A stretch of DNA of 64,000 bases from Pseudomonas sp. SDI. Its GTDB lineage: Bacteria; Pseudomonadota; Gammaproteobacteria; Pseudomonadales; Pseudomonadaceae. Below the pieces are notes generated by a model, which was given only the letters and a program-made list of their open reading frames with translations, was not told the origin of the DNA and made no database searches. The stretch is from positions 1 through 64,000 of the forward strand of contig NZ_QETK01000007.1 in assembly GCF_003105155.1 (NCBI RefSeq), given 5' to 3'. This document shows positions 1-64,000 of the stretch, one piece after another (position 1 is the stretch's first letter; the number at the start of each line of letters is the position of its first letter). The position numbers and the translations under genes are program-made.

Positions 1-975
1 ATTCGTCACTACGCTCACGTTGACTGCCCAGGTCACGCTGACTACGTGAAGAACATGATCACCGGTGCTGCCCAGATGGACGGCGCGATCCTGGTTTGCT
101 CGGCCGCTGATGGTCCGATGCCACAAACCCGTGAGCACATCCTGCTGTCCCGTCAGGTTGGCGTTCCGTACATCGTGGTCTTCCTGAACAAGGCTGACCT
201 GGTAGACGACGCTGAGCTGCTGGAACTGGTCGAGATGGAAGTTCGCGACCTGCTGAGCACCTACGACTTCCCAGGCGACGACACCCCGATCATCATCGGT
301 TCGGCTCGTATGGCGCTGGAAGGCAAAGACGATAACGAGATGGGCACCACTGCCGTCAAGAAACTGGTTGAAACTCTGGACAGCTACATCCCGGAGCCAG
401 AGCGCGCTATCGACAAGCCGTTCCTGATGCCAATCGAAGACGTGTTCTCGATCTCGGGTCGTGGTACCGTTGTTACCGGTCGTATCGAGCGTGGTATCGT
501 CCGCGTTCAGGATCCGCTGGAAATCGTTGGTCTGCGTGACACCACCACCACCACCTGCACCGGTGTTGAGATGTTCCGCAAGCTGCTGGACGAAGGTCGT
601 GCTGGCGAGAACTGCGGCGTTCTGCTGCGTGGCACCAAGCGTGACGACGTTGAGCGTGGTCAGGTTCTGGTTAAGCCGGGTTCGGTTAAGCCGCACACCA
701 AGTTCACTGCAGAAGTTTACGTTCTGAGCAAGGAAGAAGGCGGTCGTCACACTCCGTTCTTCAAAGGCTACCGTCCGCAGTTCTACTTCCGTACTACTGA
801 CGTGACCGGTAACTGCGAGCTGCCAGAAGGCGTTGAAATGGTAATGCCAGGCGATAACATTCAGATGACTGTTACCCTGATCAAAACCATCGCAATGGAA
901 GATGGTCTGCGTTTCGCTATCCGTGAAGGCGGTCGTACCGTCGGCGCTGGCGTCGTAGCCAAAGTAATCGAATAA
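1..975 (+). CDS. tuf: Elongation factor Tu, first copy (5' truncated)
   Basis: GTPase that carries aminoacyl-tRNA to the ribosomal A site. The reading frame is open from base 1 ([12 protein letters not shown]), so the gene starts before the window. By alignment with the complete copy at 16385-17578 it holds residues 74-397, including the G3 DCPGH and G4 NKAD motifs and both beta-barrel domains. The protein differs from the other copy only near the end (AKVIE against AKIIE). I count about five base differences over the shared 975 bases, which points to gene conversion. It sits just upstream of tRNA-Trp and secE, the usual tufB place. It is cut by the window edge, not a pseudogene. Confidence 0.98.
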
Positions 976-979
976 GTAG

Positions 980-1008
980 TTGATTTATCTCGATCGGGCC
1001 GACATAAT
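980..1008 (+). promoter_or_regulatory. Candidate sigma70 promoter for tRNA-Trp/secE/nusG
   Basis: TTGATT at 980-985 and CATAAT at 1003-1008 are separated by 17 bases, placing a start near 1015, shortly before the tRNA at 1030. The -10 lies largely in the loop of an inverted repeat (GGCCGAC 997-1003, GTCGGCC 1010-1016), which could also act as a weak end signal for tuf, although no good T run follows. Assigned by inspection only. Confidence 0.45.
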
Positions 1009-1029
1009 GGTCGGCCTGATTAAGCTTTT

Positions 1030-1105
1030 AGGTCAGTAGCTCAATTGGCAGAGCGACGGTCTCCAAAACCGTAGGTTGGGGGTTCGATTCCCTCCTGACC
1101 TGCCA
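1030..1105 (+). tRNA. trpT: tRNA-Trp (anticodon CCA)
   Basis: A 76-base cloverleaf. The acceptor arms AGGTCAG and CTGACCT pair perfectly, with discriminator G and an encoded CCA end at 1103-1105. The anticodon stem ACGGT/ACCGT encloses the loop CTCCAAA, giving anticodon CCA, and the T arm carries GGTTCGATTCC. Its place between tuf and secE is the standard one in gamma-proteobacteria, and it is probably cotranscribed with secE-nusG. Confidence 0.97.
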
Positions 1106-1150
1106 GATTCACCTCGTGTGTCTGGCTTTCTTTTCACAGGATCCTCCTAG

Positions 1151-1519
1151 ATGACTCCCAAGGCTGAAGCCCAAGACTCTCGTTTTGATCTGCTCAAGTG
1201 GCTGGCTGTTGTCGCTTTGGTGGTCGTCGGTGTAGTCGGTAACCAGTACTACTCCGCCTCTCCGATTCTGTATCGCGTTATTGTGCTGCTTGTCCTTGCT
1301 GCGGCTGCTGCGTTTATCGCGCTTCAGACTGCAAAAGGCAAGTCGTTCTTTGCGCTGGCAAAGGAAGCTCGCACCGAGATTCGTAAAGTCGTATGGCCGA
1401 CCCGCCAAGAGACCATGCAGACCACGCTGATTGTTGTGGCTGTCGTTCTGGTCATGGCGCTGCTGTTGTGGGGTCTTGACTCCCTGCTCGGCTGGTTGAT
1501 TTCCTTGATTGTTGGCTAA
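1151..1519 (+). CDS. secE: Preprotein translocase subunit SecE
   Basis: Small integral subunit of the SecYEG channel, which clamps the two halves of SecY. The 122 residues show three hydrophobic segments, roughly 15-32, 40-60 and 92-120, as in the longer gamma-proteobacterial form. The conserved cytoplasmic amphipathic region has K-E-A-R-T-E-I-R-K-V-V-W-P-T-R-Q-E near residues 70-87. The gene follows tRNA-Trp by 45 bases and precedes nusG by 9, the near-universal secE-nusG pair. The ATG is supported by an AGGATCC-type Shine-Dalgarno a few bases upstream. Confidence 0.97.
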   Translation: MTPKAEAQDSRFDLLKWLAVVALVVVGVVGNQYYSASPILYRVIVLLVLAAAAAFIALQTAKGKSFFALAKEARTEIRKVVWPTRQETMQTTLIVVAVVLVMALLLWGLDSLLGWLISLIVG

Positions 1520-1528
1520 GGGTGTCCT

Positions 1529-2062
1529 GTGGCTAAGCGTTGGTACGTTGTGCATGCATACTCGGGTTACGAGAAGCATGTGATGCGCTCGCTGATCGAG
1601 CGCGTAAAGCTGGCAGGCATGGAAGACGGCTTCGGCGAAATTCTGGTCCCCACTGAAGAAGTGGTTGAGATGCGCAATGGCCAGAAGCGCAAAAGCGAAC
1701 GTAAGTTCTTCCCTGGCTATGTGCTGGTGCAGATGGACATGAACGAAGGGACTTGGCACTTGGTCAAGGATACCCCGCGTGTCATGGGCTTCATTGGTGG
1801 TACTGCAGATAAGCCTGCGCCAATCACCGATAAAGAGGCTGAAGCCATTCTTCGTCGCGTTGCCGATGGCAGTGACAAGCCTAAGCCGAAGACGCTCTTC
1901 GAGCCGGGTGAAGTGGTTCGTGTTACCGATGGTCCGTTTGCTGATTTCAACGGCACTGTCGAAGAAGTTAACTACGAGAAGAGCAGGCTCCAGGTGGCTG
2001 TGCTTATTTTCGGTCGCTCTACCCCGGTGGAGCTCGAGTTCAGCCAGGTCGAAAAGGTCTGA
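1529..2062 (+). CDS. nusG: Transcription termination/antitermination protein NusG
   Basis: Binds the RNA polymerase clamp, suppresses pausing, and couples polymerase to Rho or to ribosomal S10. The 177-residue protein has the family's usual length. The N-terminal NGN domain opens [17 protein letters not shown] and contains the [10 protein letters not shown] strand. The C-terminal KOW domain contains [22 protein letters not shown] at about 126-147. Translation starts at GTG 1529, nine bases after the secE stop; no ATG lies in a better place. A strong terminator follows at 2082. Confidence 0.98.
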
Positions 2063-2081
2063 CAGAACGAAGCATCCCATA

Positions 2082-2110
2082 CCCCGCAGCCCTATGTGCT
2101 GCGGGGTTTT
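2082..2110 (+). terminator. Intrinsic terminator after nusG
   Basis: A perfect 9-bp stem (CCCCGCAGC 2082-2090, GCTGCGGGG 2098-2106) with a 7-base loop is followed by TTTT. It ends the secE-nusG unit, so rplK needs its own promoter or antitermination; I could not find a convincing promoter between 2111 and 2181. Confidence 0.85.
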
Positions 2111-2181
2111 GTCGTCACTGGGATAAAACGTAAGTAACCCGGGGAGCCTCATGGCGTTCGTACCCGATATTGGAGTAGCTC

Positions 2182-2613
2182 ATGGCTAAGAAGATTCAGG
2201 CTTACATCAAGCTGCAAGTAAAGGCCGGCCAGGCCAACCCTAGCCCACCCGTTGGTCCAGCACTGGGTCAACACGGTGTGAACATCATGGAATTCTGCAA
2301 GGCCTTCAACGCCCGTACTCAGGGTCAAGAAGCCGGCCTGCCGACTCCTGTGATCATCACTGTTTACAGTGACCGTAGCTTCACCTTCGAAACCAAAAGC
2401 ACCCCTGCTTCGGTCCTGCTGAAAAAGGCAGCTGGCCTGACCAGCGGTTCTGCACGTCCTAACACCGTTAAAGTCGGTACTGTGACCCGTGCTCAGCTGG
2501 AAGAGATCGCAAAAACCAAAAATGCTGATCTGACCGCTGCTGACATGGATGCAGCCGTGCGTACCATCGCCGGTTCTGCTCGCAGCATGGGCCTCAACGT
2601 GGAGGGTGTGTAA
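2182..2613 (+). CDS. rplK: 50S ribosomal protein L11
   Basis: L11 of the GTPase-associated centre, which binds 23S rRNA beside L10/L12 and is needed for RelA activation. The 143-residue sequence has the proline-rich N-terminal element ([22 protein letters not shown], the thiostrepton-site region) and the C-terminal rRNA-binding domain ending [14 protein letters not shown]. The stop codon shares its last base with the rplA start (TAATG), so the pair is translationally coupled, as in other bacteria. Confidence 0.98.
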
Positions 2614-3308
2614 TGGCTAAGCTGACCAAGCGCCAAAAGGCTATCGCTTCGAAAATCGAAGCGGGCAAAGTCTACAACTTCGAAGAAGCAGCAACCCTGC
2701 TGGCCGAACTGTCCACCGTGAAGTTCAGCGAATCCTTCGATGTTGCCGTCAACCTCGGCGTTGACCCACGTAAATCCGACCAGGTCGTTCGTAGCGCTAC
2801 TGTGCTGCCACACGGCACTGGCAAGACCGTACGTGTTGCCGTCTTCACCCAGGGTCCAGCTGCTGAGGCCGCTCTGGCTGCCGGCGCTGACCGTGTAGGT
2901 ATGGACGACCTGGCTGCCGAAATGAAAGGCGGCGACCTGAACTATGACGTCGTTATTGCTTCCCCGGACGCAATGCGTGTTGTAGGTCAGTTGGGTCAGG
3001 TTCTGGGTCCTCGCGGCCTGATGCCTAACCCGAAAGTCGGCACCGTAACTCCAGACGTAGCCACCGCGGTTAAGAACGCCAAGGCTGGTCAGGTCCGTTA
3101 TCGCACCGACAAAAACGGCATCATCCACACTTCCGTTGGCAAAATCGGCTTTGAAGCTGGCAAGCTGAAGGAAAACGTTGAAGCCCTGATCGCTGATCTG
3201 AAGCGTATCAAGCCAGCTTCCTCGAAAGGTATCTACGTTAAGCGCGTTACCCTGAGCACCACTATGGGCCCAGGTCTGGTTATCGATCAGAGCTCGCTGA
3301 ACGCGTAA
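2613..3308 (+). CDS. rplA: 50S ribosomal protein L1
   Basis: L1 forms the mobile stalk by the E site; in related bacteria it represses its own rplKA mRNA. The 231-residue protein shows the conserved core [18 protein letters not shown] near residues 130-147 and the C-terminal [17 protein letters not shown]. Its ATG overlaps the rplK stop by one base. The following 198 bases form the rplJ leader rather than a clear terminator. Confidence 0.98.
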
Positions 3309-3339
3309 GACAAACGCCGGCGTGAGTGATCACGCCTGC

Positions 3340-3500
3340 TGCAAGATTGGGGTCCCTGCCTGGCGGGGGCTATCCAAGACCGTAGGCGGCGCAAGCCTTA
3401 AACCCTGAGCCTACGCAGATGGTGCTCCCGGTTCCTTACCGAATCAGACACCAAAACGACATCCGGCTTCGGCCAGATGAAACGGTAACAAGCAGGAGTT
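3340..3500 (+). promoter_or_regulatory. Ribosomal protein L10 leader (rplJ-rplL autoregulation)
   Basis: The 198 bases between rplA and rplJ have no reading frame of note. They contain purine/pyrimidine blocks able to pair over long range, such as GGCGGGGGC, the AGGCGGCGCAAGCCT hairpin and GGCTTCGGCC. Position and type match the known L10 leader, to which L10(L12)4 binds to repress translation. The boundaries are approximate; a covariance-model search would settle them. Confidence 0.6.
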
Positions 3501-3506
3501 TTACCC

Positions 3507-4007
3507 GTGGCAATTAAACTCGAAGACAAGAAGGCCATCGTCGCTGAAGTCAACGAGGCTGCCAAAGTCGCTCTGTCCGCTGTCGTGGCTGATGCCCGTG
3601 GTGTGACTGTAGGCGCAATGACCGGACTCCGTAAAGAGGCTCGTGAAGCTGGCGTTTACGTACGTGTTGTACGTAACACCCTGCTCAAGCGCGCTGTTGC
3701 TGATACTGAATTCAGTGTCCTCAACGACGCCTTCACTGGCCCTACCCTGATTGCATTCTCCAACGAGCACCCGGGCGCCGCCGCCCGTCTGTTCAAAGAG
3801 TTCGCCAAGGGTCAGGACAAGTTCGAGATCAAGGCAGCTGCGTTCGACGGCAAGTTCCTTGCCGCTAACGAAATCGACGTGTTGGCTACCCTGCCGACCC
3901 GCGACGAAGCTATCGCGAAACTGATGAGCGTGATCCAAGGCGCTACCAGCAAGCTGGCTCGTACTTTGGCAGCTATTCGCGACCAGAAAGAAGCTACCGC
4001 TGCCTAA
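3507..4007 (+). CDS. rplJ: 50S ribosomal protein L10
   Basis: L10 anchors L7/L12 dimers to the ribosomal stalk. The 166 residues begin [19 protein letters not shown] and include the conserved [11 protein letters not shown] segment near residue 53-63, which contacts rRNA. The C-terminal helix of about 30 residues binds L12. Translation starts at GTG 3507, with AGGAG about 11 bases upstream (3494-3498). The gene is preceded by the L10 leader and followed after 80 bases by rplL. Confidence 0.97.
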
Positions 4008-4087
4008 GGCACGCAGAGCACTTTCAAAATCACATGTTTAATTTGATGGCTGCGTAGGCTGTCACCCCAATACAGGAATTAATAGTC

Positions 4088-4453
4088 ATGTCTCTGACTA
4101 ACGAGCAAATCATCGAAGCAATCGGCCAGAAAACCGTTCTGGAAGTTGTTGAGCTGATCAAAGCAATGGAAGAAACCTTCGGCGTTACCGCTGCTGTTGC
4201 CGCTGCTGGCCCAGCTGCTGCTGCTGCCGTTGTTGAAGAGCAAACCGAGTTCAACGTTGTTCTGGTTGAAGCCGGCGATAAGAAAGTCAACGTGATCAAG
4301 GCCGTTCGTGAACTGACCGGTCTGGGCCTGAAAGAAGCCAAAGAGAAAGTTGACGGCGCTCCTCAGGTTGTCGCTGAAGGCGTTTCGAAAGAAGCTGCTG
4401 AAGACGCCAAGAAGAAGCTGGAAGAAGCAGGCGCTAAAGTCGAACTCAAGTAA
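4088..4453 (+). CDS. rplL: 50S ribosomal protein L7/L12
   Basis: Stalk protein that recruits and activates the translational GTPases; present in several copies per ribosome. The 121-residue acidic protein has the N-terminal dimer domain, an Ala-rich hinge at about residues 37-50, and the C-terminal factor-binding domain with [20 protein letters not shown]. Codon use is extremely biased, as expected. An attenuator-like hairpin and a processing-type hairpin follow before rpoB, consistent with higher rplL than rpoB output. Confidence 0.98.
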
Positions 4454-4500
4454 TTTCGACTTTGCGACTCCAGCCCGAGCGCTAAGCAAACGGCTGATGG

Positions 4501-4527
4501 CTGGTGGCTCTTGCCACCGGCCTTTTT
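4501..4527 (+). terminator. Attenuator-like hairpin between rplL and rpoB
   Basis: An 8-bp stem with one G-U pair (CTGGTGGC 4501-4508, GCCACCGG 4513-4520) closes a TCTT loop, then CC and TTTTT. This looks like a leaky intrinsic terminator that would lower rpoBC expression relative to the ribosomal genes upstream, as the rplL-rpoB attenuator does in E. coli. Confidence 0.65.
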
Positions 4528-4528
4528 C

Positions 4529-4564
4529 CGTTATTGGCGGCTGATCAGGTCGGCGCCAATAACG
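4529..4564 (+). other. Long perfect hairpin in rplL-rpoB spacer
   Basis: CGTTATTGGCG (4529-4539) pairs perfectly with CGCCAATAACG (4554-4564), an 11-bp stem with a 14-base loop, immediately after the attenuator. No T run follows, so it is not itself a terminator. A double-stranded RNA processing site is the likely role by analogy with E. coli, where RNase III cuts in this spacer. Confidence 0.5.
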
Positions 4565-4672
4565 TGCTTCAACCACCGATGACGGTGGCGCAAACCATGG
4601 GGTTTGCACGATTTTCTGGCTGCTCCCGTCGGGAGAAGCCAAACAAGCAGGTGACCAAGCTGGGGAACGCTG

Positions 4673-7600
4673 ATGGCTTACTCATACACTGAGAAAAAAC
4701 GTATCCGCAAGGACTTTAGCAAGTTGCCGGACGTCATGGATGTGCCTTACCTCCTGGCCATCCAGCTGGATTCGTATCGTGAATTCTTGCAAGCGGGAGC
4801 GACCAAAGATCAGTTCCGCGACGTGGGCCTGCATGCGGCCTTCAAATCGGTTTTCCCGATCATCAGCTACTCCGGCAATGCTGCCCTGGAGTACGTTGGC
4901 TATCGTCTGGGCGAACCAGCTTTTGATGTCAAAGAATGCGTGCTGCGTGGCGTAACCTACGCCGTACCGCTGCGGGTAAAAGTGCGCCTGATCATTTTCG
5001 ACAAAGAATCGTCGAACAAAGCGATCAAGGACATCAAAGAGCAAGAAGTCTACATGGGTGAAATCCCCCTGATGACTGAAAACGGTACCTTCGTTATCAA
5101 CGGTACCGAGCGTGTAATTGTTTCCCAGCTGCACCGTTCGCCAGGTGTGTTCTTCGACCACGACCGTGGCAAGACTCACAGCTCGGGCAAGCTGCTCTAC
5201 TCGGCGCGGATCATTCCTTACCGCGGTTCGTGGTTGGACTTCGAGTTCGACCCGAAAGACTGCGTATTCGTCCGTATCGACCGTCGCCGCAAATTGCCTG
5301 CTTCGGTGCTGCTGCGTGCGCTGGGCTACAGCACTGAAGAAGTGCTGGACGCCTTCTACACCACCAACGTTTTCCATGTGTCCGGCGAAAAACTGAGCCT
5401 GGAACTGGTTCCGCAGCGTCTGCGTGGTGAAATCGCGGTCATGGACATCCATGACGACAGCGGCAAGGTCATTGTCGAGCAGGGTCGCCGTATTACCGCT
5501 CGCCACATCAACCAGCTCGAAAAAGCTGGTGTCAAGCAGCTGGACGTTCCTCTGGAATACGTCCTGGGCCGCACTACTGCCAAGGCAATCGTGCACCCTG
5601 CAACTGGCGAGATCCTGGCTGAGTGCAACACCGAGCTGAGCACCGACGTCCTGGTGAAAATTGCCAAGGCTCAGGTTGTTCGCATCGAGACCCTGTACAC
5701 CAACGACATCGACTGCGGTCCGTTCATCTCGGACACCCTGAAGATCGACTCCACCAGCAACCAGCTGGAAGCGCTGGTCGAGATCTATCGCATGATGCGT
5801 CCTGGCGAGCCGCCAACCAAGGATGCTGCCGAGACCCTGTTCAACAACCTGTTCTTCAGCGCCGAGCGTTACGACCTGTCGGCTGTTGGCCGCATGAAGT
5901 TCAACCGTCGTATCGGTCGCACCGAGATCGAAGGTTCGGGCGTGCTGAGCAAGGAAGATATCGTCGAGGTTCTGAAGACCCTGGTCGACATCCGTAACGG
6001 CAAAGGCATCGTCGACGACATCGACCACCTGGGTAACCGCCGTGTTCGCTGCGTCGGCGAGATGGCCGAGAACCAGTTCCGCGTTGGCCTGGTGCGTGTA
6101 GAGCGCGCGGTCAAAGAGCGTCTGTCGATGGCTGAAAGCGAAGGCCTGATGCCGCAAGACCTGATCAACGCCAAGCCCGTTGCGGCGGCGGTGAAAGAGT
6201 TCTTCGGTTCCAGCCAGCTGTCGCAGTTCATGGACCAGAACAACCCGCTGTCCGAGATCACTCACAAGCGTCGTGTCTCTGCACTCGGCCCTGGTGGTTT
6301 GACCCGTGAGCGTGCAGGCTTTGAGGTCCGTGACGTACACCCGACCCACTACGGCCGCGTGTGCCCGATCGAAACGCCTGAAGGTCCGAACATCGGTCTG
6401 ATCAACTCCCTGGCGGCCTACGCCCGCACCAACCAGTACGGCTTCCTTGAAAGCCCGTACCGTGTGGTGAAAGAGGGTGTGGTTACCGACGAGATCGTGT
6501 TCCTGTCGGCAATCGAAGAAGCGGATCACGTCATTGCTCAGGCTTCGGCCGCAATGAACGACAAGAAACAGCTGATCGACGAGTTGGTAGCTGTTCGTCA
6601 CCTGAACGAATTCACCGTCAAGGCGCCAGAAGACGTCACGTTGATGGACGTTTCGCCGAAGCAGGTAGTTTCGGTTGCAGCGTCGCTGATTCCGTTCCTC
6701 GAGCATGACGACGCCAACCGTGCGTTGATGGGTTCGAACATGCAGCGTCAGGCTGTACCGACTCTGCGCGCCGACAAGCCGCTGGTAGGTACCGGCATGG
6801 AGCGCAACGTTGCACGTGACTCCGGCGTTTGCGTCGTGGCTCGTCGTGGCGGTGTGATCGATTCCGTCGATGCCAGTCGTATCGTGGTTCGCGTTGCTGA
6901 TGACGAAGTTGAAACTGGCGAAGCCGGTGTCGACATCTACAACCTGACCAAATACACCCGCTCGAACCAGAACACCTGCATCAACCAGCGTCCGCTGGTG
7001 AACAAGGGTGATTCGGTTCAGCGTGGCGACATCATGGCCGACGGCCCGTCCACCGACATGGGTGAACTGGCACTGGGTCAGAACATGCGCATCGCGTTCA
7101 TGGCATGGAACGGCTTCAACTTCGAAGACTCCATCTGCCTGTCCGAGCGTGTGGTTCAGGAAGACCGCTTCACCACGATCCACATTCAGGAACTGACCTG
7201 TGTGGCCCGTGACACCAAGCTTGGCCCAGAGGAAATCACCGCGGACATCCCGAACGTGGGTGAAGCTGCGCTGAACAAGCTGGATGAAGCCGGTATCGTT
7301 TACGTCGGTGCTGAAGTTGGCGCTGGCGACATCCTGGTCGGCAAGGTAACGCCAAAAGGCGAAACCCAGCTGACTCCGGAAGAAAAACTGCTGCGCGCGA
7401 TCTTTGGTGAGAAGGCTAGCGACGTCAAAGACACCTCCCTGCGCGTGCCTACCGGCACCAAAGGTACCGTCATCGACGTACAGGTCTTCACCCGTGATGG
7501 CGTCGAGCGCGACAGCCGTGCGCTGTCCATCGAGAAGATGCAGCTGGACGAAATCCGCAAGGACCTGAACGAAGAGTTCCGCATCGTCGAAGGCGCAACC

Positions 7601-8746
7601 TTCGAGCGTCTGCGCTCGGCCCTGAACGGCCAGGTAGTCGATGGTGGTGCAGGCCTGAAGAAGGGCACTGTCATTACCAATGAAGTCCTGGACGGTCTGG
7701 AGCACGGTCAGTGGTTCAAGCTGCGTATGGCAGAAGACGCGCTCAACGAGCAGCTCGAGAAAGCTCAGGCTTACATCGTTGACCGTCGCCGCCTGCTCGA
7801 CGACAAGTTCGAAGACAAGAAGCGCAAGCTGCAGCAAGGCGATGACCTGGCTCCGGGCGTACTGAAGATCGTCAAGGTCTACCTGGCAATCCGTCGTCGC
7901 ATCCAGCCGGGCGACAAGATGGCCGGTCGTCACGGTAACAAAGGTGTGGTCTCCGTGATCATGCCGGTCGAAGACATGCCGCACGACGCCAACGGTACGC
8001 CGGTTGACGTGGTACTCAACCCACTGGGTGTACCATCGCGTATGAACGTCGGTCAGATCCTTGAAACCCACCTGGGCCTGGCAGCCAAAGGTCTGGGTGA
8101 GAAGATCAACCGCATGCTTGAAGAGCAGCGCAAAGTCATCGAGCTGCGCAAGTTCCTCACCGAGATCTACAACGAGATCGGTGGTCGTCAGGAAAGCCTG
8201 GAAGACTTCTCCGACCAGGAAATCCTGGATTTGGCGAAGAACCTCAAAGGCGGTGTGCCAATGGCCACTCCAGTCTTCGACGGTGCCAAGGAGCGTGAGA
8301 TCAAGGCCATGCTGAAACTGGCAGACATGCCAGAAAGCGGCCAGATGCAGCTGTTCGATGGCCGTACCGGTAACAAGTTCGAGCGCCATGTGACCGTGGG
8401 TTACATGTACATGCTCAAGCTGAACCACTTGGTGGACGACAAGATGCACGCGCGTTCCACTGGTTCTTACAGCCTGGTTACCCAGCAGCCGCTGGGTGGT
8501 AAGGCGCAGTTCGGTGGTCAGCGTTTCGGGGAGATGGAAGTGTGGGCGCTGGAAGCATACGGCGCGGCATACACCCTGCAAGAAATGCTCACAGTGAAGT
8601 CGGACGACGTGAACGGTCGGACCAAGATGTACAAGAACATCGTGGACGGCGATCACCGTATGGAGCCGGGCATGCCCGAGTCCTTCAACGTGCTGATCAA
8701 AGAGATTCGTTCGCTCGGTATCGATATCGATCTGGAAACCGAATAA
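4673..8746 (+). CDS. rpoB: DNA-directed RNA polymerase subunit beta
   Basis: Beta subunit of RNA polymerase; with beta' it forms the active-centre cleft. The 1357-residue length matches Pseudomonas RpoB. The rifampicin-region cluster starts at S514 ([11 protein letters not shown]) and keeps the wild-type residues D521, H531 and S536. Downstream are [17 protein letters not shown] and the C-terminal [20 protein letters not shown] element. The gene lies 219 bases after rplL and 64 before rpoC. I see no frameshift. Confidence 0.99.
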
Positions 8747-8761
8747 CACGTGACGCGAATC

Positions 8762-8788
8762 GGGAGCGTGGCTGAAAAGCCCGCTCCC
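8762..8788 (+). other. Stable GAAA-capped hairpin in rpoB-rpoC spacer
   Basis: GGGAGCG (8762-8768) pairs with CGCTCCC (8782-8788). After a one-base bulge the inner stem GGCT/AGCC is capped by a GAAA tetraloop. No T run follows, so it is unlikely to terminate. It ends about 10 bases before the rpoC Shine-Dalgarno and could stabilise or process the mRNA. Confidence 0.5.
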
Positions 8789-8810
8789 TGCTCCGCCAGG
8801 AGGAAAGGCC

Positions 8811-11800
8811 TTGAAAGACCTACTGAATTTGCTGAAAAACCAGGGTCAAGTCGAAGAGTTCGACGCCATCCGTATCGGACTGGCATCGCCTGAGATGATC
8901 CGTTCGTGGTCGTTCGGTGAAGTTAAAAAGCCGGAAACCATCAACTACCGTACGTTCAAACCTGAGCGTGACGGTCTGTTCTGCGCCAAGATCTTTGGCC
9001 CAGTCAAGGACTACGAGTGCCTGTGCGGTAAGTACAAGCGCCTGAAGCACCGTGGTGTCATCTGTGAGAAGTGCGGCGTTGAAGTCGCCCTGGCCAAGGT
9101 CCGTCGTGAGCGCATGGCTCACATCGAACTGGCCTCCCCAGTTGCCCACATCTGGTTCCTGAAGTCCCTGCCGTCCCGTATCGGCCTGCTGATGGACATG
9201 ACCCTGCGTGATATCGAGCGCGTTCTCTACTTCGAGAGCTACGTCGTTATCGATCCGGGCATGACTACCCTTGAAAAGGGTCAGTTGCTGAACGACGAGC
9301 AGTACTTCGAAGCGCTGGAAGAGTTCGGCGACGACTTCGACGCCCGTATGGGTGCCGAGGCTGTCCGCGAGCTGCTGCACGCTATCGACCTGGAGCACGA
9401 GATCGGCCGCCTGCGCGAAGAAATTCCGCAGACCAACTCGGAAACCAAGATCAAGAAGCTGTCCAAGCGTCTGAAACTGATGGAAGCCTTCCAGGGCTCG
9501 GGCAACCTGCCTGAGTGGATGGTCCTGACCGTTCTGCCGGTTCTGCCGCCAGACCTGCGTCCACTGGTTCCGCTGGATGGTGGTCGCTTCGCGACTTCCG
9601 ACCTGAACGACCTGTACCGTCGGGTGATCAACCGTAACAACCGTCTGAAGCGCCTGCTCGACCTGTCCGCGCCTGACATCATCGTGCGCAACGAAAAGCG
9701 CATGCTGCAGGAAGCAGTAGATGCCTTGCTCGACAACGGTCGTCGCGGCCGTGCCATCACTGGCTCGAACAAGCGTCCTCTGAAATCCCTGGCTGACATG
9801 ATCAAGGGTAAGCAAGGTCGTTTCCGTCAGAACTTGCTCGGTAAGCGTGTTGACTACTCGGGCCGTTCGGTAATTACCGTAGGTCCGACCCTGCGTCTGC
9901 ATCAGTGCGGTCTGCCGAAGAAGATGGCCCTTGAGCTGTTCAAGCCGTTCATTTTCGGCAAGCTGGAAATGCGTGGTCTGGCGACCACCATCAAGGCCGC
10001 CAAGAAGATGGTCGAGCGCGAGCTGCCTGAGGTGTGGGACGTTCTCGCCGAAGTGATTCGCGAACACCCCGTACTGCTCAACCGTGCACCGACCCTTCAC
10101 CGTCTGGGTATCCAGGCCTTTGAACCAGTACTGATCGAAGGTAAGGCTATCCAGCTGCACCCGCTGGTCTGTGCCGCGTACAACGCCGACTTCGACGGTG
10201 ACCAAATGGCCGTGCACGTGCCGCTGACGCTGGAAGCCCAGCTCGAAGCGCGCGCGCTGATGATGTCGACCAACAACATTCTGTCGCCAGCCAACGGTGA
10301 GCCAATCATCGTTCCGTCGCAGGACGTTGTACTGGGTCTGTACTACATGACCCGTGAAGCCATCAACGCCAAGGGCGAAGGTCGCGTATTCGCCGACCTG
10401 CAAGAAGTCGACCGCGTATTCCGCGCCGGCGAAGCTGCCCTGCACGCGAAGATCAAGGTTCGTATCAACGAAACCGTGAACGACCGTGATGGCGGTAGCG
10501 TCAAGAACACCCGTATCGTCGACACCACCGTCGGCCGTGCGCTGCTGTTCCAGGTTGTGCCACCAGGTCTGTCGTACGACGTGGTCAACCAGCCGATGAA
10601 GAAGAAGGCGATCTCCAAGCTGATCAACCAGTGCTATCGCGTGGTGGGTCTGAAAGAGACCGTTATCTTCGCTGACCAGCTGATGTACACCGGTTTCGCT
10701 TATTCGACCATTTCCGGCGTTTCGATCGGTGTTAACGACTTCGTTATCCCTGACGAGAAGGCGCGCATCATCGGTGCTGCTACCGACGAAGTGAAAGAGA
10801 TCGAAAGCCAGTACGCCTCCGGCCTGGTAACCCAGGGCGAGAAGTACAACAAAGTTATCGACTTGTGGTCCAAGGCGAACGACGAAGTTTCCAAGGCGAT
10901 GATGGCCAACCTTTCGAAAGAAAAGGTCATCGACCGCGAAGGTAATGAAGTCGAGCAAGAGTCCTTCAACTCGATGTACATGATGGCTGACTCCGGTGCC
11001 CGGGGTTCGGCAGCTCAGATTCGTCAGCTGGCCGGTATGCGTGGCCTGATGGCCAAGCCGGACGGCTCGATCATCGAGACGCCGATCACCGCGAACTTCC
11101 GTGAAGGTCTGAGTGTACTCCAGTACTTCATCTCGACTCACGGTGCTCGTAAAGGTCTGGCGGATACCGCGTTGAAAACCGCGAACTCCGGTTACCTCAC
11201 GCGCCGTCTGGTAGACGTTGCCCAGGATCTGGTCGTTACCGAGATCGACTGCGGTACCGAGCAAGGCCTGCTGATGACGCCGCACATTGAAGGCGGCGAC
11301 GTTGTAGAGCCGCTGGGTGAGCGTGTACTGGGTCGTGTAATCGCCCGTGACGTGTTCAAGCCAGGCACCGACGACGTGATCGTCCCTGCAGGCACCCTGG
11401 TCGACGAGAAGTGGGTTGAGTTCATCGAGCTGAACAGCATCGACGAAGTAATCGTGCGCTCGCCAATCAGCTGCGAAACCCGTTACGGTATTTGCGCCAA
11501 GTGCTACGGTCGTGACCTGGCTCGCGGTCACCAGGTGAACATCGGTGAGGCTGTCGGCGTTATCGCTGCCCAGTCGATCGGTGAGCCGGGTACCCAGCTG
11601 ACCATGCGTACGTTCCACATCGGTGGTGCTGCAAGCCGGACCTCGGCTGCCGACAGCGTCCAGGTGAAGAACGGCGGTATGGTTCGTCTGCACAACCTGA
11701 AGCAGGTTGAGCGTGCCGACGGTAACCTGGTAGCCGTTTCGCGTTCCGGTGAGTTGGCAATTGCCGACGAGTTCGGTCGTGAGCGTGAGCGCTACAAGCT

Positions 11801-13010
11801 GCCGTATGGTGCTGTCATTTCCGTGAAGGAAGGCGACAAGGTCGACGCTGGCGCAATCGTCGCCAAGTGGGACCCGCACACCCACCCGATCGTTACCGAA
11901 ATGAAAGGTACCGTGACCTTCGTGGGCATGGAAGAAGGCATTACCATCAAGCGTCAGACTGACGAATTGACTGGTTTGACCAACATTGAAGTTCTGGACG
12001 TCAAAGACCGTCCGGCTGCAGGCAAGGAAATCCGTCCTGCAATCAAGATGGTCGACGCCAATGGCAAGGATCTGCTGCTGCCAGGTACCGACGTACCGGC
12101 TCAGTACTTCCTGCCGGCGAACGCCCTGGTCGGTGTTGCCGACGGTGCACAGATCGGTGTTGGTGACGTTATTGCGCGTATTCCGCAAGAAACGTCGAAG
12201 ACCCGTGACATCACCGGTGGTCTGCCACGGGTTGCCGACTTGTTCGAAGCCCGTCGTCCGAAAGAAGCCTCGATTCTGGCTGAAGTCAGCGGCACCATCG
12301 CGTTTGGTAAAGAGACCAAAGGCAAGCGCCGTCTGGTCATCACCCCGAACGACGGTAGCGATCCGTACGAGGAGCTGATTCCGAAGTGGCGTCACCTGAA
12401 CGTCTTCGAAGGCGAACAAGTGAACCGCGGTGAAGTTATTTCCGACGGTCCGAGCGATCCGCACGACATCCTGCGTCTGCTGGGTGTGAGCGCGCTGGCC
12501 AAGTACATCGTCAACGAGATCCAGGACGTTTACCGTCTGCAAGGCGTGAAGATCAACGACAAGCACATCGAGACCATTTTGCGTCAGATGCTGCGTAAAG
12601 TTGAGATCGCTGAATCGGGTGACTCCAGCTTCATCAAGGGCGACCAGATGGAACTGACTCAGGTGCTGGTCGAGAACGAGCGTCTCGCCTCCGAAGACAA
12701 GTTCATCTCGAAGTTCTCGCGTGTGCTGCTGGGTATCACCAAGGCCTCGCTGTCGACCGAATCGTTCATCTCGGCGGCTTCCTTCCAGGAAACCACCCGT
12801 GTTCTGACCGAAGCGGCGGTAACCGGCAAGCGCGACTACCTGCGTGGTCTGAAAGAAAACGTGGTCGTGGGTCGTCTGATCCCGGCCGGTACCGGTCTGG
12901 CGTACCACAGCGAGCGTAAGCGTCGCCGTGATGCCGACAAGCCGCTGCGTGTTAGCGCCAGTGAAGTGGAAGCTGCACTGACCGAAGCGCTGAACTCCAG
13001 CGGCAACTAA
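8811..13010 (+). CDS. rpoC: DNA-directed RNA polymerase subunit beta'
   Basis: Beta' subunit, carrying the catalytic Mg-binding loop. The 1399 residues include the N-terminal zinc ribbon (C70, C72, C85, C88) and the invariant NADFDGD at 458-464 with its three aspartates. They also include the bridge-helix/trigger-loop region with [19 protein letters not shown]. Translation starts at TTG 8811, backed by the strong Shine-Dalgarno AGGAGGAAA; the N-terminus MKDLLNLLK is the family form, so the rare start is real. A long imperfect RNA hairpin follows the gene. Confidence 0.99.
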
Positions 13011-13016
13011 GGGTAG

Positions 13017-13089
13017 GGCCCCGGCCACCTCAATCCGGTCGTCGGTGACATATTTTGTTGCCGACGGTCGGGAAGGGGAGGCTGGGGCC
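13017..13089 (+). other. Long imperfect hairpin between rpoC and rpsL
   Basis: Outer arms at 13017-13031 and 13078-13089 (GGCCCC.GCC..CTC against GAGGCTGGGGCC) enclose a second stem, CCGGTCGTCGG (13035-13045) with CCGACGGTCGG (13061-13071), with two mismatches. No T run follows. It ends six bases before the rpsL promoter and may be a processing or 3'-end protecting structure for the rpoBC mRNA. Confidence 0.45.
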
Positions 13090-13094
13090 TCGCC

Positions 13095-13123
13095 TTGACT
13101 GGGCGCAAGATCCTCTTTAGACT
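13095..13123 (+). promoter_or_regulatory. Candidate sigma70 promoter of the str operon (rpsL)
   Basis: TTGACT at 13095-13100 and TAGACT at 13118-13123 lie 17 bases apart, about 92 bases before the rpsL ATG. The match to consensus is good (5/6 and 4/6) and the position fits a dedicated str-operon promoter, as expected since rpoBC and rpsL are separated here by only 204 bases. Confidence 0.6.
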
Positions 13124-13214
13124 CTTGTACCCCTAAATTTGGTGGGACTCTGTCCTGCCATTTTTGCTTTTCTTGCAAGACAATAGCGTCGCAAGACAAC
13201 AGTGGAGCTAGTAG

Positions 13215-13586
13215 ATGGCAACTATCAACCAGCTGGTACGTCAGCCGCGTAAGCGTATCGTCGAGAAATCCGACGTTCCTGCGCTGCAGAACTGCCCGCA
13301 ACGTCGTGGCGTGTGCACCCGTGTGTACACCACCACGCCGAAAAAACCTAACTCGGCACTGCGTAAAGTATGCCGTGTGCGTCTGACCAACGGTTTCGAG
13401 GTTTCCTCGTACATCGGCGGTGAAGGCCACAACCTGCAAGAGCACAGCGTGGTACTGATCCGCGGCGGTCGTGTAAAAGACTTGCCGGGTGTTCGTTACC
13501 ACACCGTTCGCGGTTCCCTGGATACTTCCGGCGTTAAAGGTCGTAACCAAGGCCGTTCGAAGTACGGTACCAAGCGTCCGAAGTAA
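13215..13586 (+). CDS. rpsL: 30S ribosomal protein S12
   Basis: S12 of the decoding centre. The 123-residue protein contains the conserved [18 protein letters not shown] block. Lysines 43 and 88, the usual positions of streptomycin-resistance changes, are wild type here ([18 protein letters not shown]). It is the first gene of the str operon, with its own promoter at 13095-13123; rpsG follows after 119 bases. Confidence 0.98.
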
Positions 13587-13705
13587 TCGGCCGTTTGCAG
13601 CAGTTTGCAGTTATTCATTTTATTGAGTCGATAAGAGTAAGGTCGGGCACGGACCGTTGGGTCTCCTGTCCCGGGCTAACCTGAAGACCGTTTGAGGGCT
13701 TATCA

Positions 13706-14176
13706 ATGCCAAGACGTCGTGTAGCAGCCAAGCGTGAGATTCTCGACGATCCAAAATACGGATCGCAGATTCTCGCCAAGTTCATGAACCACGTGATGGA
13801 AAGCGGCAAAAAGGCCGTTGCAGAGCGTATCGTTTACGGTGCTCTGGAAAAGGTCAAAGAACGCAAGAACAGCGATCCCCTGGAAATCTTCGAGAAAGCT
13901 CTCGACGCCATCGCTCCGCTGGTCGAAGTGAAGTCGCGCCGTGTTGGCGGTGCTACTTACCAGGTTCCTGTCGAAGTTCGTCCATCCCGTCGTAACGCCC
14001 TGGCAATGCGCTGGCTGGTAGACTTCGCCCGTAAGCGCGGCGAGAAGTCCATGGCTCTGCGCCTGGCTGGCGAACTGCTGGATGCCGCTGAAGGCAAAGG
14101 TGCTGCAGTCAAGAAGCGTGAAGACGTACACCGTATGGCCGAAGCCAACAAAGCGTTCTCGCACTACCGCTTCTAA
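13706..14176 (+). CDS. rpsG: 30S ribosomal protein S7
   Basis: Primary 16S rRNA-binding protein that starts assembly of the 30S head. The 156-residue sequence opens [19 protein letters not shown] and contains [24 protein letters not shown], both family hallmarks. In E. coli S7 represses the str mRNA at the rpsL-rpsG spacer; the 119-base spacer here could serve likewise, which is inference. fusA follows after 30 bases. Confidence 0.98.
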
Positions 14177-14206
14177 TTCAGGCATCACTATTTTTGCGAG
14201 GGCTCT

Positions 14207-16354
14207 ATGGCTCGTACTACTCCTATCAACCGCTACCGTAACATTGGTATTTGCGCGCACGTTGATGCGGGCAAGACCACTACTACTGAGCGGATCCTGT
14301 TCTACACAGGTCTGAGCCACAAAATGGGCGAGGTGCATGACGGCGCCGCGACCACCGACTGGATGGTGCAGGAGCAGGAGCGGGGTATTACCATTACCTC
14401 CGCTGCTGTTACTACCTTCTGGAAAGGTTCCCGTGGCCAGTACGACAACTATCGCGTAAACGTCATCGATACCCCCGGCCACGTTGACTTCACCATTGAA
14501 GTAGAACGTTCGCTGCGCGTGCTCGACGGCGCGGTCGTTGTGTTCTGCGGTACCTCCGGTGTTGAGCCGCAGTCCGAAACCGTATGGCGTCAGGCCAACA
14601 AGTACGGCGTTCCACGTGTTGTTTACGTGAACAAGATGGACCGTGCAGGTGCTGACTTCCTGCGCGTAGTTGGTCAGATCAAGAACCGTCTGGGTCACAC
14701 CCCGGTTCCTGTCCAGCTGGCTATCGGTTCGGAAGATAACTTCCAGGGTCAGGTTGACCTGATCAAGATGAAGGCTATCTACTGGAACGAAGACGACAAG
14801 GGCACCACCTATCGCGAGGAAGACATTCCTGCCGATATGCTGGAGCTGGCTGAAGAATGGCGCGCCAATATGGTTGAGGCCGCTGCAGAAGCCACCGAAG
14901 AGCTGATGAACAAGTACCTTGAAGAAGGTGAGCTGACCGTCGAAGAAATCAAAGCCGGTCTGCGTGCGCGCACCCTGGCCAGCGAGATCGTTCCGGCTGT
15001 CTGTGGTTCTTCCTTCAAGAACAAGGGCGTTCCTCTGGTTCTCGATGCTGTCATCGACTTCCTGCCTGCTCCGACCGAAATTCCTGCGATCAAGGGTATC
15101 CATCCTGACCTGATCGAGAAGCCGAAGGACGAGCTGGTCGACGCTGATTACGATGAGCGTCACGCCGACGACAACGAGCCGTTCTCGGCTCTGGCGTTCA
15201 AGATTGCCACCGACCCGTTCGTTGGTACGCTGACTTTCGTCCGTGTTTACTCGGGTATGCTGCAATCCGGCGACTCCGTGATCAACTCGGTCAAGGGCAA
15301 GAAAGAGCGCGTTGGTCGTATGGTGCAGATGCACGCCAACCAGCGTGAAGAGATCAAAGAAGTATTGGCGGGCGACATCGCCGCTCTGATCGGTATGAAG
15401 GACGTCACCACTGGTGACACCCTCTGCAACGCCGACAAGCCAATCATTCTTGAGCGTATGGACTTCCCTGAGCCGGTGATCTCGGTAGCTGTTGAGCCGA
15501 AGACCAAGCAGGACCAGGAGAAGATGGGTATCGCACTGGGCAAGCTGGCTCAGGAAGACCCGTCGTTCCGCGTCAAAACTGACGAAGAAACCGGCCAGAC
15601 CATCATTTCCGGTATGGGCGAGCTTCACCTGGACATCCTCGTTGACCGCATGAAGCGTGAATTCAACGTCGAAGCCAACATCGGTAAGCCGCAGGTTTCG
15701 TACCGCGAGCAGATCACCAAGGACAACGTCGAGATCGAAGGTAAGTTCGTTCGTCAGTCCGGTGGTCGTGGTCAGTTCGGTCACTGCTGGATCCGTTTCT
15801 CGCAGCCAGAAGTGGATGCAAGCGGCAACATCACCGAAGGCCTGGTGTTCACCAACGAAGTTGTTGGTGGTGTGGTTCCGAAGGAATACATCCCGGCTAT
15901 CCAGAAGGGTATCGAAGAGCAGATGAAGAACGGCATCGTTGCCGGCTATCCGCTGATCGGCCTGAAGGCAACCGTGTTTGATGGTTCCTACCACGACGTC
16001 GACTCCAACGAGATGGCGTTCAAGGTAGCGGCCTCCATGGCGACCAAGCAACTCGCAGCCAAAGGCGGCGGTAAAGTGCTTGAGCCGATCATGAAGGTAG
16101 AAGTTGTGACCCCTGAGGACTACATGGGTGACGTGATGGGTGACCTGAACCGTCGTCGTGGTCTGATCCAGGGTATGGAAGATTCGGTGTCCGGCAAGGT
16201 TGTCCGTGCTGAAGTTCCGCTCGGAGAAATGTTCGGTTATGCGACCGACGTCCGTTCCATGTCTCAGGGTCGCGCGAGCTACTCCATGGAATTCTCCAAA
16301 TACGCCGAAGCTCCGTCGAATATCGTCGAAGCACTCGTTAAAAAACAAGGCTAA
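14207..16354 (+). CDS. fusA: Elongation factor G
   Basis: Translocation GTPase. The 715 residues are the normal length for Pseudomonas FusA. Visible are the G1 loop [19 protein letters not shown] at about 16-34, the switch [23 protein letters not shown], the G4 [11 protein letters not shown], and the domain IV/V segments [10 protein letters not shown] and [27 protein letters not shown] (abridged here by function). It sits in the str operon between rpsG and tuf with 30-base spacers on both sides. Confidence 0.98.
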
Positions 16355-16384
16355 TCCAGCCCTTTAGGCAAGAGGTTCACTGTC

Positions 16385-17578
16385 GTGGCTAAAGAAAAAT
16401 TTGATCGTTCCCTTCCGCACGTCAACGTTGGCACCATCGGTCACGTTGACCACGGTAAAACCACTCTGACTGCTGCTCTGACTCGCGTCTGCTCCGAAGT
16501 TTTCGGTTCGGCTGTCGTTGAATTCGACAAGATCGACAGCGCGCCAGAAGAAAAGGCTCGTGGTATCACCATCAACACCGCGCACGTCGAGTACAACTCG
16601 AACATTCGTCACTACGCTCACGTTGACTGCCCAGGTCACGCTGACTACGTGAAGAACATGATCACCGGTGCTGCCCAGATGGACGGCGCGATCCTGGTTT
16701 GCTCGGCCGCTGATGGTCCGATGCCACAAACCCGTGAGCACATCCTGCTGTCCCGTCAGGTTGGCGTTCCGTACATCGTGGTCTTCCTGAACAAGGCTGA
16801 CCTGGTAGACGACGCTGAGCTGCTGGAACTGGTCGAGATGGAAGTTCGCGACCTGCTGAGCACCTACGACTTCCCAGGCGACGACACCCCGATCATCATC
16901 GGTTCGGCTCGTATGGCGCTGGAAGGCAAAGACGATAACGAGATGGGCACCACTGCCGTCAAGAAACTGGTTGAAACTCTGGACAGCTACATCCCAGAGC
17001 CAGAGCGCGCTATCGACAAGCCGTTCCTGATGCCAATCGAAGACGTGTTCTCGATCTCGGGTCGTGGTACCGTTGTTACCGGTCGTATCGAGCGTGGTAT
17101 CGTCCGCGTTCAGGATCCGCTGGAAATCGTTGGTCTGCGTGACACCACCACCACCACCTGCACCGGTGTTGAGATGTTCCGCAAGCTGCTGGACGAAGGT
17201 CGTGCTGGCGAGAACTGCGGCGTTCTGCTGCGTGGCACCAAGCGTGACGACGTTGAGCGTGGTCAGGTTCTGGTTAAGCCGGGTTCGGTTAAGCCGCACA
17301 CCAAGTTCACTGCAGAAGTTTACGTTCTGAGCAAGGAAGAAGGCGGTCGTCACACTCCGTTCTTCAAAGGCTACCGTCCACAGTTCTACTTCCGTACTAC
17401 TGACGTGACCGGTAACTGCGAGCTGCCAGAAGGCGTTGAAATGGTAATGCCAGGCGATAACATTCAGATGACTGTTACCCTGATCAAAACCATCGCAATG
17501 GAAGATGGTCTGCGTTTCGCTATCCGTGAAGGCGGTCGTACCGTCGGCGCTGGCGTCGTAGCCAAAATCATCGAGTAA
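16385..17578 (+). CDS. tuf: Elongation factor Tu, second copy
   Basis: Complete 397-residue EF-Tu, last gene of the str operon. Motifs are G1 GHVDHGKT at about 19-26, G3 DCPGH, and G4 NKAD. Translation starts at GTG 16385, followed by the canonical [21 protein letters not shown]. It is nearly identical in DNA to the partial copy at 1-975. A perfect terminator at 17597-17623 separates it from rpsJ, so the S10 operon is not simply read through from str. Confidence 0.98.
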
Positions 17579-17596
17579 TTCTCGATAGGTTGAAAA

Positions 17597-17623
17597 AGCC
17601 CCCGCTCAGCGGGGGCTTTTTTT
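17597..17623 (+). terminator. Intrinsic terminator after tuf
   Basis: A 9-bp stem (AGCCCCCGC 17597-17605, GCGGGGGCT 17609-17617) with a TCA loop runs into seven T. Only six bases separate the T run from the -35 of the rpsJ promoter. Confidence 0.9.
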
Positions 17624-17629
17624 ATTGGG

Positions 17630-17658
17630 TTGACACCCAATAGGGGCGTCTATAGAAT
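17630..17658 (+). promoter_or_regulatory. Sigma70 promoter of the S10 operon
   Basis: A perfect -35 TTGACA (17630-17635), a 17-base spacer, and -10 TAGAAT (17653-17658; 5/6). The expected start near 17665 leaves a leader of only about 57 bases before rpsJ. That is too short for the long E. coli-type S10 leader that L4 uses for attenuation. Confidence 0.8.
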
Positions 17659-17721
17659 CACGCCTCCTTTTAACGGGCGTAGTGCGCCCGGTGGGAATAG
17701 CAGCCTGGAGTCTGAAATCCA

Positions 17722-18033
17722 ATGCAAAATCAGCAAATCCGTATCAGGTTGAAGGCTTTTGACCATCGCCTGATCGACCAATCCACCCAGGAAATCGTGG
17801 AAACCGCGAAACGTACTGGTGCTCAAGTGCGTGGTCCAATTCCACTGCCTACTCGCAAAGAGCGGTTCACCGTTCTGGTCTCCCCGCACGTCAACAAAGA
17901 CGCGCGTGACCAGTACGAGATCCGTACTCATAAGCGCGTTCTGGACATCGTCCAGCCAACGGATAAAACCGTTGATGCGCTTATGAAGCTTGATCTTGCA
18001 GCAGGTGTGGAAGTGCAGATCAGCCTCGGCTAA
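17722..18033 (+). CDS. rpsJ: 30S ribosomal protein S10 / NusE
   Basis: S10 is both a 30S head protein and, as NusE, the partner of NusB in antitermination. The 103 residues begin [19 protein letters not shown] and contain the [27 protein letters not shown] region (conserved loop around residue 38-60). First gene of the S10 operon, 143 bases after tuf with a terminator and promoter between. Its antitermination partner NusB is encoded in the same window at 57622. Confidence 0.98.
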
Positions 18034-18114
18034 GACTTGGGTCTTAGTCGTGTAACGCTCTGAAATGGGCGGCCATAGCGGGTGAAAGCCCCGTACACTC
18101 ATGAGGTTTACAAC

Positions 18115-18750
18115 ATGACTATTGGTGTAGTCGGTCGTAAATGCGGTATGACCCGTATTTTCACCGAAGAAGGTGTCTCCATTCCGGTCACGGTCATTGA
18201 GATCGAGCCGAATCGCGTCACCCAGTTCAAAACCGAAGAAACCGATGGCTACCGTGCAGTGCAAGTCACTGTCGGCGAGCGTCGTGCTTCGCGTGTGACT
18301 GCTGCTCAGGCAGGTCACTTCGCTAAAGCGAACGTTGCCGCTGGTCGCGGTGTCTGGGAATTCCGTCTTGAAGAAGGCGAGTACCAGGCTGGCGACTTGA
18401 TCAATGCAGAAATCTTCGCAGCTGGCCAAATGGTAGATGTTACCGGTCAGTCGAAAGGTAAAGGCTTCGCCGGTACCATCAAGCGTTGGAATTTCCGCGG
18501 TCAAGACAATACCCACGGTAACTCCGTTTCCCACCGCGTCCCGGGCTCTATCGGCCAGTGCCAGACTCCTGGTCGTGTATTCAAGGGCAAAAAAATGTCC
18601 GGTCACATGGGCGCCGAGCGCGTGACCGTTCAGTCCCTGGAAGTAGTGCGCGTCGACGCTGAACGCAATCTGTTGCTGGTCAAGGGTGCCGTTCCTGGCG
18701 CTACTGGCGGCGATCTGGTTGTGCGTCCGGCTGCCAAGGCTCGCGGTTAA
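18115..18750 (+). CDS. rplC: 50S ribosomal protein L3
   Basis: L3 is an early-assembly protein whose extension reaches toward the peptidyl-transferase centre. I use ATG 18115 ([16 protein letters not shown], 211 residues) rather than the in-frame GTG at 18082. The family starts at this methionine and GAGG lies just upstream. The conserved [14 protein letters not shown] and the Gln-containing loop [20 protein letters not shown] region are present. rplD starts 12 bases after the stop. Confidence 0.97.
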
Positions 18751-18762
18751 GGGGAAGCTGAC

Positions 18763-19365
18763 ATGCAACTAAATGTAAATGACGCTCAAGCGATCGAAGT
18801 TTCCGAACTGACTTTCGGTGGCGAATTCAACGAGACGCTGGTTCACCAAGCAGTCGTGGCCTACATGGCCGGCGGCCGTCAAGGCACCAAGCAACAGAAA
18901 ACCCGTTCCGACGTTGCTGGTGGCGGTAAGCGCCCATGGCGTCAGAAGGGTACTGGTCGCGCTCGTGCCGGTACTATCCGTAGCCCAATCTGGCGTGGCG
19001 GCGGTACCACCTTCGCAGCTCGTCCTCAAGACCACTCGCAAAAGCTCAACAAGAAGATGTACCGCGCAGCAATGCGTTCCATCCTCGCCGAGCTGGTGCG
19101 TACCGACCGTCTGGTCGTGGTTCAGGACTTCGCTGTTGAAGCGCCGAAAACCAAAGACCTGCTGAACAAGCTGAACGGCATGGGTCTGAGCGACGTACTG
19201 ATCGTTTCTGACGCTGTTGATCAGAATCTGTACCTGGCTGCTCGTAACCTGCCGCACGTCGACGTACGTGACGTACAGGGTTCCGATCCGGTCAGTCTGA
19301 TCGCATACGACAAAGTGTTGATCACTGTGTCGGCCGTGAAGAAATTCGAGGAGCTGCTGGGATGA
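18763..19365 (+). CDS. rplD: 50S ribosomal protein L4
   Basis: L4 lines the peptide exit tunnel and in enterobacteria also autoregulates the S10 operon. The 200-residue protein has the conserved extended-loop region [20 protein letters not shown] near residues 50-69, the part that reaches the tunnel constriction. The gene ends ATGA-overlapped with rplW (4 bases shared). The short leader before rpsJ suggests L4 control may work differently here than in E. coli. Confidence 0.97.
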
Positions 19366-19661
19366 ACCAGGAACGCGTATTTAAAGTCCTCCTTGGCCCG
19401 CATGTTTCCGAGAAGGCTACCGTTCTGGCTGAGAAAAAAGGCCAGTTCGTATTCAAGGTTGCTACTGATGCAACCAAGCTGGAAATCAAGAAAGCTGTCG
19501 AAGGCCTGTTCGGCGTAAAAGTCGAAAACGTGTCGACTGTTAACGTTCTGGGTAAAACCAAGCGTACCGCACGTGGTCTGGGCAAGCGTAATGACTGGAA
19601 GAAGGCGATCGTCTCCCTTCAGCCAGGCCAAGATCTCGATTTCAGCAGCAGTGCTGAGTAA
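19362..19661 (+). CDS. rplW: 50S ribosomal protein L23
   Basis: L23 sits at the tunnel exit and docks trigger factor and SRP. The 99 residues contain [24 protein letters not shown] and the C-terminal [20 protein letters not shown]. The ATG overlaps the rplD stop by four bases, indicating coupled translation. rplB follows after 14 bases. Confidence 0.97.
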
Positions 19662-19675
19662 GGAAGGGGTGCATC

Positions 19676-20500
19676 ATGGCAATCGTTAAATGCAAACCGA
19701 CTTCCCCTGGCCGCCGTTTTGTGGTCAAGGTGGTCAACAAGGAGCTGCACAAAGGCGCTCCTCACGCACCGCTGCTCGAGAAAAAATCGAAGTCTGGTGG
19801 TCGTAACAACAATGGCCGCATCACTACTCGTCACGTAGGTGGTGGTCATAAGCAGCATTATCGTCTGGTCGACTTCCGTCGCAATGACAAGGACGGCATC
19901 GCCGCCACTGTCGAGCGTATCGAATACGATCCAAACCGTACTGCTCACATCGCACTGCTCTGCTACGCAGACGGCGAGCGTCGCTACATCATCGCCCCTA
20001 AAGGCGTTGTAGCTGGCGATCAGCTGATCGCAGGTGCTCTGGCTCCAATCAAGCCAGGCAACTCCCTGCAACTGCGTAACATCCCAGTGGGTAGCACCAT
20101 TCACGGCATCGAACTGAAGCCGGGCAAAGGTGCACAAATCGCTCGTTCCGCTGGTGCTTCGGCTCAGCTGATCGCTCGCGAAGGTGTCTACGTGACCCTG
20201 CGTCTGCGCTCTGGTGAAATGCGTAAAGTCCTGGCTGAATGCCGTGCGACCCTGGGTGAAGTCTCGAACTCCGAGCACAGCCTGCGTTCGCTGGGTAAAG
20301 CTGGTGCCAAACGCTGGCGTGGCGTTCGCCCAACCGTTCGTGGTGTTGCCATGAACCCGGTTGACCACCCGCACGGTGGTGGTGAAGGTCGTACCTCCGG
20401 TGGTCGTCATCCGGTATCGCCATGGGGCTTCCCGACTAAGGGTGCTAAGACTCGTGGTAATAAGCGTACCGACAACATGATCGTCCGTCGTCGCAAGTAA
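19676..20500 (+). CDS. rplB: 50S ribosomal protein L2
   Basis: L2 is required for subunit joining and peptidyl transfer. The 274-residue protein shows [22 protein letters not shown] near residues 42-63 and the highly conserved C-terminal [20 protein letters not shown] block with its essential histidine. Gene order rplC-D-W-B-rpsS is the standard S10 order. No anomalies seen. Confidence 0.98.
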
Positions 20501-20516
20501 ATAGAGGGATACGACA

Positions 20517-20792
20517 GTGCCACGTTCTCTGAAAAAAGGTCCTTTTATTGATCTTCACCTACTGAAGAAGATCGAAGTGGCGGCGGAAAAGAACGATCGC
20601 AAACCAGTTAAGACCTGGTCGCGTCGCTCCATGATCCTGCCACAAATGGTCGGTCTGACCATCGCGGTACATAACGGTCGTCAACACGTCCCAGTTCTCG
20701 TGAACGAAGACATGGTCGGCCACAAACTGGGCGAGTTTGCCGGTACCCGCACCTACCGCGGGCACGTGGCTGACAAGAAAGCCAAGCGTTAA
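20517..20792 (+). CDS. rpsS: 30S ribosomal protein S19
   Basis: S19 contacts the A-site finger and S13 in the 30S head. The 91 residues begin [17 protein letters not shown] and include the [26 protein letters not shown] region. Translation starts at GTG 20517, since the next codons CCA CGT TCT match the universal N-terminus. It lies 16 bases after rplB and 11 before rplV. Confidence 0.97.
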
Positions 20793-20803
20793 GGGGTTAG
20801 GAA

Positions 20804-21136
20804 ATGGAAGTAGCCGCTAAGTTGTCGGGCGCTCGCATCTCCGCCCAGAAAGCCCGCTTGGTCGCCGACCAGATCCGCGGGAAGAAGGTGGGCGAAGCGC
20901 TCAACCTGTTGGCCTTCAGCAGCAAAAAAGCCGCTGAAATCATGAAGAAAGTCCTCGAGTCGGCCGTAGCCAACGCCGAGCATAACGAAGGCGCAGACGT
21001 TGATGACCTGAAGGTCTCCACCGTTTTCGTCAACGAAGGGCGTTCGCTGAAGCGCATCATGCCGCGTGCCAAAGGCCGCGCTGATCGCATCGTCAAGCGG
21101 TCTTGCCATATCACTGTCAAGGTTGCGGACAAGTAA
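20804..21136 (+). CDS. rplV: 50S ribosomal protein L22
   Basis: L22 extends a beta-hairpin into the exit tunnel beside L4. The 110-residue protein starts [22 protein letters not shown], and the hairpin tip segment [18 protein letters not shown] lies near residues 80-97. Macrolide-resistance-type deletions are not present in this loop. rpsC follows after 13 bases. Confidence 0.97.
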
Positions 21137-21149
21137 CGGAGTCGATCAG

Positions 21150-21836
21150 ATGGGTCAGAAAGTACATCCCACTGGCATTCGCCTGGGAATCGTCAAGGAG
21201 CACACCTCCGTCTGGTACGCAGACGGTCGGACTTATGCGGACTATTTGCTCGCAGATCTGAATGTGCGTGAGTACCTCCAAGACAAACTAAAAAGCGCGT
21301 CCGTTAGCCGTATCGATATCCATCGTCCGGCACAAACTGCACGCATCACCATCCACACCGCTCGTCCAGGTATCGTTATCGGGAAGAAGGGTGAAGATGT
21401 TGAGAAACTGCGTCAGGACCTGACCAAGCAAATGGGTGTGCCTGTGCACATCAATATCGAAGAGATCCGCAAGCCGGAACTCGACGGTATGCTGGTTGCT
21501 CAGAGCGTAGCTCAGCAGCTGGAGCGTCGTGTGATGTTCCGTCGCGCCATGAAGCGCGCCGTACAGAACGCCATGCGCATTGGTGCCAAAGGCATCAAAA
21601 TCCAAGTGAGCGGTCGTCTCGGCGGTGCTGAAATCGCACGTACTGAATGGTATCGCGAAGGTCGTGTGCCACTGCACACCCTGCGTGCCGATATCGACTA
21701 TGCCACCTACGAAGCTCACACCACTTACGGTGTGATCGGTGTCAAGGTTTGGATCTTCAAAGGCGAAGTAATTGGTGGTCGCCAAGAAGAGCTGAAACCA
21801 CAAGCACCAGCGCCTCGTAAAAAAGCTGCTAAGTAA
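21150..21836 (+). CDS. rpsC: 30S ribosomal protein S3
   Basis: S3 forms part of the mRNA entry channel helicase. I take ATG 21150 ([18 protein letters not shown], 228 residues); the longer frame starting in rplV lacks family similarity. The KH domain with [17 protein letters not shown] lies at about residues 72-88. The C-terminal domain has [26 protein letters not shown]. It ends 12 bases before rplP. Confidence 0.97.
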
Positions 21837-21848
21837 GGGGTACGCCAA

Positions 21849-22262
21849 ATGTTGCAACCTAAGCGTACAAAATTCCGCAAGCAGATGACTGGCCACAACC
21901 GTGGTCTGGCACTGCGCGGTAGCAAAGTAAGCTTCGGCGAATTCGCCTTGAAAGCTGTTGCTCGCGGTCGTCTCACCGCTCGCCAGATCGAATCGGCACG
22001 TCGTGCCCTGACTCGTCACGTAAAACGTGGCGGTAAGATCTGGATCCGTGTGTTCCCGGACAAGCCGATCTCCAAGAAGCCTCTCGAAGTGCGGATGGGT
22101 AAAGGTAAAGGTTCCGTGGAGTACTGGGTTGCCCAGATCCAGCCAGGCAAGGTCCTGTACGAGATCGAGGGTGTTTCTGAAGAGCTGGCGCGTGAGGCAT
22201 TCGCCTTGGCAGCTGCGAAGCTGCCGCTCGCCACCTCCTTTGTTAAGCGGACGGTGATGTGA
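21849..22262 (+). CDS. rplP: 50S ribosomal protein L16
   Basis: L16 organises the A-site tRNA elbow region near the peptidyl-transferase centre. The 137 residues begin [21 protein letters not shown] and contain [19 protein letters not shown] around residues 70-88, with the conserved arginine that is a known hydroxylation site in this family. The stop codon overlaps the rpmC ATG by one base. Confidence 0.97.
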
Positions 22263-22453
22263 TGAAAGCGAATGAACTTCGTGAGAAATCAGCACAGCAA
22301 CTGAACGAGCAACTGCTCGGCTTGCTGCGCGACCAGTTCAATCTGCGTATGCAGAAAGCAACTGGCCAGTTGGGGCAGTCTCACCTGCTCTCGCAAGTGA
22401 AGCGTGACATCGCTCGCGTGAAAACTGTGCTCAACCAGCAGGCAGGTAAGTAA
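22262..22453 (+). CDS. rpmC: 50S ribosomal protein L29
   Basis: Small helical-hairpin protein at the tunnel exit next to L23. 63 residues from ATG 22262 ([18 protein letters not shown]), overlapping the rplP stop by one base. The alternative GTG at 22259 would add one methionine only. It contains the conserved [12 protein letters not shown]-like core, here [17 protein letters not shown]. rpsQ begins two bases later. Confidence 0.96.
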
Positions 22454-22455
22454 TC

Positions 22456-22722
22456 ATGGCTGAAGCCGAAAAAACCGTCCGTACGCTGACTGGCCGTGTT
22501 GTCAGCGACAAGATGGACAAAACCATCACCGTACTGATCGAGCGTCGCGTTAAGCACCCGATCTACGGTAAATACGTTAAGCGTTCGACTAAGCTGCACG
22601 CGCACGACGAAACCAATCAGTGCCACATCGGCGACAAGGTCTCCATTCGTGAGACCCGTCCGCTGGCCAAGACCAAGGCTTGGGCACTGGTTGAAGTTCT
22701 CGAACGCGCTGTTGAAGTCTAA
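22456..22722 (+). CDS. rpsQ: 30S ribosomal protein S17
   Basis: Early 16S rRNA-binding OB-fold protein. The 88-residue sequence has the classic [32 protein letters not shown] (first OB strands) and the C-terminal [25 protein letters not shown]. It begins two bases after rpmC and ends 23 bases before rplN, in the usual order. Confidence 0.97.
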
Positions 22723-22745
22723 GGGCTAAGGGTCGGAGAAATTTT

Positions 22746-23114
22746 ATGATTCAGACTCAATCCATGCTCGATGTGGCCGATAACAGCGGCGCTCGTCGCG
22801 TCATGTGCATCAAGGTGCTCGGCGGTTCTCACCGCCGTTACGCCGGTATCGGTGACATCATCAAGGTAACCGTCAAGGAAGCAATTCCTCGCGGTAAAGT
22901 GAAGAAAGGCCAAGTGATGACTGCTGTTGTAGTCCGCACTCGCCACGGTGTCCGTCGTGCAGACGGCTCCATCATCCGCTTTGATGGCAACGCTGCTGTT
23001 CTTCTGAACAACAAGCAAGAGCCGATCGGCACCCGTATCTTTGGGCCAGTGACCCGTGAACTTCGTACTGAGAAGTTCATGAAGATCGTCTCGCTCGCCC
23101 CAGAAGTGCTGTAA
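22746..23114 (+). CDS. rplN: 50S ribosomal protein L14
   Basis: L14 contributes to the intersubunit bridge B8 and binds the silencing factor RsfS. 122 residues starting [33 protein letters not shown], with the conserved [29 protein letters not shown] near the end, are all typical. In E. coli rplN opens the spc operon; here no promoter or terminator is visible in the 23-base gap, so it is cotranscribed with rpsQ. Confidence 0.97.
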
Positions 23115-23125
23115 GGAGATCCGAC

Positions 23126-23440
23126 ATGCAAAAGATTCGTCGTGACGACGAGATCATCGTGATCGCCGGCAAAGACAAAGGTAAGCGCGGTAAGGTGCTG
23201 AAGGTACTCGCTGACGACCGTCTGGTCGTTGGTGGGATCAACCTGGTGAAGCGTCATACCAAGCCTAACCCGATGTCGGGCGTACAAGGCGGTATCGTCG
23301 AGAAAGAAGCGCCACTGCACGCTTCCAACGTCGCCATTTTCAACGGCGAAACCAACAAGGCTGACCGCGTTGGTTTCAAAGTAGAAGAAGGCAAAAAAAT
23401 TCGTGTCTTCAAGTCGACCCAAAAAGCGGTTGATGCTTGA
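23126..23440 (+). CDS. rplX: 50S ribosomal protein L24
   Basis: Assembly-initiator protein with a KOW motif. The 104 residues include [24 protein letters not shown] (KOW) at about 4-27 and [30 protein letters not shown]. The start ATG 23126 has a strong AAGGAGAT Shine-Dalgarno. It is followed by rplE after 20 bases. Confidence 0.97.
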
Positions 23441-23460
23441 ACACTGCTAGGTAGAAGACC

Positions 23461-24000
23461 ATGGCACGACTGAAAGAGATTTATCGGAAGGAAATCGCTC
23501 CCAAGCTTAAGGAAGAACTTAAGCTGGCGAACGTGATGGAAGTTCCGCGCGTTACCAAGATCACCCTGAACATGGGTCTGGGCGAAGCTGTCGGCGACAA
23601 AAAAGTCATCGAGCATGCTGTAGCTGACCTGGAAAAGATCACCGGTCAAAAAGCCGTTGTGACTTTCGCTCGGAAATCCATCGCGGGCTTCAAAGTCCGT
23701 GAGGGCTGGCCGATCGGCGTTAAAGTCACTCTGCGCCGTGATCGTATGTACGAGTTCCTGGACCGCCTGCTGGCGATCTCCCTGCCTCGGGTTCGCGACT
23801 TCCGCGGCCTGAATGCCAAGTCCTTCGACGGTCGTGGCAACTACAGCATGGGCGTGAAAGAGCAGATCATCTTCCCGGAAATCGACTACGACAAGATCGA
23901 TGCTCTGCGCGGTCTGGACATTACCCTGACCACCACTGCTCGTACGGATGACGAAGGTCGCGCCTTGCTGCGTGCTTTCAAATTCCCGTTCCGCAACTGA
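23461..24000 (+). CDS. rplE: 50S ribosomal protein L5
   Basis: L5 binds 5S rRNA and touches the P-site tRNA. The 179-residue protein contains [42 protein letters not shown] and the C-terminal [18 protein letters not shown], all family signatures. In E. coli S8 represses the spc operon at the rplE start. Here rpsH lies in a separate unit with its own leader, so the target may have moved. Confidence 0.97.
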
Positions 24001-24013
24001 TTGGAGTAGGAAA

Positions 24014-24319
24014 ATGGCCAAGAAGAGCATGAAAAACCGCGAGCTGAAGCGTCAGCTCACGGTTGCTAAGTTCGCCAAGAAGCGTGCTGAGCTCAAAGCT
24101 ATCATCGTGAACCTGGACGTAACTCCAGAAGAGCGTTTTGCAGCTGTTGTAGCTCTGCAGAAGCAGCCACGTGACGCCAGCGCTTCGCGCCTGCGTAACC
24201 GCTGCCGCATCACCGGTCGTCCACACGGCGTTTACCGCAAGTTCGGCCTCGGCCGTAACAAGCTGCGTGAAGCAGCAATGCGCGGTGACGTTCCAGGTCT
24301 GGTTAAAGCCAGCTGGTAA
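24014..24319 (+). CDS. rpsN: 30S ribosomal protein S14 (zinc-independent long form)
   Basis: S14 is a late-assembly 30S head protein. ATG 24014 gives 101 residues ([14 protein letters not shown]...). This is the long C-minus form: the zinc-ribbon cysteines of the short form are absent, with only one Cys in the [25 protein letters not shown] block. It is the last gene before a strong terminator at 24381, which is unusual within the spc gene order. Confidence 0.96.
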
Positions 24320-24380
24320 GACGTACCGGCAGCGTCCTGGTGGCGGGGGAGTGATCTTCCGACCACCGGTGATCTTGCAA

Positions 24381-24415
24381 CGAAACAAGCCCCTTTTGGG
24401 GCTTGTTTCGTTTTT
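24381..24415 (+). terminator. Strong intrinsic terminator between rpsN and rpsH
   Basis: A perfect 13-bp stem (CGAAACAAGCCCC 24381-24393, GGGGCTTGTTTCG 24398-24410) with a TTTT loop is followed by five T. The 3' arm contains the -35 hexamer of the next promoter, so terminator and promoter share bases. Confidence 0.92.
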
Positions 24416-24431
24416 GGGATGTGTCTAGAAT
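24403..24431 (+). promoter_or_regulatory. Promoter of the rpsH unit, embedded in a terminator
   Basis: -35 TTGTTT (24403-24408), a 17-base spacer, and -10 TAGAAT (24426-24431). The -35 is inside the 3' arm of the terminator. The predicted start near 24438 falls inside the 5' arm of a second hairpin at 24434-24459. Confidence 0.6.
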
Positions 24432-24433
24432 GA

Positions 24434-24459
24434 CCGGCTCTCCTGAGCCCGGGTTTTTT
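24434..24459 (+). terminator. Second terminator-like hairpin at the rpsH promoter
   Basis: CCGGCTC (24434-24440) and GAGCC/GG (24445-24449, 24451-24452, one bulged C) close a TCCT loop, then G and six T (24454-24459). Only read-through RNA from rpsN carries the whole hairpin; RNA started at about 24438 lacks its 5' arm. Two further small hairpins follow (CCCTG/CAGGG 24461-24476; TAGCC-GAAA-GGCTA 24485-24498). Confidence 0.5.
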
Positions 24460-24527
24460 GCCCTGTGCGTTCAGGGGACTGTAGTAGCCGAAAGGCTAAT
24501 TTTTCTTGTATCAGGAGCGTCTAGCCC

Positions 24528-24920
24528 ATGAGTATGCAGGACCCGTTAGCGGACATGCTAACTCGAATCCGTAATGCCCAGATGGCTGAAAAGTCCGTCG
24601 TAAGCATGCCGTCCTCGACCCTGAAGGTGGCTGTAGCCAAAGTTCTGAAAGACGAAGGTTACATCGCGGGTTATCAGGTCAGCAGCGAAGTTAAGCCTTC
24701 GCTGTCCATCGAGCTGAAATACTTCGAAGGCCGTCCGGTCATCGAGGAAGTCAAGCGCGTAAGTCGTCCAGGCCTGCGTCAGTACAAGTCCGTCGAAGAA
24801 CTGCCGAAAGTACGTGGCGGTCTGGGCGTGTCTATCGTCTCCACCAACAAAGGTGTGATGACTGATCGTGCTGCGCGCGCTGCCGGTGTCGGCGGCGAAG
24901 TTCTCTGCACAGTGTTCTAA
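24528..24920 (+). CDS. rpsH: 30S ribosomal protein S8
   Basis: Primary 16S rRNA-binding protein and, in E. coli, translational repressor of the spc operon. The 130 residues include [16 protein letters not shown] at the start and the C-terminal [34 protein letters not shown]. It is the first gene of its own transcription unit, with a 90-base leader holding three small hairpins. Autoregulation by S8 at this leader is a reasonable guess but not shown by the sequence. Confidence 0.97.
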
Positions 24921-24932
24921 GGGGGGATAAGC

Positions 24933-25466
24933 ATGTCTCGCGTCGCTAAGAACCCCGTTAAGCTGCCAGCCGGTGTCGAAATCAAATTCGTCGGCCAGCA
25001 GCTTTCGGTGAAGGGTGCCAAGGGCACTCTCGAACTGAATGTTCACTCGTCTGTAGAAATTACCGAAGAAGCCGGTGAGCTGCGTTTCGCTGCTCGCAAT
25101 GGCGACCAGCAAACCCGCGCTATGGCCGGTACTACCCGTGCGCTGGTAAACAACATGGTCCAGGGCGTAAGCCAAGGCTTCGAGCGTAAGCTCCAGCTGG
25201 TCGGTGTTGGTTACAAAGCACAAGCCAAAGGCACCGTGCTGAACCTGGCGCTCGGCTTCTCGCACCCAGTGGACTACGAGCTGCCAGCCGGCATCACCGC
25301 TGAGACCCCAAGCCAGACCGATATCCTGATCAAGGGCATCGATAAGCAGCTGGTAGGTCAGGTGGCCGCTGAAATCCGCGACTTCCGTCCACCAGAGCCG
25401 TACAAAGGCAAGGGTGTGCGTTACGCGGACGAAGTCGTCCGTCGTAAAGAAGCCAAGAAGAAGTAG
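24933..25466 (+). CDS. rplF: 50S ribosomal protein L6
   Basis: L6 lies near the sarcin-ricin loop. The 177-residue protein has the duplicated alpha/beta fold, starting [17 protein letters not shown], and the conserved C-terminal [25 protein letters not shown]. It follows rpsH by 12 bases and precedes rplR by 10. No aminoglycoside-type truncation is seen at the C-terminus. Confidence 0.97.
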
Positions 25467-25476
25467 GGCCTAGCAA

Positions 25477-25827
25477 ATGACCGACAAAAAAGTTACTCGA
25501 CTGCGTCGCGCTCGCAAAGCACGCCTGAAAATGCACGAACTCGAAGTCGTGCGTCTCTGCGTGTTCCGCTCCTCGCAGCACATCTATGCCCAGGTCATTT
25601 CGGCCGACGGCAGCAAGGTTCTGGCCAGCGCCTCGACCTTGGACAAAGAACTGCGTGATGGCGCCACTGGCAACATCGACGCGGCCACTAAGGTTGGCAA
25701 GCTGGTAGCTGAGCGTGCGAAAGCCGCCGGTGTATCTCAAGTTGCCTTTGACCGTTCCGGCTTCAAGTACCATGGCCGCGTCAAAGCGCTGGCTGATGCT
25801 GCTCGTGAAGGCGGGCTGGAGTTCTAA
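25477..25827 (+). CDS. rplR: 50S ribosomal protein L18
   Basis: 5S rRNA-binding protein. The 116 residues begin with a basic tail ([21 protein letters not shown]) and contain [16 protein letters not shown] and the C-terminal [26 protein letters not shown], characteristic of the family. It is followed by rpsE after three bases. Confidence 0.97.
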
Positions 25828-25830
25828 GTT

Positions 25831-26331
25831 ATGGCAAATAACGATCAAAAGCGCGACGAAGGCTACATCGAGAAGCTGGTTCAAGTTAACCGCGTAGCGA
25901 AAACCGTTAAAGGCGGCCGTATCTTCACCTTCACCGCGCTGACCGTGGTTGGTGATGGTAAAGGTCGTGTCGGCTTCGGCCGTGGCAAGTCGCGCGAAGT
26001 ACCTGCTGCGATCCAGAAAGCCATGGAAGCTGCTCGTCGCAACATGATTCAAGTCGACCTGAACGGCACCACTCTGCAGTACGCTACCAAGTCTGCTCAT
26101 GGCGCCTCGAAGGTGTACATGCAGCCTGCTTCGGAAGGTACCGGTATCATCGCCGGTGGCGCGATGCGTGCTGTCCTGGAAGTTGCTGGTGTTCAGAACG
26201 TCCTGGCCAAGTGCTACGGCTCGACTAACCCAGTGAACGTGGTTCACGCCACCTTCAAGGGTCTGAAGGCTATGCAATCTCCTGAGTCCATTGCTGCCAA
26301 GCGCGGCAAGAGCGTTGAGGAGATCCGTTGA
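25831..26331 (+). CDS. rpsE: 30S ribosomal protein S5
   Basis: S5 shapes the mRNA entry tunnel and affects accuracy. The 166-residue protein shows the N-terminal double-strand RNA-binding domain ([40 protein letters not shown], residues about 18-56) and the C-terminal [32 protein letters not shown]. The spectinomycin loop (around residues 18-30) is normal. rpmD follows by two bases. Confidence 0.97.
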
Positions 26332-26333
26332 TC

Positions 26334-26510
26334 ATGGCTACCGTTAAAGTAACGCTGATCAAAAGCACCGCCGGCCGTATCCCTAACCACAAACTGTGCG
26401 TTAAGGGTCTGGGTCTGCGCCGCATCGGTCACACTGTAGAAGTCCAGGATACTCCCGAGAATCGCGGGATGATCAACAAGGCTTACTACATGCTGCGCGT
26501 CGAGGGTTAA
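26334..26510 (+). CDS. rpmD: 50S ribosomal protein L30
   Basis: Small ribosomal protein of the 50S back. ATG 26334 gives 58 residues ([15 protein letters not shown]...) ending [22 protein letters not shown]. An in-frame TTG at 26328 would add two residues and is not needed. rplO starts three bases after the stop. Order rpsE-rpmD-rplO is standard. Confidence 0.96.
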
Positions 26511-26513
26511 TCG

Positions 26514-26948
26514 ATGAAACTCAATGATCTGAGTCCAGCGCCGGGTTCCCGTCGCGAGAAGCATCGTCCGGGTCGTGGTATCGGTAGCGGTTTGGGTAAG
26601 ACTGGTGGCCGTGGTCACAAAGGTCAAACCTCCCGTTCCGGTGGCACCATCGCTCCAGGCTTTGAAGGCGGTCAACAGCCGCTGCACCGTCGTCTGCCGA
26701 AGTTCGGCTTCGTTTCCCTGAAAGCCATGGACCGCGCAGAAGTGCGTCTGTCCGAGCTGGCCAAAGTGGAAGGCGACGTTGTCACCGTGCAATCCCTGAA
26801 GGATGCCAACGTGATTAACCAAAACGTACAGCGTGTGAAAATCATGCTGTCCGGCGAAGTTACTCGCGCGGTCACCATCAAGGGTATCGCAGCCACCAAA
26901 GGTGCGCGTGCGGCTATCGAAGCAGCTGGCGGCAAGTTCGAGGAATAA
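26514..26948 (+). CDS. rplO: 50S ribosomal protein L15
   Basis: Late-assembly 50S protein. The 144 residues start [22 protein letters not shown], with the Gly/Arg-rich extension [21 protein letters not shown] at about 22-42 that threads into rRNA, then [16 protein letters not shown]. The stop TAA is directly followed by the secY ATG, with no gap. Confidence 0.97.
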
Positions 26949-28280
26949 ATGGCTAAGCAAGGTGCTCTCTCTTCGCTCGGTAAAGGCGGGATGTCTGAAC
27001 TTTGGGCTCGTCTGCGTTTTCTGTTTCTGGCGATCATCGTCTATCGGATAGGCGCACACATCCCAGTTCCAGGCATCAACCCGGACCGGCTGGCGGAACT
27101 GTTTCGACAGAATGAGGGGACCATTCTTAGCTTGTTCAACATGTTTTCCGGCGGCGCGCTGGAGCGGATGAGCATTTTTGCATTGGGGATCATGCCGTAC
27201 ATTTCGGCATCGATCATCATGCAACTGATGACCGCCGTCAGCCCGCAGCTGGAGCAGTTGAAGAAGGAAGGTGAAGCTGGCCGTCGCAAGATCAGCCAGT
27301 ACACCCGCTACGGCACCGTCATCCTGGCGCTGGTCCAAGCCATTGGCATGTCCATTGGTCTGGCCGGCCAGGGTGTAGCGTTTTCTGCTGACTTTGGCTT
27401 CCATTTCGTTGCGGTCTCCACCTTTGTGGCGGGTGCGATGTTCATGATGTGGCTGGGTGAGCAAATCACGGAGCGCGGTGTAGGCAACGGTATCTCGATG
27501 TTGATCTTCGCAGGTATCGTCGCCGGTCTTCCGAGAGCAATCGGGCAGTCTTTCGAGTCTGCGCGTACGGGCGATATCAACATTTTCGCTCTGGTCGCTA
27601 TCGGTTTGCTGGCAGTAGCGATTATCGGTTTTGTGGTGTTCATTGAGCGTGGTCAGCGTCGAATCGCCGTTCACTATGCCAAGCGTCAGCAGGGTCGCAA
27701 GGTCTTCGCTGCGCAGACTAGCCACTTGCCGTTGAAAGTGAACATGGCTGGTGTAATCCCAGCTATTTTCGCAAGCAGCATTTTGCTGTTCCCGGCTTCG
27801 CTGGGTGCCTGGTTCGGTCAGTCTGAAGGTATGGGCTGGCTGCAGGACATCTCGCAGTCGATCGCTCCTGGTCAGCCGTTGAATATTCTGCTGTTTAGTG
27901 CAGGGATTATTTTCTTCTGCTTCTTCTATACGGCGTTGATGTTCAATCCGAAAGACGTAGCGGAAAACCTGAAGAAGTCCGGTGCCTTTATTCCGGGCAT
28001 CCGTCCTGGTGAGCAGTCGGCGCGCTACATTGATGGCGTTCTGACCCGTTTGACCATGTTCGGTGCTCTTTATATGACGGCCGTCTGTCTCCTCCCCCAG
28101 TTCCTGGTGGTAGCGGCAAACGTTCCGTTCTACCTTGGCGGGACCTCGTTGCTGATTGTGGTAGTGGTTGTGATGGACTTCATGTCCCAAGTACAATCGC
28201 ACCTCGTTTCGCACCAGTACGAATCCCTGATGAAGAAAGCCAACCTGAAAGGCTACGGTGGCAGCGGTCTGCTGCGCTGA
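26949..28280 (+). CDS. secY: Protein translocase subunit SecY
   Basis: Channel-forming subunit of the SecYEG translocon. The 443-residue protein has about ten hydrophobic segments and the cytoplasmic-loop signatures [14 protein letters not shown]-type (here [20 protein letters not shown]) and [19 protein letters not shown]. The partner SecE is encoded at 1151. It starts immediately after the rplO stop, the universal position, and rpmJ follows by 28 bases. Confidence 0.98.
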
Positions 28281-28308
28281 TTGACCCTTAAGGTTCGAGG
28301 AGTTGGTG

Positions 28309-28425
28309 ATGAAAGTTCGTGCATCGGTGAAAAAGCTGTGCCGTAACTGCAAAATTATTCGCCGCGAAGGTGTTGTTCGAGTAATTTGCAGCGCGGAACC
28401 ACGTCACAAGCAGCGCCAAGGCTGA
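28309..28425 (+). CDS. rpmJ: 50S ribosomal protein L36 (zinc-binding form)
   Basis: 38-residue protein starting [19 protein letters not shown], with ATG 28309 and stop TGA at 28423-28425. Cys11, Cys14, Cys27 and His32 form the zinc-ribbon ligands, so this is the C-plus form. It completes the secY-rpmJ tail of the spc cluster. A terminator at 28443-28470 follows. Zinc-sparing paralogues, if any, lie elsewhere. Confidence 0.96.
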
Positions 28426-28442
28426 GTGTGATCTGTGCTTCA

Positions 28443-28470
28443 AACCCAGCAGCTAGTGCGCTGCTGGGTT
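28443..28470 (+). terminator. Hairpin terminator after rpmJ
   Basis: A 10-bp perfect stem (AACCCAGCAG 28443-28452, CTGCTGGGTT 28461-28470) with an 8-base loop. The following tract GATTATTTGTTT is only moderately T-rich, so termination may be partial. The last two stem bases are the first two of the rpsM -35. Confidence 0.65.
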
Positions 28471-28497
28471 GATTATTTGTTTCTACAGCGATATTAT
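28469..28497 (+). promoter_or_regulatory. Candidate promoter of the alpha operon (rpsM)
   Basis: TTGATT (28469-28474), a 17-base spacer, and TATTAT (28492-28497), with an expected start near 28504 and a 53-base leader before rpsM. The -35 overlaps the 3' end of the rpmJ terminator stem, as at the rpsN/rpsH junction. Confidence 0.6.
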
Positions 28498-28556
28498 CTC
28501 GCGCCCTATTTCTTGGCTTCCGGGGCGTAGGTAGCTGTCAATTGGAGTCCCACTGA

Positions 28557-28913
28557 ATGGCCCGTATTGCAGGCGTCAACATTCCAGATAACAAGCACAC
28601 TGTTATCTCGCTGACCTACATCTATGGTGTTGGTCGCACTACTGCGCAGAGCATCTGTGCAGTGACTGGGGTCAACCCAGCCGCAAAGATCAAGGATCTG
28701 AGCGACGAGCAGGTTGAATCGCTGCGTACTGAAGTTGCGAAGTACATCACCGAAGGTGATCTGCGCCGTGACATCAACATGAAAATCAAGCGGTTGATGG
28801 ACCTGGGTTGCTACCGCGGCCTGCGTCATCGTCGGGGTCTGCCAGTACGCGGTCAGCGTACCAAGACCAACGCGCGTACCCGTAAAGGTCCGCGTAAGCC
28901 GATCCGCAAGTAA
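28557..28913 (+). CDS. rpsM: 30S ribosomal protein S13
   Basis: S13 contacts P-site tRNA and forms bridges to the 50S. The 118 residues begin [28 protein letters not shown] and end with the basic tail [25 protein letters not shown]. First gene of the alpha operon (rpsM-rpsK-rpsD-rpoA-rplQ). The 131-base gap from rpmJ holds a terminator and a promoter. Confidence 0.97.
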
Positions 28914-28943
28914 TCGCACCAGCGAATCGACAGGAATTTAGAA

Positions 28944-29333
28944 ATGGCAAAACCTGCTGCTCGTCCTCGTAAAAAAGTCAAAAAGACAGTGGTTGATGGC
29001 ATCGCCCACATCCATGCCTCTTTTAACAACACCATCGTGACCATCACCGATCGTCAAGGTAACGCTCTGTCCTGGGCTACCTCCGGCGGTTCGGGTTTCC
29101 GCGGTTCTCGCAAGTCCACCCCGTTCGCTGCTCAGGTAGCTGCTGAGCGTGCTGGTCAAGCTGCGCTGGAATATGGTCTGAAGAACCTCGACGTTAACGT
29201 CAAGGGTCCAGGTCCAGGTCGTGAGTCCGCTGTTCGTGCTCTGAACGGCTGTGGCTATAAGATCGCCAGCATCACCGACGTGACGCCAATCCCGCATAAC
29301 GGGTGCCGTCCGCCGAAGAAGCGCCGCGTGTAA
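28944..29333 (+). CDS. rpsK: 30S ribosomal protein S11
   Basis: S11 lies on the 30S platform near the mRNA exit. The 129-residue sequence contains [21 protein letters not shown] and [15 protein letters not shown], and the C-terminal [18 protein letters not shown]. Its place 30 bases after rpsM and 15 before rpsD is typical. Confidence 0.97.
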
Positions 29334-29348
29334 TCAGGAGACAGATAA

Positions 29349-29969
29349 ATGGCACGTTACATTGGTCCAAAATGCAAACTGTCTCGTCGTGAAGGCACCG
29401 ATCTGTTCCTGAAGAGCGGCGTTCGCGCTCTGGAATCGAAGTGCAACATCGAAGCAGCCCCAGGTATTCACGGTCAGCGTCGTGGTCGTCAGTCCGACTA
29501 CGGCACCCAGCTGCGTGAGAAGCAAAAAGTCCGTCGTATCTACGGCGTTCTCGAGCGTCAGTTCAGCGGTTACTACAAGGAAGCGGCTGCCAAAAAAGGC
29601 GCTACCGGTGAGAACCTGCTGCAACTGCTCGAATGCCGTCTGGATAACGTTGTATATCGTATGGGCTTCGGCGCTACCCGTGCTGAATCCCGTCAGCTGG
29701 TTTCGCACAAAGCGATCAGCATCAACGGCAAGACTGTAAACGTTCCGTCCTACCAAGTTCGTCCGGGTGACGTGGTCGCGGTTCGCGAGAAGTCGCTGAA
29801 CCAGCTGCGCATTGTTCAAGCCCTTGAACTGTGCGCCCAGCGTGGCCGCGTTGAGTGGGTAGACGTAGATACTGCTAAGAAGTCGGGCGTTTTCAAGAAC
29901 GTTCCTGCTCGTAGCGATCTGTCTGCCGACATCAACGAAAGCCTGATTGTCGAGCTCTACTCCAAGTAA
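29349..29969 (+). CDS. rpsD: 30S ribosomal protein S4
   Basis: Primary rRNA-binding protein; in E. coli it represses the alpha operon mRNA and acts in rRNA antitermination. The 206 residues begin [23 protein letters not shown] and contain the S4 domain ([30 protein letters not shown] near residues 94-123). No leader pseudoknot typical of E. coli was checked in detail. rpoA follows by 22 bases. Confidence 0.97.
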
Positions 29970-29991
29970 GGGCTAGAAAATAGGTGCATCC

Positions 29992-30993
29992 ATGCAGATT
30001 TCGGTAAATGAGTTCCTGACGCCCCGCCATATTGATGTGCAGGTCGTCAGTCCAACCCGCGCTAAAATCACGCTCGAGCCTCTCGAGCGTGGTTTCGGCC
30101 ATACCCTGGGCAACGCGCTGCGCCGCATCCTGTTGTCCTCCATGCCTGGCTGTGCAGTAGTCGAGGCCGAGATTGACGGTGTACTCCACGAGTACTCGGC
30201 AATCGAAGGTGTACAGGAAGACGTCATTGAAATCCTGTTGAACCTGAAAGGCCTGGCTATCAAACTGCACGGTCGTGACGAAGTTACGCTGACCTTGTCG
30301 AAAAAGGGTTCGGGGGTGGTTACCGCTGCCGATATTCAGCTGGATCATGATGTCGAGATCGTTAACCCCGATCACGTAATCGCTAACCTGGCGTCGAATG
30401 GCGCCCTGAACATGAAGCTCACCGTAGCTCGTGGTCGTGGTTACGAGCCAGCCGACTCGCGTCAGAGCGATGAAGACGAAAGCCGCAGCATTGGTCGCTT
30501 GCAGCTCGACTCTTCGTTCAGCCCGGTTCGCCGTATCGCCTATGTGGTGGAAAACGCCCGTGTCGAGCAGCGTACCAACCTGGACAAGCTGGTTATTGAT
30601 CTGGAAACCAACGGTACTCTGGATCCTGAAGAGGCTATCCGTCGTGCTGCAACCATCCTGCAACAGCAGCTGGCTGCATTCGTCGACCTCAAAGGTGACA
30701 GCGAACCTGTGGTAGTCGAACAGGAAGACGAGATCGATCCGATCCTGCTTCGTCCGGTTGACGATCTGGAATTGACCGTGCGTTCGGCCAACTGCCTTAA
30801 GGCGGAGAACATTTACTACATCGGCGACCTGATTCAGCGTACCGAAGTAGAACTGTTGAAGACTCCGAACCTGGGCAAGAAATCCTTGACCGAAATCAAG
30901 GACGTTCTGGCCTCCCGTGGTCTGTCCCTCGGCATGCGCCTCGACAACTGGCCGCCTGCAAGTCTTAAGAAGGACGACAAGGCGACTGCCTGA
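29992..30993 (+). CDS. rpoA: DNA-directed RNA polymerase subunit alpha
   Basis: Alpha subunit; its dimer scaffolds beta and beta', and its C-terminal domain binds UP elements and activators. The 333 residues include the N-terminal dimer region [22 protein letters not shown] (about 32-53). The C-terminal domain (about 250-320) has the [31 protein letters not shown] helices. Expressed within the alpha ribosomal operon, as usual; rplQ follows after 43 bases. Confidence 0.98.
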
Positions 30994-31036
30994 TCGTCGT
31001 AATCACCGAACGTAGTGTTTGGTAAGGAATGAACCC

Positions 31037-31423
31037 ATGCGTCATCGTAAAAGTGGACGTCACCTGAGCCGTACCAGCTCTCACCGCAAGGCTATGTTCC
31101 AGAACATGGCGGTGTCGCTGTTCGAGCACGAGCTGATCAAAACTACTCTGCCAAAAGCCAAAGAACTGCGCCGCGTTGCCGAGCCGCTGATCACCCTGGC
31201 CAAGGAAGATAGCGTTGCAAACCGTCGTCTGGCTTTCGACCGTACTCGTTCGAAAGAAATCGTCGGCAAGCTGTTCAACGATCTGGGCAAGCGTTACGCC
31301 ACCCGTCAGGGCGGCTACCTGCGTATCCTCAAGTGCGGTTTCCGCGCTGGCGATAACGCACCTATGGCTTACGTCGAACTGGTCGATCGTCCAGTTGGCG
31401 GCGCTGTAGAAGCTGCTGAGTAA
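31037..31423 (+). CDS. rplQ: 50S ribosomal protein L17
   Basis: Last gene of the alpha operon. ATG 31037 gives the family N-terminus [20 protein letters not shown] and 128 residues; the in-frame upstream start at 31019 is discarded. It contains [30 protein letters not shown] strong terminator with six T follows at 31445, ending the ribosomal superlocus. Confidence 0.97.
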
Positions 31424-31444
31424 GACGAACAGTCTTAAACAAGG

Positions 31445-31469
31445 AACCGGGCCTAGTGCCCGGTTTTTT
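31445..31469 (+). terminator. Terminator after rplQ
   Basis: Stem AACCGGGC (31445-31452) and GCCCGGTT (31458-31465), loop CTAGT, then a run of six T beginning inside the stem end (31464-31469). Ends the alpha operon before the catalase gene. Confidence 0.9.
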
Positions 31470-31518
31470 GTGTCTGCATACATTGATGGAATCTATTGAT
31501 TCAAGTCATGTAATGAAT

Positions 31519-31547
31519 TTGATGGTGTCATGTTCATGGTCAATACT
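31519..31547 (+). promoter_or_regulatory. Tentative promoter upstream of the catalase gene
   Basis: TTGATG (31519-31524) and AATACT (31542-31547) are 17 bases apart, each 4/6 to consensus. Upstream at 31480-31505 the motif ATTGAT recurs in an AT-rich tract. An OxyR site would be expected here for a KatA-type catalase, but I cannot align a full four-part OxyR motif. Confidence 0.3.
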
Positions 31548-31597
31548 CTCTCTCAGCCGATTAGCCGGCAGCCAGAGTCTGATAAGGGAGAGTAACC

Positions 31598-33046
31598 ATG
31601 AGCCAGAACACAACGTTGACCACCGCAAGCGGAGCCCCGGTTGCCGACAACCAGAATTCGCGTTCGGCTGGTCCACGTGGGCCACTGCTGCTGGATGACT
31701 TCCACTTGCTTGAAAAGCTCGCGCACTTCAACCGCGAGAATATCCCGGAGCGTCGCGTACACGCCAAGGGCTCGGGCGCCTATGGCACCTTCACCGTGAC
31801 CCGGGATATCACCCAATACACCAGTGCCAAGCTGTTTGACACGCTCGGCAAGCAAACTGAGACCTTCCTGCGCTTCTCCACCGTGGGTGGCGAGCGCGGT
31901 TCGGCCGATACCGAGCGTGACCCACGCGGCTTTGCCCTGAAGTTTTACACTGAGGAAGGCAACTGGGACATCGTCGGCAACAACACCCCAGTGTTCTTCA
32001 TCCGCGACCCGCTGAAGTTCCCAGACTTTATCCACACCCAGAAACGCCTACCGCAGAGCAACCTGAAAAGCGCGCAGATGATGTGGGACTTCTGGTCGCA
32101 TTCGCCGGAAGCGCTGCACCAGGTCACCATTCTGTTCTCCGACCGGGGTATCCCGGATGGCTACCGCCACATGCACGGTTTCGGCAGTCATACCTACAGC
32201 CTGATCAATGCCCAGGGCGAGCGCACCTGGGTCAAATGGCACTTCAAGACCAAGCAAGGTATCAAGAATCTCTCGCCGGCAGATGCCGCGCGCTTGGCGG
32301 GTACCGATCCGGATTACGCTCAGCGTGACCTGTTTGAAGCCATCGAGCGTGGCGACTTCCCGCAGTGGAGCGTATGCATTCAGGTGATGAGCGAAGCTGA
32401 AGCCGCCGGCCGCGCCGAGAATCCGTTCGACGTGACCAAGACCTGGTCGCAGAAGGACTACCCGCTGATCGAGATTGGCGTGCTGGAGCTCAACCGCAAC
32501 CCGCAGAACTATTTCGCCGAAGTCGAGCAGGCGGCGTTCGGCCCGAGCAATATGATTCCAGGTGTTGGCCTGTCGCCAGACCGTATGCTGCAAGGGCGTG
32601 TTTTCGCCTACGCCGATGCGCACCGTTACCGTGTGGGCACCAATCACCAGCAACTGCCAGTGAACGCGCCGCGTAGCCCGGTGAATACCTACCAGCGCGA
32701 CGGCTCGATGGCCTTTGGCAGCAATGGTGGTGCGGCGCCTAACTACGAGCCGAACAGCTACGGCAATGCGCCGAAACAGGCACCGCGGTACGCAGAGCCG
32801 GCGCTGGCATTGAGCGGTGCGGCCGATCGTTATGATCACCGCGAAGACAGTGATTACTTCAGCCATGCGGGTGCGCTGTTCCGTCTGATGAGTGCTGAGC
32901 AGAAAGCGCTGCTTATCAGCAACATTGCCGGTGCCATGGCCGGGGTCAGCGAGGAGGTGGTGCAGCGCCAATTGCAGTATTTCTACAAGGCTGATCCGGC
33001 GTACGGCGAAGGTGTCGCCAAGGCGCTTGGGGCGAATTTGGCCTAA
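31598..33046 (+). CDS. katA: Monofunctional haem catalase, small-subunit KatA type
   Basis: Converts hydrogen peroxide to water and oxygen. The 482-residue protein has the small-subunit catalase plan without the C-terminal flavodoxin-like domain of large HPII enzymes. The distal catalytic His55 lies in RRVHAKGSG, the essential Asn in VGNNTPVFF at about 128, and the proximal haem ligand Tyr338 in RVFAYAD. There is no obvious export signal. It lies between rplQ and a bacterioferritin, the order also known around katA in other Pseudomonas. A perfect terminator follows at 33064-33088, so bfr is probably transcribed separately. Confidence 0.95.
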
Positions 33047-33063
33047 GTCGAAATGATAAAAAG

Positions 33064-33088
33064 AACCGCCCTCATTAGGGCGGTTTTT
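33064..33088 (+). terminator. Terminator after the catalase gene
   Basis: Stem AACCGCCCT (33064-33072) and AGGGCGGTT (33077-33085) with a CATT loop, followed by a T run to 33088. It separates the catalase gene from the bacterioferritin gene. Confidence 0.9.
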
Positions 33089-33211
33089 CAATGCAATTGA
33101 CTACTGTTTAACTGCTTTTTTACCGGATTTTGCCACTTTTACCGTAATTGCAGGTGACCTCCCGGTCATCCTGGTTCAAACTATGGCTTTCACACAGGGA
33201 GAGGCAGGGCG

Positions 33212-33676
33212 ATGCAAGGTCACCCGGACGTAATCGATTACCTCAACACGTTGCTGACGGGCGAACTGGCGGCACGCGACCAATATTTCATCCATTCGCG
33301 GATGTACGAAGACTGGGGCTTGAGCAAGCTCTACGAGCGTATCAACCACGAAATGGAAGAAGAGGCGCAGCACGCCGACGCACTGATGCGCCGTATCCTG
33401 ATGCTGGAAGGCACCCCGCGCATGCGCCCGGACGATCTGGACGTGGGTACCACGGTTCCCGAAATGATCGCCGCCGACCTGCGCCTGGAATACAAAGTCC
33501 GTGCTGCACTGTGCAAAGGCATCGAGCTGTGCGAGCTGCACAAGGACTACATCAGCCGCGACATCCTCCGCCTGCAACTGGCCGATACCGAAGAAGATCA
33601 CACCTATTGGCTGGAGAAGCAGCAGGGCCTGATCAAGGCCATCGGCCTGGAAAACTACCTGCAATCGCAGATGTAA
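33212..33676 (+). CDS. bfr: Bacterioferritin-family iron storage protein without haem-ligand Met
   Basis: Stores iron as a 24-mer cage after oxidising Fe(II) at a di-iron site. The 154 residues keep the ferroxidase ligands E18 ([10 protein letters not shown]), E51 and H54 (EEEAQHAD), E93, E127 and H130 (TEEDH). The residue equivalent to E. coli Bfr Met52, the haem ligand, is Ala52 here. It therefore resembles the haem-less catalytic subunit (FtnA/Bfr-alpha type) described in Pseudomonas. Its position beside the catalase suggests joint peroxide and iron handling. An alternative name is ftnA or bfrA. Confidence 0.92.
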
Positions 33677-33691
33677 GTTTCCCCCAGATAC

Positions 33692-33728
33692 AAAAAAGCC
33701 CCTGGCGCGTGAGCGACAGGGGCTTTTT
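33692..33728 (+). terminator. Bidirectional terminator between bfr and uvrA
   Basis: AAAAAGCCCCTG (33693-33704) pairs with CAGGGGCTTTTT (33717-33728) around a 12-base loop. T runs on both strands let it serve bfr (+) and uvrA (-), which converge here. Confidence 0.9.
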
Positions 33729-33735
33729 CATGGGC

Positions 33736-36570
<2,835 letters not shown>

Positions 36571-36601
36571 TGCGGCCTCGCTCTGCGGGCATAAACGAAG
36601 G

Positions 36602-36631
36602 AGTATACGGCGCGGCGCCACTACGCGGCAA
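36602..36631 (-). promoter_or_regulatory. Candidate uvrA promoter
   Basis: On the minus strand, TTGCCG (36631-36626) and TATACT (36607-36602) are 18 bases apart. Just upstream, plus-strand CTGTATATGCCGTTAAG (36639-36655) has one good LexA half (CTGTATAT) and a poor second half. Confidence 0.5.
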
Positions 36632-36700
36632 AGCGTCACTGTATATGCCGTTAAGCGGTGGGACTGATAGAATCGCCGCCGGTTCACACGAGGTTTATCC

Positions 36701-38095
36701 ATGCACGATCCCCATAGCGAACGCATGAGCGGCAGCGAGACTCGCGCCGCAGGCGGCCTGGCCCTGGTGTTCGCGTTCCGAATGCTGGGCATGTTCATGG
36801 TCCTGCCGGTGCTTGCGACCTATGGCATGGACCTGGCTGGTGCCACGCCGGCCCTGATTGGCCTGGCCATTGGTGCCTATGGCCTGACCCAGGCGGTATT
36901 GCAGATTCCGTTCGGGGTCATCTCCGACCGCATCGGTCGACTGCCGGTGATTTACCTGGGCCTGGTGATCTTCGCCCTCGGCAGTGTGCTCGCTTCTCAG
37001 GCCGACTCGATCTGGGGGGTGATTGCCGGCCGCGTGCTGCAAGGTGCCGGGGCCATCTCGGCGGCGGTGATGGCGCTGCTCTCTGACCTGACCCGCGAAC
37101 AGCACCGGACCAAAGCCATGGCCATGATCGGCATGAGCATCGGCCTGTCGTTCGCCGTGGCCATGGTGGTCGGCCCGTTGCTGACCCGCGCGTTCGGCTT
37201 GTCCGGGCTGTTCCTGGCCACGGCGGCGATGGCCCTGGTAGGGATCATGATCATCGCCTTTGTGGTGCCGCGTTCGCACGGCGCGCTGCAGCACCGCGAG
37301 TCGGGTGTGGCCAGGCAAGCCCTTGGGCCGACGCTGCGCCATCCGGACCTGCTGCGCCTGGACGTGGGCATCTTCGTCCTGCATGCCATCCTGATGGCCA
37401 GCTTCGTCGCCTTGCCGCTGGCGTTCGTCGAGCGTGGCGGCCTGCCGAAAGAACAGCACTGGTGGGTTTACCTCACCGCGTTGCTGATTTCATTCTTCGC
37501 AATGATTCCGTTCATCATCTATGGCGAAAAAAAGCGCAAGATGAAACGCGTTTTATTGGGGGCGGTCGCTGTTCTGATGCTCACAGAGCTATTCTTCTGG
37601 GTGTCAGCGGTCAACTTGCGCGAACTGGTGATCGGCACCGTGATATTCTTCACCGCCTTCAACCTGCTGGAGGCATCGCTGCCTTCGCTGGTGAGCAAGG
37701 TTTCACCGGCGGGTGGCAAGGGCACGGCGATGGGGGTGTACTCCACCAGCCAGTTCCTGGGTGCCGCGCTGGGCGGGATCATCGGCGGCTGGTTGTATCA
37801 GCACGGTGGCCTGAGCACGGTGTTCCTCGGATGTGCCGCGTTGTGTGCGGTGTGGTTGATCGTTGCATTCAGCATGCGCGAGCCGCCGTACGTGACCAGC
37901 CTGCGCATGCCGCTGTCGCCGGAAGCGGTTCGTGAAGCCGGTCTGACCGAACGCCTCATGGCTGTACCGGGTGTGACCGACGCAGTAGTGGTAGCAGAAG
38001 AAGCCGCCATCTATATCAAATTGGATACGAAAATTTTGGATCGTTCGGCCCTGGAGCGTCTGGTAAACCCGACGCCCGCGGCGTGCGAAGCCTAG
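36701..38095 (+). CDS. MFS transporter with C-terminal YAM-like domain (YajR type)
   Basis: Twelve-helix major facilitator of the drug:H+ antiporter group. The 464 residues include the loop 2-3 motif [16 protein letters not shown] near residues 68-83 and the helix 5 motif region [18 protein letters not shown]. After the last helix, about 65 residues ([23 protein letters not shown]...[12 protein letters not shown]...) look like the small alpha/beta YAM domain of YajR. The substrate is unknown. It is divergent from uvrA with 130 bases between, and ssb follows after 9 bases, probably in the same transcript. Confidence 0.85.
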
Positions 38096-38104
38096 GAGAA
38101 CGTT

Positions 38105-38617
38105 ATGGCCCGTGGGGTTAACAAAGTCATTTTGGTCGGCACGTGCGGCCAGGACCCTGAAGTTCGCTACCTGCCAAATGGCAACGCCGTGACCAACCTG
38201 AGCCTGGCCACCAGCGAGCAGTGGACCGACAAGCAAACCGGCCAGAAGGTCGAGCGCACCGAGTGGCACCGCGTTTCGATGTTCGGCAAGGTCGCCGAGA
38301 TCGCTGGCGAGTACCTGCGCAAGGGCTCCCAGGTCTACATCGAGGGCAAATTGCAAACCCGCGAGTGGGAAAAAGACGGCATCAAGCGTTACACCACTGA
38401 AATTATCGTCGACATGCAAGGCACCATGCAGCTGCTCGGCGGTCGTCCGCAGAACCAGGACGGTTCTCAGCAGCAGGGCGGTGGCAACAACTACAACCAG
38501 GCACCACGTCAGCAGGCTCCGCGTCCGCAACAGGCGCCACAGCGCCCTGCGCCGCAACAGCCAGCGCCACAGCCGGCGGCCGATTTCGACAGCTTCGACG
38601 ACGATATTCCGTTCTAA
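38105..38617 (+). CDS. ssb: Single-stranded DNA-binding protein
   Basis: Protects single-stranded DNA and recruits replication and repair partners. The 170 residues have the OB-fold at about 1-110 ([22 protein letters not shown]... [21 protein letters not shown]) and a Gln/Pro-rich linker of about 50. The conserved acidic partner-binding tail DSFDDDIPF is present. The gene begins nine bases after the MFS gene, and ends with a terminator at 38643-38671. Confidence 0.97.
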
Positions 38618-38642
38618 GCCATCCTTGCGCTGAGCTGAATGT

Positions 38643-38671
38643 AAAAAACCCATCTTCGGATGGGTTTTTTT
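38643..38671 (+). terminator. Terminator after ssb
   Basis: Stem CCCATC (38649-38654) and GATGGG (38659-38664) capped by a TTCG tetraloop. It is flanked by six A on the 5' side and seven T on the 3' side, so it can act for ssb (+) and for the converging asparaginase gene (-). Confidence 0.9.
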
Positions 38672-38695
38672 ATGGCGTAGAGAACGCTGGGGTAG

Positions 38696-39688
38696 TCAGT
38701 CGACGCGCTCGCCACACAGGTCCAGGGCAAACCAATGCTGCGCCGTGAGTGCATCGAGCCCGGCACCCAGCAAGGCGAACAACTTGCCCAAGGCGGCTTC
38801 GCGTGTCATGCCGCCAGCCGATACCAGCCCGCTATCGCGCAGACGGCTGCCGGCGGCGTAGGTATCGAACATCACGCTGCCTTGTGGGCACTGACTGATT
38901 GCTACCACCAGTACTCCGCGTTGGCACGCCTCGCGCACGGCGGCGAGCAGGGCTTCGTCGTCGGACGGTCCGGTGCCGCTGCCATAGCACTCCAGTAGCA
39001 AGCCCTTCACGCCAGTGTCCAGCAGCGCCCGCAGATGCACCGCCTGCAAGCCCGGGAATACCGGCAGCACCGCCAGGTTCACCGGGATCCGCGGCTGGCA
39101 GTATGTCAGCACTGCCGGCAGTTCCAGGGCCTTTTGTCCTTCGCGATGGCGCGGCAAGGCGGCAAAGGCATCGAAGGCTTCGCTGCGCAGCTTGCTGGCG
39201 CGGGCGCCATGCAGCAACTGACCGGCGAAGTACAACTGCACGCCAGCCGGCACACCGGTCTCGAACTGCCGCAGCGCGCCGCATAGATTGTCCCAGGCGT
39301 CGCTGTCCGGCGCGCCGGCCGGCAGCATCGAACCGGTCAGCAGCACCGGCACGTCCAGCCCGAGCAGCAGGAACGACAAGGCCGCTGCGCTGTACGCCAG
39401 GGTATCGGTGCCGTGCAGCAGCAGGATGCCGTCGTGGCCATCGCGTTTCACTGCCTCGACAATCGCGTCGCACATCGCCAGCCAGTTGGCTTGCTGCATG
39501 TTTGCGCTGTCGAGCAGTGGCAACAGTTCGCGCAACTGCCAAGCGATCTGCGGTGCATCCACCGCCGTCTCCAGATAGGCCCGCATGCGCGTCTCGAAGC
39601 CGCCCGCTGGCGCCAGGCCTTGCGGCGTTTCCAGCATGCCGATGGTGCCCCCGGTATAGAGGACGAGGAGGTTCTTGACTGCGCGCAT
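38696..39688 (-). CDS. ansA: Type I (cytoplasmic) L-asparaginase
   Basis: Hydrolyses asparagine to aspartate and ammonia. The 330-residue sequence has the first catalytic Thr motif YTGGTIGM (T12-T15) and the second HGTDT at 92-96, plus a typical GSM/ASKLRS region. There is no signal peptide, so it is cytoplasmic and closer to AnsA than to the periplasmic AnsB. The gene follows agcS on the same strand after 81 bases containing a terminator, so transcription is probably separate. Annotations sometimes call such genes asparaginase or glutaminase-asparaginase. Confidence 0.9.
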   Translation of the reverse strand: MRAVKNLLVLYTGGTIGMLETPQGLAPAGGFETRMRAYLETAVDAPQIAWQLRELLPLLDSANMQQANWLAMCDAIVEAVKRDGHDGILLLHGTDTLAYSAAALSFLLLGLDVPVLLTGSMLPAGAPDSDAWDNLCGALRQFETGVPAGVQLYFAGQLLHGARASKLRSEAFDAFAALPRHREGQKALELPAVLTYCQPRIPVNLAVLPVFPGLQAVHLRALLDTGVKGLLLECYGSGTGPSDDEALLAAVREACQRGVLVVAISQCPQGSVMFDTYAAGSRLRDSGLVSAGGMTREAALGKLFALLGAGLDALTAQHWFALDLCGERVD

Positions 39689-39727
39689 GGTCAGGCTTCC
39701 GGGCAGGTGAAAGGAAAGGGCGGAAAG

Positions 39728-39756
39728 AAAAAAGCCGCCCGCGAGTGGGGCGGCTT
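39728..39756 (-). terminator. Terminator after agcS
   Basis: On the minus strand, AAGCCGCCC (39756-39748) and GGGCGGCTT (39740-39732) enclose ACTCGC-type loop bases, followed by a run of six T (39733-39728). It ends the symporter gene. Confidence 0.85.
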
Positions 39757-39769
39757 CTGCGTAGGCGGC

Positions 39770-41212
39770 TCAGCGTTGCGCTTGAGCCTCACCTACGACG
39801 ACGGTGCTGCTGGCCTCGGCGCGCGGCGCGGTTGGCCAGGCTTGCGGGTCGAGGTCGAGGTCGCTGAACTTCGATGCGTCGAACACCGGCTGCTTGATGC
39901 CGGCCTTGCGTTGTTCGTCGTAGTCGCGCATCACCCGCAGGCCGATCTTGAACAGCAGGGCCAGGGCGATCAGGTTGACGAACGCCAGGCAGGTCATGGT
40001 GATGTCGGCGAAGGCGAATACGGTCGACAGGTTCTGCACCGAGCCCCAGACGATCAGCGCCAGTACCAGTGCGCGGTAGCTCATCAGCACCACACGGTTG
40101 CGGGTGAGGAACTGCAGGCTGGTTTCGCCCAGGTAGTAGTTGTAGAGGATGCAGGTGAAGACGAACAGCGACAGCGCGACGCTGACGAACAGGCGGCCCC
40201 AGTCACCGACCACGGCGGCCAGCGAGTTCTGGGTCAGGACGATGCCGTCACCTTCGAACCCCGGGGTATAGAAGCCCGAGAGCAGGATCAGCAGCGCGGT
40301 GCAGGTGCAGATCACGAAGGTATCGAGGAACACGCTGAAGGCCTGTACCACACCCTGTGCGCCAGGGTGACGCACGGCGGCAACGGCAGCGACGTTCGGC
40401 GCACTGCCCAGGCCGGCTTCGTTGGCGAACACGCCGCGCTTCACGCCCATGACGATGGCGCTGCCGAGCAGGCCGCCGAACGCAGGATCAAGGCCGAAAG
40501 CGCTCTTGAAGATGGTTTCCAGCATGGCCGGAACATGTTCGATCTGGCTGCCGATCACGTACAGGGTCACGCCGATGTAGGCCAGGGTCTTCACCGGTAC
40601 CAGCAGGTCGGAGACCGAAGCGATGCGCTTGATGCCGCCGAGGAAGACGATTGCCAGCAGCACGGCCAGGGCAATGCCACTGTGCTCGGGGGCGAAGCCG
40701 AAGGCGTTCTGCAGTGAGTGAGTTACGGTGTACGACTGCAGGCCATTGAAGGCGAAGCCGTAGGTGACGAGCAACAGCAGCGAGAACAGCACTGCCATTT
40801 TCTTCAGCTTCAGGCCGTGCAGGATGTAGTACGCCGGGCCGCCGCGGTACAGGCCATCGCCATCGGCGCGCTTGTAGACCTGGGCCAGGGTGCATTCGAA
40901 GAAGCTGCTGGACATGCCGACCAGTGCGGTCACCCACATCCAGAACACGGCGCCTGGGCCACCCAGGGTCACGGCGATGCCGACCCCGGCGATGTTACCG
41001 GCACCAACGCGGCCGGCCAGGCTCAGCATCAGGGCCTGGAACGAGCTCAGCTGGCCTGCCTGGCCCCGCAGGGATTCCTTGAAGACGCCGAACATATGGC
41101 CGAAATGACGGAACTGGACGAAACGGGAGCGCAGCGTGAAGTAGCTGCCCAGTCCGACGATCAGCACGATGAGGAGTTTCCCCGAAAGGAAATCATTGAG
41201 CACTTCGAGCAT
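39770..41212 (-). CDS. Alanine/glycine:cation symporter family protein (AgcS)
   Basis: Sodium- or proton-coupled uptake of small neutral amino acids in the inner membrane. The 480 residues have about 11 hydrophobic segments. The family block is SLAGRVGAGNIAGVGIAVTLGGPGAVFWMW (about 64-93), with ALVGMSSSFFECTLAQVYK after it and a GVKRGVFANEAGLGSAPNVAA segment near residue 260. The C-terminal tail is hydrophilic. It is divergent from an HTH regulator (178-base gap), which may control it. The precise substrate cannot be told from the sequence. Confidence 0.9.
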   Translation of the reverse strand: MLEVLNDFLSGKLLIVLIVGLGSYFTLRSRFVQFRHFGHMFGVFKESLRGQAGQLSSFQALMLSLAGRVGAGNIAGVGIAVTLGGPGAVFWMWVTALVGMSSSFFECTLAQVYKRADGDGLYRGGPAYYILHGLKLKKMAVLFSLLLLVTYGFAFNGLQSYTVTHSLQNAFGFAPEHSGIALAVLLAIVFLGGIKRIASVSDLLVPVKTLAYIGVTLYVIGSQIEHVPAMLETIFKSAFGLDPAFGGLLGSAIVMGVKRGVFANEAGLGSAPNVAAVAAVRHPGAQGVVQAFSVFLDTFVICTCTALLILLSGFYTPGFEGDGIVLTQNSLAAVVGDWGRLFVSVALSLFVFTCILYNYYLGETSLQFLTRNRVVLMSYRALVLALIVWGSVQNLSTVFAFADITMTCLAFVNLIALALLFKIGLRVMRDYDEQRKAGIKQPVFDASKFSDLDLDPQAWPTAPRAEASSTVVVGEAQAQR

Positions 41213-41390
41213 GGGTGAAGACCTCGATTCTTATTCTTTGCATGAAAGACGTAGGTACAGGCAGAAATGCCGTAGTCCATGGGGGCGCATGGTTGGCTAT
41301 GACACCAGTCGTTACAATTTCGCGGGTTGCTCTGAATTGATGCGACTTGATGCTAAACTGGCGCCTTTCGCATCAGCCGGACCTGCGTTC

Positions 41391-42209
41391 ATGAGTGAGT
41401 TTTTTGCGACCAACCTGAAATTGGCCTGTAGCCACTACCGCTCTATTTCAGAGGTTTGCCGGCAGCTGTCGATCAATCGCGGGCAGTTCAACAAGTACCT
41501 CAGCGGGCAGAGCCGTCCGACGGCTTACAACCTCAAGCGCATCGGTGATTTCTTCGGTGTGGAGGAATATGAGCTGGGATTGCCGCCGGAACAGTTCGCC
41601 CGGCTGATCGGCGCGCGCAGTACTGCCCAGGCCAATACGGCACAGGGCGATCCGCTGGTCGACTTGCTGCGGCCATTGCGCGAACATGCCGGCAACCTGT
41701 CGCGCTACTGCGGTTACTACTTCGAGTATTCCAACTGCATGTCGGTGCCGGGCACCATTCTGCTTTCGCTGGTGCACCTGCGCGAGGAGCGCGGCACCTA
41801 CCTGTTCGAGCGCCAGGAGCGCCAGGAGCGATCGAGCAGTACCGACGTGCAGGCTGAAGACTGGGTGCGTTGTCGCTATCTGGGCGCGGCGTTCCAGTTG
41901 CAGGACCGCCTGTTCCTGATGGACTACGAGTCGCTGACGCTCAATGAGATGAGCCAGACCATCCTCATTCCCAGCTTCAAGAGTCGGATCACCCGCCTCA
42001 ACGGCCTGAAAACCGGGGTTTCCAGCGGTGACCGGCGTACCCCGGCCTGCACCCGGGTGGTCTGGGAATACCTCGGTGCGGAGATCAACCGCATCAATGC
42101 CTATCGCCAGGTGAAGCTCTACCGGCCCGATGACCCGCGCATCGACGACGACGTGCGCGAGCGCCTGAATGTCGGGCCGATCAGCAACGGCCTGTTCGAG
42201 ATCGAATAG
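41391..42209 (+). CDS. XRE-like helix-turn-helix transcriptional regulator
   Basis: The 272-residue protein from ATG 41391 has an N-terminal HTH of the Cro/CI kind (ISEVCRQLSINRGQFNKYLSGQSRPTAYNLKRIGDFFGV, about 18-56). A roughly 200-residue C-terminal domain that I do not recognise follows; it may sense a ligand. Upstream in-frame codons (to 41169) are open, but the 41391 methionine starts just before the HTH; ATG 41340 is an alternative. It is divergent from agcS, the most likely target, and converges on the hydrolase gene with 6 bases between. Confidence 0.75.
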   Translation: MSEFFATNLKLACSHYRSISEVCRQLSINRGQFNKYLSGQSRPTAYNLKRIGDFFGVEEYELGLPPEQFARLIGARSTAQANTAQGDPLVDLLRPLREHAGNLSRYCGYYFEYSNCMSVPGTILLSLVHLREERGTYLFERQERQERSSSTDVQAEDWVRCRYLGAAFQLQDRLFLMDYESLTLNEMSQTILIPSFKSRITRLNGLKTGVSSGDRRTPACTRVVWEYLGAEINRINAYRQVKLYRPDDPRIDDDVRERLNVGPISNGLFEIE

Positions 42210-42215
42210 GCCGGC

Positions 42216-43055
42216 TCAGCCGAGGATGAATTCAGCCACTGTCTGCGCCACCTGATCGGCGACTGCTGGCGTGTTGCGCAGGTGGGCGGCGATGCCATGG
42301 TCGCAGTCGGCGAGCAGCAGGCACTCCAGGTGTGGCGGCGGCACCGCAGCGAGCAGGCTGCGTGTGACCTCCTCGGGGATCGGGCTGTAGCGTTGCGCAC
42401 CGGCCAGCCACAAGGTGCCGGCCGAGCGGCCTTCGCCCTGGCCGTGAGTCCGCGAGTTGAGCCCGTCGTACTCGCCCATCACCAGCAACACCCGGCCGGA
42501 GAACTGGCGCAAAAATTCAAAACTGTCGCAATCGAGAAAGCCGTAGGGCTTGCTGATTGCCGCCGTAAAGGCCGGGCCGAACGGTGCGTCGTGGGCGTCG
42601 TCCGGGTACACCGCCGGGCAGATCAGTACCAGCTTGTCGATGGCCGGGGTCTGCGCTGCCAGTTTCAGCGCGATGGCCGCGCCCAGGCTGTGCCCGACCA
42701 GCGTTTTGCACTGCGCGGCGATATGCCGGTGAAAGCGCTTGGCTTCGGCCAGGTTGGTATTCAGCGACGGTGCTGGCGCGCCCGGTTCGCTGGCGCGGCT
42801 GTGCCCGGACAGGTTGCCGGTCAGCGAGCCGATGCCGCGCTGTTGCAGGCGATAGAGCAGGGGGCTCAAACGAGTGAAATCGGAGCGTGCGCCGCCGACC
42901 ACAAACAGCGGTGGCGCACGTTCCGTGTCGGGCAACAGCAGGCGTGCCTGCTGTTGATAACTGCCGAAGTCTTCGCTGACAAAGCGCTCCATGCCGGGAG
43001 CGGGTTCGTCGTATTGCCAGGTGTCGCGTTGGGTCGAGGTCGCTTCGGGGAGCAT
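42216..43055 (-). CDS. Alpha/beta hydrolase
   Basis: 279 residues from ATG 43055; an in-frame GTG at 43061 lies too close to the AGGCGG Shine-Dalgarno. A serine hydrolase triad can be read: Ser123 in GHSLGAA, Asp197 in GEYDGLN, and His253 in DCDHGIAAH. No signal peptide is present. The gene starts nine bases after the stop of the TauE-like permease and is likely in an operon with it and with the upstream oxygenase. The substrate is unknown. Confidence 0.8.
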   Translation of the reverse strand: MLPEATSTQRDTWQYDEPAPGMERFVSEDFGSYQQQARLLLPDTERAPPLFVVGGARSDFTRLSPLLYRLQQRGIGSLTGNLSGHSRASEPGAPAPSLNTNLAEAKRFHRHIAAQCKTLVGHSLGAAIALKLAAQTPAIDKLVLICPAVYPDDAHDAPFGPAFTAAISKPYGFLDCDSFEFLRQFSGRVLLVMGEYDGLNSRTHGQGEGRSAGTLWLAGAQRYSPIPEEVTRSLLAAVPPPHLECLLLADCDHGIAAHLRNTPAVADQVAQTVAEFILG

Positions 43056-43064
43056 GAACACCGC

Positions 43065-43859
43065 CTAGAGGAACTGATGATGCAGCCATTCGCCAAGTGG
43101 ATTGCCGGCGCTGAGCAGCAGCTTGAGCGCCATGATGCAGCAGACGCAGACCAGCAACGGCTTGATCAGTTTAGGGCCGAAATGCACCGCGCAGCGAGCC
43201 CCGAGTTGTGCACCGACAAACGCTGCTGCGGCCATCGCCAGCGCCAGCGGCCAGACGATGGCGCCGCTCAGGGCGAACACCGACAGCGCCCCAAGGTTGC
43301 ATGAGGCATTCAGCAGCTTGGCGTTGCACACCGCACGCAGCAGTGTCTGTCCGAGCAGGATGACGCAGGCGACCATGAAGAACGAGCCCACGCCTGGGCC
43401 GAAGATGCCGTCATAGAAGCCGATCAGCGGCGCCACGGCCAGGCAGAACAGGCTGACCGAGATTTTCGCCTTGCGCGCGTGCTCGTCCGGCTTGGGGCTG
43501 AAGGCGAAGTAGGCCGCCACCAGGATCAGCAGCACCGGCACACAGGCCTGCAGGAATTCCTTTGGTATCAGGCTGACCGACAACGCCCCGAGGGCGCCCC
43601 CGGCAAACGCCATGGCGGCCATTGGCAAGCCGTTCTGCCAGTCGATCATGCCCTTGCGGGCGAAGGCATAGGTGGCCGAGACCGTGGCCGAGGCGGCCTG
43701 GAACTTGTTGGTGGCGATGGCGGCCAACGGGTCGATGCCGGCGACGAACAGCACTGGCAGGGTGATCAGCCCACCGCCGCCAGCGATGGCGTCGAAAAAA
43801 CCGGCCATCAGGGCCACCGACGCCAGGGTCAGCAACAACGTGATATCAATTTCCATCAT
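43065..43859 (-). CDS. TauE/SafE (YfcA-type) sulfite/organic-anion exporter family permease
   Basis: The 264 residues form about eight hydrophobic segments. The duplicated family motifs are FDAIAGGGGLITLPVLFVAGIDPLAAIATNK in the first half and FYDGIFGPGVGSFF in the second. Members export or import sulfur-containing or other organic anions, but the substrate varies. An AAGGA Shine-Dalgarno is found about eight bases before the start at 43859; ATG 43856 is an alternative. It lies between the oxygenase (18 bases upstream) and the hydrolase in a tight minus-strand cluster. Confidence 0.85.
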   Translation of the reverse strand: MMEIDITLLLTLASVALMAGFFDAIAGGGGLITLPVLFVAGIDPLAAIATNKFQAASATVSATYAFARKGMIDWQNGLPMAAMAFAGGALGALSVSLIPKEFLQACVPVLLILVAAYFAFSPKPDEHARKAKISVSLFCLAVAPLIGFYDGIFGPGVGSFFMVACVILLGQTLLRAVCNAKLLNASCNLGALSVFALSGAIVWPLALAMAAAAFVGAQLGARCAVHFGPKLIKPLLVCVCCIMALKLLLSAGNPLGEWLHHQFL

Positions 43860-43877
43860 CGGGAGGGGTCCTTGTGG

Positions 43878-44921
43878 TCAGCCGCGTACCAGCAGCGGGT
43901 CTTCGCTGAGTACCGCCGGTTGGGCGAAGCGTGAATAGCCGAACAGGCGCACCAGCAGGCGACGGTTGTCCTGGAGAATGTCGCGGCCATGCAGGGCGCG
44001 GCTGTTGTTGATCAGCAGCGCGTTGTCGGGCTGCAACACAAAGGGCAGCGCTTCGCTCTCGCCGAGCAAGGCCTGGAACGCATCGAAAGCGCGCCCGGCG
44101 GCTTCGCTGGCGTGATCGTTGAGCGAGAAGCGGTAGGCGTTGTAGCGCATGGCAAAGCCGCCGTCGGGATCGAACTGCAGCATCGAAGTGGCCTTGCCGG
44201 CCTCACCCTGGCCGGCGACGAAGCAGTCACTGCGGGTGAAGTCGAAGGACGCCGAGGTCAGCGCCAGGGCATGCAGGCTGCCGAGTTTTTCGATGACCGG
44301 GCGCAGCGGGATGATTCGCGTTGGCTCATTGGCCGGGTTCCAGCGCGCACTGAGGATCAGTGCCGACGGTGCCGGCGAGCGGCCCTCGCGGGCTTGCACC
44401 GAGCAGTTGTAGGGCGCCTCGGTGTGCGGCCCCAGGCGCAGGCCGGCATGTGAGCTGAGCTCGATGCGGCTAGTGGGGTCTTCGCCAGGGCGCAGTACGC
44501 TGCCGCCGCCCTTGAAGTTACCGACCAGACGCACCACCTGGCCTTCGTTATCGATGTCGAAGGCGAAGGCGCGGTAGTGCACCAGCTCCAGCAGCAACTG
44601 GTTGCGCGAGGCCAGGTACAGGCAGCGCTCGCTCTGTGTCAGGGTGGGCAAGTCGGGGAGCAGTGCGGGGGCCGGATCGCTGCCGGGGCAGGTCATCTGC
44701 GTGCACATCAGTGCCGCCAGCCTGCCATCGGCGAAGTGCTGCAACGCGGCCTGTTGGCTGGCATCGAGGGTTGGCTGGATGCGCTGTGCCCACTGGCGGG
44801 CCAGGGCGGCGACTCCGCGGGCCTGGGGGCCGCCGAGCTCGGCGAGGTTCTGGCTGGCGGCCGCCAGCGTGCGGGCCTGGTCCTGGTCGAAACTCAGGTA
44901 CGCGACTTCCGATTCCTGCAT
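43878..44921 (-). CDS. Fe(II)/2-oxoglutarate oxygenase, TauD/clavaminate synthase-like
   Basis: Non-haem iron oxygenase. I choose ATG 44921 (MQESEVAYLSFDQ, 347 residues), because an AAGGA Shine-Dalgarno lies nine bases upstream; the ATG at 44930 touches that site. In the frame from 44930, the metal ligands read H169-x-E171 (LGPHTEAPYN) and H314 (NSRALHGRD), with R328 (RRLLVRLFG) as the likely 2-oxoglutarate anchor. The H-x-E rather than H-x-D motif is typical of the clavaminate synthase and amino-acid hydroxylase branch. The substrate is unknown; amino acids or derivatives are plausible. It leads a cluster with a permease and hydrolase. Confidence 0.75.
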   Translation of the reverse strand: MQESEVAYLSFDQDQARTLAAASQNLAELGGPQARGVAALARQWAQRIQPTLDASQQAALQHFADGRLAALMCTQMTCPGSDPAPALLPDLPTLTQSERCLYLASRNQLLLELVHYRAFAFDIDNEGQVVRLVGNFKGGGSVLRPGEDPTSRIELSSHAGLRLGPHTEAPYNCSVQAREGRSPAPSALILSARWNPANEPTRIIPLRPVIEKLGSLHALALTSASFDFTRSDCFVAGQGEAGKATSMLQFDPDGGFAMRYNAYRFSLNDHASEAAGRAFDAFQALLGESEALPFVLQPDNALLINNSRALHGRDILQDNRRLLVRLFGYSRFAQPAVLSEDPLLVRG

Positions 44922-45062
44922 GGGAAACATTCCTTGTTATTGGTCTTGTCGGGCAATCCGTGCCGGCCGGATATCAGACAGGGCGTCTGGCAACCGGCAA
45001 TCGACTGAGCTAACTATTCAACGCGGTTATTCCGTCCGCGTCTGTAAGCTCATTCCGCGCGC

Positions 45063-45091
45063 AGTATAGGCAGTTTCCTATTTTGTGTAAG
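45063..45091 (-). promoter_or_regulatory. Tentative promoter and inverted repeat upstream of the oxygenase gene
   Basis: On the minus strand CTTACA (45091-45086) and TATACT (45068-45063) are 17 bases apart. The spacer holds an inverted repeat, ATAGG (45066-45070) and CCTAT (45077-45081) on the plus strand, which could be an operator. The rest of the 295-base gap 44922-45216 shows no gene. Confidence 0.3.
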
Positions 45092-45216
45092 CGGAAATAA
45101 AAAGGCTTGATAGGTCGGCCTTCGTTGGCGCTCTGCCGGCCCTGCGTTGGACTTCCCCGGCCGGAAACCGCAAAATGAGCCTTTCCTCAATCGACCTGAG
45201 CGGACTTGTTGACTCT

Positions 45217-46101
45217 ATGCGAATGCGCCTGATGCTGTTGGGTGGTGGAAATGCCCTCGGGCAAGCGCTGATTCGTCTCGGGGCCGAGGAAGATATCGGC
45301 TTTCTCGCACCGCGCCCGCCCGACCAGGGCTGGGACGCGGCGAGCCTGACCCAGCTGCTCGACGACACCCGCCCGGATGCCCTGATCAACCTGGCCTACT
45401 ACTTCGACTGGTTCCAGGCCGAATCGGTCAGCGAACAGCGCCTGGCTGTCCAGGAGCGCTCGGTCGAGCGCCTGGCCGAGCTCTGTCAGCACCACAACAT
45501 CATCCTGCTGCAACCTTCCAGTTACCGGGTCTTCGATGGCTCGCGGGCGACCGCCTACAGCGAGAAGGACGAGCCGGTGCCGCTCGGTCAGCGTGGCCAG
45601 GCCCTGTGGCGGATGGAGCAGAGCGTGCGTGCGACCTGTCCGCAGCATGTCCTGCTGCGGTTTGGCTGGGTCCTCGACGAGAGCATCGACGGCGTGCTCG
45701 GGCGCTTCCTGACCCGCGCCGAAAAAGCCCAGGAGCTGCTGCTGGCCGACGATCGTCGTGGCAACCCGACGCCCGTCGACGATGCCGCGCGGGTGATCCT
45801 CTCGGTACTCAAGCAGCTCGATTGCGCCGCGCCGCTGTGGGGCACCTACCACTACGCCGGCAACGAGGCGACCACGCCGCTGGCGCTGGGGCAGGCGATC
45901 CTCAGCGAGGCGTCGCAGTTGCACACACTGGCGGTTGAAACGCCTACCGCGCAGGCCCATGCCGCGCGCCCGGATGCGGCAGAGGAGCCGCAGCACGCGG
46001 TGCTGGCCTGCAAGAAAATTCTGCACACTTTCGGCATCAAGCCGCGCGCCTGGCGTGCTGGCCTGCCGACCTTACTGGATCGATTCTACCGTCATGGCTG
46101 A
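45217..46101 (+). CDS. RmlD-like NAD(P)-binding protein with lost catalytic YxxxK
   Basis: Rossmann-fold protein like dTDP-4-dehydrorhamnose reductases. The preferred start 45217 gives MRMRLMLLGGGNALGQALI and 294 residues, with GAGCGGA about 11 bases upstream; the ATG at 45175 is possible. The family block PSSYRVFDGSRATAYSEKDEP is present (about 100-120). At the place of the catalytic Tyr and Lys the sequence reads P-L-G-Q-R-G-Q-A-L-W-R, so Tyr becomes R126 and Lys becomes L130. The protein may bind but not reduce a sugar nucleotide. It overlaps the following epimerase gene by 8 bases. Confidence 0.75.
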   Translation: MRMRLMLLGGGNALGQALIRLGAEEDIGFLAPRPPDQGWDAASLTQLLDDTRPDALINLAYYFDWFQAESVSEQRLAVQERSVERLAELCQHHNIILLQPSSYRVFDGSRATAYSEKDEPVPLGQRGQALWRMEQSVRATCPQHVLLRFGWVLDESIDGVLGRFLTRAEKAQELLLADDRRGNPTPVDDAARVILSVLKQLDCAAPLWGTYHYAGNEATTPLALGQAILSEASQLHTLAVETPTAQAHAARPDAAEEPQHAVLACKKILHTFGIKPRAWRAGLPTLLDRFYRHG

Positions 46102-47023
46102 TGCTCCCATTCTGATCACCGGTGGCGCTGGCTTCATCGGTTCGCACCTGAGCGATGCGCTGCTGGAAAAGGGTTACGCAGTCCGCGTGCTGGACGATCT
46201 GTCCACCGGCAAGCGCAGCAACCTGCAACTGGACAACCCGCGCCTGCAACTGATCGAAGGCGATGTCGCCGACCCGGTGCTGCTGGGCAAGGCGGTCGAA
46301 GGCTGTCGCGCGGTGGTGCACCTGGCCGCGGTGGCCTCGGTGCAGGCCTCGGTCGAAGACCCGGTGAAAACCCACCAGAGCAACTTTATCGGCACGCTGA
46401 ACGTCTGCGAGGCGATGCGCCTCAATGGCATCAAGCGCGTGCTGTTTGCCTCCAGTGCGGCGGTGTATGGCAACAATGGCGAAGGCGAGTCGATCGTCGA
46501 AGACACGCCCAAGGCGCCACTCACACCCTATGCGGTGGACAAGCTCGCGGGCGAGCAGTACCTGGATTTCTACCGTCGTCAGCATGCTCTGGAGCCGGTG
46601 GTGTTCCGCTTCTTCAACATCTTTGGGCCGCGCCAGGACCCGTCGTCGCCGTATTCCGGGGTGATCAGCATCTTCAGCGAGCGAGCCTTGAACGGGCAAC
46701 CGATCGTGCTGTTCGGCGATGGCGAGCAGACCCGCGACTTTGTCTACGTCGGCGATCTGGTCACGGTGATGGTGCAGGCGTTGGAGCTGGCGCAGGTGGA
46801 AGAGGGCGCGGTGAATATCGGCCTGAACCAGGCCACGTCGCTGAACCAGTTGCTGGAGGCATTGCGCACTGTGGTTGGCAGCTTGCCGGCGGTCAGCCAT
46901 GGGCCGGCGCGCGCGGGCGACATTCGCCACTCGCGGGCGAACAATGCGCGCTTGCTGGCGCGTTTCCAGTTCCCTGAGCCGACACCGCTGGCGCAGGGCC
47001 TAGCGAAATTGCTCGGCCGTTAA
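46094..47023 (+). CDS. NAD-dependent sugar-nucleotide epimerase (GalE/WbpP-like)
   Basis: Extended-SDR enzyme, probably a UDP-hexose or UDP-N-acetylhexosamine C4-epimerase. The start ATG 46094 gives 309 residues. The NAD-binding motif TGGAGFIGSH lies at about 9-18, the catalytic Ser region SSAAVYG is present, and the catalytic TPYAVDKLAGE contains the Tyr and Lys of YxxxK. The coenzyme-binding loop VFRFFNIFGPRQDP is also typical. It overlaps the RmlD-like gene, so the two are coupled. A hairpin with T runs on both strands follows. Confidence 0.88.
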   Translation: MADAPILITGGAGFIGSHLSDALLEKGYAVRVLDDLSTGKRSNLQLDNPRLQLIEGDVADPVLLGKAVEGCRAVVHLAAVASVQASVEDPVKTHQSNFIGTLNVCEAMRLNGIKRVLFASSAAVYGNNGEGESIVEDTPKAPLTPYAVDKLAGEQYLDFYRRQHALEPVVFRFFNIFGPRQDPSSPYSGVISIFSERALNGQPIVLFGDGEQTRDFVYVGDLVTVMVQALELAQVEEGAVNIGLNQATSLNQLLEALRTVVGSLPAVSHGPARAGDIRHSRANNARLLARFQFPEPTPLAQGLAKLLGR

Positions 47024-47056
47024 GCGCATCACCGGCAAGGCCGAAAAGCCGGGCAC

Positions 47057-47093
47057 AAAAAAAGGCCGCGACGCCCACCACGTCGCGGCCTTT
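47057..47093 (+). terminator. Bidirectional terminator between epimerase and ompW
   Basis: AAAGGCCGCGACG (47061-47073) pairs with CGTCGCGGCCTTT (47081-47093) around a 7-base loop. A run of seven A (47057-47063) precedes it. It can serve the epimerase gene (+) and the converging ompW gene (-). Confidence 0.85.
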
Positions 47094-47107
47094 CTGTTAC
47101 CCGATGC

Positions 47108-47791
47108 TTAGAACTTGTAGCCGATACCGACCATGTACACCCATGGGTCGACATCCACATCCACCTTGGTCTTGCCAACGCCCAGGGCGCTTGGGCCGTC
47201 GATGCTGGCCTGGGTGTCGATGTCCACGTACCAGACGGCGGCGTTCAGCAGCAGGTTGTCGGTGAGCATGTAGTCCATGCCCAACTGACCGGCCAGGCCG
47301 ACCGAGTCTTTCAGTTTCATGTTGCTGAAGCCCTGGGCCTTGCGGTTGCTGCTCAGGTCTTCGTCAAAGAACAGGGTGTAGTTCAGGCCGATACCTGCGT
47401 ATGGCTGGAACTTCGAGGTTGGCTCCATCGGGTAGTACTGCAGCGACAGGGTCGGTGGCAGTTGCTTGATATCGGCGAGCTTGCCGTCCAGGCCGGCGCC
47501 CAGGCCCTTGACCCCGACTTCGTGCTGGAACGGGGTTGCCGCCAGCAACTCCAGGCCGATGTGGTCGGTGAGCATGTAGGCGAAGGCCAGGCCCAGTTGG
47601 GTGTCGCTGGTCAGGGTCGCCTTGGTGCCCGCAGCCTTGGCACCGTCGAGCTTGATCTCGCCGCTGTCTTCGTTGGGAGCCGTGGTGATCGCACCGGCAC
47701 GCAGGATGAAGTCACCCGCCTGGTGGGCGTGGGCAACAGGGGCTGCAAGCGCCAGGGCAATGAGCGAGGCGCTGAGCAAGGACTTGTTCAT
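47108..47791 (-). CDS. ompW: OmpW/OprG family outer membrane protein
   Basis: Eight-stranded outer-membrane barrel, for uptake of small hydrophobic molecules in this family. ATG 47791 gives 227 residues; the upstream in-frame ATG at 47830 lies before the Shine-Dalgarno GGGAG. The signal peptide is about 1-22 (MNKSLLSASLIALALAAPVAHA), and the mature part starts HQAGDFILRAG as in OmpW. The C-terminal strand ends VYMVGIGYKF with a terminal Phe. An ANR-like box lies 67-80 bases upstream (47858-47871), fitting oxygen control known for P. aeruginosa oprG. Confidence 0.93.
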   Translation of the reverse strand: MNKSLLSASLIALALAAPVAHAHQAGDFILRAGAITTAPNEDSGEIKLDGAKAAGTKATLTSDTQLGLAFAYMLTDHIGLELLAATPFQHEVGVKGLGAGLDGKLADIKQLPPTLSLQYYPMEPTSKFQPYAGIGLNYTLFFDEDLSSNRKAQGFSNMKLKDSVGLAGQLGMDYMLTDNLLLNAAVWYVDIDTQASIDGPSALGVGKTKVDVDVDPWVYMVGIGYKF

Positions 47792-47829
47792 GGAAGCTCC
47801 CAAAGGACGATTAGAATTTAATGTGTCCA

Positions 47830-47871
47830 ATGGTAGGGAGGCCGCGCAGGGGGGATCTTGACGCAGCTCAA
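47830..47871 (-). promoter_or_regulatory. ANR/FNR-like box and -10 upstream of ompW
   Basis: TTGA-N6-TCAA (47858-47871) is centred at 47864.5 and matches the ANR/FNR core TTGAT-N4-ATCAA except for the two inner positions. On the minus strand TACCAT (47835-47830) lies where a -10 should be for a start near 47823, which is 41.5 bases from the box centre: the geometry of a class II FNR-type promoter. Confidence 0.55.
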
Positions 47872-47900
47872 TGAAAACTCAAGCGCTATGGCGCGGCTGT

Positions 47901-48431
47901 TCATTGTAGTTCATAGGCGTAGATTTTCTCGGCCTCCATCCGGTAGCCGGCCTCGGCCAGCTCGCTGCTCGACGCCTTGACCTGCATCGGCCCTTCGATC
48001 CAGTACGGCTGGTAGAGGTCCTCGACCTTGATACCGATTTCGCTGAACACATGGACGATCTGGTTCGACGGTGGCGGCGGCACATGGATGCACGCGCCGT
48101 AATACGGCACCAGCAGAAACTCGGTGGTGCGTCCTTCTTCGCTGACTTCCAGCGGCACCACATAGCCGGGAAGTTTCACCTGCTGGCCATCGAGCGCCTG
48201 CACCACCGGCGCATCCGGCGCCTGCTGCTGCGCGGCCGGGGCCGACTCGCCGGCCAGCGCGCTGCTCAGTTGCGACAGGTCATGCAGCGGGGTCATCTGT
48301 GGCTTGATCAGCGGTGCCCCCTCGGGGATCAATTGCGGCCATTGCAGGGTGCGCGGCTCGCCGGCCCACGCGCTTTGCCCAAGCATCAACAACAGCATCA
48401 ACAGAACGCGCGGCATCGTTGGGGTTCTCAT
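47901..48431 (-). CDS. DUF3299 periplasmic protein
   Basis: 176-residue protein of unknown function from ATG 48431, which overlaps the permease stop by four bases. The signal peptide is about 1-23 (MRTPTMPRVLLMLLLMLGQSAWA), then GEPRTLQWPQLIPEG. The mature part contains KLPGYVVPLE, TTEFLLVPYYGACIHVPPPPSNQIVHV (one Cys and His pair) and PYWIEGPM, the DUF3299 core. It is the last gene of the DUF2796-ABC-permease-DUF3299 operon, so a role in metal or envelope-substrate handling is inferred. Confidence 0.88.
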   Translation of the reverse strand: MRTPTMPRVLLMLLLMLGQSAWAGEPRTLQWPQLIPEGAPLIKPQMTPLHDLSQLSSALAGESAPAAQQQAPDAPVVQALDGQQVKLPGYVVPLEVSEEGRTTEFLLVPYYGACIHVPPPPSNQIVHVFSEIGIKVEDLYQPYWIEGPMQVKASSSELAEAGYRMEAEKIYAYELQ

Positions 48432-49693
48432 AAGTGGATGGACAAGCCGTCCGCCAGCGATTGCCGATAGGCACGCCAGGCCGGAATACTGCCCATCAGC
48501 ACGGCAGCCCCGAGGATGACCGCCAGCAACCTCCATTCATGTGCGCTCGGCAGCGCCAGCGGCAGGTACAGACCGTAGTTCGATTGCACGTAGCCTTGGG
48601 CCACGGCGATGCCGAAGTAAAGCAGACCCAGGCCGACGACGATACCTGCCAGCGCCAGCGAGAACGCTTCCAGTACCAGCAGCCCGGCGATGTGCCACGG
48701 TCGCGCGCCCACCGAGCGCAGAATCGCCATCTCGCGCCGGCGCTCGTTGAGGCTGGTGAGGATTGCCGTGAGCATGCCGATCAAGCCGGTCAGCACGACG
48801 AACAGCGACACCACGAACAGTGCCTGTTCGGCGGTGCCCATCAGGCTCCACAATTCCTGCAAGGCAACCCCGGGCAGAATCGCCAGCAACGGCTCGCCGC
48901 GAAATTCGTTGATTTCCCGTTGCAGGGTGAAGGTCGCGATCTTGTTGTTCAGGCCGAGCATGAAGGCGGTGATGGCCTTGGGCGTGAGGTCCATGTTGCG
49001 CGCCTGAGTGGCGCTGACCTTGCTGGCCCCGCGCGCCGGTACGCCGTTCTGCCAGTCGATGTGAATCGCTTCCATGCCGCCCAGGCTGATGTGCAGCGTA
49101 CGGTCGACCGGGGTGCCGGTGCGCTTGAGCACACCGACCACGGTGAACGGCTTGTCGTCGTGTTTCACCAGGCTGATAGCGGCCACACCGTGGGCCAGTA
49201 CCAGCTTGTCGCCGAGCTGGTAGTGCAGCGCCTCGGCCACTTCGGCGCCGAGCACCACTTCGAACGGGTCGCTGGCGAAGGCCCGTCCCTGGCCCAGTTG
49301 CAGGTTCTGTTTGCGGCCGTACTGGTAGTGCTCGAAGTACGCCTCGGTAGTGCCCATCACTCGGTAACCGCGGTGCGAGTCGCCCAGGGAAATCGGGATC
49401 GCCCATTTCACCCGGGGGTTGTTGGCGTAATGCTCGTAGCTGTCCCAGCGGATGTTGTTGGTGGCGTTGCCGATGCGAAACACCGAGTACAGCAGCAGGT
49501 TCACCGAACCTGAGCGCGCGCCGACGATCAGGTCGGTGCCGCTGATAGTACTGGCGAAGCTGGCGCGGGCTTCGGTGCGCACCCGCTCGACGGCCAGCAG
49601 CAGGCCCACCGACAGGGCAATCGCGAAGGCAGTGAGGAAGGCGGTGAAACGACGGTTGGCGAGGCTCGCCAGGGCAAGACGAAGCAGGTACAT
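48428..49693 (-). CDS. ABC transporter permease, MacB/FtsX type
   Basis: 421 residues from ATG 49693. An N-terminal hydrophobic segment (about 15-35) is followed by a large periplasmic domain (about 40-280). Three C-terminal membrane segments follow, the last with the FtsX-type LTSLNERRREMAILRSVGARPWHIAGLLVLEA. This is the MacB/LolC topology, pointing to substrate extraction or periplasmic coupling rather than classic import. The start shares one base with the stop of the ATPase gene. Confidence 0.9.
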   Translation of the reverse strand: MYLLRLALASLANRRFTAFLTAFAIALSVGLLLAVERVRTEARASFASTISGTDLIVGARSGSVNLLLYSVFRIGNATNNIRWDSYEHYANNPRVKWAIPISLGDSHRGYRVMGTTEAYFEHYQYGRKQNLQLGQGRAFASDPFEVVLGAEVAEALHYQLGDKLVLAHGVAAISLVKHDDKPFTVVGVLKRTGTPVDRTLHISLGGMEAIHIDWQNGVPARGASKVSATQARNMDLTPKAITAFMLGLNNKIATFTLQREINEFRGEPLLAILPGVALQELWSLMGTAEQALFVVSLFVVLTGLIGMLTAILTSLNERRREMAILRSVGARPWHIAGLLVLEAFSLALAGIVVGLGLLYFGIAVAQGYVQSNYGLYLPLALPSAHEWRLLAVILGAAVLMGSIPAWRAYRQSLADGLSIHL

Positions 49694-50412
49694 CAGGCCT
49701 CCAGATCGCTGGCGGTGCGGGCGGCGCGGTTGAGTTCGGCGAGCGACAACTGACGGTCGAACAGCGGCGCCAGGCTCTGGTCGTGGCTGACGAACAGCAG
49801 GCTCGAACCGGCCTCGCGGCATTCGGCGAACAGCAGGCGGATAAAGGCTTCGCGGCTATCGGCATCGAGCGCCGAAGTGGGCTCGTCGGCGATCACCAGC
49901 TCGGGTTGCCCGATCAGCGCCCGCGCGGCGGCTACCCGTTGCTGCTGGCCGATCGACAGGCTGTCGGCACGGCGGTTGAGCAGCGCCGGGTCGCTCAGCC
50001 CGAGGTGAGCGAGCAGGGTGGCGGCAGCGGCATCGACACTGCCATGGCGTTGCGCGGCGCGCTCGGCGCGGCTGCGCGAGAAGCGACAGGGCAGCTCGAC
50101 GTTCTCGCGTAGCGAGAGAAACGGCAGCAGGTTGAACTGTTGGAAGATGTAGCCGGTGTGGTCGACCCGAAAGCGGTCACGGGCCGACAACGTCAGCTCG
50201 CCCAGTTCCTGGCCGAGCAGACGCACACTGCCGCTGTCGGGCTTTTGCACGCCGCCGAGCAGGCCGAGCAGGGTGGTTTTGCCGCTGCCGCTGGGGCCTT
50301 TGAGGAACAGCGACGCGCCGGCCTCCAGGCGCAGCGCCGGAATGTCCAGCAGCGGCGCCTGGCCAGGCCAGGCAAAGCGCAGGTCGGTCAGTTCGATCAG
50401 GGCCTGGCGCAT
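49693..50412 (-). CDS. ABC transporter ATP-binding protein
   Basis: 239 residues with Walker A GPSGSGKTT at 39-47, the Q-loop near YIFQQFNLLPFLSLRENVEL, the signature LSIGQQQRVAAARAL at about 155, and Walker B LVIADEPTSALD with its Glu. The LolD/MacB-like class pairs with the FtsX-type permease next to it. It begins two bases after the DUF2796 gene stop and overlaps the permease start by one base, so the four genes form one operon. Confidence 0.93.
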   Translation of the reverse strand: MRQALIELTDLRFAWPGQAPLLDIPALRLEAGASLFLKGPSGSGKTTLLGLLGGVQKPDSGSVRLLGQELGELTLSARDRFRVDHTGYIFQQFNLLPFLSLRENVELPCRFSRSRAERAAQRHGSVDAAAATLLAHLGLSDPALLNRRADSLSIGQQQRVAAARALIGQPELVIADEPTSALDADSREAFIRLLFAECREAGSSLLFVSHDQSLAPLFDRQLSLAELNRAARTASDLEA

Positions 50413-50414
50413 GG

Positions 50415-50987
50415 TCAGAATTTGGTCGTCGGGGTGGCCGCCGTGGCGGTGACACCGTGCTGGCCGCTCGGGCCGATCAGTTGCAGCTGGATTTTTTGGG
50501 TGGCGGGGAACGCCTTGAACAGCGGGCTCAGGTCCAGCTGCGTCAGGTTTGCCGGTTCGCTGCAGGTGAATTGGTAATGCGCGTGGATCTCGCTGTGTGC
50601 GTGGTCGTGCTCGTCGTCATCGGCATCGTCGTCCTTGGCCGGGGCATCGTCGAACAGTGGGCTGTCGAGGTCCTGATCGGTTTCTGTGCAGCCAGCGGCG
50701 TTGCCCAGGGCGAACAGGCTCAGTGGTTGCTCCAGCTGCTTGCGCACGGTGGCGACCGTGGCCTTGTCGGCGGCGCTGACGGCAGCGTGTTCGAAGCCCA
50801 GCAGGTTCATCGCCGGGCTTTCCAGTTCCAGCTCCAGGGTAGTGCCGTCGAGCACCGCATTGACCCGGGCCACCCCGTGCTCATGGGCACCGAGGCTGCC
50901 ATGGGCATGGTCGTCGTGGTCATCGTGTGCATGGGCTACAGCGAGGGGCAGCAGGGCGAGCGGCAAGGCGAGCAGCAGACGACGCAT
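50415..50987 (-). CDS. Histidine-rich DUF2796 periplasmic protein
   Basis: 190 residues from ATG 50987, with GGAG upstream. The signal peptide is about 1-21 (MRRLLLALPLALLPLAVAHA). Next comes a His/Asp cluster (HDDHDDHAHGSLGAHEHGVA), and a second, DDDADDDEHDHAHSEIHAHYQ, is near residue 125-145. These could bind Zn or similar ions. Homologous operons in P. aeruginosa are reported as Zur-regulated. A GAAATGTTATA half-site lies 35 bases upstream, supporting zinc control here. Confidence 0.88.
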   Translation of the reverse strand: MRRLLLALPLALLPLAVAHAHDDHDDHAHGSLGAHEHGVARVNAVLDGTTLELELESPAMNLLGFEHAAVSAADKATVATVRKQLEQPLSLFALGNAAGCTETDQDLDSPLFDDAPAKDDDADDDEHDHAHSEIHAHYQFTCSEPANLTQLDLSPLFKAFPATQKIQLQLIGPSGQHGVTATAATPTTKF

Positions 50988-51021
50988 GGAGAGTACTCCG
51001 CAAGGGCGTTGGACATGTTTT

Positions 51022-51035
51022 GAAATGTTATAACA
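51022..51035 (-). promoter_or_regulatory. Putative Zur-type operator
   Basis: GAAATGTTATA (51022-51032) equals the left half of the gamma-proteobacterial Zur consensus, and TGTTATAACA (51026-51035) is a perfect 10-base palindrome. The right half of the 23-base consensus is poor. The site lies between the DUF2796 operon (-) and the small gene at 51119 (+), so it could control both. Confidence 0.55.
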
Positions 51036-51118
51036 AGTTTTGTAATGGATGCTAGCACTGCTTGGCGACGGGGTGTGTGCGTGGGAGCATGGGCGTCTGA
51101 ACACAGGAGGGTGCGAGC

Positions 51119-51466
51119 GTGCGAATTCGAGGGCACATCGGCGATTGGCCGGTGGATTTGACTGTAGAGCTGGACCCGGCGGAGTGGGCCCAGTTGGGTG
51201 GGCACTTGGCTGCGGTGGCACCGGCGGTGGTGACGGGTGCTGCGCCGGCGGTGTCGGCGCGGCCGGACGATTCGCTCTGGCAGGCCGCGCGCGAGGTGCT
51301 GCGCAAGGCCGGGCATTTGAGCGGGCCGCAGTTGCTGGAACAGCTGGAAGGGTTGGCCGGGAATACGGCGAGTGGCAAGCGCCTGCTGGTGCGTTTGCGC
51401 CATAGCGCCGAGGTGAAGGTAGAGAGCGGGGCCGACGCGCCGGAGTATCACTGGGTGGGGCTGTAG
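51119..51466 (+). CDS. Small protein of unknown function, divergent from the DUF2796 operon
   Basis: 115 residues starting at GTG 51119, with a strong AGGAGG eight bases upstream. No signal peptide or membrane segment. The central part (DDSLWQAAREVLRKAGHLSGPQLLEQLEGLAG) is predicted helical by eye, and the tail is basic (SGKRLLVRLRHSAEVKVE). I do not recognise the family. Its divergence from a metal-related operon, with a Zur-like site between, suggests but does not prove a related role. Confidence 0.65.
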   Translation: MRIRGHIGDWPVDLTVELDPAEWAQLGGHLAAVAPAVVTGAAPAVSARPDDSLWQAAREVLRKAGHLSGPQLLEQLEGLAGNTASGKRLLVRLRHSAEVKVESGADAPEYHWVGL

Positions 51467-51477
51467 GCGCAGGCAAG

Positions 51478-51516
51478 CCAGCTCCTACAGGGAGCGGGCT
51501 TGTCCCGCGATGAGGC
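51478..51516 (+). repeat. REP element between convergent genes
   Basis: CTCCTACAGG followed by GAGCGGGCTTGTCCCGCGATGAGG, with hairpin arms GCGGG (51494-51498) and CCCGC (51504-51508). The sequence closely resembles the copies at 61591-61667. It lies between the stop codons of the 115-residue gene (+) and the ybbN gene (-), the usual location for Pseudomonas REPs. Confidence 0.8.
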
Positions 51517-51524
51517 GCTGAAGG

Positions 51525-52397
51525 TCAGTACAACGCCGCAAACAACTTGCGCCGGTACACCCCCACCAGCGGATGATCGCTGCCCAGCAGCTCGAACACC
51601 TGCAGCAGCGTCTTGTGCGGCAACCCGCCCTCATAGCCGCGATTACGCATGAACAGCTTCAACAGCCCATCCAGCGCCGCCTCATACTGCTGGCGCGACA
51701 ACTGCTGAATGCTCAGCTGATACGCCGCCTCGTCATCCTCGGCATGCTGCGCCAGGCGCGATTTTAGTTCGGCCACTTCCGGCAAGCTCGCTGCCTGCCG
51801 CAGGAAGGTCAGTTGCGCCTTCGCGCCAGCCAGCGCGGCCTTGTGCTCATCGCTCTTCACCGCATCCAGCACGGCTTGCGCTTCATTCAGCTCGCCCCGT
51901 TCAGCCAGGCAGCGTGCATAGAGGATCAGCGCCCCGGCATTGCTGTTGTCTTCGCTCAGCAGCGCCTTCAGCGTGGCCTCGGCTTCACTGAAACGCCCTT
52001 CGGCGAACAGCGCCTGCGCCAGCTCCAGCGGGTCGGCTGCGGCCGCTGGCGGCATCTGTACATGCGGTTCGAGCAAGGCCCGAATCGCCGATTCCGGCTG
52101 GGCCCCGGCAAAGCCGTCGACCGGTTGACCATCCTTGAACAGCACCACGGTCGGCAGGCTGCGAATGCCGAAGCGGGCAACGACATCCTGCTCAATGTCG
52201 CAGTTGACCTTGGCCAGCAGCAACTCGCCCTGATAGTCCTCGGCAATCTTCGCCAGCAGTGGCATCAGCGCTTTGCACGGCGCACACCATTCGGCCCAAA
52301 AGTCGACGAGGACCGGCTTGTGGAAGGAATTCTGAATGACCGACTGATCGAAATCGGCGTCGGTGGCGTCGAAAATGTACGGGGTGTCTTGGCTCAT
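51525..52397 (-). CDS. ybbN: Thioredoxin-fold TPR co-chaperone, YbbN/CnoX type
   Basis: Protects proteins from oxidative misfolding and hands them to DnaK or GroEL in the described family. The 290 residues have a thioredoxin domain (about 1-110) with active-site motif W37-C-A-P-C41, then about 170 helical residues in TPR-like units (ALILYARCLAERGELNEAQAVL and others). E. coli YbbN lacks the CxxC pair; this one has it, so it may keep redox activity. It lies next to methyltransferase and lipoprotein genes on the same strand, with 40 bases between. Confidence 0.88.
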   Translation of the reverse strand: MSQDTPYIFDATDADFDQSVIQNSFHKPVLVDFWAEWCAPCKALMPLLAKIAEDYQGELLLAKVNCDIEQDVVARFGIRSLPTVVLFKDGQPVDGFAGAQPESAIRALLEPHVQMPPAAAADPLELAQALFAEGRFSEAEATLKALLSEDNSNAGALILYARCLAERGELNEAQAVLDAVKSDEHKAALAGAKAQLTFLRQAASLPEVAELKSRLAQHAEDDEAAYQLSIQQLSRQQYEAALDGLLKLFMRNRGYEGGLPHKTLLQVFELLGSDHPLVGVYRRKLFAALY

Positions 52398-52437
52398 CGC
52401 GATTCTCGCAAATCCTTGAATGCCAGCACTATAAGGC

Positions 52438-53091
52438 TCAGCGGCTGGCGTGGTACAGGCTCACCTGGCGGAACGCGTGGGGCTCGGCCAGATCGGGCAG
52501 GGTGAGGGCGTGCAGCGTGTCCAACTGACGGTACAGCGGGTGACGGAAATCGCGCACCCGTGAATCGGCCACCAGCGCCTCGCGACCGCGGCTGAGGAAG
52601 GCGTCGAGCAGCGGCAGGTTGGCGCGGTCGTAGAGCACGTCGGCCACCAGGATCAGGTCGAAACGGTCGGCTTCGGCGAAAAAATCGCTGGAATAACTCA
52701 GCTCCACGCCATTGAGTGCAGCGTTCGCCCGGCTGGCATCCAGCGCCAGCGGGTCGAGGTCGCAGGCTACCACCTCCCGCGCCCCGGCCCGCGCCGCCGC
52801 GATTCCGGCGATGCCGGAGCCGGCACCGAAATCCAGTACGCGCTTGCCCGCCACCCAGTGCGGTTGCGCTGCCAGGTAACGGGCCAGCGCCAGGCCGCTG
52901 GCCCAGCAGAAACTCCAGTACGGCGGCTCGTGCAGGATGCGCCGGGTTTCTTCCGGACTGAAGGCGCGGTCCATGTTCTCGGCATCGATCAGCCATAGCT
53001 TCAGCGCGCACTCGGGCAGCTCGCTGACCACCAGTTGCGCATCGCCCAGTAGCCCGCTTAGCGCCTGTTGCAGGTGAACTGGTGCAGTCAT
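52438..53091 (-). CDS. Class I SAM methyltransferase, ETF-beta lysine methyltransferase-like
   Basis: 217 residues with the SAM-binding motif DFGAGSG at 87-93 and post-motif ACDLDPLAL. The ADVLYD motif at about 150 is typical of the METTL16-family lysine methyltransferases (ETFB-KMT/PrmA branch). The N-terminal [19 protein letters not shown] is like the substrate-recognition block of ETF-beta methyltransferases. The target is probably the electron-transfer flavoprotein or another protein, but this is inference. The start overlaps the lipoprotein gene stop by four bases. Confidence 0.8.
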
Positions 53092-53534
53092 GGGGCTTTT
53101 TCGAAGCGCAGTTGGCCAGTGGCCTGGGTGTGTGCCTGGGCAATCGGCACCGGCTTGAGGTGCAGGATCAACTGCCCGGACTGACTGGCACGGCCACGCA
53201 ATTCGACCCGTGCCCCCGCCGGGAACGCCTCGGGGTTGAAGCGCAGCTGGAACGGCAGGTCCTGGCCATTGCCGTTCAGCGTGCTGCTGGCCAGCAGGCG
53301 TTGTGGGCGTCCGCGCTCATCGATCACCAGCAGTGCCAGCTCGACTTCGGAGCCCGTCGGTACGCCGAGCAGGCTGCCGCTCAGCTCGCGCTGATAGGCG
53401 GGCAGTGGGCCGGCGCCGGCGGTTTTTTTCACGGCGACGGGCGCGGTTTGCGGGGCTTGGGATTTGGGTGTGTCGCTGCCGCAGGCGGCCAGCAGGACAG
53501 CAAAACTGAGCACAACAAGCGCTCGAATCGACAT
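53088..53534 (-). CDS. YbaY-like lipoprotein
   Basis: 148 residues from ATG 53534, favoured over 53555 by an AAGGA seven bases upstream. The lipobox LLAAC lies at about 14-18 after the hydrophobic core [17 protein letters not shown], followed by [12 protein letters not shown] YbaY-type beta domain follows ([25 protein letters not shown]...FRLRF-type strands ending GQLRFEKAP). It is thus a predicted outer-membrane or periplasmic lipoprotein of unknown function, cotranscribed with the methyltransferase. Confidence 0.8.
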
Positions 53535-53642
53535 GGTGAAATCCTTAAGGGGCATATTTCCTCACTGGATGGTAACCCCTTTGGCTTGTCTTGCCAGTGG
53601 GATGCGCTACCATGGCCCTCCCTTTTTTTGTTGCCTGCCACC

Positions 53643-54107
53643 ATGCACTGTCCCTTCTGCGGTGCCAACGACACCAAGGTCATCGACTCGCGACTGGTCG
53701 CCGAGGGCGAGCAAGTCCGCCGTCGCCGCGAATGCGTGGCCTGCGGTGAGCGTTTCACCACCTTCGAAACCGCCGAGCTGGTACTGCCTCGCCTGATCAA
53801 GCAGGACGGCAGCCGCCAACCGTTCGACGAAGACAAACTGCGCGCCGGCATGCAGCGGGCGCTGGAAAAACGCCCGGTCAGCGTCGAGCGGCTGGAAGCG
53901 GCGCTGGCGCATATCAAGCACAAGCTGCGCGCCACTGGCGAGCGCGAGGTCAAGTCGCTGGTCGTCGGCGAGTTGGTGATGAGCGAGCTGCAGAAGCTCG
54001 ACGAAGTCGCCTACATCCGCTTCGCCTCGGTCTACCGGCGGTTCCAGGACCTGGACGAGTTCCGCGAAGAAATCGATCGCCTGGCGCGCGAGCCGGCTAA
54101 AGAGTGA
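53643..54107 (+). CDS. nrdR: Transcriptional repressor NrdR
   Basis: Represses ribonucleotide reductase operons when dATP or ATP is bound. The start ATG 53643 gives 154 residues. The zinc ribbon is C3, C6, C31, C34 ([17 protein letters not shown]...[12 protein letters not shown]), followed by the ATP-cone domain ([27 protein letters not shown]). It is two bases before ribD, in the conserved nrdR-ribD order of Pseudomonas. Confidence 0.97.
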
Positions 54108-54109
54108 GC

Positions 54110-55240
54110 ATGCCCAGCGAACGCGCGGTACTCGACGCCCACTACATGGCCCGCGCGCTGGAACTGGCGCGCAAGGGTCTGTACAGCACCCATCCCAACC
54201 CGCGGGTTGGCTGCGTGATCGTCCGCGATGGGCAGATCGTCGGCGAAGGCTGGCACGTGCGTGCCGGCGAACCGCATGCCGAAGTGCATGCCTTGCGCCA
54301 GGCCGGCGAGCTGGCCCGTGGCGCCTGCGCCTACGTGACCCTGGAGCCGTGTAGCCACCATGGGCGTACGCCGCCGTGCGCCGAGGCGCTGGTCAAGGCT
54401 GGGGTTGCCCGGGTGGTCGCTGCCATGCAGGACCCCAACCCGCAAGTGGCCGGCAAGGGCCTGGCGCGGTTGGCCGAGGTCGGCATCGAAGTGGCCAGCG
54501 GTGTGCTTGAACAGGATGCGCGGGCGCTCAACCCCGGCTTTCTCAAGCGCATGGAACACGGCCTGCCATATGTGCGGGTAAAACTGGCGATGAGCCTCGA
54601 CGGGCGTACAGCCATGGCCAGCGGTGAAAGCCAGTGGATCACTGGCCCGGCCGCGCGCTCGGCGGTGCAGCGCCTGCGCGCGCGCTCCAGCGTGGTCCTG
54701 AGCAGCGCCGCCAGCGTACTGGCTGACAATGCGCGGATGACTGTGCGCGGCGAAGCGCTCGGCCTCGACGCCGAGACCACCGCGCTGGCCATGGCCCGCC
54801 CGCCGCTGCGCGTACTGATCGACGGGCGTTTGCGCCTGCCGCTGGACGCGCCGTTCTTCCAGGCCGGCCCGGCGCTGGTGGTCACGGCTGCCGCCGTCGA
54901 CCCGCGCTATGTCGCTGCCGGCCACGAATTGTTGCAACTGCCTGGCGCCGACGGCCAGGTCGACCTGGACGCGCTACTCGTCGAACTGGCACGCCGCGGC
55001 GTCAACGAAGTGCTGGTCGAGGCCGGCCCCGGCCTGGCTGGCGCCTTCGCCCAGCGTGGTCAGGTCGACGAGTTCCAACTGTTCATTGCCGGCAAGTTTC
55101 TCGGCTCCAGTGCCCGCCCGCTGCTCGACTGGCCACTGGCCCGGATGAGCGAGGCGCCTGCACTGAAAATCACTGAAATGCGCGCGGTTGGCGATGACTG
55201 GCGAGTCACTGCCATTCCTGTGCCAGCGCCCAGCGTATAA
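54110..55240 (+). CDS. ribD: Bifunctional riboflavin deaminase/reductase RibD
   Basis: Deaminates and then reduces the GTP cyclohydrolase product. ATG 54110 gives 376 residues; the GTG at 54104 overlaps the nrdR stop and is less likely. The deaminase zinc site is H56-A-E58 and P80-C81...C90 (VTLEPCSHHGRTPPC). The reductase domain follows with GLPYVRVKLAMSLDGRTA and NEVLVEAGPGLAGAF. It is followed by ribE after 46 bases. Confidence 0.95.
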   Translation: MPSERAVLDAHYMARALELARKGLYSTHPNPRVGCVIVRDGQIVGEGWHVRAGEPHAEVHALRQAGELARGACAYVTLEPCSHHGRTPPCAEALVKAGVARVVAAMQDPNPQVAGKGLARLAEVGIEVASGVLEQDARALNPGFLKRMEHGLPYVRVKLAMSLDGRTAMASGESQWITGPAARSAVQRLRARSSVVLSSAASVLADNARMTVRGEALGLDAETTALAMARPPLRVLIDGRLRLPLDAPFFQAGPALVVTAAAVDPRYVAAGHELLQLPGADGQVDLDALLVELARRGVNEVLVEAGPGLAGAFAQRGQVDEFQLFIAGKFLGSSARPLLDWPLARMSEAPALKITEMRAVGDDWRVTAIPVPAPSV

Positions 55241-55286
55241 TTTGCGGCTGGCGCCATCAGCGCACCGCTGTTCTCGAGGAGGACTC

Positions 55287-55949
55287 ATGTTTACCGGCAT
55301 TATCGAATCCATCGGCAGCATCCGCTCGTTGACCCCTAAAGGCGGCGACGTGCGGGTTTACGTCGCCACCGGCAAGCTCGACCTGGGCGATGTGAAACTG
55401 GGCGACAGCATTGCCGTCAACGGCGTCTGCCTCACCGCAGTAGAACTGCCAGGCGACGGCTTCTGGGCCGACGTCAGCCGCGAAACCCTGGAATGCACTG
55501 CCTTCGACGACTTGAAGAGCGGCAGCCCGGTCAACCTGGAAAAAGCCCTGACCCCCAGCAGCCGCCTGGGCGGTCACCTGGTCAGCGGGCATGTCGACGG
55601 TGTCGGCGAGATCGTCTCGCGCACCGATAATGCCCGCGCCATCCAGTTCCGTGTGCGTGCACCGAAGGAACTGGCCAAATACATCGCCCACAAGGGTTCG
55701 ATCACCGTCGACGGCACCAGCCTGACGGTCAACGTGGTCGATGGCGCCGAATTCGAGCTGACCATCGTGCCGCACACCCTGGCCGAAACCATCATGGCCG
55801 ACTACCGTCCGGGACGTCGGGTGAACCTTGAGGTCGATCTGCTGGCTCGCTACCTGGAACGCCTGCTGCTGGGCGACAAGGCAGCCGAGCCGAGCAAGGG
55901 CGGTATCACTGAAAGCTTCCTGGCCGCCAACGGCTACCTGAAATCCTGA
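55287..55949 (+). CDS. ribE: Riboflavin synthase (alpha subunit)
   Basis: Dismutates two lumazines to riboflavin. ATG 55287 gives the family N-terminus MFTGIIESIGSIRSL and 220 residues, with GAGGAGGA upstream; the longer frame into ribD is discarded. Two lumazine-binding barrels can be seen, with VNGVCLTAVEL in the first and GHLVSGHVDGVGEI and VDGTSLTVNVV in the second. ribBA follows 18 bases later. Confidence 0.97.
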   Translation: MFTGIIESIGSIRSLTPKGGDVRVYVATGKLDLGDVKLGDSIAVNGVCLTAVELPGDGFWADVSRETLECTAFDDLKSGSPVNLEKALTPSSRLGGHLVSGHVDGVGEIVSRTDNARAIQFRVRAPKELAKYIAHKGSITVDGTSLTVNVVDGAEFELTIVPHTLAETIMADYRPGRRVNLEVDLLARYLERLLLGDKAAEPSKGGITESFLAANGYLKS

Positions 55950-55967
55950 TTTGAAAGGGGGTGCCGC

Positions 55968-57059
55968 GTGGCGCTCAACAGCATCGAAGAACTGGTCGAA
56001 GACATCCGTCAGGGCAAAATGGTCATCCTCATGGATGACGAAGACCGCGAGAACGAAGGCGACATCATCATGGCCTCGGAGTGCTGCAAGGCCGAGCACA
56101 TCAACTTCATGGCCAAGCACGCCCGTGGCCTGATCTGCATGCCGATGAGCCGCGAGCGCTGCGAGCTGCTCAAGCTGCCGCTGATGGCGCCGCGTAACGG
56201 CTCCGGCTTCGGCACCAAGTTCACCGTGTCGATCGAAGCCGCCGAAGGCGTTACCACCGGCATCTCCGCCGCCGACCGGGCGCGCACCGTGCAAGCGGCC
56301 GCCGCCAAGGACGCCCGGGCTGAAGACATCGTCAGCCCGGGGCACATCTTCCCGCTGATGGCCCAGCCCGGTGGCACCCTGGCCCGTGCCGGTCACACCG
56401 AAGCCGCCTGCGACCTGGCGCGCATGGCCGGGTTCGAGCCGAGCGGAGTGATCTGCGAAGTGATGAACGACGACGGCACCATGTCGCGTCGCCCCGAGCT
56501 GGAAGCGTTTGCCGCCGAGCATGGCATCAAGATCGGCACCATCGCCGACCTGATTCACTACCGGATGATCCACGAACGTACCATTCAGCGGATTTCCGAG
56601 CAGCCGCTGGACAGCGAACTGGGTCATTTCAACCTGGTCACCTACCGCGATTCGGTGGAAGGCGACGTGCACATGGCACTGACTCTGGGCAAGATCTGCG
56701 CCGAGGAGCCGACCCTGGTGCGCGTGCACAACATGGACCCGCTGCGTGACCTGCTGATGGTCAAGCAGCCGGGCCGCTGGAGCCTGCGCGCCGCTATGAG
56801 CGCCGTGGCAGAGGCCGGCAGCGGCGTTGTGCTGTTGCTCGGTCACCCACTGGATGGCGACGTCTTGCTGGCACACATCCGCGAAAGCGGCGACAACGCC
56901 CAGATCAAGACCCCGACCACCTACAGCACCGTCGGTGCCGGTTCGCAGATCCTGCGCGACCTCGGTGTGCGCAAGATGCGCCTGATGAGTTCGCCGATGA
57001 AGTTCAATGCGATATCCGGATTCGATCTGGAAGTTGTAGAATACGTGCCCTCCGAATAA
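55968..57059 (+). CDS. ribBA: RibBA: DHBP synthase with degenerate GTP cyclohydrolase II domain
   Basis: 363 residues from GTG 55968. The N-terminal 3,4-dihydroxy-2-butanone-4-phosphate synthase half (about 1-200) is intact: catalytic DDEDRENEGD at 23-32, TGISAADRARTVQAA, GHIFPLMAQPGG and THTEAACDLARMAG-like GHTEAACDLARMAG. In the C-terminal half, the region aligned to the zinc site (VRVH at 252 onwards) reads NMDPLRDLLMVKQPGRWS and lacks all three cysteines found in RibA; the EGRG motif is also gone. This half is therefore probably not a cyclohydrolase. A complete ribA lies at 60488. Confidence 0.93.
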   Translation: MALNSIEELVEDIRQGKMVILMDDEDRENEGDIIMASECCKAEHINFMAKHARGLICMPMSRERCELLKLPLMAPRNGSGFGTKFTVSIEAAEGVTTGISAADRARTVQAAAAKDARAEDIVSPGHIFPLMAQPGGTLARAGHTEAACDLARMAGFEPSGVICEVMNDDGTMSRRPELEAFAAEHGIKIGTIADLIHYRMIHERTIQRISEQPLDSELGHFNLVTYRDSVEGDVHMALTLGKICAEEPTLVRVHNMDPLRDLLMVKQPGRWSLRAAMSAVAEAGSGVVLLLGHPLDGDVLLAHIRESGDNAQIKTPTTYSTVGAGSQILRDLGVRKMRLMSSPMKFNAISGFDLEVVEYVPSE

Positions 57060-57148
57060 AGCAGGGGCGTTTCCCGCTGCTGATTCGTGATCAAAACTCC
57101 CACATGCCGCGCCTTTGCGGCCTGGCTCTTTAAGATGAGAACCCCGCA

Positions 57149-57625
57149 ATGACCCTGAAGACCATCGAAGGTACCTTCATTGCCCCCAAAGGTCGCTATG
57201 CTTTGGTGGTTGGCCGCTTCAACAGCTTCGTCGTCGAAAGCCTGGTAAGCGGTGCCGTTGATGCCCTGGTTCGCCATGGCGTCAGCGAAAGCGACATCAC
57301 CATCATCCGCGCACCTGGCGCCTTCGAGATTCCGCTGGTTGCGCAGAAAGTCGCCCAACAAAGCGAATATGCCGCGATCATCGCCCTGGGCGCCGTGATC
57401 CGTGGCGGTACCCCGCACTTCGAATACGTGGCGGGCGAATGCACCAAGGGCCTGGCCCAGGTGTCCATGGAGTTCGGCGTACCGGTTGCCTTTGGTGTCC
57501 TGACCGTCGATTCGATCGAACAGGCCATCGAGCGTTCCGGCACCAAAGCCGGTAACAAGGGCGCCGAAGCTGCCCTGTCCGCTCTGGAAATGGTCAGCCT
57601 GCTGGCGCAGTTGGAGGCCAAGTGA
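57149..57625 (+). CDS. ribH: 6,7-dimethyl-8-ribityllumazine synthase
   Basis: Condenses the RibD product with the DHBP made by RibBA. The 158 residues contain [37 protein letters not shown] and [22 protein letters not shown] with the conserved His. Icosahedral or smaller assemblies cannot be told apart here. It overlaps nusB by four bases (GTGA), linking lumazine synthase and an antitermination factor in one operon, as in many gamma-proteobacteria. Confidence 0.96.
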
Positions 57626-58122
57626 TTAGCGACGAAAGCGATCGTTTCAACCCGCGCGATCCAAAACCTGCGGATGCTGGCAAGCCATCGAAAAGCGCCA
57701 AGCGTCGCGACGCCCGTCAGCTCGCGACTCAGGCCCTGTACCAGTGGCACATGGCCAAGCAATCGCTGAACGAGATCGAAGCGCAGTTCCGGGTCGATAA
57801 CGATTTCACCGATGTCGACGGTGCTTACTTCCGCGAAATCCTCCACGGGGTTCCAGCCAAGAAAGTCGAAATCGACGAAGCACTCAAGCCGTGCCTGGAC
57901 CTGGCACTGGAAGAACTCGACCCGGTTGAACTGGCCGTACTGCGCCTGTCCACCTGGGAGTTCATGATGCGTGTCGATGTGCCGTACCGCGTGGTGATCA
58001 ACGAGGGCGTCGAACTGGCCAAGGTCTTCGGTGCTACCGATGGCCACAAGTTCGTCAACGGCGTGCTCGACAAGCTGGCGCCACGGCTTCGCGAAGCCGA
58101 AGTGAAGGCGTTCAAGCGCTGA
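57622..58122 (+). CDS. nusB: Transcription antitermination factor NusB
   Basis: Partner of S10 (NusE, encoded at 17722) in rRNA antitermination. 166 residues from GTG 57622, overlapping the ribH stop. After a hydrophilic N-terminal extension the core begins [26 protein letters not shown]. It ends with [31 protein letters not shown], the usual all-helical NusB fold. thiL follows by 18 bases. Confidence 0.96.
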
Positions 58123-58140
58123 TTCCGGCGCTAGCGGCCC

Positions 58141-59106
58141 ATGGGTGAGTTCGAGCTGATCCGTCAGTACTTCGCCGCCGCGCAGTGTGCGCAGGCGGGC
58201 GAAGGCGTTGTTCTGGGGATCGGCGACGATTGCGCCCTGCTGGCCGTGCCGGCTGCAGAACAGCTGGCCATTTCTACCGATACGCTGGTGGCCGGGGTGC
58301 ATTTCCCGGCGGTCAGCGATCCTTATTTGCTCGGCCAGCGCTCGCTGGCGGTGGCCGCCAGCGACCTGGCAGCCATGGGCGCCACCCCGGTTGCCTTTAC
58401 CCTTGCCCTGACCCTGCCGGAGGTTCGTGCCGACTGGCTGGAGGCCTATGCCCGCGGTTTGAACCAGATGGCTCGCCAGTGCGGCTTGAGCCTGGTCGGT
58501 GGCGACACCACCCGTGGCCCGTTGAGCCTGACCATGACCGTGTTTGGCCGTGTGCCCGGCGGCCAGGCGCTGACCCGCCGCGGGGCACAGGTCGGCGACC
58601 TGCTGTGTGTCGGTGGCGAGCTGGGCAATGCCGCCGGCGCCTTGCCGCTGGTGCTCGGCGAGCGTGACGCGCCGGCAGAGATCGCTGCGCCGCTGCTGGC
58701 ACAGTACTGGTCGCCGGCGCCACAACTGGCGCTGGGCCAGGCGTTGCGTGGCAAGGCCACCGCGGCGCTGGATATTTCCGACGGTCTGCTGGCCGACTGT
58801 GGGCACATCGCAAGTGCCTCGCAGGTCGCGCTGCGCCTTGAGCTAGAGCGGCTACCCTTGGGCAAAGCGTTGCAGCAGTTGCTCGGTCTGGACGGTGCGC
58901 GCACGGCGGCACTGACCGGCGGCGATGACTACGTGATCGCGTTCACCCTACCACCTGCTGCGCTCGACGCGCTGCTCAAGGCCGGGTGGCCGGTGCGTGT
59001 GGTCGGCCGGGTCGAAGCCGGCAGCGGCGTCAGCCTGCATGATCGCCACGGCAACGACATCACCCCGGGTACACGGGGCTATCAACATTTTAGGGAGACA
59101 CCGTGA
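58141..59106 (+). CDS. thiL: Thiamine-monophosphate kinase
   Basis: Phosphorylates thiamine monophosphate to the active diphosphate. The 321 residues include the N-terminal MGEFELIRQYF, GIGDDCALL, the VVGVHF-like LVAGVHFP region and the SLVGGDTTRGPLSLTMTVFG nucleotide-binding block. Also present are DISDGLLADCGHIA and GDDYVIAFT. It overlaps pgpA by four bases, as is common. No thiamine riboswitch is visible upstream. Confidence 0.96.
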   Translation: MGEFELIRQYFAAAQCAQAGEGVVLGIGDDCALLAVPAAEQLAISTDTLVAGVHFPAVSDPYLLGQRSLAVAASDLAAMGATPVAFTLALTLPEVRADWLEAYARGLNQMARQCGLSLVGGDTTRGPLSLTMTVFGRVPGGQALTRRGAQVGDLLCVGGELGNAAGALPLVLGERDAPAEIAAPLLAQYWSPAPQLALGQALRGKATAALDISDGLLADCGHIASASQVALRLELERLPLGKALQQLLGLDGARTAALTGGDDYVIAFTLPPAALDALLKAGWPVRVVGRVEAGSGVSLHDRHGNDITPGTRGYQHFRETP

Positions 59107-59606
59107 CCGACCACCCCAACCAGGTGCCTGCGCAGAACGTTCCGCCTTCGGTCTGGCGCAACCCCTGGCATTTCCTGGCCTTCGGCTTCGGCTCGGGCAC
59201 CTTGCCCAAGGCGCCGGGGACCTGGGGTTCGCTGGTGGCCTTGCCGTTCATTCCGCTGTGGCAGATGCTGCCGGACTGGGGCTACTGGCTAATGCTCGGG
59301 CTGACCATGCTGTTCGGCTTCTGGCTGTGTGGCAAGGTCGCCGACGATCTGCGCGTGCACGATCACGAGGGCATCGTCTGGGACGAGATGGTCGGCATGT
59401 GGATAACCCTCTGGCTGGTGCCGGAAGGTTGGCTATGGTTGTTGGCCGGGTTCCTGATGTTCCGCTTCTTCGACATCCTCAAGCCCTGGCCAATCCGCTG
59501 GGTCGACCGCCATGTGCACGGTGGTGTCGGCATCATGCTCGACGATGTGCTGGCCGGCGTGTTCGCCTGGCTGGGCATGCAAGTGCTGGTATGGAGCTTC
59601 ACTTAA
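59103..59606 (+). CDS. pgpA: Phosphatidylglycerophosphatase A
   Basis: Dephosphorylates phosphatidylglycerol phosphate at the inner membrane. 167 residues from GTG 59103, overlapping the thiL stop. Family blocks are FGSGTLPKAPGTWGSLVALP near the start and HDHEGIVWDEMVGMWITLWLVP (catalytic acidic region). RFFDILKPWPIRWVDRHVHGGVGIMLDDVLAG is also present. Three to four membrane segments. It is followed after 12 bases by the periplasmic protein gene. Confidence 0.95.
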   Translation: MTDHPNQVPAQNVPPSVWRNPWHFLAFGFGSGTLPKAPGTWGSLVALPFIPLWQMLPDWGYWLMLGLTMLFGFWLCGKVADDLRVHDHEGIVWDEMVGMWITLWLVPEGWLWLLAGFLMFRFFDILKPWPIRWVDRHVHGGVGIMLDDVLAGVFAWLGMQVLVWSFT

Positions 59607-59618
59607 CGGAGGCGCACG

Positions 59619-60374
59619 ATGCATGGATGGCGAGTGGTCCTGATGGTGCTGGCGCTGGTGGCCGGCGCTGTGCGTATTGCCGAGGCGGCCGAAGCGCCGA
59701 AGCAGGTGCGTCTGGCGAGCGAACGCTGGGAGGATTACACCAATGCCGACGGCAGCGGCATGGCCTGGGACATTCTGCGCAAGGTGTTCGAACCGGCCGG
59801 CGTCCGCGTACAGGTGCTCAGCGTGCCTTACAGCCGTGCGGTGGGCCTGGTCAAGCGCGGTGAGGCCGACGCCTGGGTCGGCTCGTACCACGAGGAAAGC
59901 AGCGACTACCTCTACCCGCGCTGGCACTTCGATACCGATCACATCTATGCGTTGGGGCTGCTCGGCAAGCCGCCGCTAACCCGCGACAACCTTGGCCAGT
60001 TCAAGCTTTCCTGGGTTCGCGGCTACGACTATCAGCGCTATCTGCCGCACGTTGGCGAGTACCGCGAAGTGCAGCGCCGCGAAGGCATCCTACCGATGCT
60101 CGAGCGCGGCCGCGTCGATTTCTACATCGATGCCCAGACCGAGGTCGACTATGTCCTCGGCCAGGCAGGCGATGCCGAACGCGGCAAATTCCGCCGTACG
60201 CACATCGCCGAGCTGCCGCTCTACCTGGCCTTTGGCAAAACCGACAAGGGCCGTGCCCTGAAGGACATATTCGATCAGCGCATGACCGCCCTGGTCGCCA
60301 GCGGCGAGCTACGCGCCATCTTTGCCCAGTGGCAACAACCTTATCCATTTGGCGAGGCTGGCAAGCACCCTTAG
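59619..60374 (+). CDS. Orphan periplasmic solute-binding protein, family 3-like
   Basis: 251 residues. The signal peptide is about 1-25 ([23 protein letters not shown]), followed by [34 protein letters not shown], a classical ligand-binding opening. The C-terminal part has [25 protein letters not shown] and [22 protein letters not shown], also typical. No permease or ATPase gene is adjacent, so it may be a sensor or part of a dispersed system. Ligand unknown. Confidence 0.8.
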
Positions 60375-60487
60375 CCGTGATCGAACTTCTCGATCTATTT
60401 GTCCAAGAATTCGGCATAAGCACCTGTGCGACGACGCTGGTACAATCCGCTCCACTGAAAACCCAAGTTATTTATCAGGAGCACACG

Positions 60488-61105
60488 GTGCCCGTCGTCT
60501 TTGTTGCCGCTTCAAAGCTGCCTACACCCTTTGCCACTTTCACCATGCATGGTTTTCTCGACGAAGCCACAGGCCGTGAGCACCTTGTGCTCAGCCTGGG
60601 TGACGTGGCCGATGGTGAGCCGGTGCTGGGGCGCCTGCATTCCGAATGCCTGACCGGTGATGCGCTGTTCAGCCAGCGCTGCGACTGCGGTTCGCAGCTC
60701 GAAGCGGCGTTGCAGGCGATTGCCCGCGAAGGTCGTGGCGTGCTGCTGTACCTGCGTCAGGAAGGCCGTGGTATTGGCCTGTTGAACAAGATCCGGGCCT
60801 ATGAGCTGCAGGATGGTGGCGCCGACACCGTCGAGGCCAACGAGCGCCTGGGCTTTGCCGCCGACCAGCGTGACTATGGCATGTGCCAGCCGATGCTCGA
60901 ACACCTCGGGGTGAAATCGCTGCGCTTGATGACCAACAACCCGCGCAAGGTCAAAGCCCTGACCGGCATGGGGATCCCGGTTGCCGAGCGGGTGCCGCTG
61001 CACACCGGGCACAACCCGCACAACAAGCACTACCTGGCCACCAAGGCCGGCAAGCTCGGCCACATGATGGGCAACGAGCACCAGGGCGAGGCTGGTCGGG
61101 CGTGA
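60488..61105 (+). CDS. ribA: GTP cyclohydrolase II
   Basis: First step of riboflavin synthesis. GTG 60488 gives 205 residues with AGGAG about seven bases upstream; the longer frame is discarded. Zinc ligands C54, C65 and C67 are present ([19 protein letters not shown]). Next comes the [19 protein letters not shown] catalytic block and the C-terminal [24 protein letters not shown]. It complements the degenerate half of RibBA. The stop overlaps the next gene's GTG. Confidence 0.96.
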
Positions 61106-61521
61106 CCCGCGGACAAGTGCGTCGCCGCCTGTTCATGGCGTGGCTGCAATACCTGGTCGTGGCGCTGGCGCCGCTGCTGGTGTTTTCCTGGGCATTCGGC
61201 GGTGGTGAGCCGCTGGTGCCGATCCTGGCCATGCCGCTGTTCATCGCCGGTATCGCCACCATGTTCCTCAGCCTGCCGCGTTTCGGCGCGTTCAAGCGCG
61301 CCCTGATCGCCACCCATAAGGCGCTCGATACTGAACAGGAGCCGGCCGCCTGGATCGAACTGGCGCGGGTTCGGCGTATCGGCATGACCTTCGCCTGCTT
61401 CCCGGCCTGGGTGGCCGCGCTGTCGGTGCTGGTCGGCCTGGAAGTGGTGCCGCAGATGCTGATGGCGCTGTCCAGTGTGGTCGTGCTCTACCTTTACCGC
61501 ATCCCTCGCCAGCTGGGCTGA
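61102..61521 (+). CDS. Small membrane protein of unknown function
   Basis: 139 residues from GTG 61102, which overlaps the ribA stop (GTGA). Two hydrophobic segments near the start (about 12-32 and 38-58) and two near the end (about 92-112 and 115-132) flank a cytoplasmic-looking loop ([35 protein letters not shown]). I do not recognise it. Its coupling to ribA may be only operon layout. It ends before an inverted REP pair. Confidence 0.75.
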
Positions 61522-61590
61522 TGCGTGCCGCCGGGCCAGCGCGACCCGCTCAAGCGGCGGGGTATCCCGCTGTTCAGCACCGACGCGCAT

Positions 61591-61667
61591 TGCTATCGCG
61601 GGGCGAGCCCGCTCCCACAGGCGATCTCAGAGCTCTTGTGGGAGCGGGCTCATCCCGCGATGAGGCC
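61591..61667. repeat. Inverted pair of REP elements (BIME-like)
   Basis: Two REPs face each other: left, CTATCGCGGGGCGAGCCCGC around 61593-61612 plus TCCCACAG, and right, TTGTGGGAGCGGGCTCATCC around 61636-61655 plus CGCGATGAGGCC. They are inverse copies of about 28-32 bases with few mismatches. They lie between the membrane-protein gene (+) and dxs (-), so transcription from both sides converges here. Confidence 0.85.
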
Positions 61668-63566
61668 TTAGAGGCCGAGTAGTTGCATGCGCTGGCGCAC
61701 CGCCGCCTCGATGCCGGCTTCGTCGAGCCCGCATTCGGCGAGCATCTGCGCCGGCTTGGCGTGCTCCACGTAGATGTCCGGCAAGCCCAGGTGCAGCAAC
61801 GGCTTGAGCACGGCTTCACGGGCCAGGAATTCGCCGACCGCAGCACCGGCGCCACCCATGATGGCGTTTTCTTCGACCGTCACCAGCAGCGCGTGCTGGG
61901 CAGCCAGTTCGCGCACCAGCGCTTCGTCCAGCGGCTTGACGAAACGCATGTCGACCACCGTCGCATCCAGCGTCTCGCCAACTTTCAGCGCCTCGGCCAG
62001 TTGCACGCCGAACACCAGCAGGGCGACCTTGCTGCCCTGGCGGCGGACCACGCCCTTGCCGATTTCCAGCGGTTCGAGAGCGCTCTCGATCAGTGCATTC
62101 GGCCCGCTACCACGCGGGTAGCGCACCGCTGCCGGGCCGTTGAACAGGTGGCCGGTGGTGAGCATCTTGCGCAGCTCGTTCTCGTCGCTCGGGGTCATCA
62201 CCAGCATGCCGGGGATGCAGCGCAGGAACGACAGGTCGAAACTGCCCGCATGGGTCGGGCCGTCTTCGCCGACCAGGCCGGCGCGGTCGATGGCGAACAG
62301 CACATCGAGGTTCTGCACCGCGACGTCGTGGATCAGTTGATCGTAGGCGCGTTGCAGGAAGGTCGAATAGATCGCCACCACCGGTTTGGAACCCTCGCAG
62401 GCCATGCCGGCGGCCAGGGTGACCGCGTGCTGCTCGGCAATCGCCACGTCAAAGTAGCGTTGCGGGTAGCGTTCGCTGAAGGCGACCAGGTCGGAACCTT
62501 CCTTCATGGCCGGGGTAATCCCGACCAGCCGCTGATCGGCGGCCGCCATGTCGCATAGCCATTGACCGAACACGGCGGAATACTTCGGCCCGCCGGCTTT
62601 TTTCGGCGCAGCGGCCGGTTTATCCACAGGTTCAAGCTTGGTGATCGCGTGGTAGCCAATCGGGTCGGCTTCGGCCGGGGCGAAGCCCTTGCCCTTTTTG
62701 GTCACCACGTGGAGGAACTGCGGGCCCTTGAGGTCGCGCATGTTGCGCAGGGTGGCGATCAGGGTCGGCAGGTCGTGGCCGTCGATCGGACCGATGTAGT
62801 TCCAGCCGAGCTCTTCGAACAGGGTGCCGGGGACCAGCATGCCCTTGGCATATTCCTCGGTGCGACGGGCAATTTCCCAGGCACCGGGCAGGCGCGAAAG
62901 GACCTTCTTGCTGCCTTCGCGCATGCTTGCGTAGGTGCGGCTGGAGAGGATCTTGGCCAGGTAGTTGGACAGGCCGCCGACATTGCGCGAAATCGACATG
63001 TCGTTGTCGTTGAGGATCACCAGCATGTCGGCGTTGACTTCCTGGGCGTGGTTCAACGCCTCGAATGCCATGCCGGCGGTGAGCGCGCCGTCGCCGATCA
63101 CGGCGATCGACTTGCGTGCCTCGTTGTGCAGGCGGGCGGCAATGGCCATGCCCAGCGCAGCGCTGATCGAGGTGCTCGAGTGACCGACGCCGAAGGTGTC
63201 GTATTCGCTCTCGGCGCGCCGTGGGAAGGCGGCGAGGCCGTCCTTCTGGCGCAGGCTGTTCATGCGCTGGCGGCGACCGGTGAGGATCTTGTGCGGATAG
63301 GCCTGGTGCCCGACGTCCCAGACCAGACGGTCGTCCGGGGTATCGAAGACGTAATGCAGGGCAATCGTCAGCTCGATGACGCCCAGGCCGGCACCGAAGT
63401 GCCCGCCGGTCTGGCCAACGGTATAGAGCAGCTCCTGGCGCAGTTCGTCGGCCAGGCTCTCGAGGTCGGCTTCGGCCAGACGACGCAGGCCGACTGGCGT
63501 TTCGGCACGGTCAAGCAGCGGCGTGACCGGGCGTTCGCGGGGGATCTCTTGAAACGTCGTTGGCAT
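61668..63566 (-). CDS. dxs: 1-deoxy-D-xylulose-5-phosphate synthase
   Basis: First enzyme of the MEP isoprenoid pathway; uses TPP. The 632-residue protein has the family start-up region [40 protein letters not shown] (about 55-94) with catalytic His residues. The TPP motif is [17 protein letters not shown]...[13 protein letters not shown]. The C-terminal transketolase block [19 protein letters not shown]-like [15 protein letters not shown] and [21 protein letters not shown] follows. It is downstream of ispA on the same strand, 98 bases apart. Confidence 0.97.
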
Positions 63567-63664
63567 CAGGCGAATCGTTATAGTGTGAAGACGCGGCAGT
63601 TTACCTTATTGCGGTAGGGGCTGCCCATTTGAGGTCGGTGCTGCTGCTATCGCGGACCCAGCGA

Positions 63665-64000
63665 TCAGTTCTTGCGTTCGACGATGTACCGGGCCAACGC
63701 CCGCAGCGGCTCGGCCGCTTCGCCGAAACCCTGCAAAGCCGTCAACGCCTGGTCGCGCAGCTCCAGTGCATAGGCTTTGGCCGCCTCCAGCCCGAGCAAT
63801 GCCGGGTAGGTCGGTTTGTCGCGGGCGATGTCGGCGCCCTGGCGTTTGCCCAGGGTTTCGGTATCGCTCTCGACGTCGAGAATGTCGTCCTGTACCTGGA
63901 ACGCCAGGCCTATCGCCTGGGCGTACTGCTGCAGCGCGGCCAGGTCGGCGGCCGTGGCGCGGGCACTGGCCAGCGCGCCGAGCTTGACGCTGGCTTCGAT
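63665..64000 (-). CDS. ispA: Farnesyl diphosphate synthase (C-terminal part, window edge)
   Basis: The minus-strand frame from base 64000 is open to TGA at 63667-63665 and gives 111 residues ending ALARYIVERKN. It includes the second aspartate-rich motif QVQDDILDVESDTETLGKRQGAD and DKPTYPALLGLEAAK, hallmarks of short-chain prenyl transferases. The N-terminal part lies outside the window. It is directly upstream of dxs, the usual xseB-ispA-dxs order of gamma-proteobacteria. Confidence 0.95.
   Translation of the reverse strand: MEASVKLGALASARATAADLAALQQYAQAIGLAFQVQDDILDVESDTETLGKRQGADIARDKPTYPALLGLEAAKAYALELRDQALTALQGFGEAAEPLRALARYIVERKN

Follow-up and report, generated by a model that had tools for sequence, protein, structure and literature searches.

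Within positions 1 to 64,000 of contig NZ_QETK01000007.1 of Pseudomonas sp. SDI (the whole stretch of 64,000 nucleotides analysed here, hereafter the window), an oxygenase gene, a permease gene and a hydrolase gene follow each other closely, which raises the question of whether they form a functional unit and, if so, which small molecule they handle. A preliminary description of the locus had proposed that the three proteins could together hydroxylate, export and hydrolyse a small molecule, perhaps an amino-acid or sulfonate derivative, and knew of no described pathway with exactly this set.

Layout of the locus

All three frames are open on the minus strand. The first gene (OXY, 43878..44921) encodes 347 amino acids of a predicted Fe(II)/2-oxoglutarate oxygenase of the clavaminate-synthase-like (CSL) type; its ATG start sits 3' of AAGGAATG, and an alternative start, in a frame that is also open, is found 9 bases further up. 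It is followed by an open frame of 264 amino acids for a TauE/SafE (TSUP) permease of family PF01925 (TauE, 43065..43859) and by an optional third gene for an alpha/beta hydrolase (HYD, 42216..43061), which has 281 amino acids when read from a GTG and 279 when read from the alternative ATG at 43055 (42216-43055). The packing on one strand with gaps of 18 and 9 bases, as first described, was borne out: OXY and TauE are separated by 18 bases, and TauE and HYD by 9 bases up to the HYD ATG or by 3 bases up to the GTG.

A sigma-70-like promoter, CTTACA-17-TATACT (45063..45091, minus strand, 9/12 matches), was found 5' of OXY, in a region that holds two sigma-70-like sites versus 0.2 in shuffled sequences. 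In an alignment of upstream regions the site is kept in two relatives (L073 and L074), partly kept in a third (L075) and absent from the six others, and the trio of the window appears to lie behind this one promoter-like site. At the other end, an HTH gene that converges on HYD stops 6 bases away from it; an AGCS symporter gene and ansA come next. An Rfam scan of the window gave five ordinary matches, all of them elsewhere than in the trio, and a plasmid search returned no match.

Fold and active site of the oxygenase

The only Pfam match of OXY was to TauD (24.9 bits, under the cut-off of 27), and neither PF13640 nor PF10014 was among its Pfam matches at E 0.01. Direct searches of the PDB gave weak results, with a best E of 0.79 for OXY alone and of 0.065 for OXY profiles. 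A two-step profile link was obtained through a set of nine distant relatives, whose profile aligned with that of OXY over 279 columns (hhalign probability 99.7, E 2.4e-25) and itself matched NapI (E 7e-40), KDO1 (9e-34), AsnO (2e-32) and VioC (1e-28), as well as clavaminate synthase, OrfP and CmnC, the full range for CSL enzymes being E 7e-40 to 2e-27.

The predicted structure points the same way. An AlphaFold model built from 38 diverse homologues has a mean pLDDT of 87.8, an earlier model from a less diverse alignment having been poor over residues 136-182. When this predicted model was compared with the PDB by VIA-align, the top 43 of the 50 best entries were all CSL enzymes (Z 26.5-30.7), aligned over 296-313 residues, with Z values of 30.7 for CmnC, 30.0 for VioC, 28.6 for NapI, KDO1 and OrfP, 28.1 for AsnO and 27.6 for clavaminate synthase; beyond the CSL entries Z dropped to 20.6 (GlaH/CsiD). 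The best 50 Foldseek rows agree with this assignment. TauD was absent among the best 50 PDB entries listed, and such an absence excludes nothing. On the predicted model, OXY has the fold of the CSL amino-acid hydroxylases, so that the call of a CSL-like oxygenase with an H-x-E...H motif has been upheld.

We located the pocket residues by mapping, through alignment, the columns given in extracts of a study of CmnC (PMC9513391) and of a survey of CSL enzymes (PMC6224419), and counted them in the 38 OXY rows; the pocket was read from alignments alone. VioC numbers were counted along a printed alignment, and the chain numbers fit the extract of PMC9513391. The iron triad is invariant (38/38 rows), with H166 and E168 encoded, as read from the bases, by the codons of H166-T167-E168 at 44418..44426 and H311 by the codon at 43989..43991, both on the minus strand. 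Likewise present in 38/38 rows are the two CSL arginines, R321 (P18) and R325 (P19), in an R-x-L-x-R that is aligned with the CSL profiles; in the survey extract the former binds 2-oxoglutarate and the latter the substrate carboxylate (PMC6224419). Position P2, which in most CSL groups of that extract is a Gln or Glu for the alpha-amine (PMC6224419), corresponds to position 124 of OXY, an acid in 38/38 rows (Asp in 34, Glu in 4). Ser157, equivalent to VioC S158, is found in 38/38 rows and Thr201, the threonine for 2-oxoglutarate, in 37/38.

The part of the pocket that would face the side chain has a different composition from that of CSL enzymes with basic substrates. Position P12 is occupied by Ser (36 rows) or Pro (2), and P15 by Asn (33) or Ser (5); neither is ever Asp, and the DXXD sub-pocket (Asp at both positions), which the survey ties to basic side chains (PMC6224419), is thus absent from the alignment in 38/38 rows. 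P13 is Asp or Glu in 36/38 rows, P16 is Tyr in 37/38, R264 is invariant (38/38) and R230 is kept in 35/38; the model is least reliable in the lid, where residues 231-240, with P12-P14, have a mean pLDDT of 48. Among the groups in the survey extract, G6, whose pocket is positively charged and carries Tyr at P16, has been suggested to take acidic substrates, and G4, with Asn at P15, is linked to hydrophobic ones (PMC6224419); OXY fits neither motif in full. The substrate is probably a free amino acid whose side chain is either acidic or neutral, in the latter case polar or hydrophobic. Of the two classes initially suggested for the small molecule, the pocket residues favour an amino acid, and the sulfonate is weakened because OXY is nearest, among the structures listed, to amino-acid hydroxylases.

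Linkage and horizontal transfer of OXY and TauE

OXY matches were found in 71 of 298 sampled Pseudomonas genomes. By our reading of the match table, 37 of these have an intact copy, 12 have only broken or partial ones (in some cases perhaps an effect of sequencing errors or contig ends), one has a copy plainly cut by a contig end and 21 have distant relatives (24-32% identity). Beyond this sample OXY is rare. Among 194 genomes of the order there were, besides the genome of the window itself, two distant relatives, one of them in Pseudomonas, and 299 genomes of the phylum gave no match besides the own genome. In the family of a Corallococcus genome OXY was present in 2/96 genomes, both already in the GTDB scan, with 14 weaker matches in addition, and in the family of a Paracidovorax genome the one match at E 1e-20 among 299 genomes was the centre genome itself. 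The GTDB scan, in which species genomes were searched with two short conserved peptide patterns, yielded 93 relatives, of which 80 were kept; the counts over 80 loci given below come from applying the OXY profile to these species genomes, which are partly the same as those of the Pseudomonas sample. The hosts are Pseudomonas, Photorhabdus, Paracidovorax, Herbaspirillum, Serratia, Neisseria, Acinetobacter, Burkholderiales and Myxococcaceae, and the cassette has moved among bacteria, chiefly in Pseudomonas.

In 76/80 loci OXY is accompanied by TauE over 85% or more of the full length; the remaining four comprise one locus with a split TauE (L120), one with a fragment (L090) and two Myxococcaceae with none. 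Across the 73 loci in which both proteins are in one piece, the genes are 7-286 bases apart. Forty regions were fetched from Pseudomonas genomes, and 31 of them contained an intact OXY (six of the 37 genomes with intact OXY, that of the window and five others, are outside the fetched regions); the permease stands beside OXY in 31/31 of these and HYD in 10/31. The order can vary, as in Neisseria dentiae, where it is HYD-OXY-TauE. Given that this genome has eight genes of the TauE family and that 76/80 loci are partnered, we rejected the possibility that OXY and TauE are chance neighbours. The linkage of the genes assumed at the outset thus holds, and random co-occurrence does not describe these genomes.

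The two genes also share their history. Protein distances of OXY and TauE are correlated with r = 0.96 over 73 loci, and those of OXY and HYD with r = 0.91 over 26 loci, p being at the floor of 0.0005 in both cases (2000 permutations); for OXY and rmlD the value is 0.42 (30 loci). Among the 26 loci that share the chromosomal site of the window and have all flanking genes present, the correlation is 0.88 between OXY and TauE, 0.69-0.86 among the flanking genes rmlD, HTH, AGCS and ansA, and 0.05-0.18 between OXY and these flanks. Because OXY and TauE share their distances and hardly track those of their neighbours, the pair moves as a unit, and it is transferred horizontally as such. Co-movement of HYD is less clear, since in the 12 same-site loci that carry it TauE and HYD are correlated at 0.68 and HYD with the flanks at 0.25-0.58 (OXY and HYD, 0.84; OXY and flanks, 0.12-0.48). 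In a tree of 79 OXY rows, from which two split copies were left out, Photorhabdus, Paracidovorax, Herbaspirillum and a Burkholderiales sequence fall into one clade with 32 Pseudomonas copies (support 100/99), and the OXY of the window belongs to a separate group of 35 rows (support 93/78); the positions of Neisseria and Acinetobacter depend on long branches.

The permease, the hydrolase and other neighbouring genes

The preliminary description had the family of the permease right (PF01925, 175.6 bits versus a cut-off of 32.6), and a search of the PDB with the permease profile gave no match at E 0.01. Its designation as an exporter is an assumption, because members of the TSUP family are known for sulfate uptake and ketobutyrate use: according to extracts of the literature, the family includes exporters of sulfite and sulfoacetate as well as one member that takes up sulfate (PMC11535334), and KbuT, encoded in a methylcitrate-cycle cluster, is needed to use ketobutyrate (PMC12671195).

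HYD belongs to Abhydrolase_6 (45.2 bits versus a cut-off of 26.3), and S125, D199 and H255, invariant in 14/14 rows, are from their motifs the putative catalytic triad. A search of the PDB with HYD returned four weakly matched hydrolases, the best being 3llc, a putative hydrolase. Orthologues (E 1e-30 or better) were found in 36/298 Pseudomonas genomes, in which OXY is intact in 15, broken in 3 and missing in 18; the association of HYD with intact OXY has a Fisher p of 1.5e-6, kinship not being allowed for. In the 18 genomes with HYD but no OXY, HYD remains between the HTH gene and rmlD, with an intact permease in one and permease fragments in two. HYD is present at 85% coverage in 28/80 GTDB loci. 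As an alpha/beta hydrolase HYD was correctly recognised, and it is not the fixed third member of a trio that had been supposed. OXY and TauE often occur without HYD, and HYD often without OXY, so that a role for HYD as a required step or as a plain immunity gene agrees poorly with its distribution. Since HYD is found in both Pseudomonas groups, in Paracidovorax and in Neisseria, an old trio whose parts were lost separately is suggested.

Three neighbouring genes (HTH, AGCS symporter and ansA) were considered as further parts of the cassette and rejected: they are in place in the 18 genomes with HYD but no OXY, they were not matched in any region fetched from a second Pseudomonas site, and their distances do not follow those of OXY. 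A link to asparagine through ansA was dropped on the same grounds. The second site adjoins genes for AsmA, a MutY-like protein and an Fe(2+) trafficking protein (as in L056). There, another alpha/beta hydrolase of about 324 amino acids is encoded 2-3 kb off in 15/19 clustered loci, and we provisionally took it to be a neighbour of that site. In two Myxococcaceae, one of them a Corallococcus, OXY is followed on one strand by genes for a Glyoxalase_3 protein, an ATP-grasp-like protein (matching CP_ATPgrasp_2 weakly, under the cut-off) and an MFS carrier. In one Herbaspirillum locus (L105), genes for a family-3 solute-binding protein, an ABC permease-ATPase, a class II aldolase and a 2-hydroxyacid dehydrogenase are found upstream in the orientation of the pair, and two amidase-type genes downstream in the opposite one. 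Eight long frames near OXY or its distant relatives were typed; six belong to known families (an AAA and PLD-like protein, a nitrate reductase subunit, UvrA, AsmA and two UvrD-like helicases), two to none, and no synthetase was among them.

Proposed role of the cassette

We consider it somewhat better than an even chance that the locus is a mobile cassette in which OXY oxidises a free, non-basic L-amino acid, TauE exports the product and HYD is an accessory. The oxidation would most likely be a hydroxylation, and its target, neither arginine nor lysine, would have a side chain that is neutral or acidic; the adjacent permease would most likely carry the product out of the cell; and HYD, presumably a serine hydrolase, may play a part in some hosts only, with the product, a precursor of it or a conjugate as its substrate. 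The whole would be a horizontally moving unit of specialised metabolism with a plan like that of the IDO and Hil operons. The pattern of HYD, missing from 52/80 loci and alone in 18/298 genomes, fits no simple role. A more speculative and rather unlikely extension is that two mobile genes suffice to make and secrete an antimetabolite or signal in one enzymatic step, HYD being a detachable gene for processing or self-protection; OXY would then oxidise one common free amino acid whose side chain is neutral or acidic, the TSUP permease would export the product, a role unreported for that family in the open-licence papers searched, and HYD would have been kept by some lineages after loss of the producer genes.

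Transport in the opposite direction is the main alternative, if a doubtful one: TauE would import a compound that resembles an amino acid and comes from plants, insects or competitors, OXY would oxidise it and HYD help to degrade it, for scavenging or detoxification. Uptake of sulfate (PMC11535334) and service in ketobutyrate use (PMC12671195) by other TSUP members, as given in extracts of those papers, are in line with this, and the patchy presence and decay of OXY, with 12 broken versus 37 intact copies, fit a trait tied to a niche, just as the 18 genomes with HYD alone fit a stand-alone enzyme. The Herbaspirillum locus, with its amino-acid-type ABC uptake set, aldolase and dehydrogenase upstream on the same strand and its amidase-type genes downstream, favours import there and speaks against export. 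Such genes are, however, not recurrent (the 19 clustered loci share only the neighbours of the second site, other sites being partly typed), and the myxobacterial set, in which OXY is joined by an ATP-grasp-like protein and an MFS carrier, looks biosynthetic.

Two further explanations were weighed. That OXY is a TauD-like desulfonating enzyme whose released sulfite is exported by TauE would agree with the weak TauD match of 24.9 bits and with the invariant R264, which could hold an anion, but that match is under the cut-off, the nearest of the structures listed are amino-acid hydroxylases with Z of at least 26.5 and the residues for binding an alpha-amine and an alpha-carboxylate are kept, which makes it very unlikely. 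Highly improbable, too, is a supply of hydroxylated amino acid from OXY to a peptide synthetase elsewhere, for a siderophore or lipopeptide, the permease being loosely related; AsnO serves a peptide antibiotic in this way. CmnC and VioC do so for capreomycin and viomycin (PMC9513391, in extract), but none of the eight typed long frames is a synthetase, and the linkage of OXY to TauE is near complete.

CSL oxygenases are selective catalysts of C-H oxidation, and several belong to amino-acid-derived antibiotics. In OXY they gain a sequence-distant subfamily whose pocket is non-basic and which keeps to one permease in several bacterial classes; both its substrate and the cargo of the TSUP permease are likely to be new. 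The unit has only two or three genes, and identification of its product would also show the minimum size of a transferable unit of specialised metabolism.

Comparison with known systems

The sulfonate metabolism of TauD and TauE has the TauE family in common with the cassette, and the fold class of its oxygenase is distantly shared; OXY differs in that it falls under the TauD cut-off and carries the amino-acid-binding residues of CSL enzymes. KbuT and other characterised TSUP permeases are of the same family as TauE of the cassette, KbuT standing in the context of a methylcitrate-cycle cluster (PMC12671195, in extract). Among the matches listed from the open-licence PMC literature, no title named a TSUP permease partnered with a CSL oxygenase, and no paper there was found for clavaminate synthase together with a sulfite exporter.

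The CSL hydroxylases CmnC, VioC, NapI, OrfP, KDO1, KDO5, AsnO and CAS share with OXY the predicted fold, the H-x-E...H motif, the P18 and P19 arginines, an acid at P2 (in OXY mostly Asp, where most CSL groups have Gln or Glu), the serine of VioC S158 and the threonine for 2-oxoglutarate, whereas identity is 20% or less in the structural alignments listed. Unlike those with basic substrates, OXY has Ser/Pro and Asn/Ser in place of the aspartates; Tyr at P16 (37/38), the invariant Arg264 and a TSUP partner set it further apart.

Closest in plan are the IDO, Hil and Bac operons, which modify free amino acids, in some cases ligate them, and then export them, as described, partly as a proposal, in extracts of PMC3684760; the cassette would follow the same order of modification of a free amino acid and export. 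The set is less isolated than the earlier statement had it, since these operons share its plan with different proteins (PMC3684760). Their oxygenases belong to PF13640 and PF10014 in IDO and Hil, with other enzymes in Bac, and OXY is in neither family; their exporters are RhtA, MFS carriers or BacE, versus a TSUP permease in the cassette (PMC3684760, in extract). The myxobacterial set of OXY, ATP-grasp-like protein and MFS carrier resembles the HilD/HilE plan with a ligase. OXY is a new, sequence-distant subfamily of the CSL enzymes and, together with TauE, a new operon type of a known kind.

Variation in Pseudomonas, and other features of the window

HYD, the alpha/beta hydrolase gene, was retained at the site in the absence of OXY, the gene for the predicted Fe(II)/2-oxoglutarate oxygenase of the clavaminate-synthase-like (CSL) fold, in 18 of the 298 sampled Pseudomonas genomes (loci L153-L170); one of these loci, L164, kept both HYD and the TauE/SafE permease gene. 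The same genus sample held 12 decayed OXY copies, among them a 122-aa open frame (L196:7255-7623) in which both ends of an OXY-like protein are joined directly and the middle is absent.

Three records titled Pantoea sp. Cy-639 (L087), Pantoea sp. Ap-967 (L132) and Paucimonas sp. Fux382_bin17 (L090) are probably mislabelled Pseudomonas, because they carry the Pseudomonas site with flanking genes close to those of the window (rmlD 90-95%, AGCS symporter 89-92% and ansA 78-80% identical).

RNA features found in the window include P27 (3318-3507), P26 (4458-4523), the rpsL leader (13080-13215) and an alpha-operon binding site (28494-28589), all ordinary for Pseudomonas.

Other neighbourhoods of CSL-type oxygenases

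The OXY neighbourhood of Herbaspirillum (L105:3609-12653) comprises an ABC uptake set, a class II aldolase and a 2-hydroxyacid dehydrogenase upstream on the same strand as OXY. Downstream, the opposite strand carries genes for an acetamidase/formamidase and a carbon-nitrogen hydrolase. Two myxobacterial loci (L145:4615-8960 and L151:2236-6692) encode OXY, a Glyoxalase_3 protein, an ATP-grasp-like protein and an MFS carrier on a single strand with short gaps between genes, a small cluster which may lead to a dipeptide-like compound.

More distant CSL-type oxygenases, in which H-x-D replaces H-x-E, were found in four genomes of the order, three of them Pseudomonas (L190:1701-7407, L192:1889-7393, L194:1505-7044 and L195:1959-7472). 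There the oxygenase gene is divergent to a pair of frames of approximately 350-410 and 1100 aa; the shorter had no Pfam family in the one frame checked, and the longer, in both frames checked, encoded a UvrD-like helicase that also carries an IrrE-type peptidase domain. That an oxygenase of this type should adjoin a UvrD-like helicase was unexpected, and the pairing may represent a separate system.
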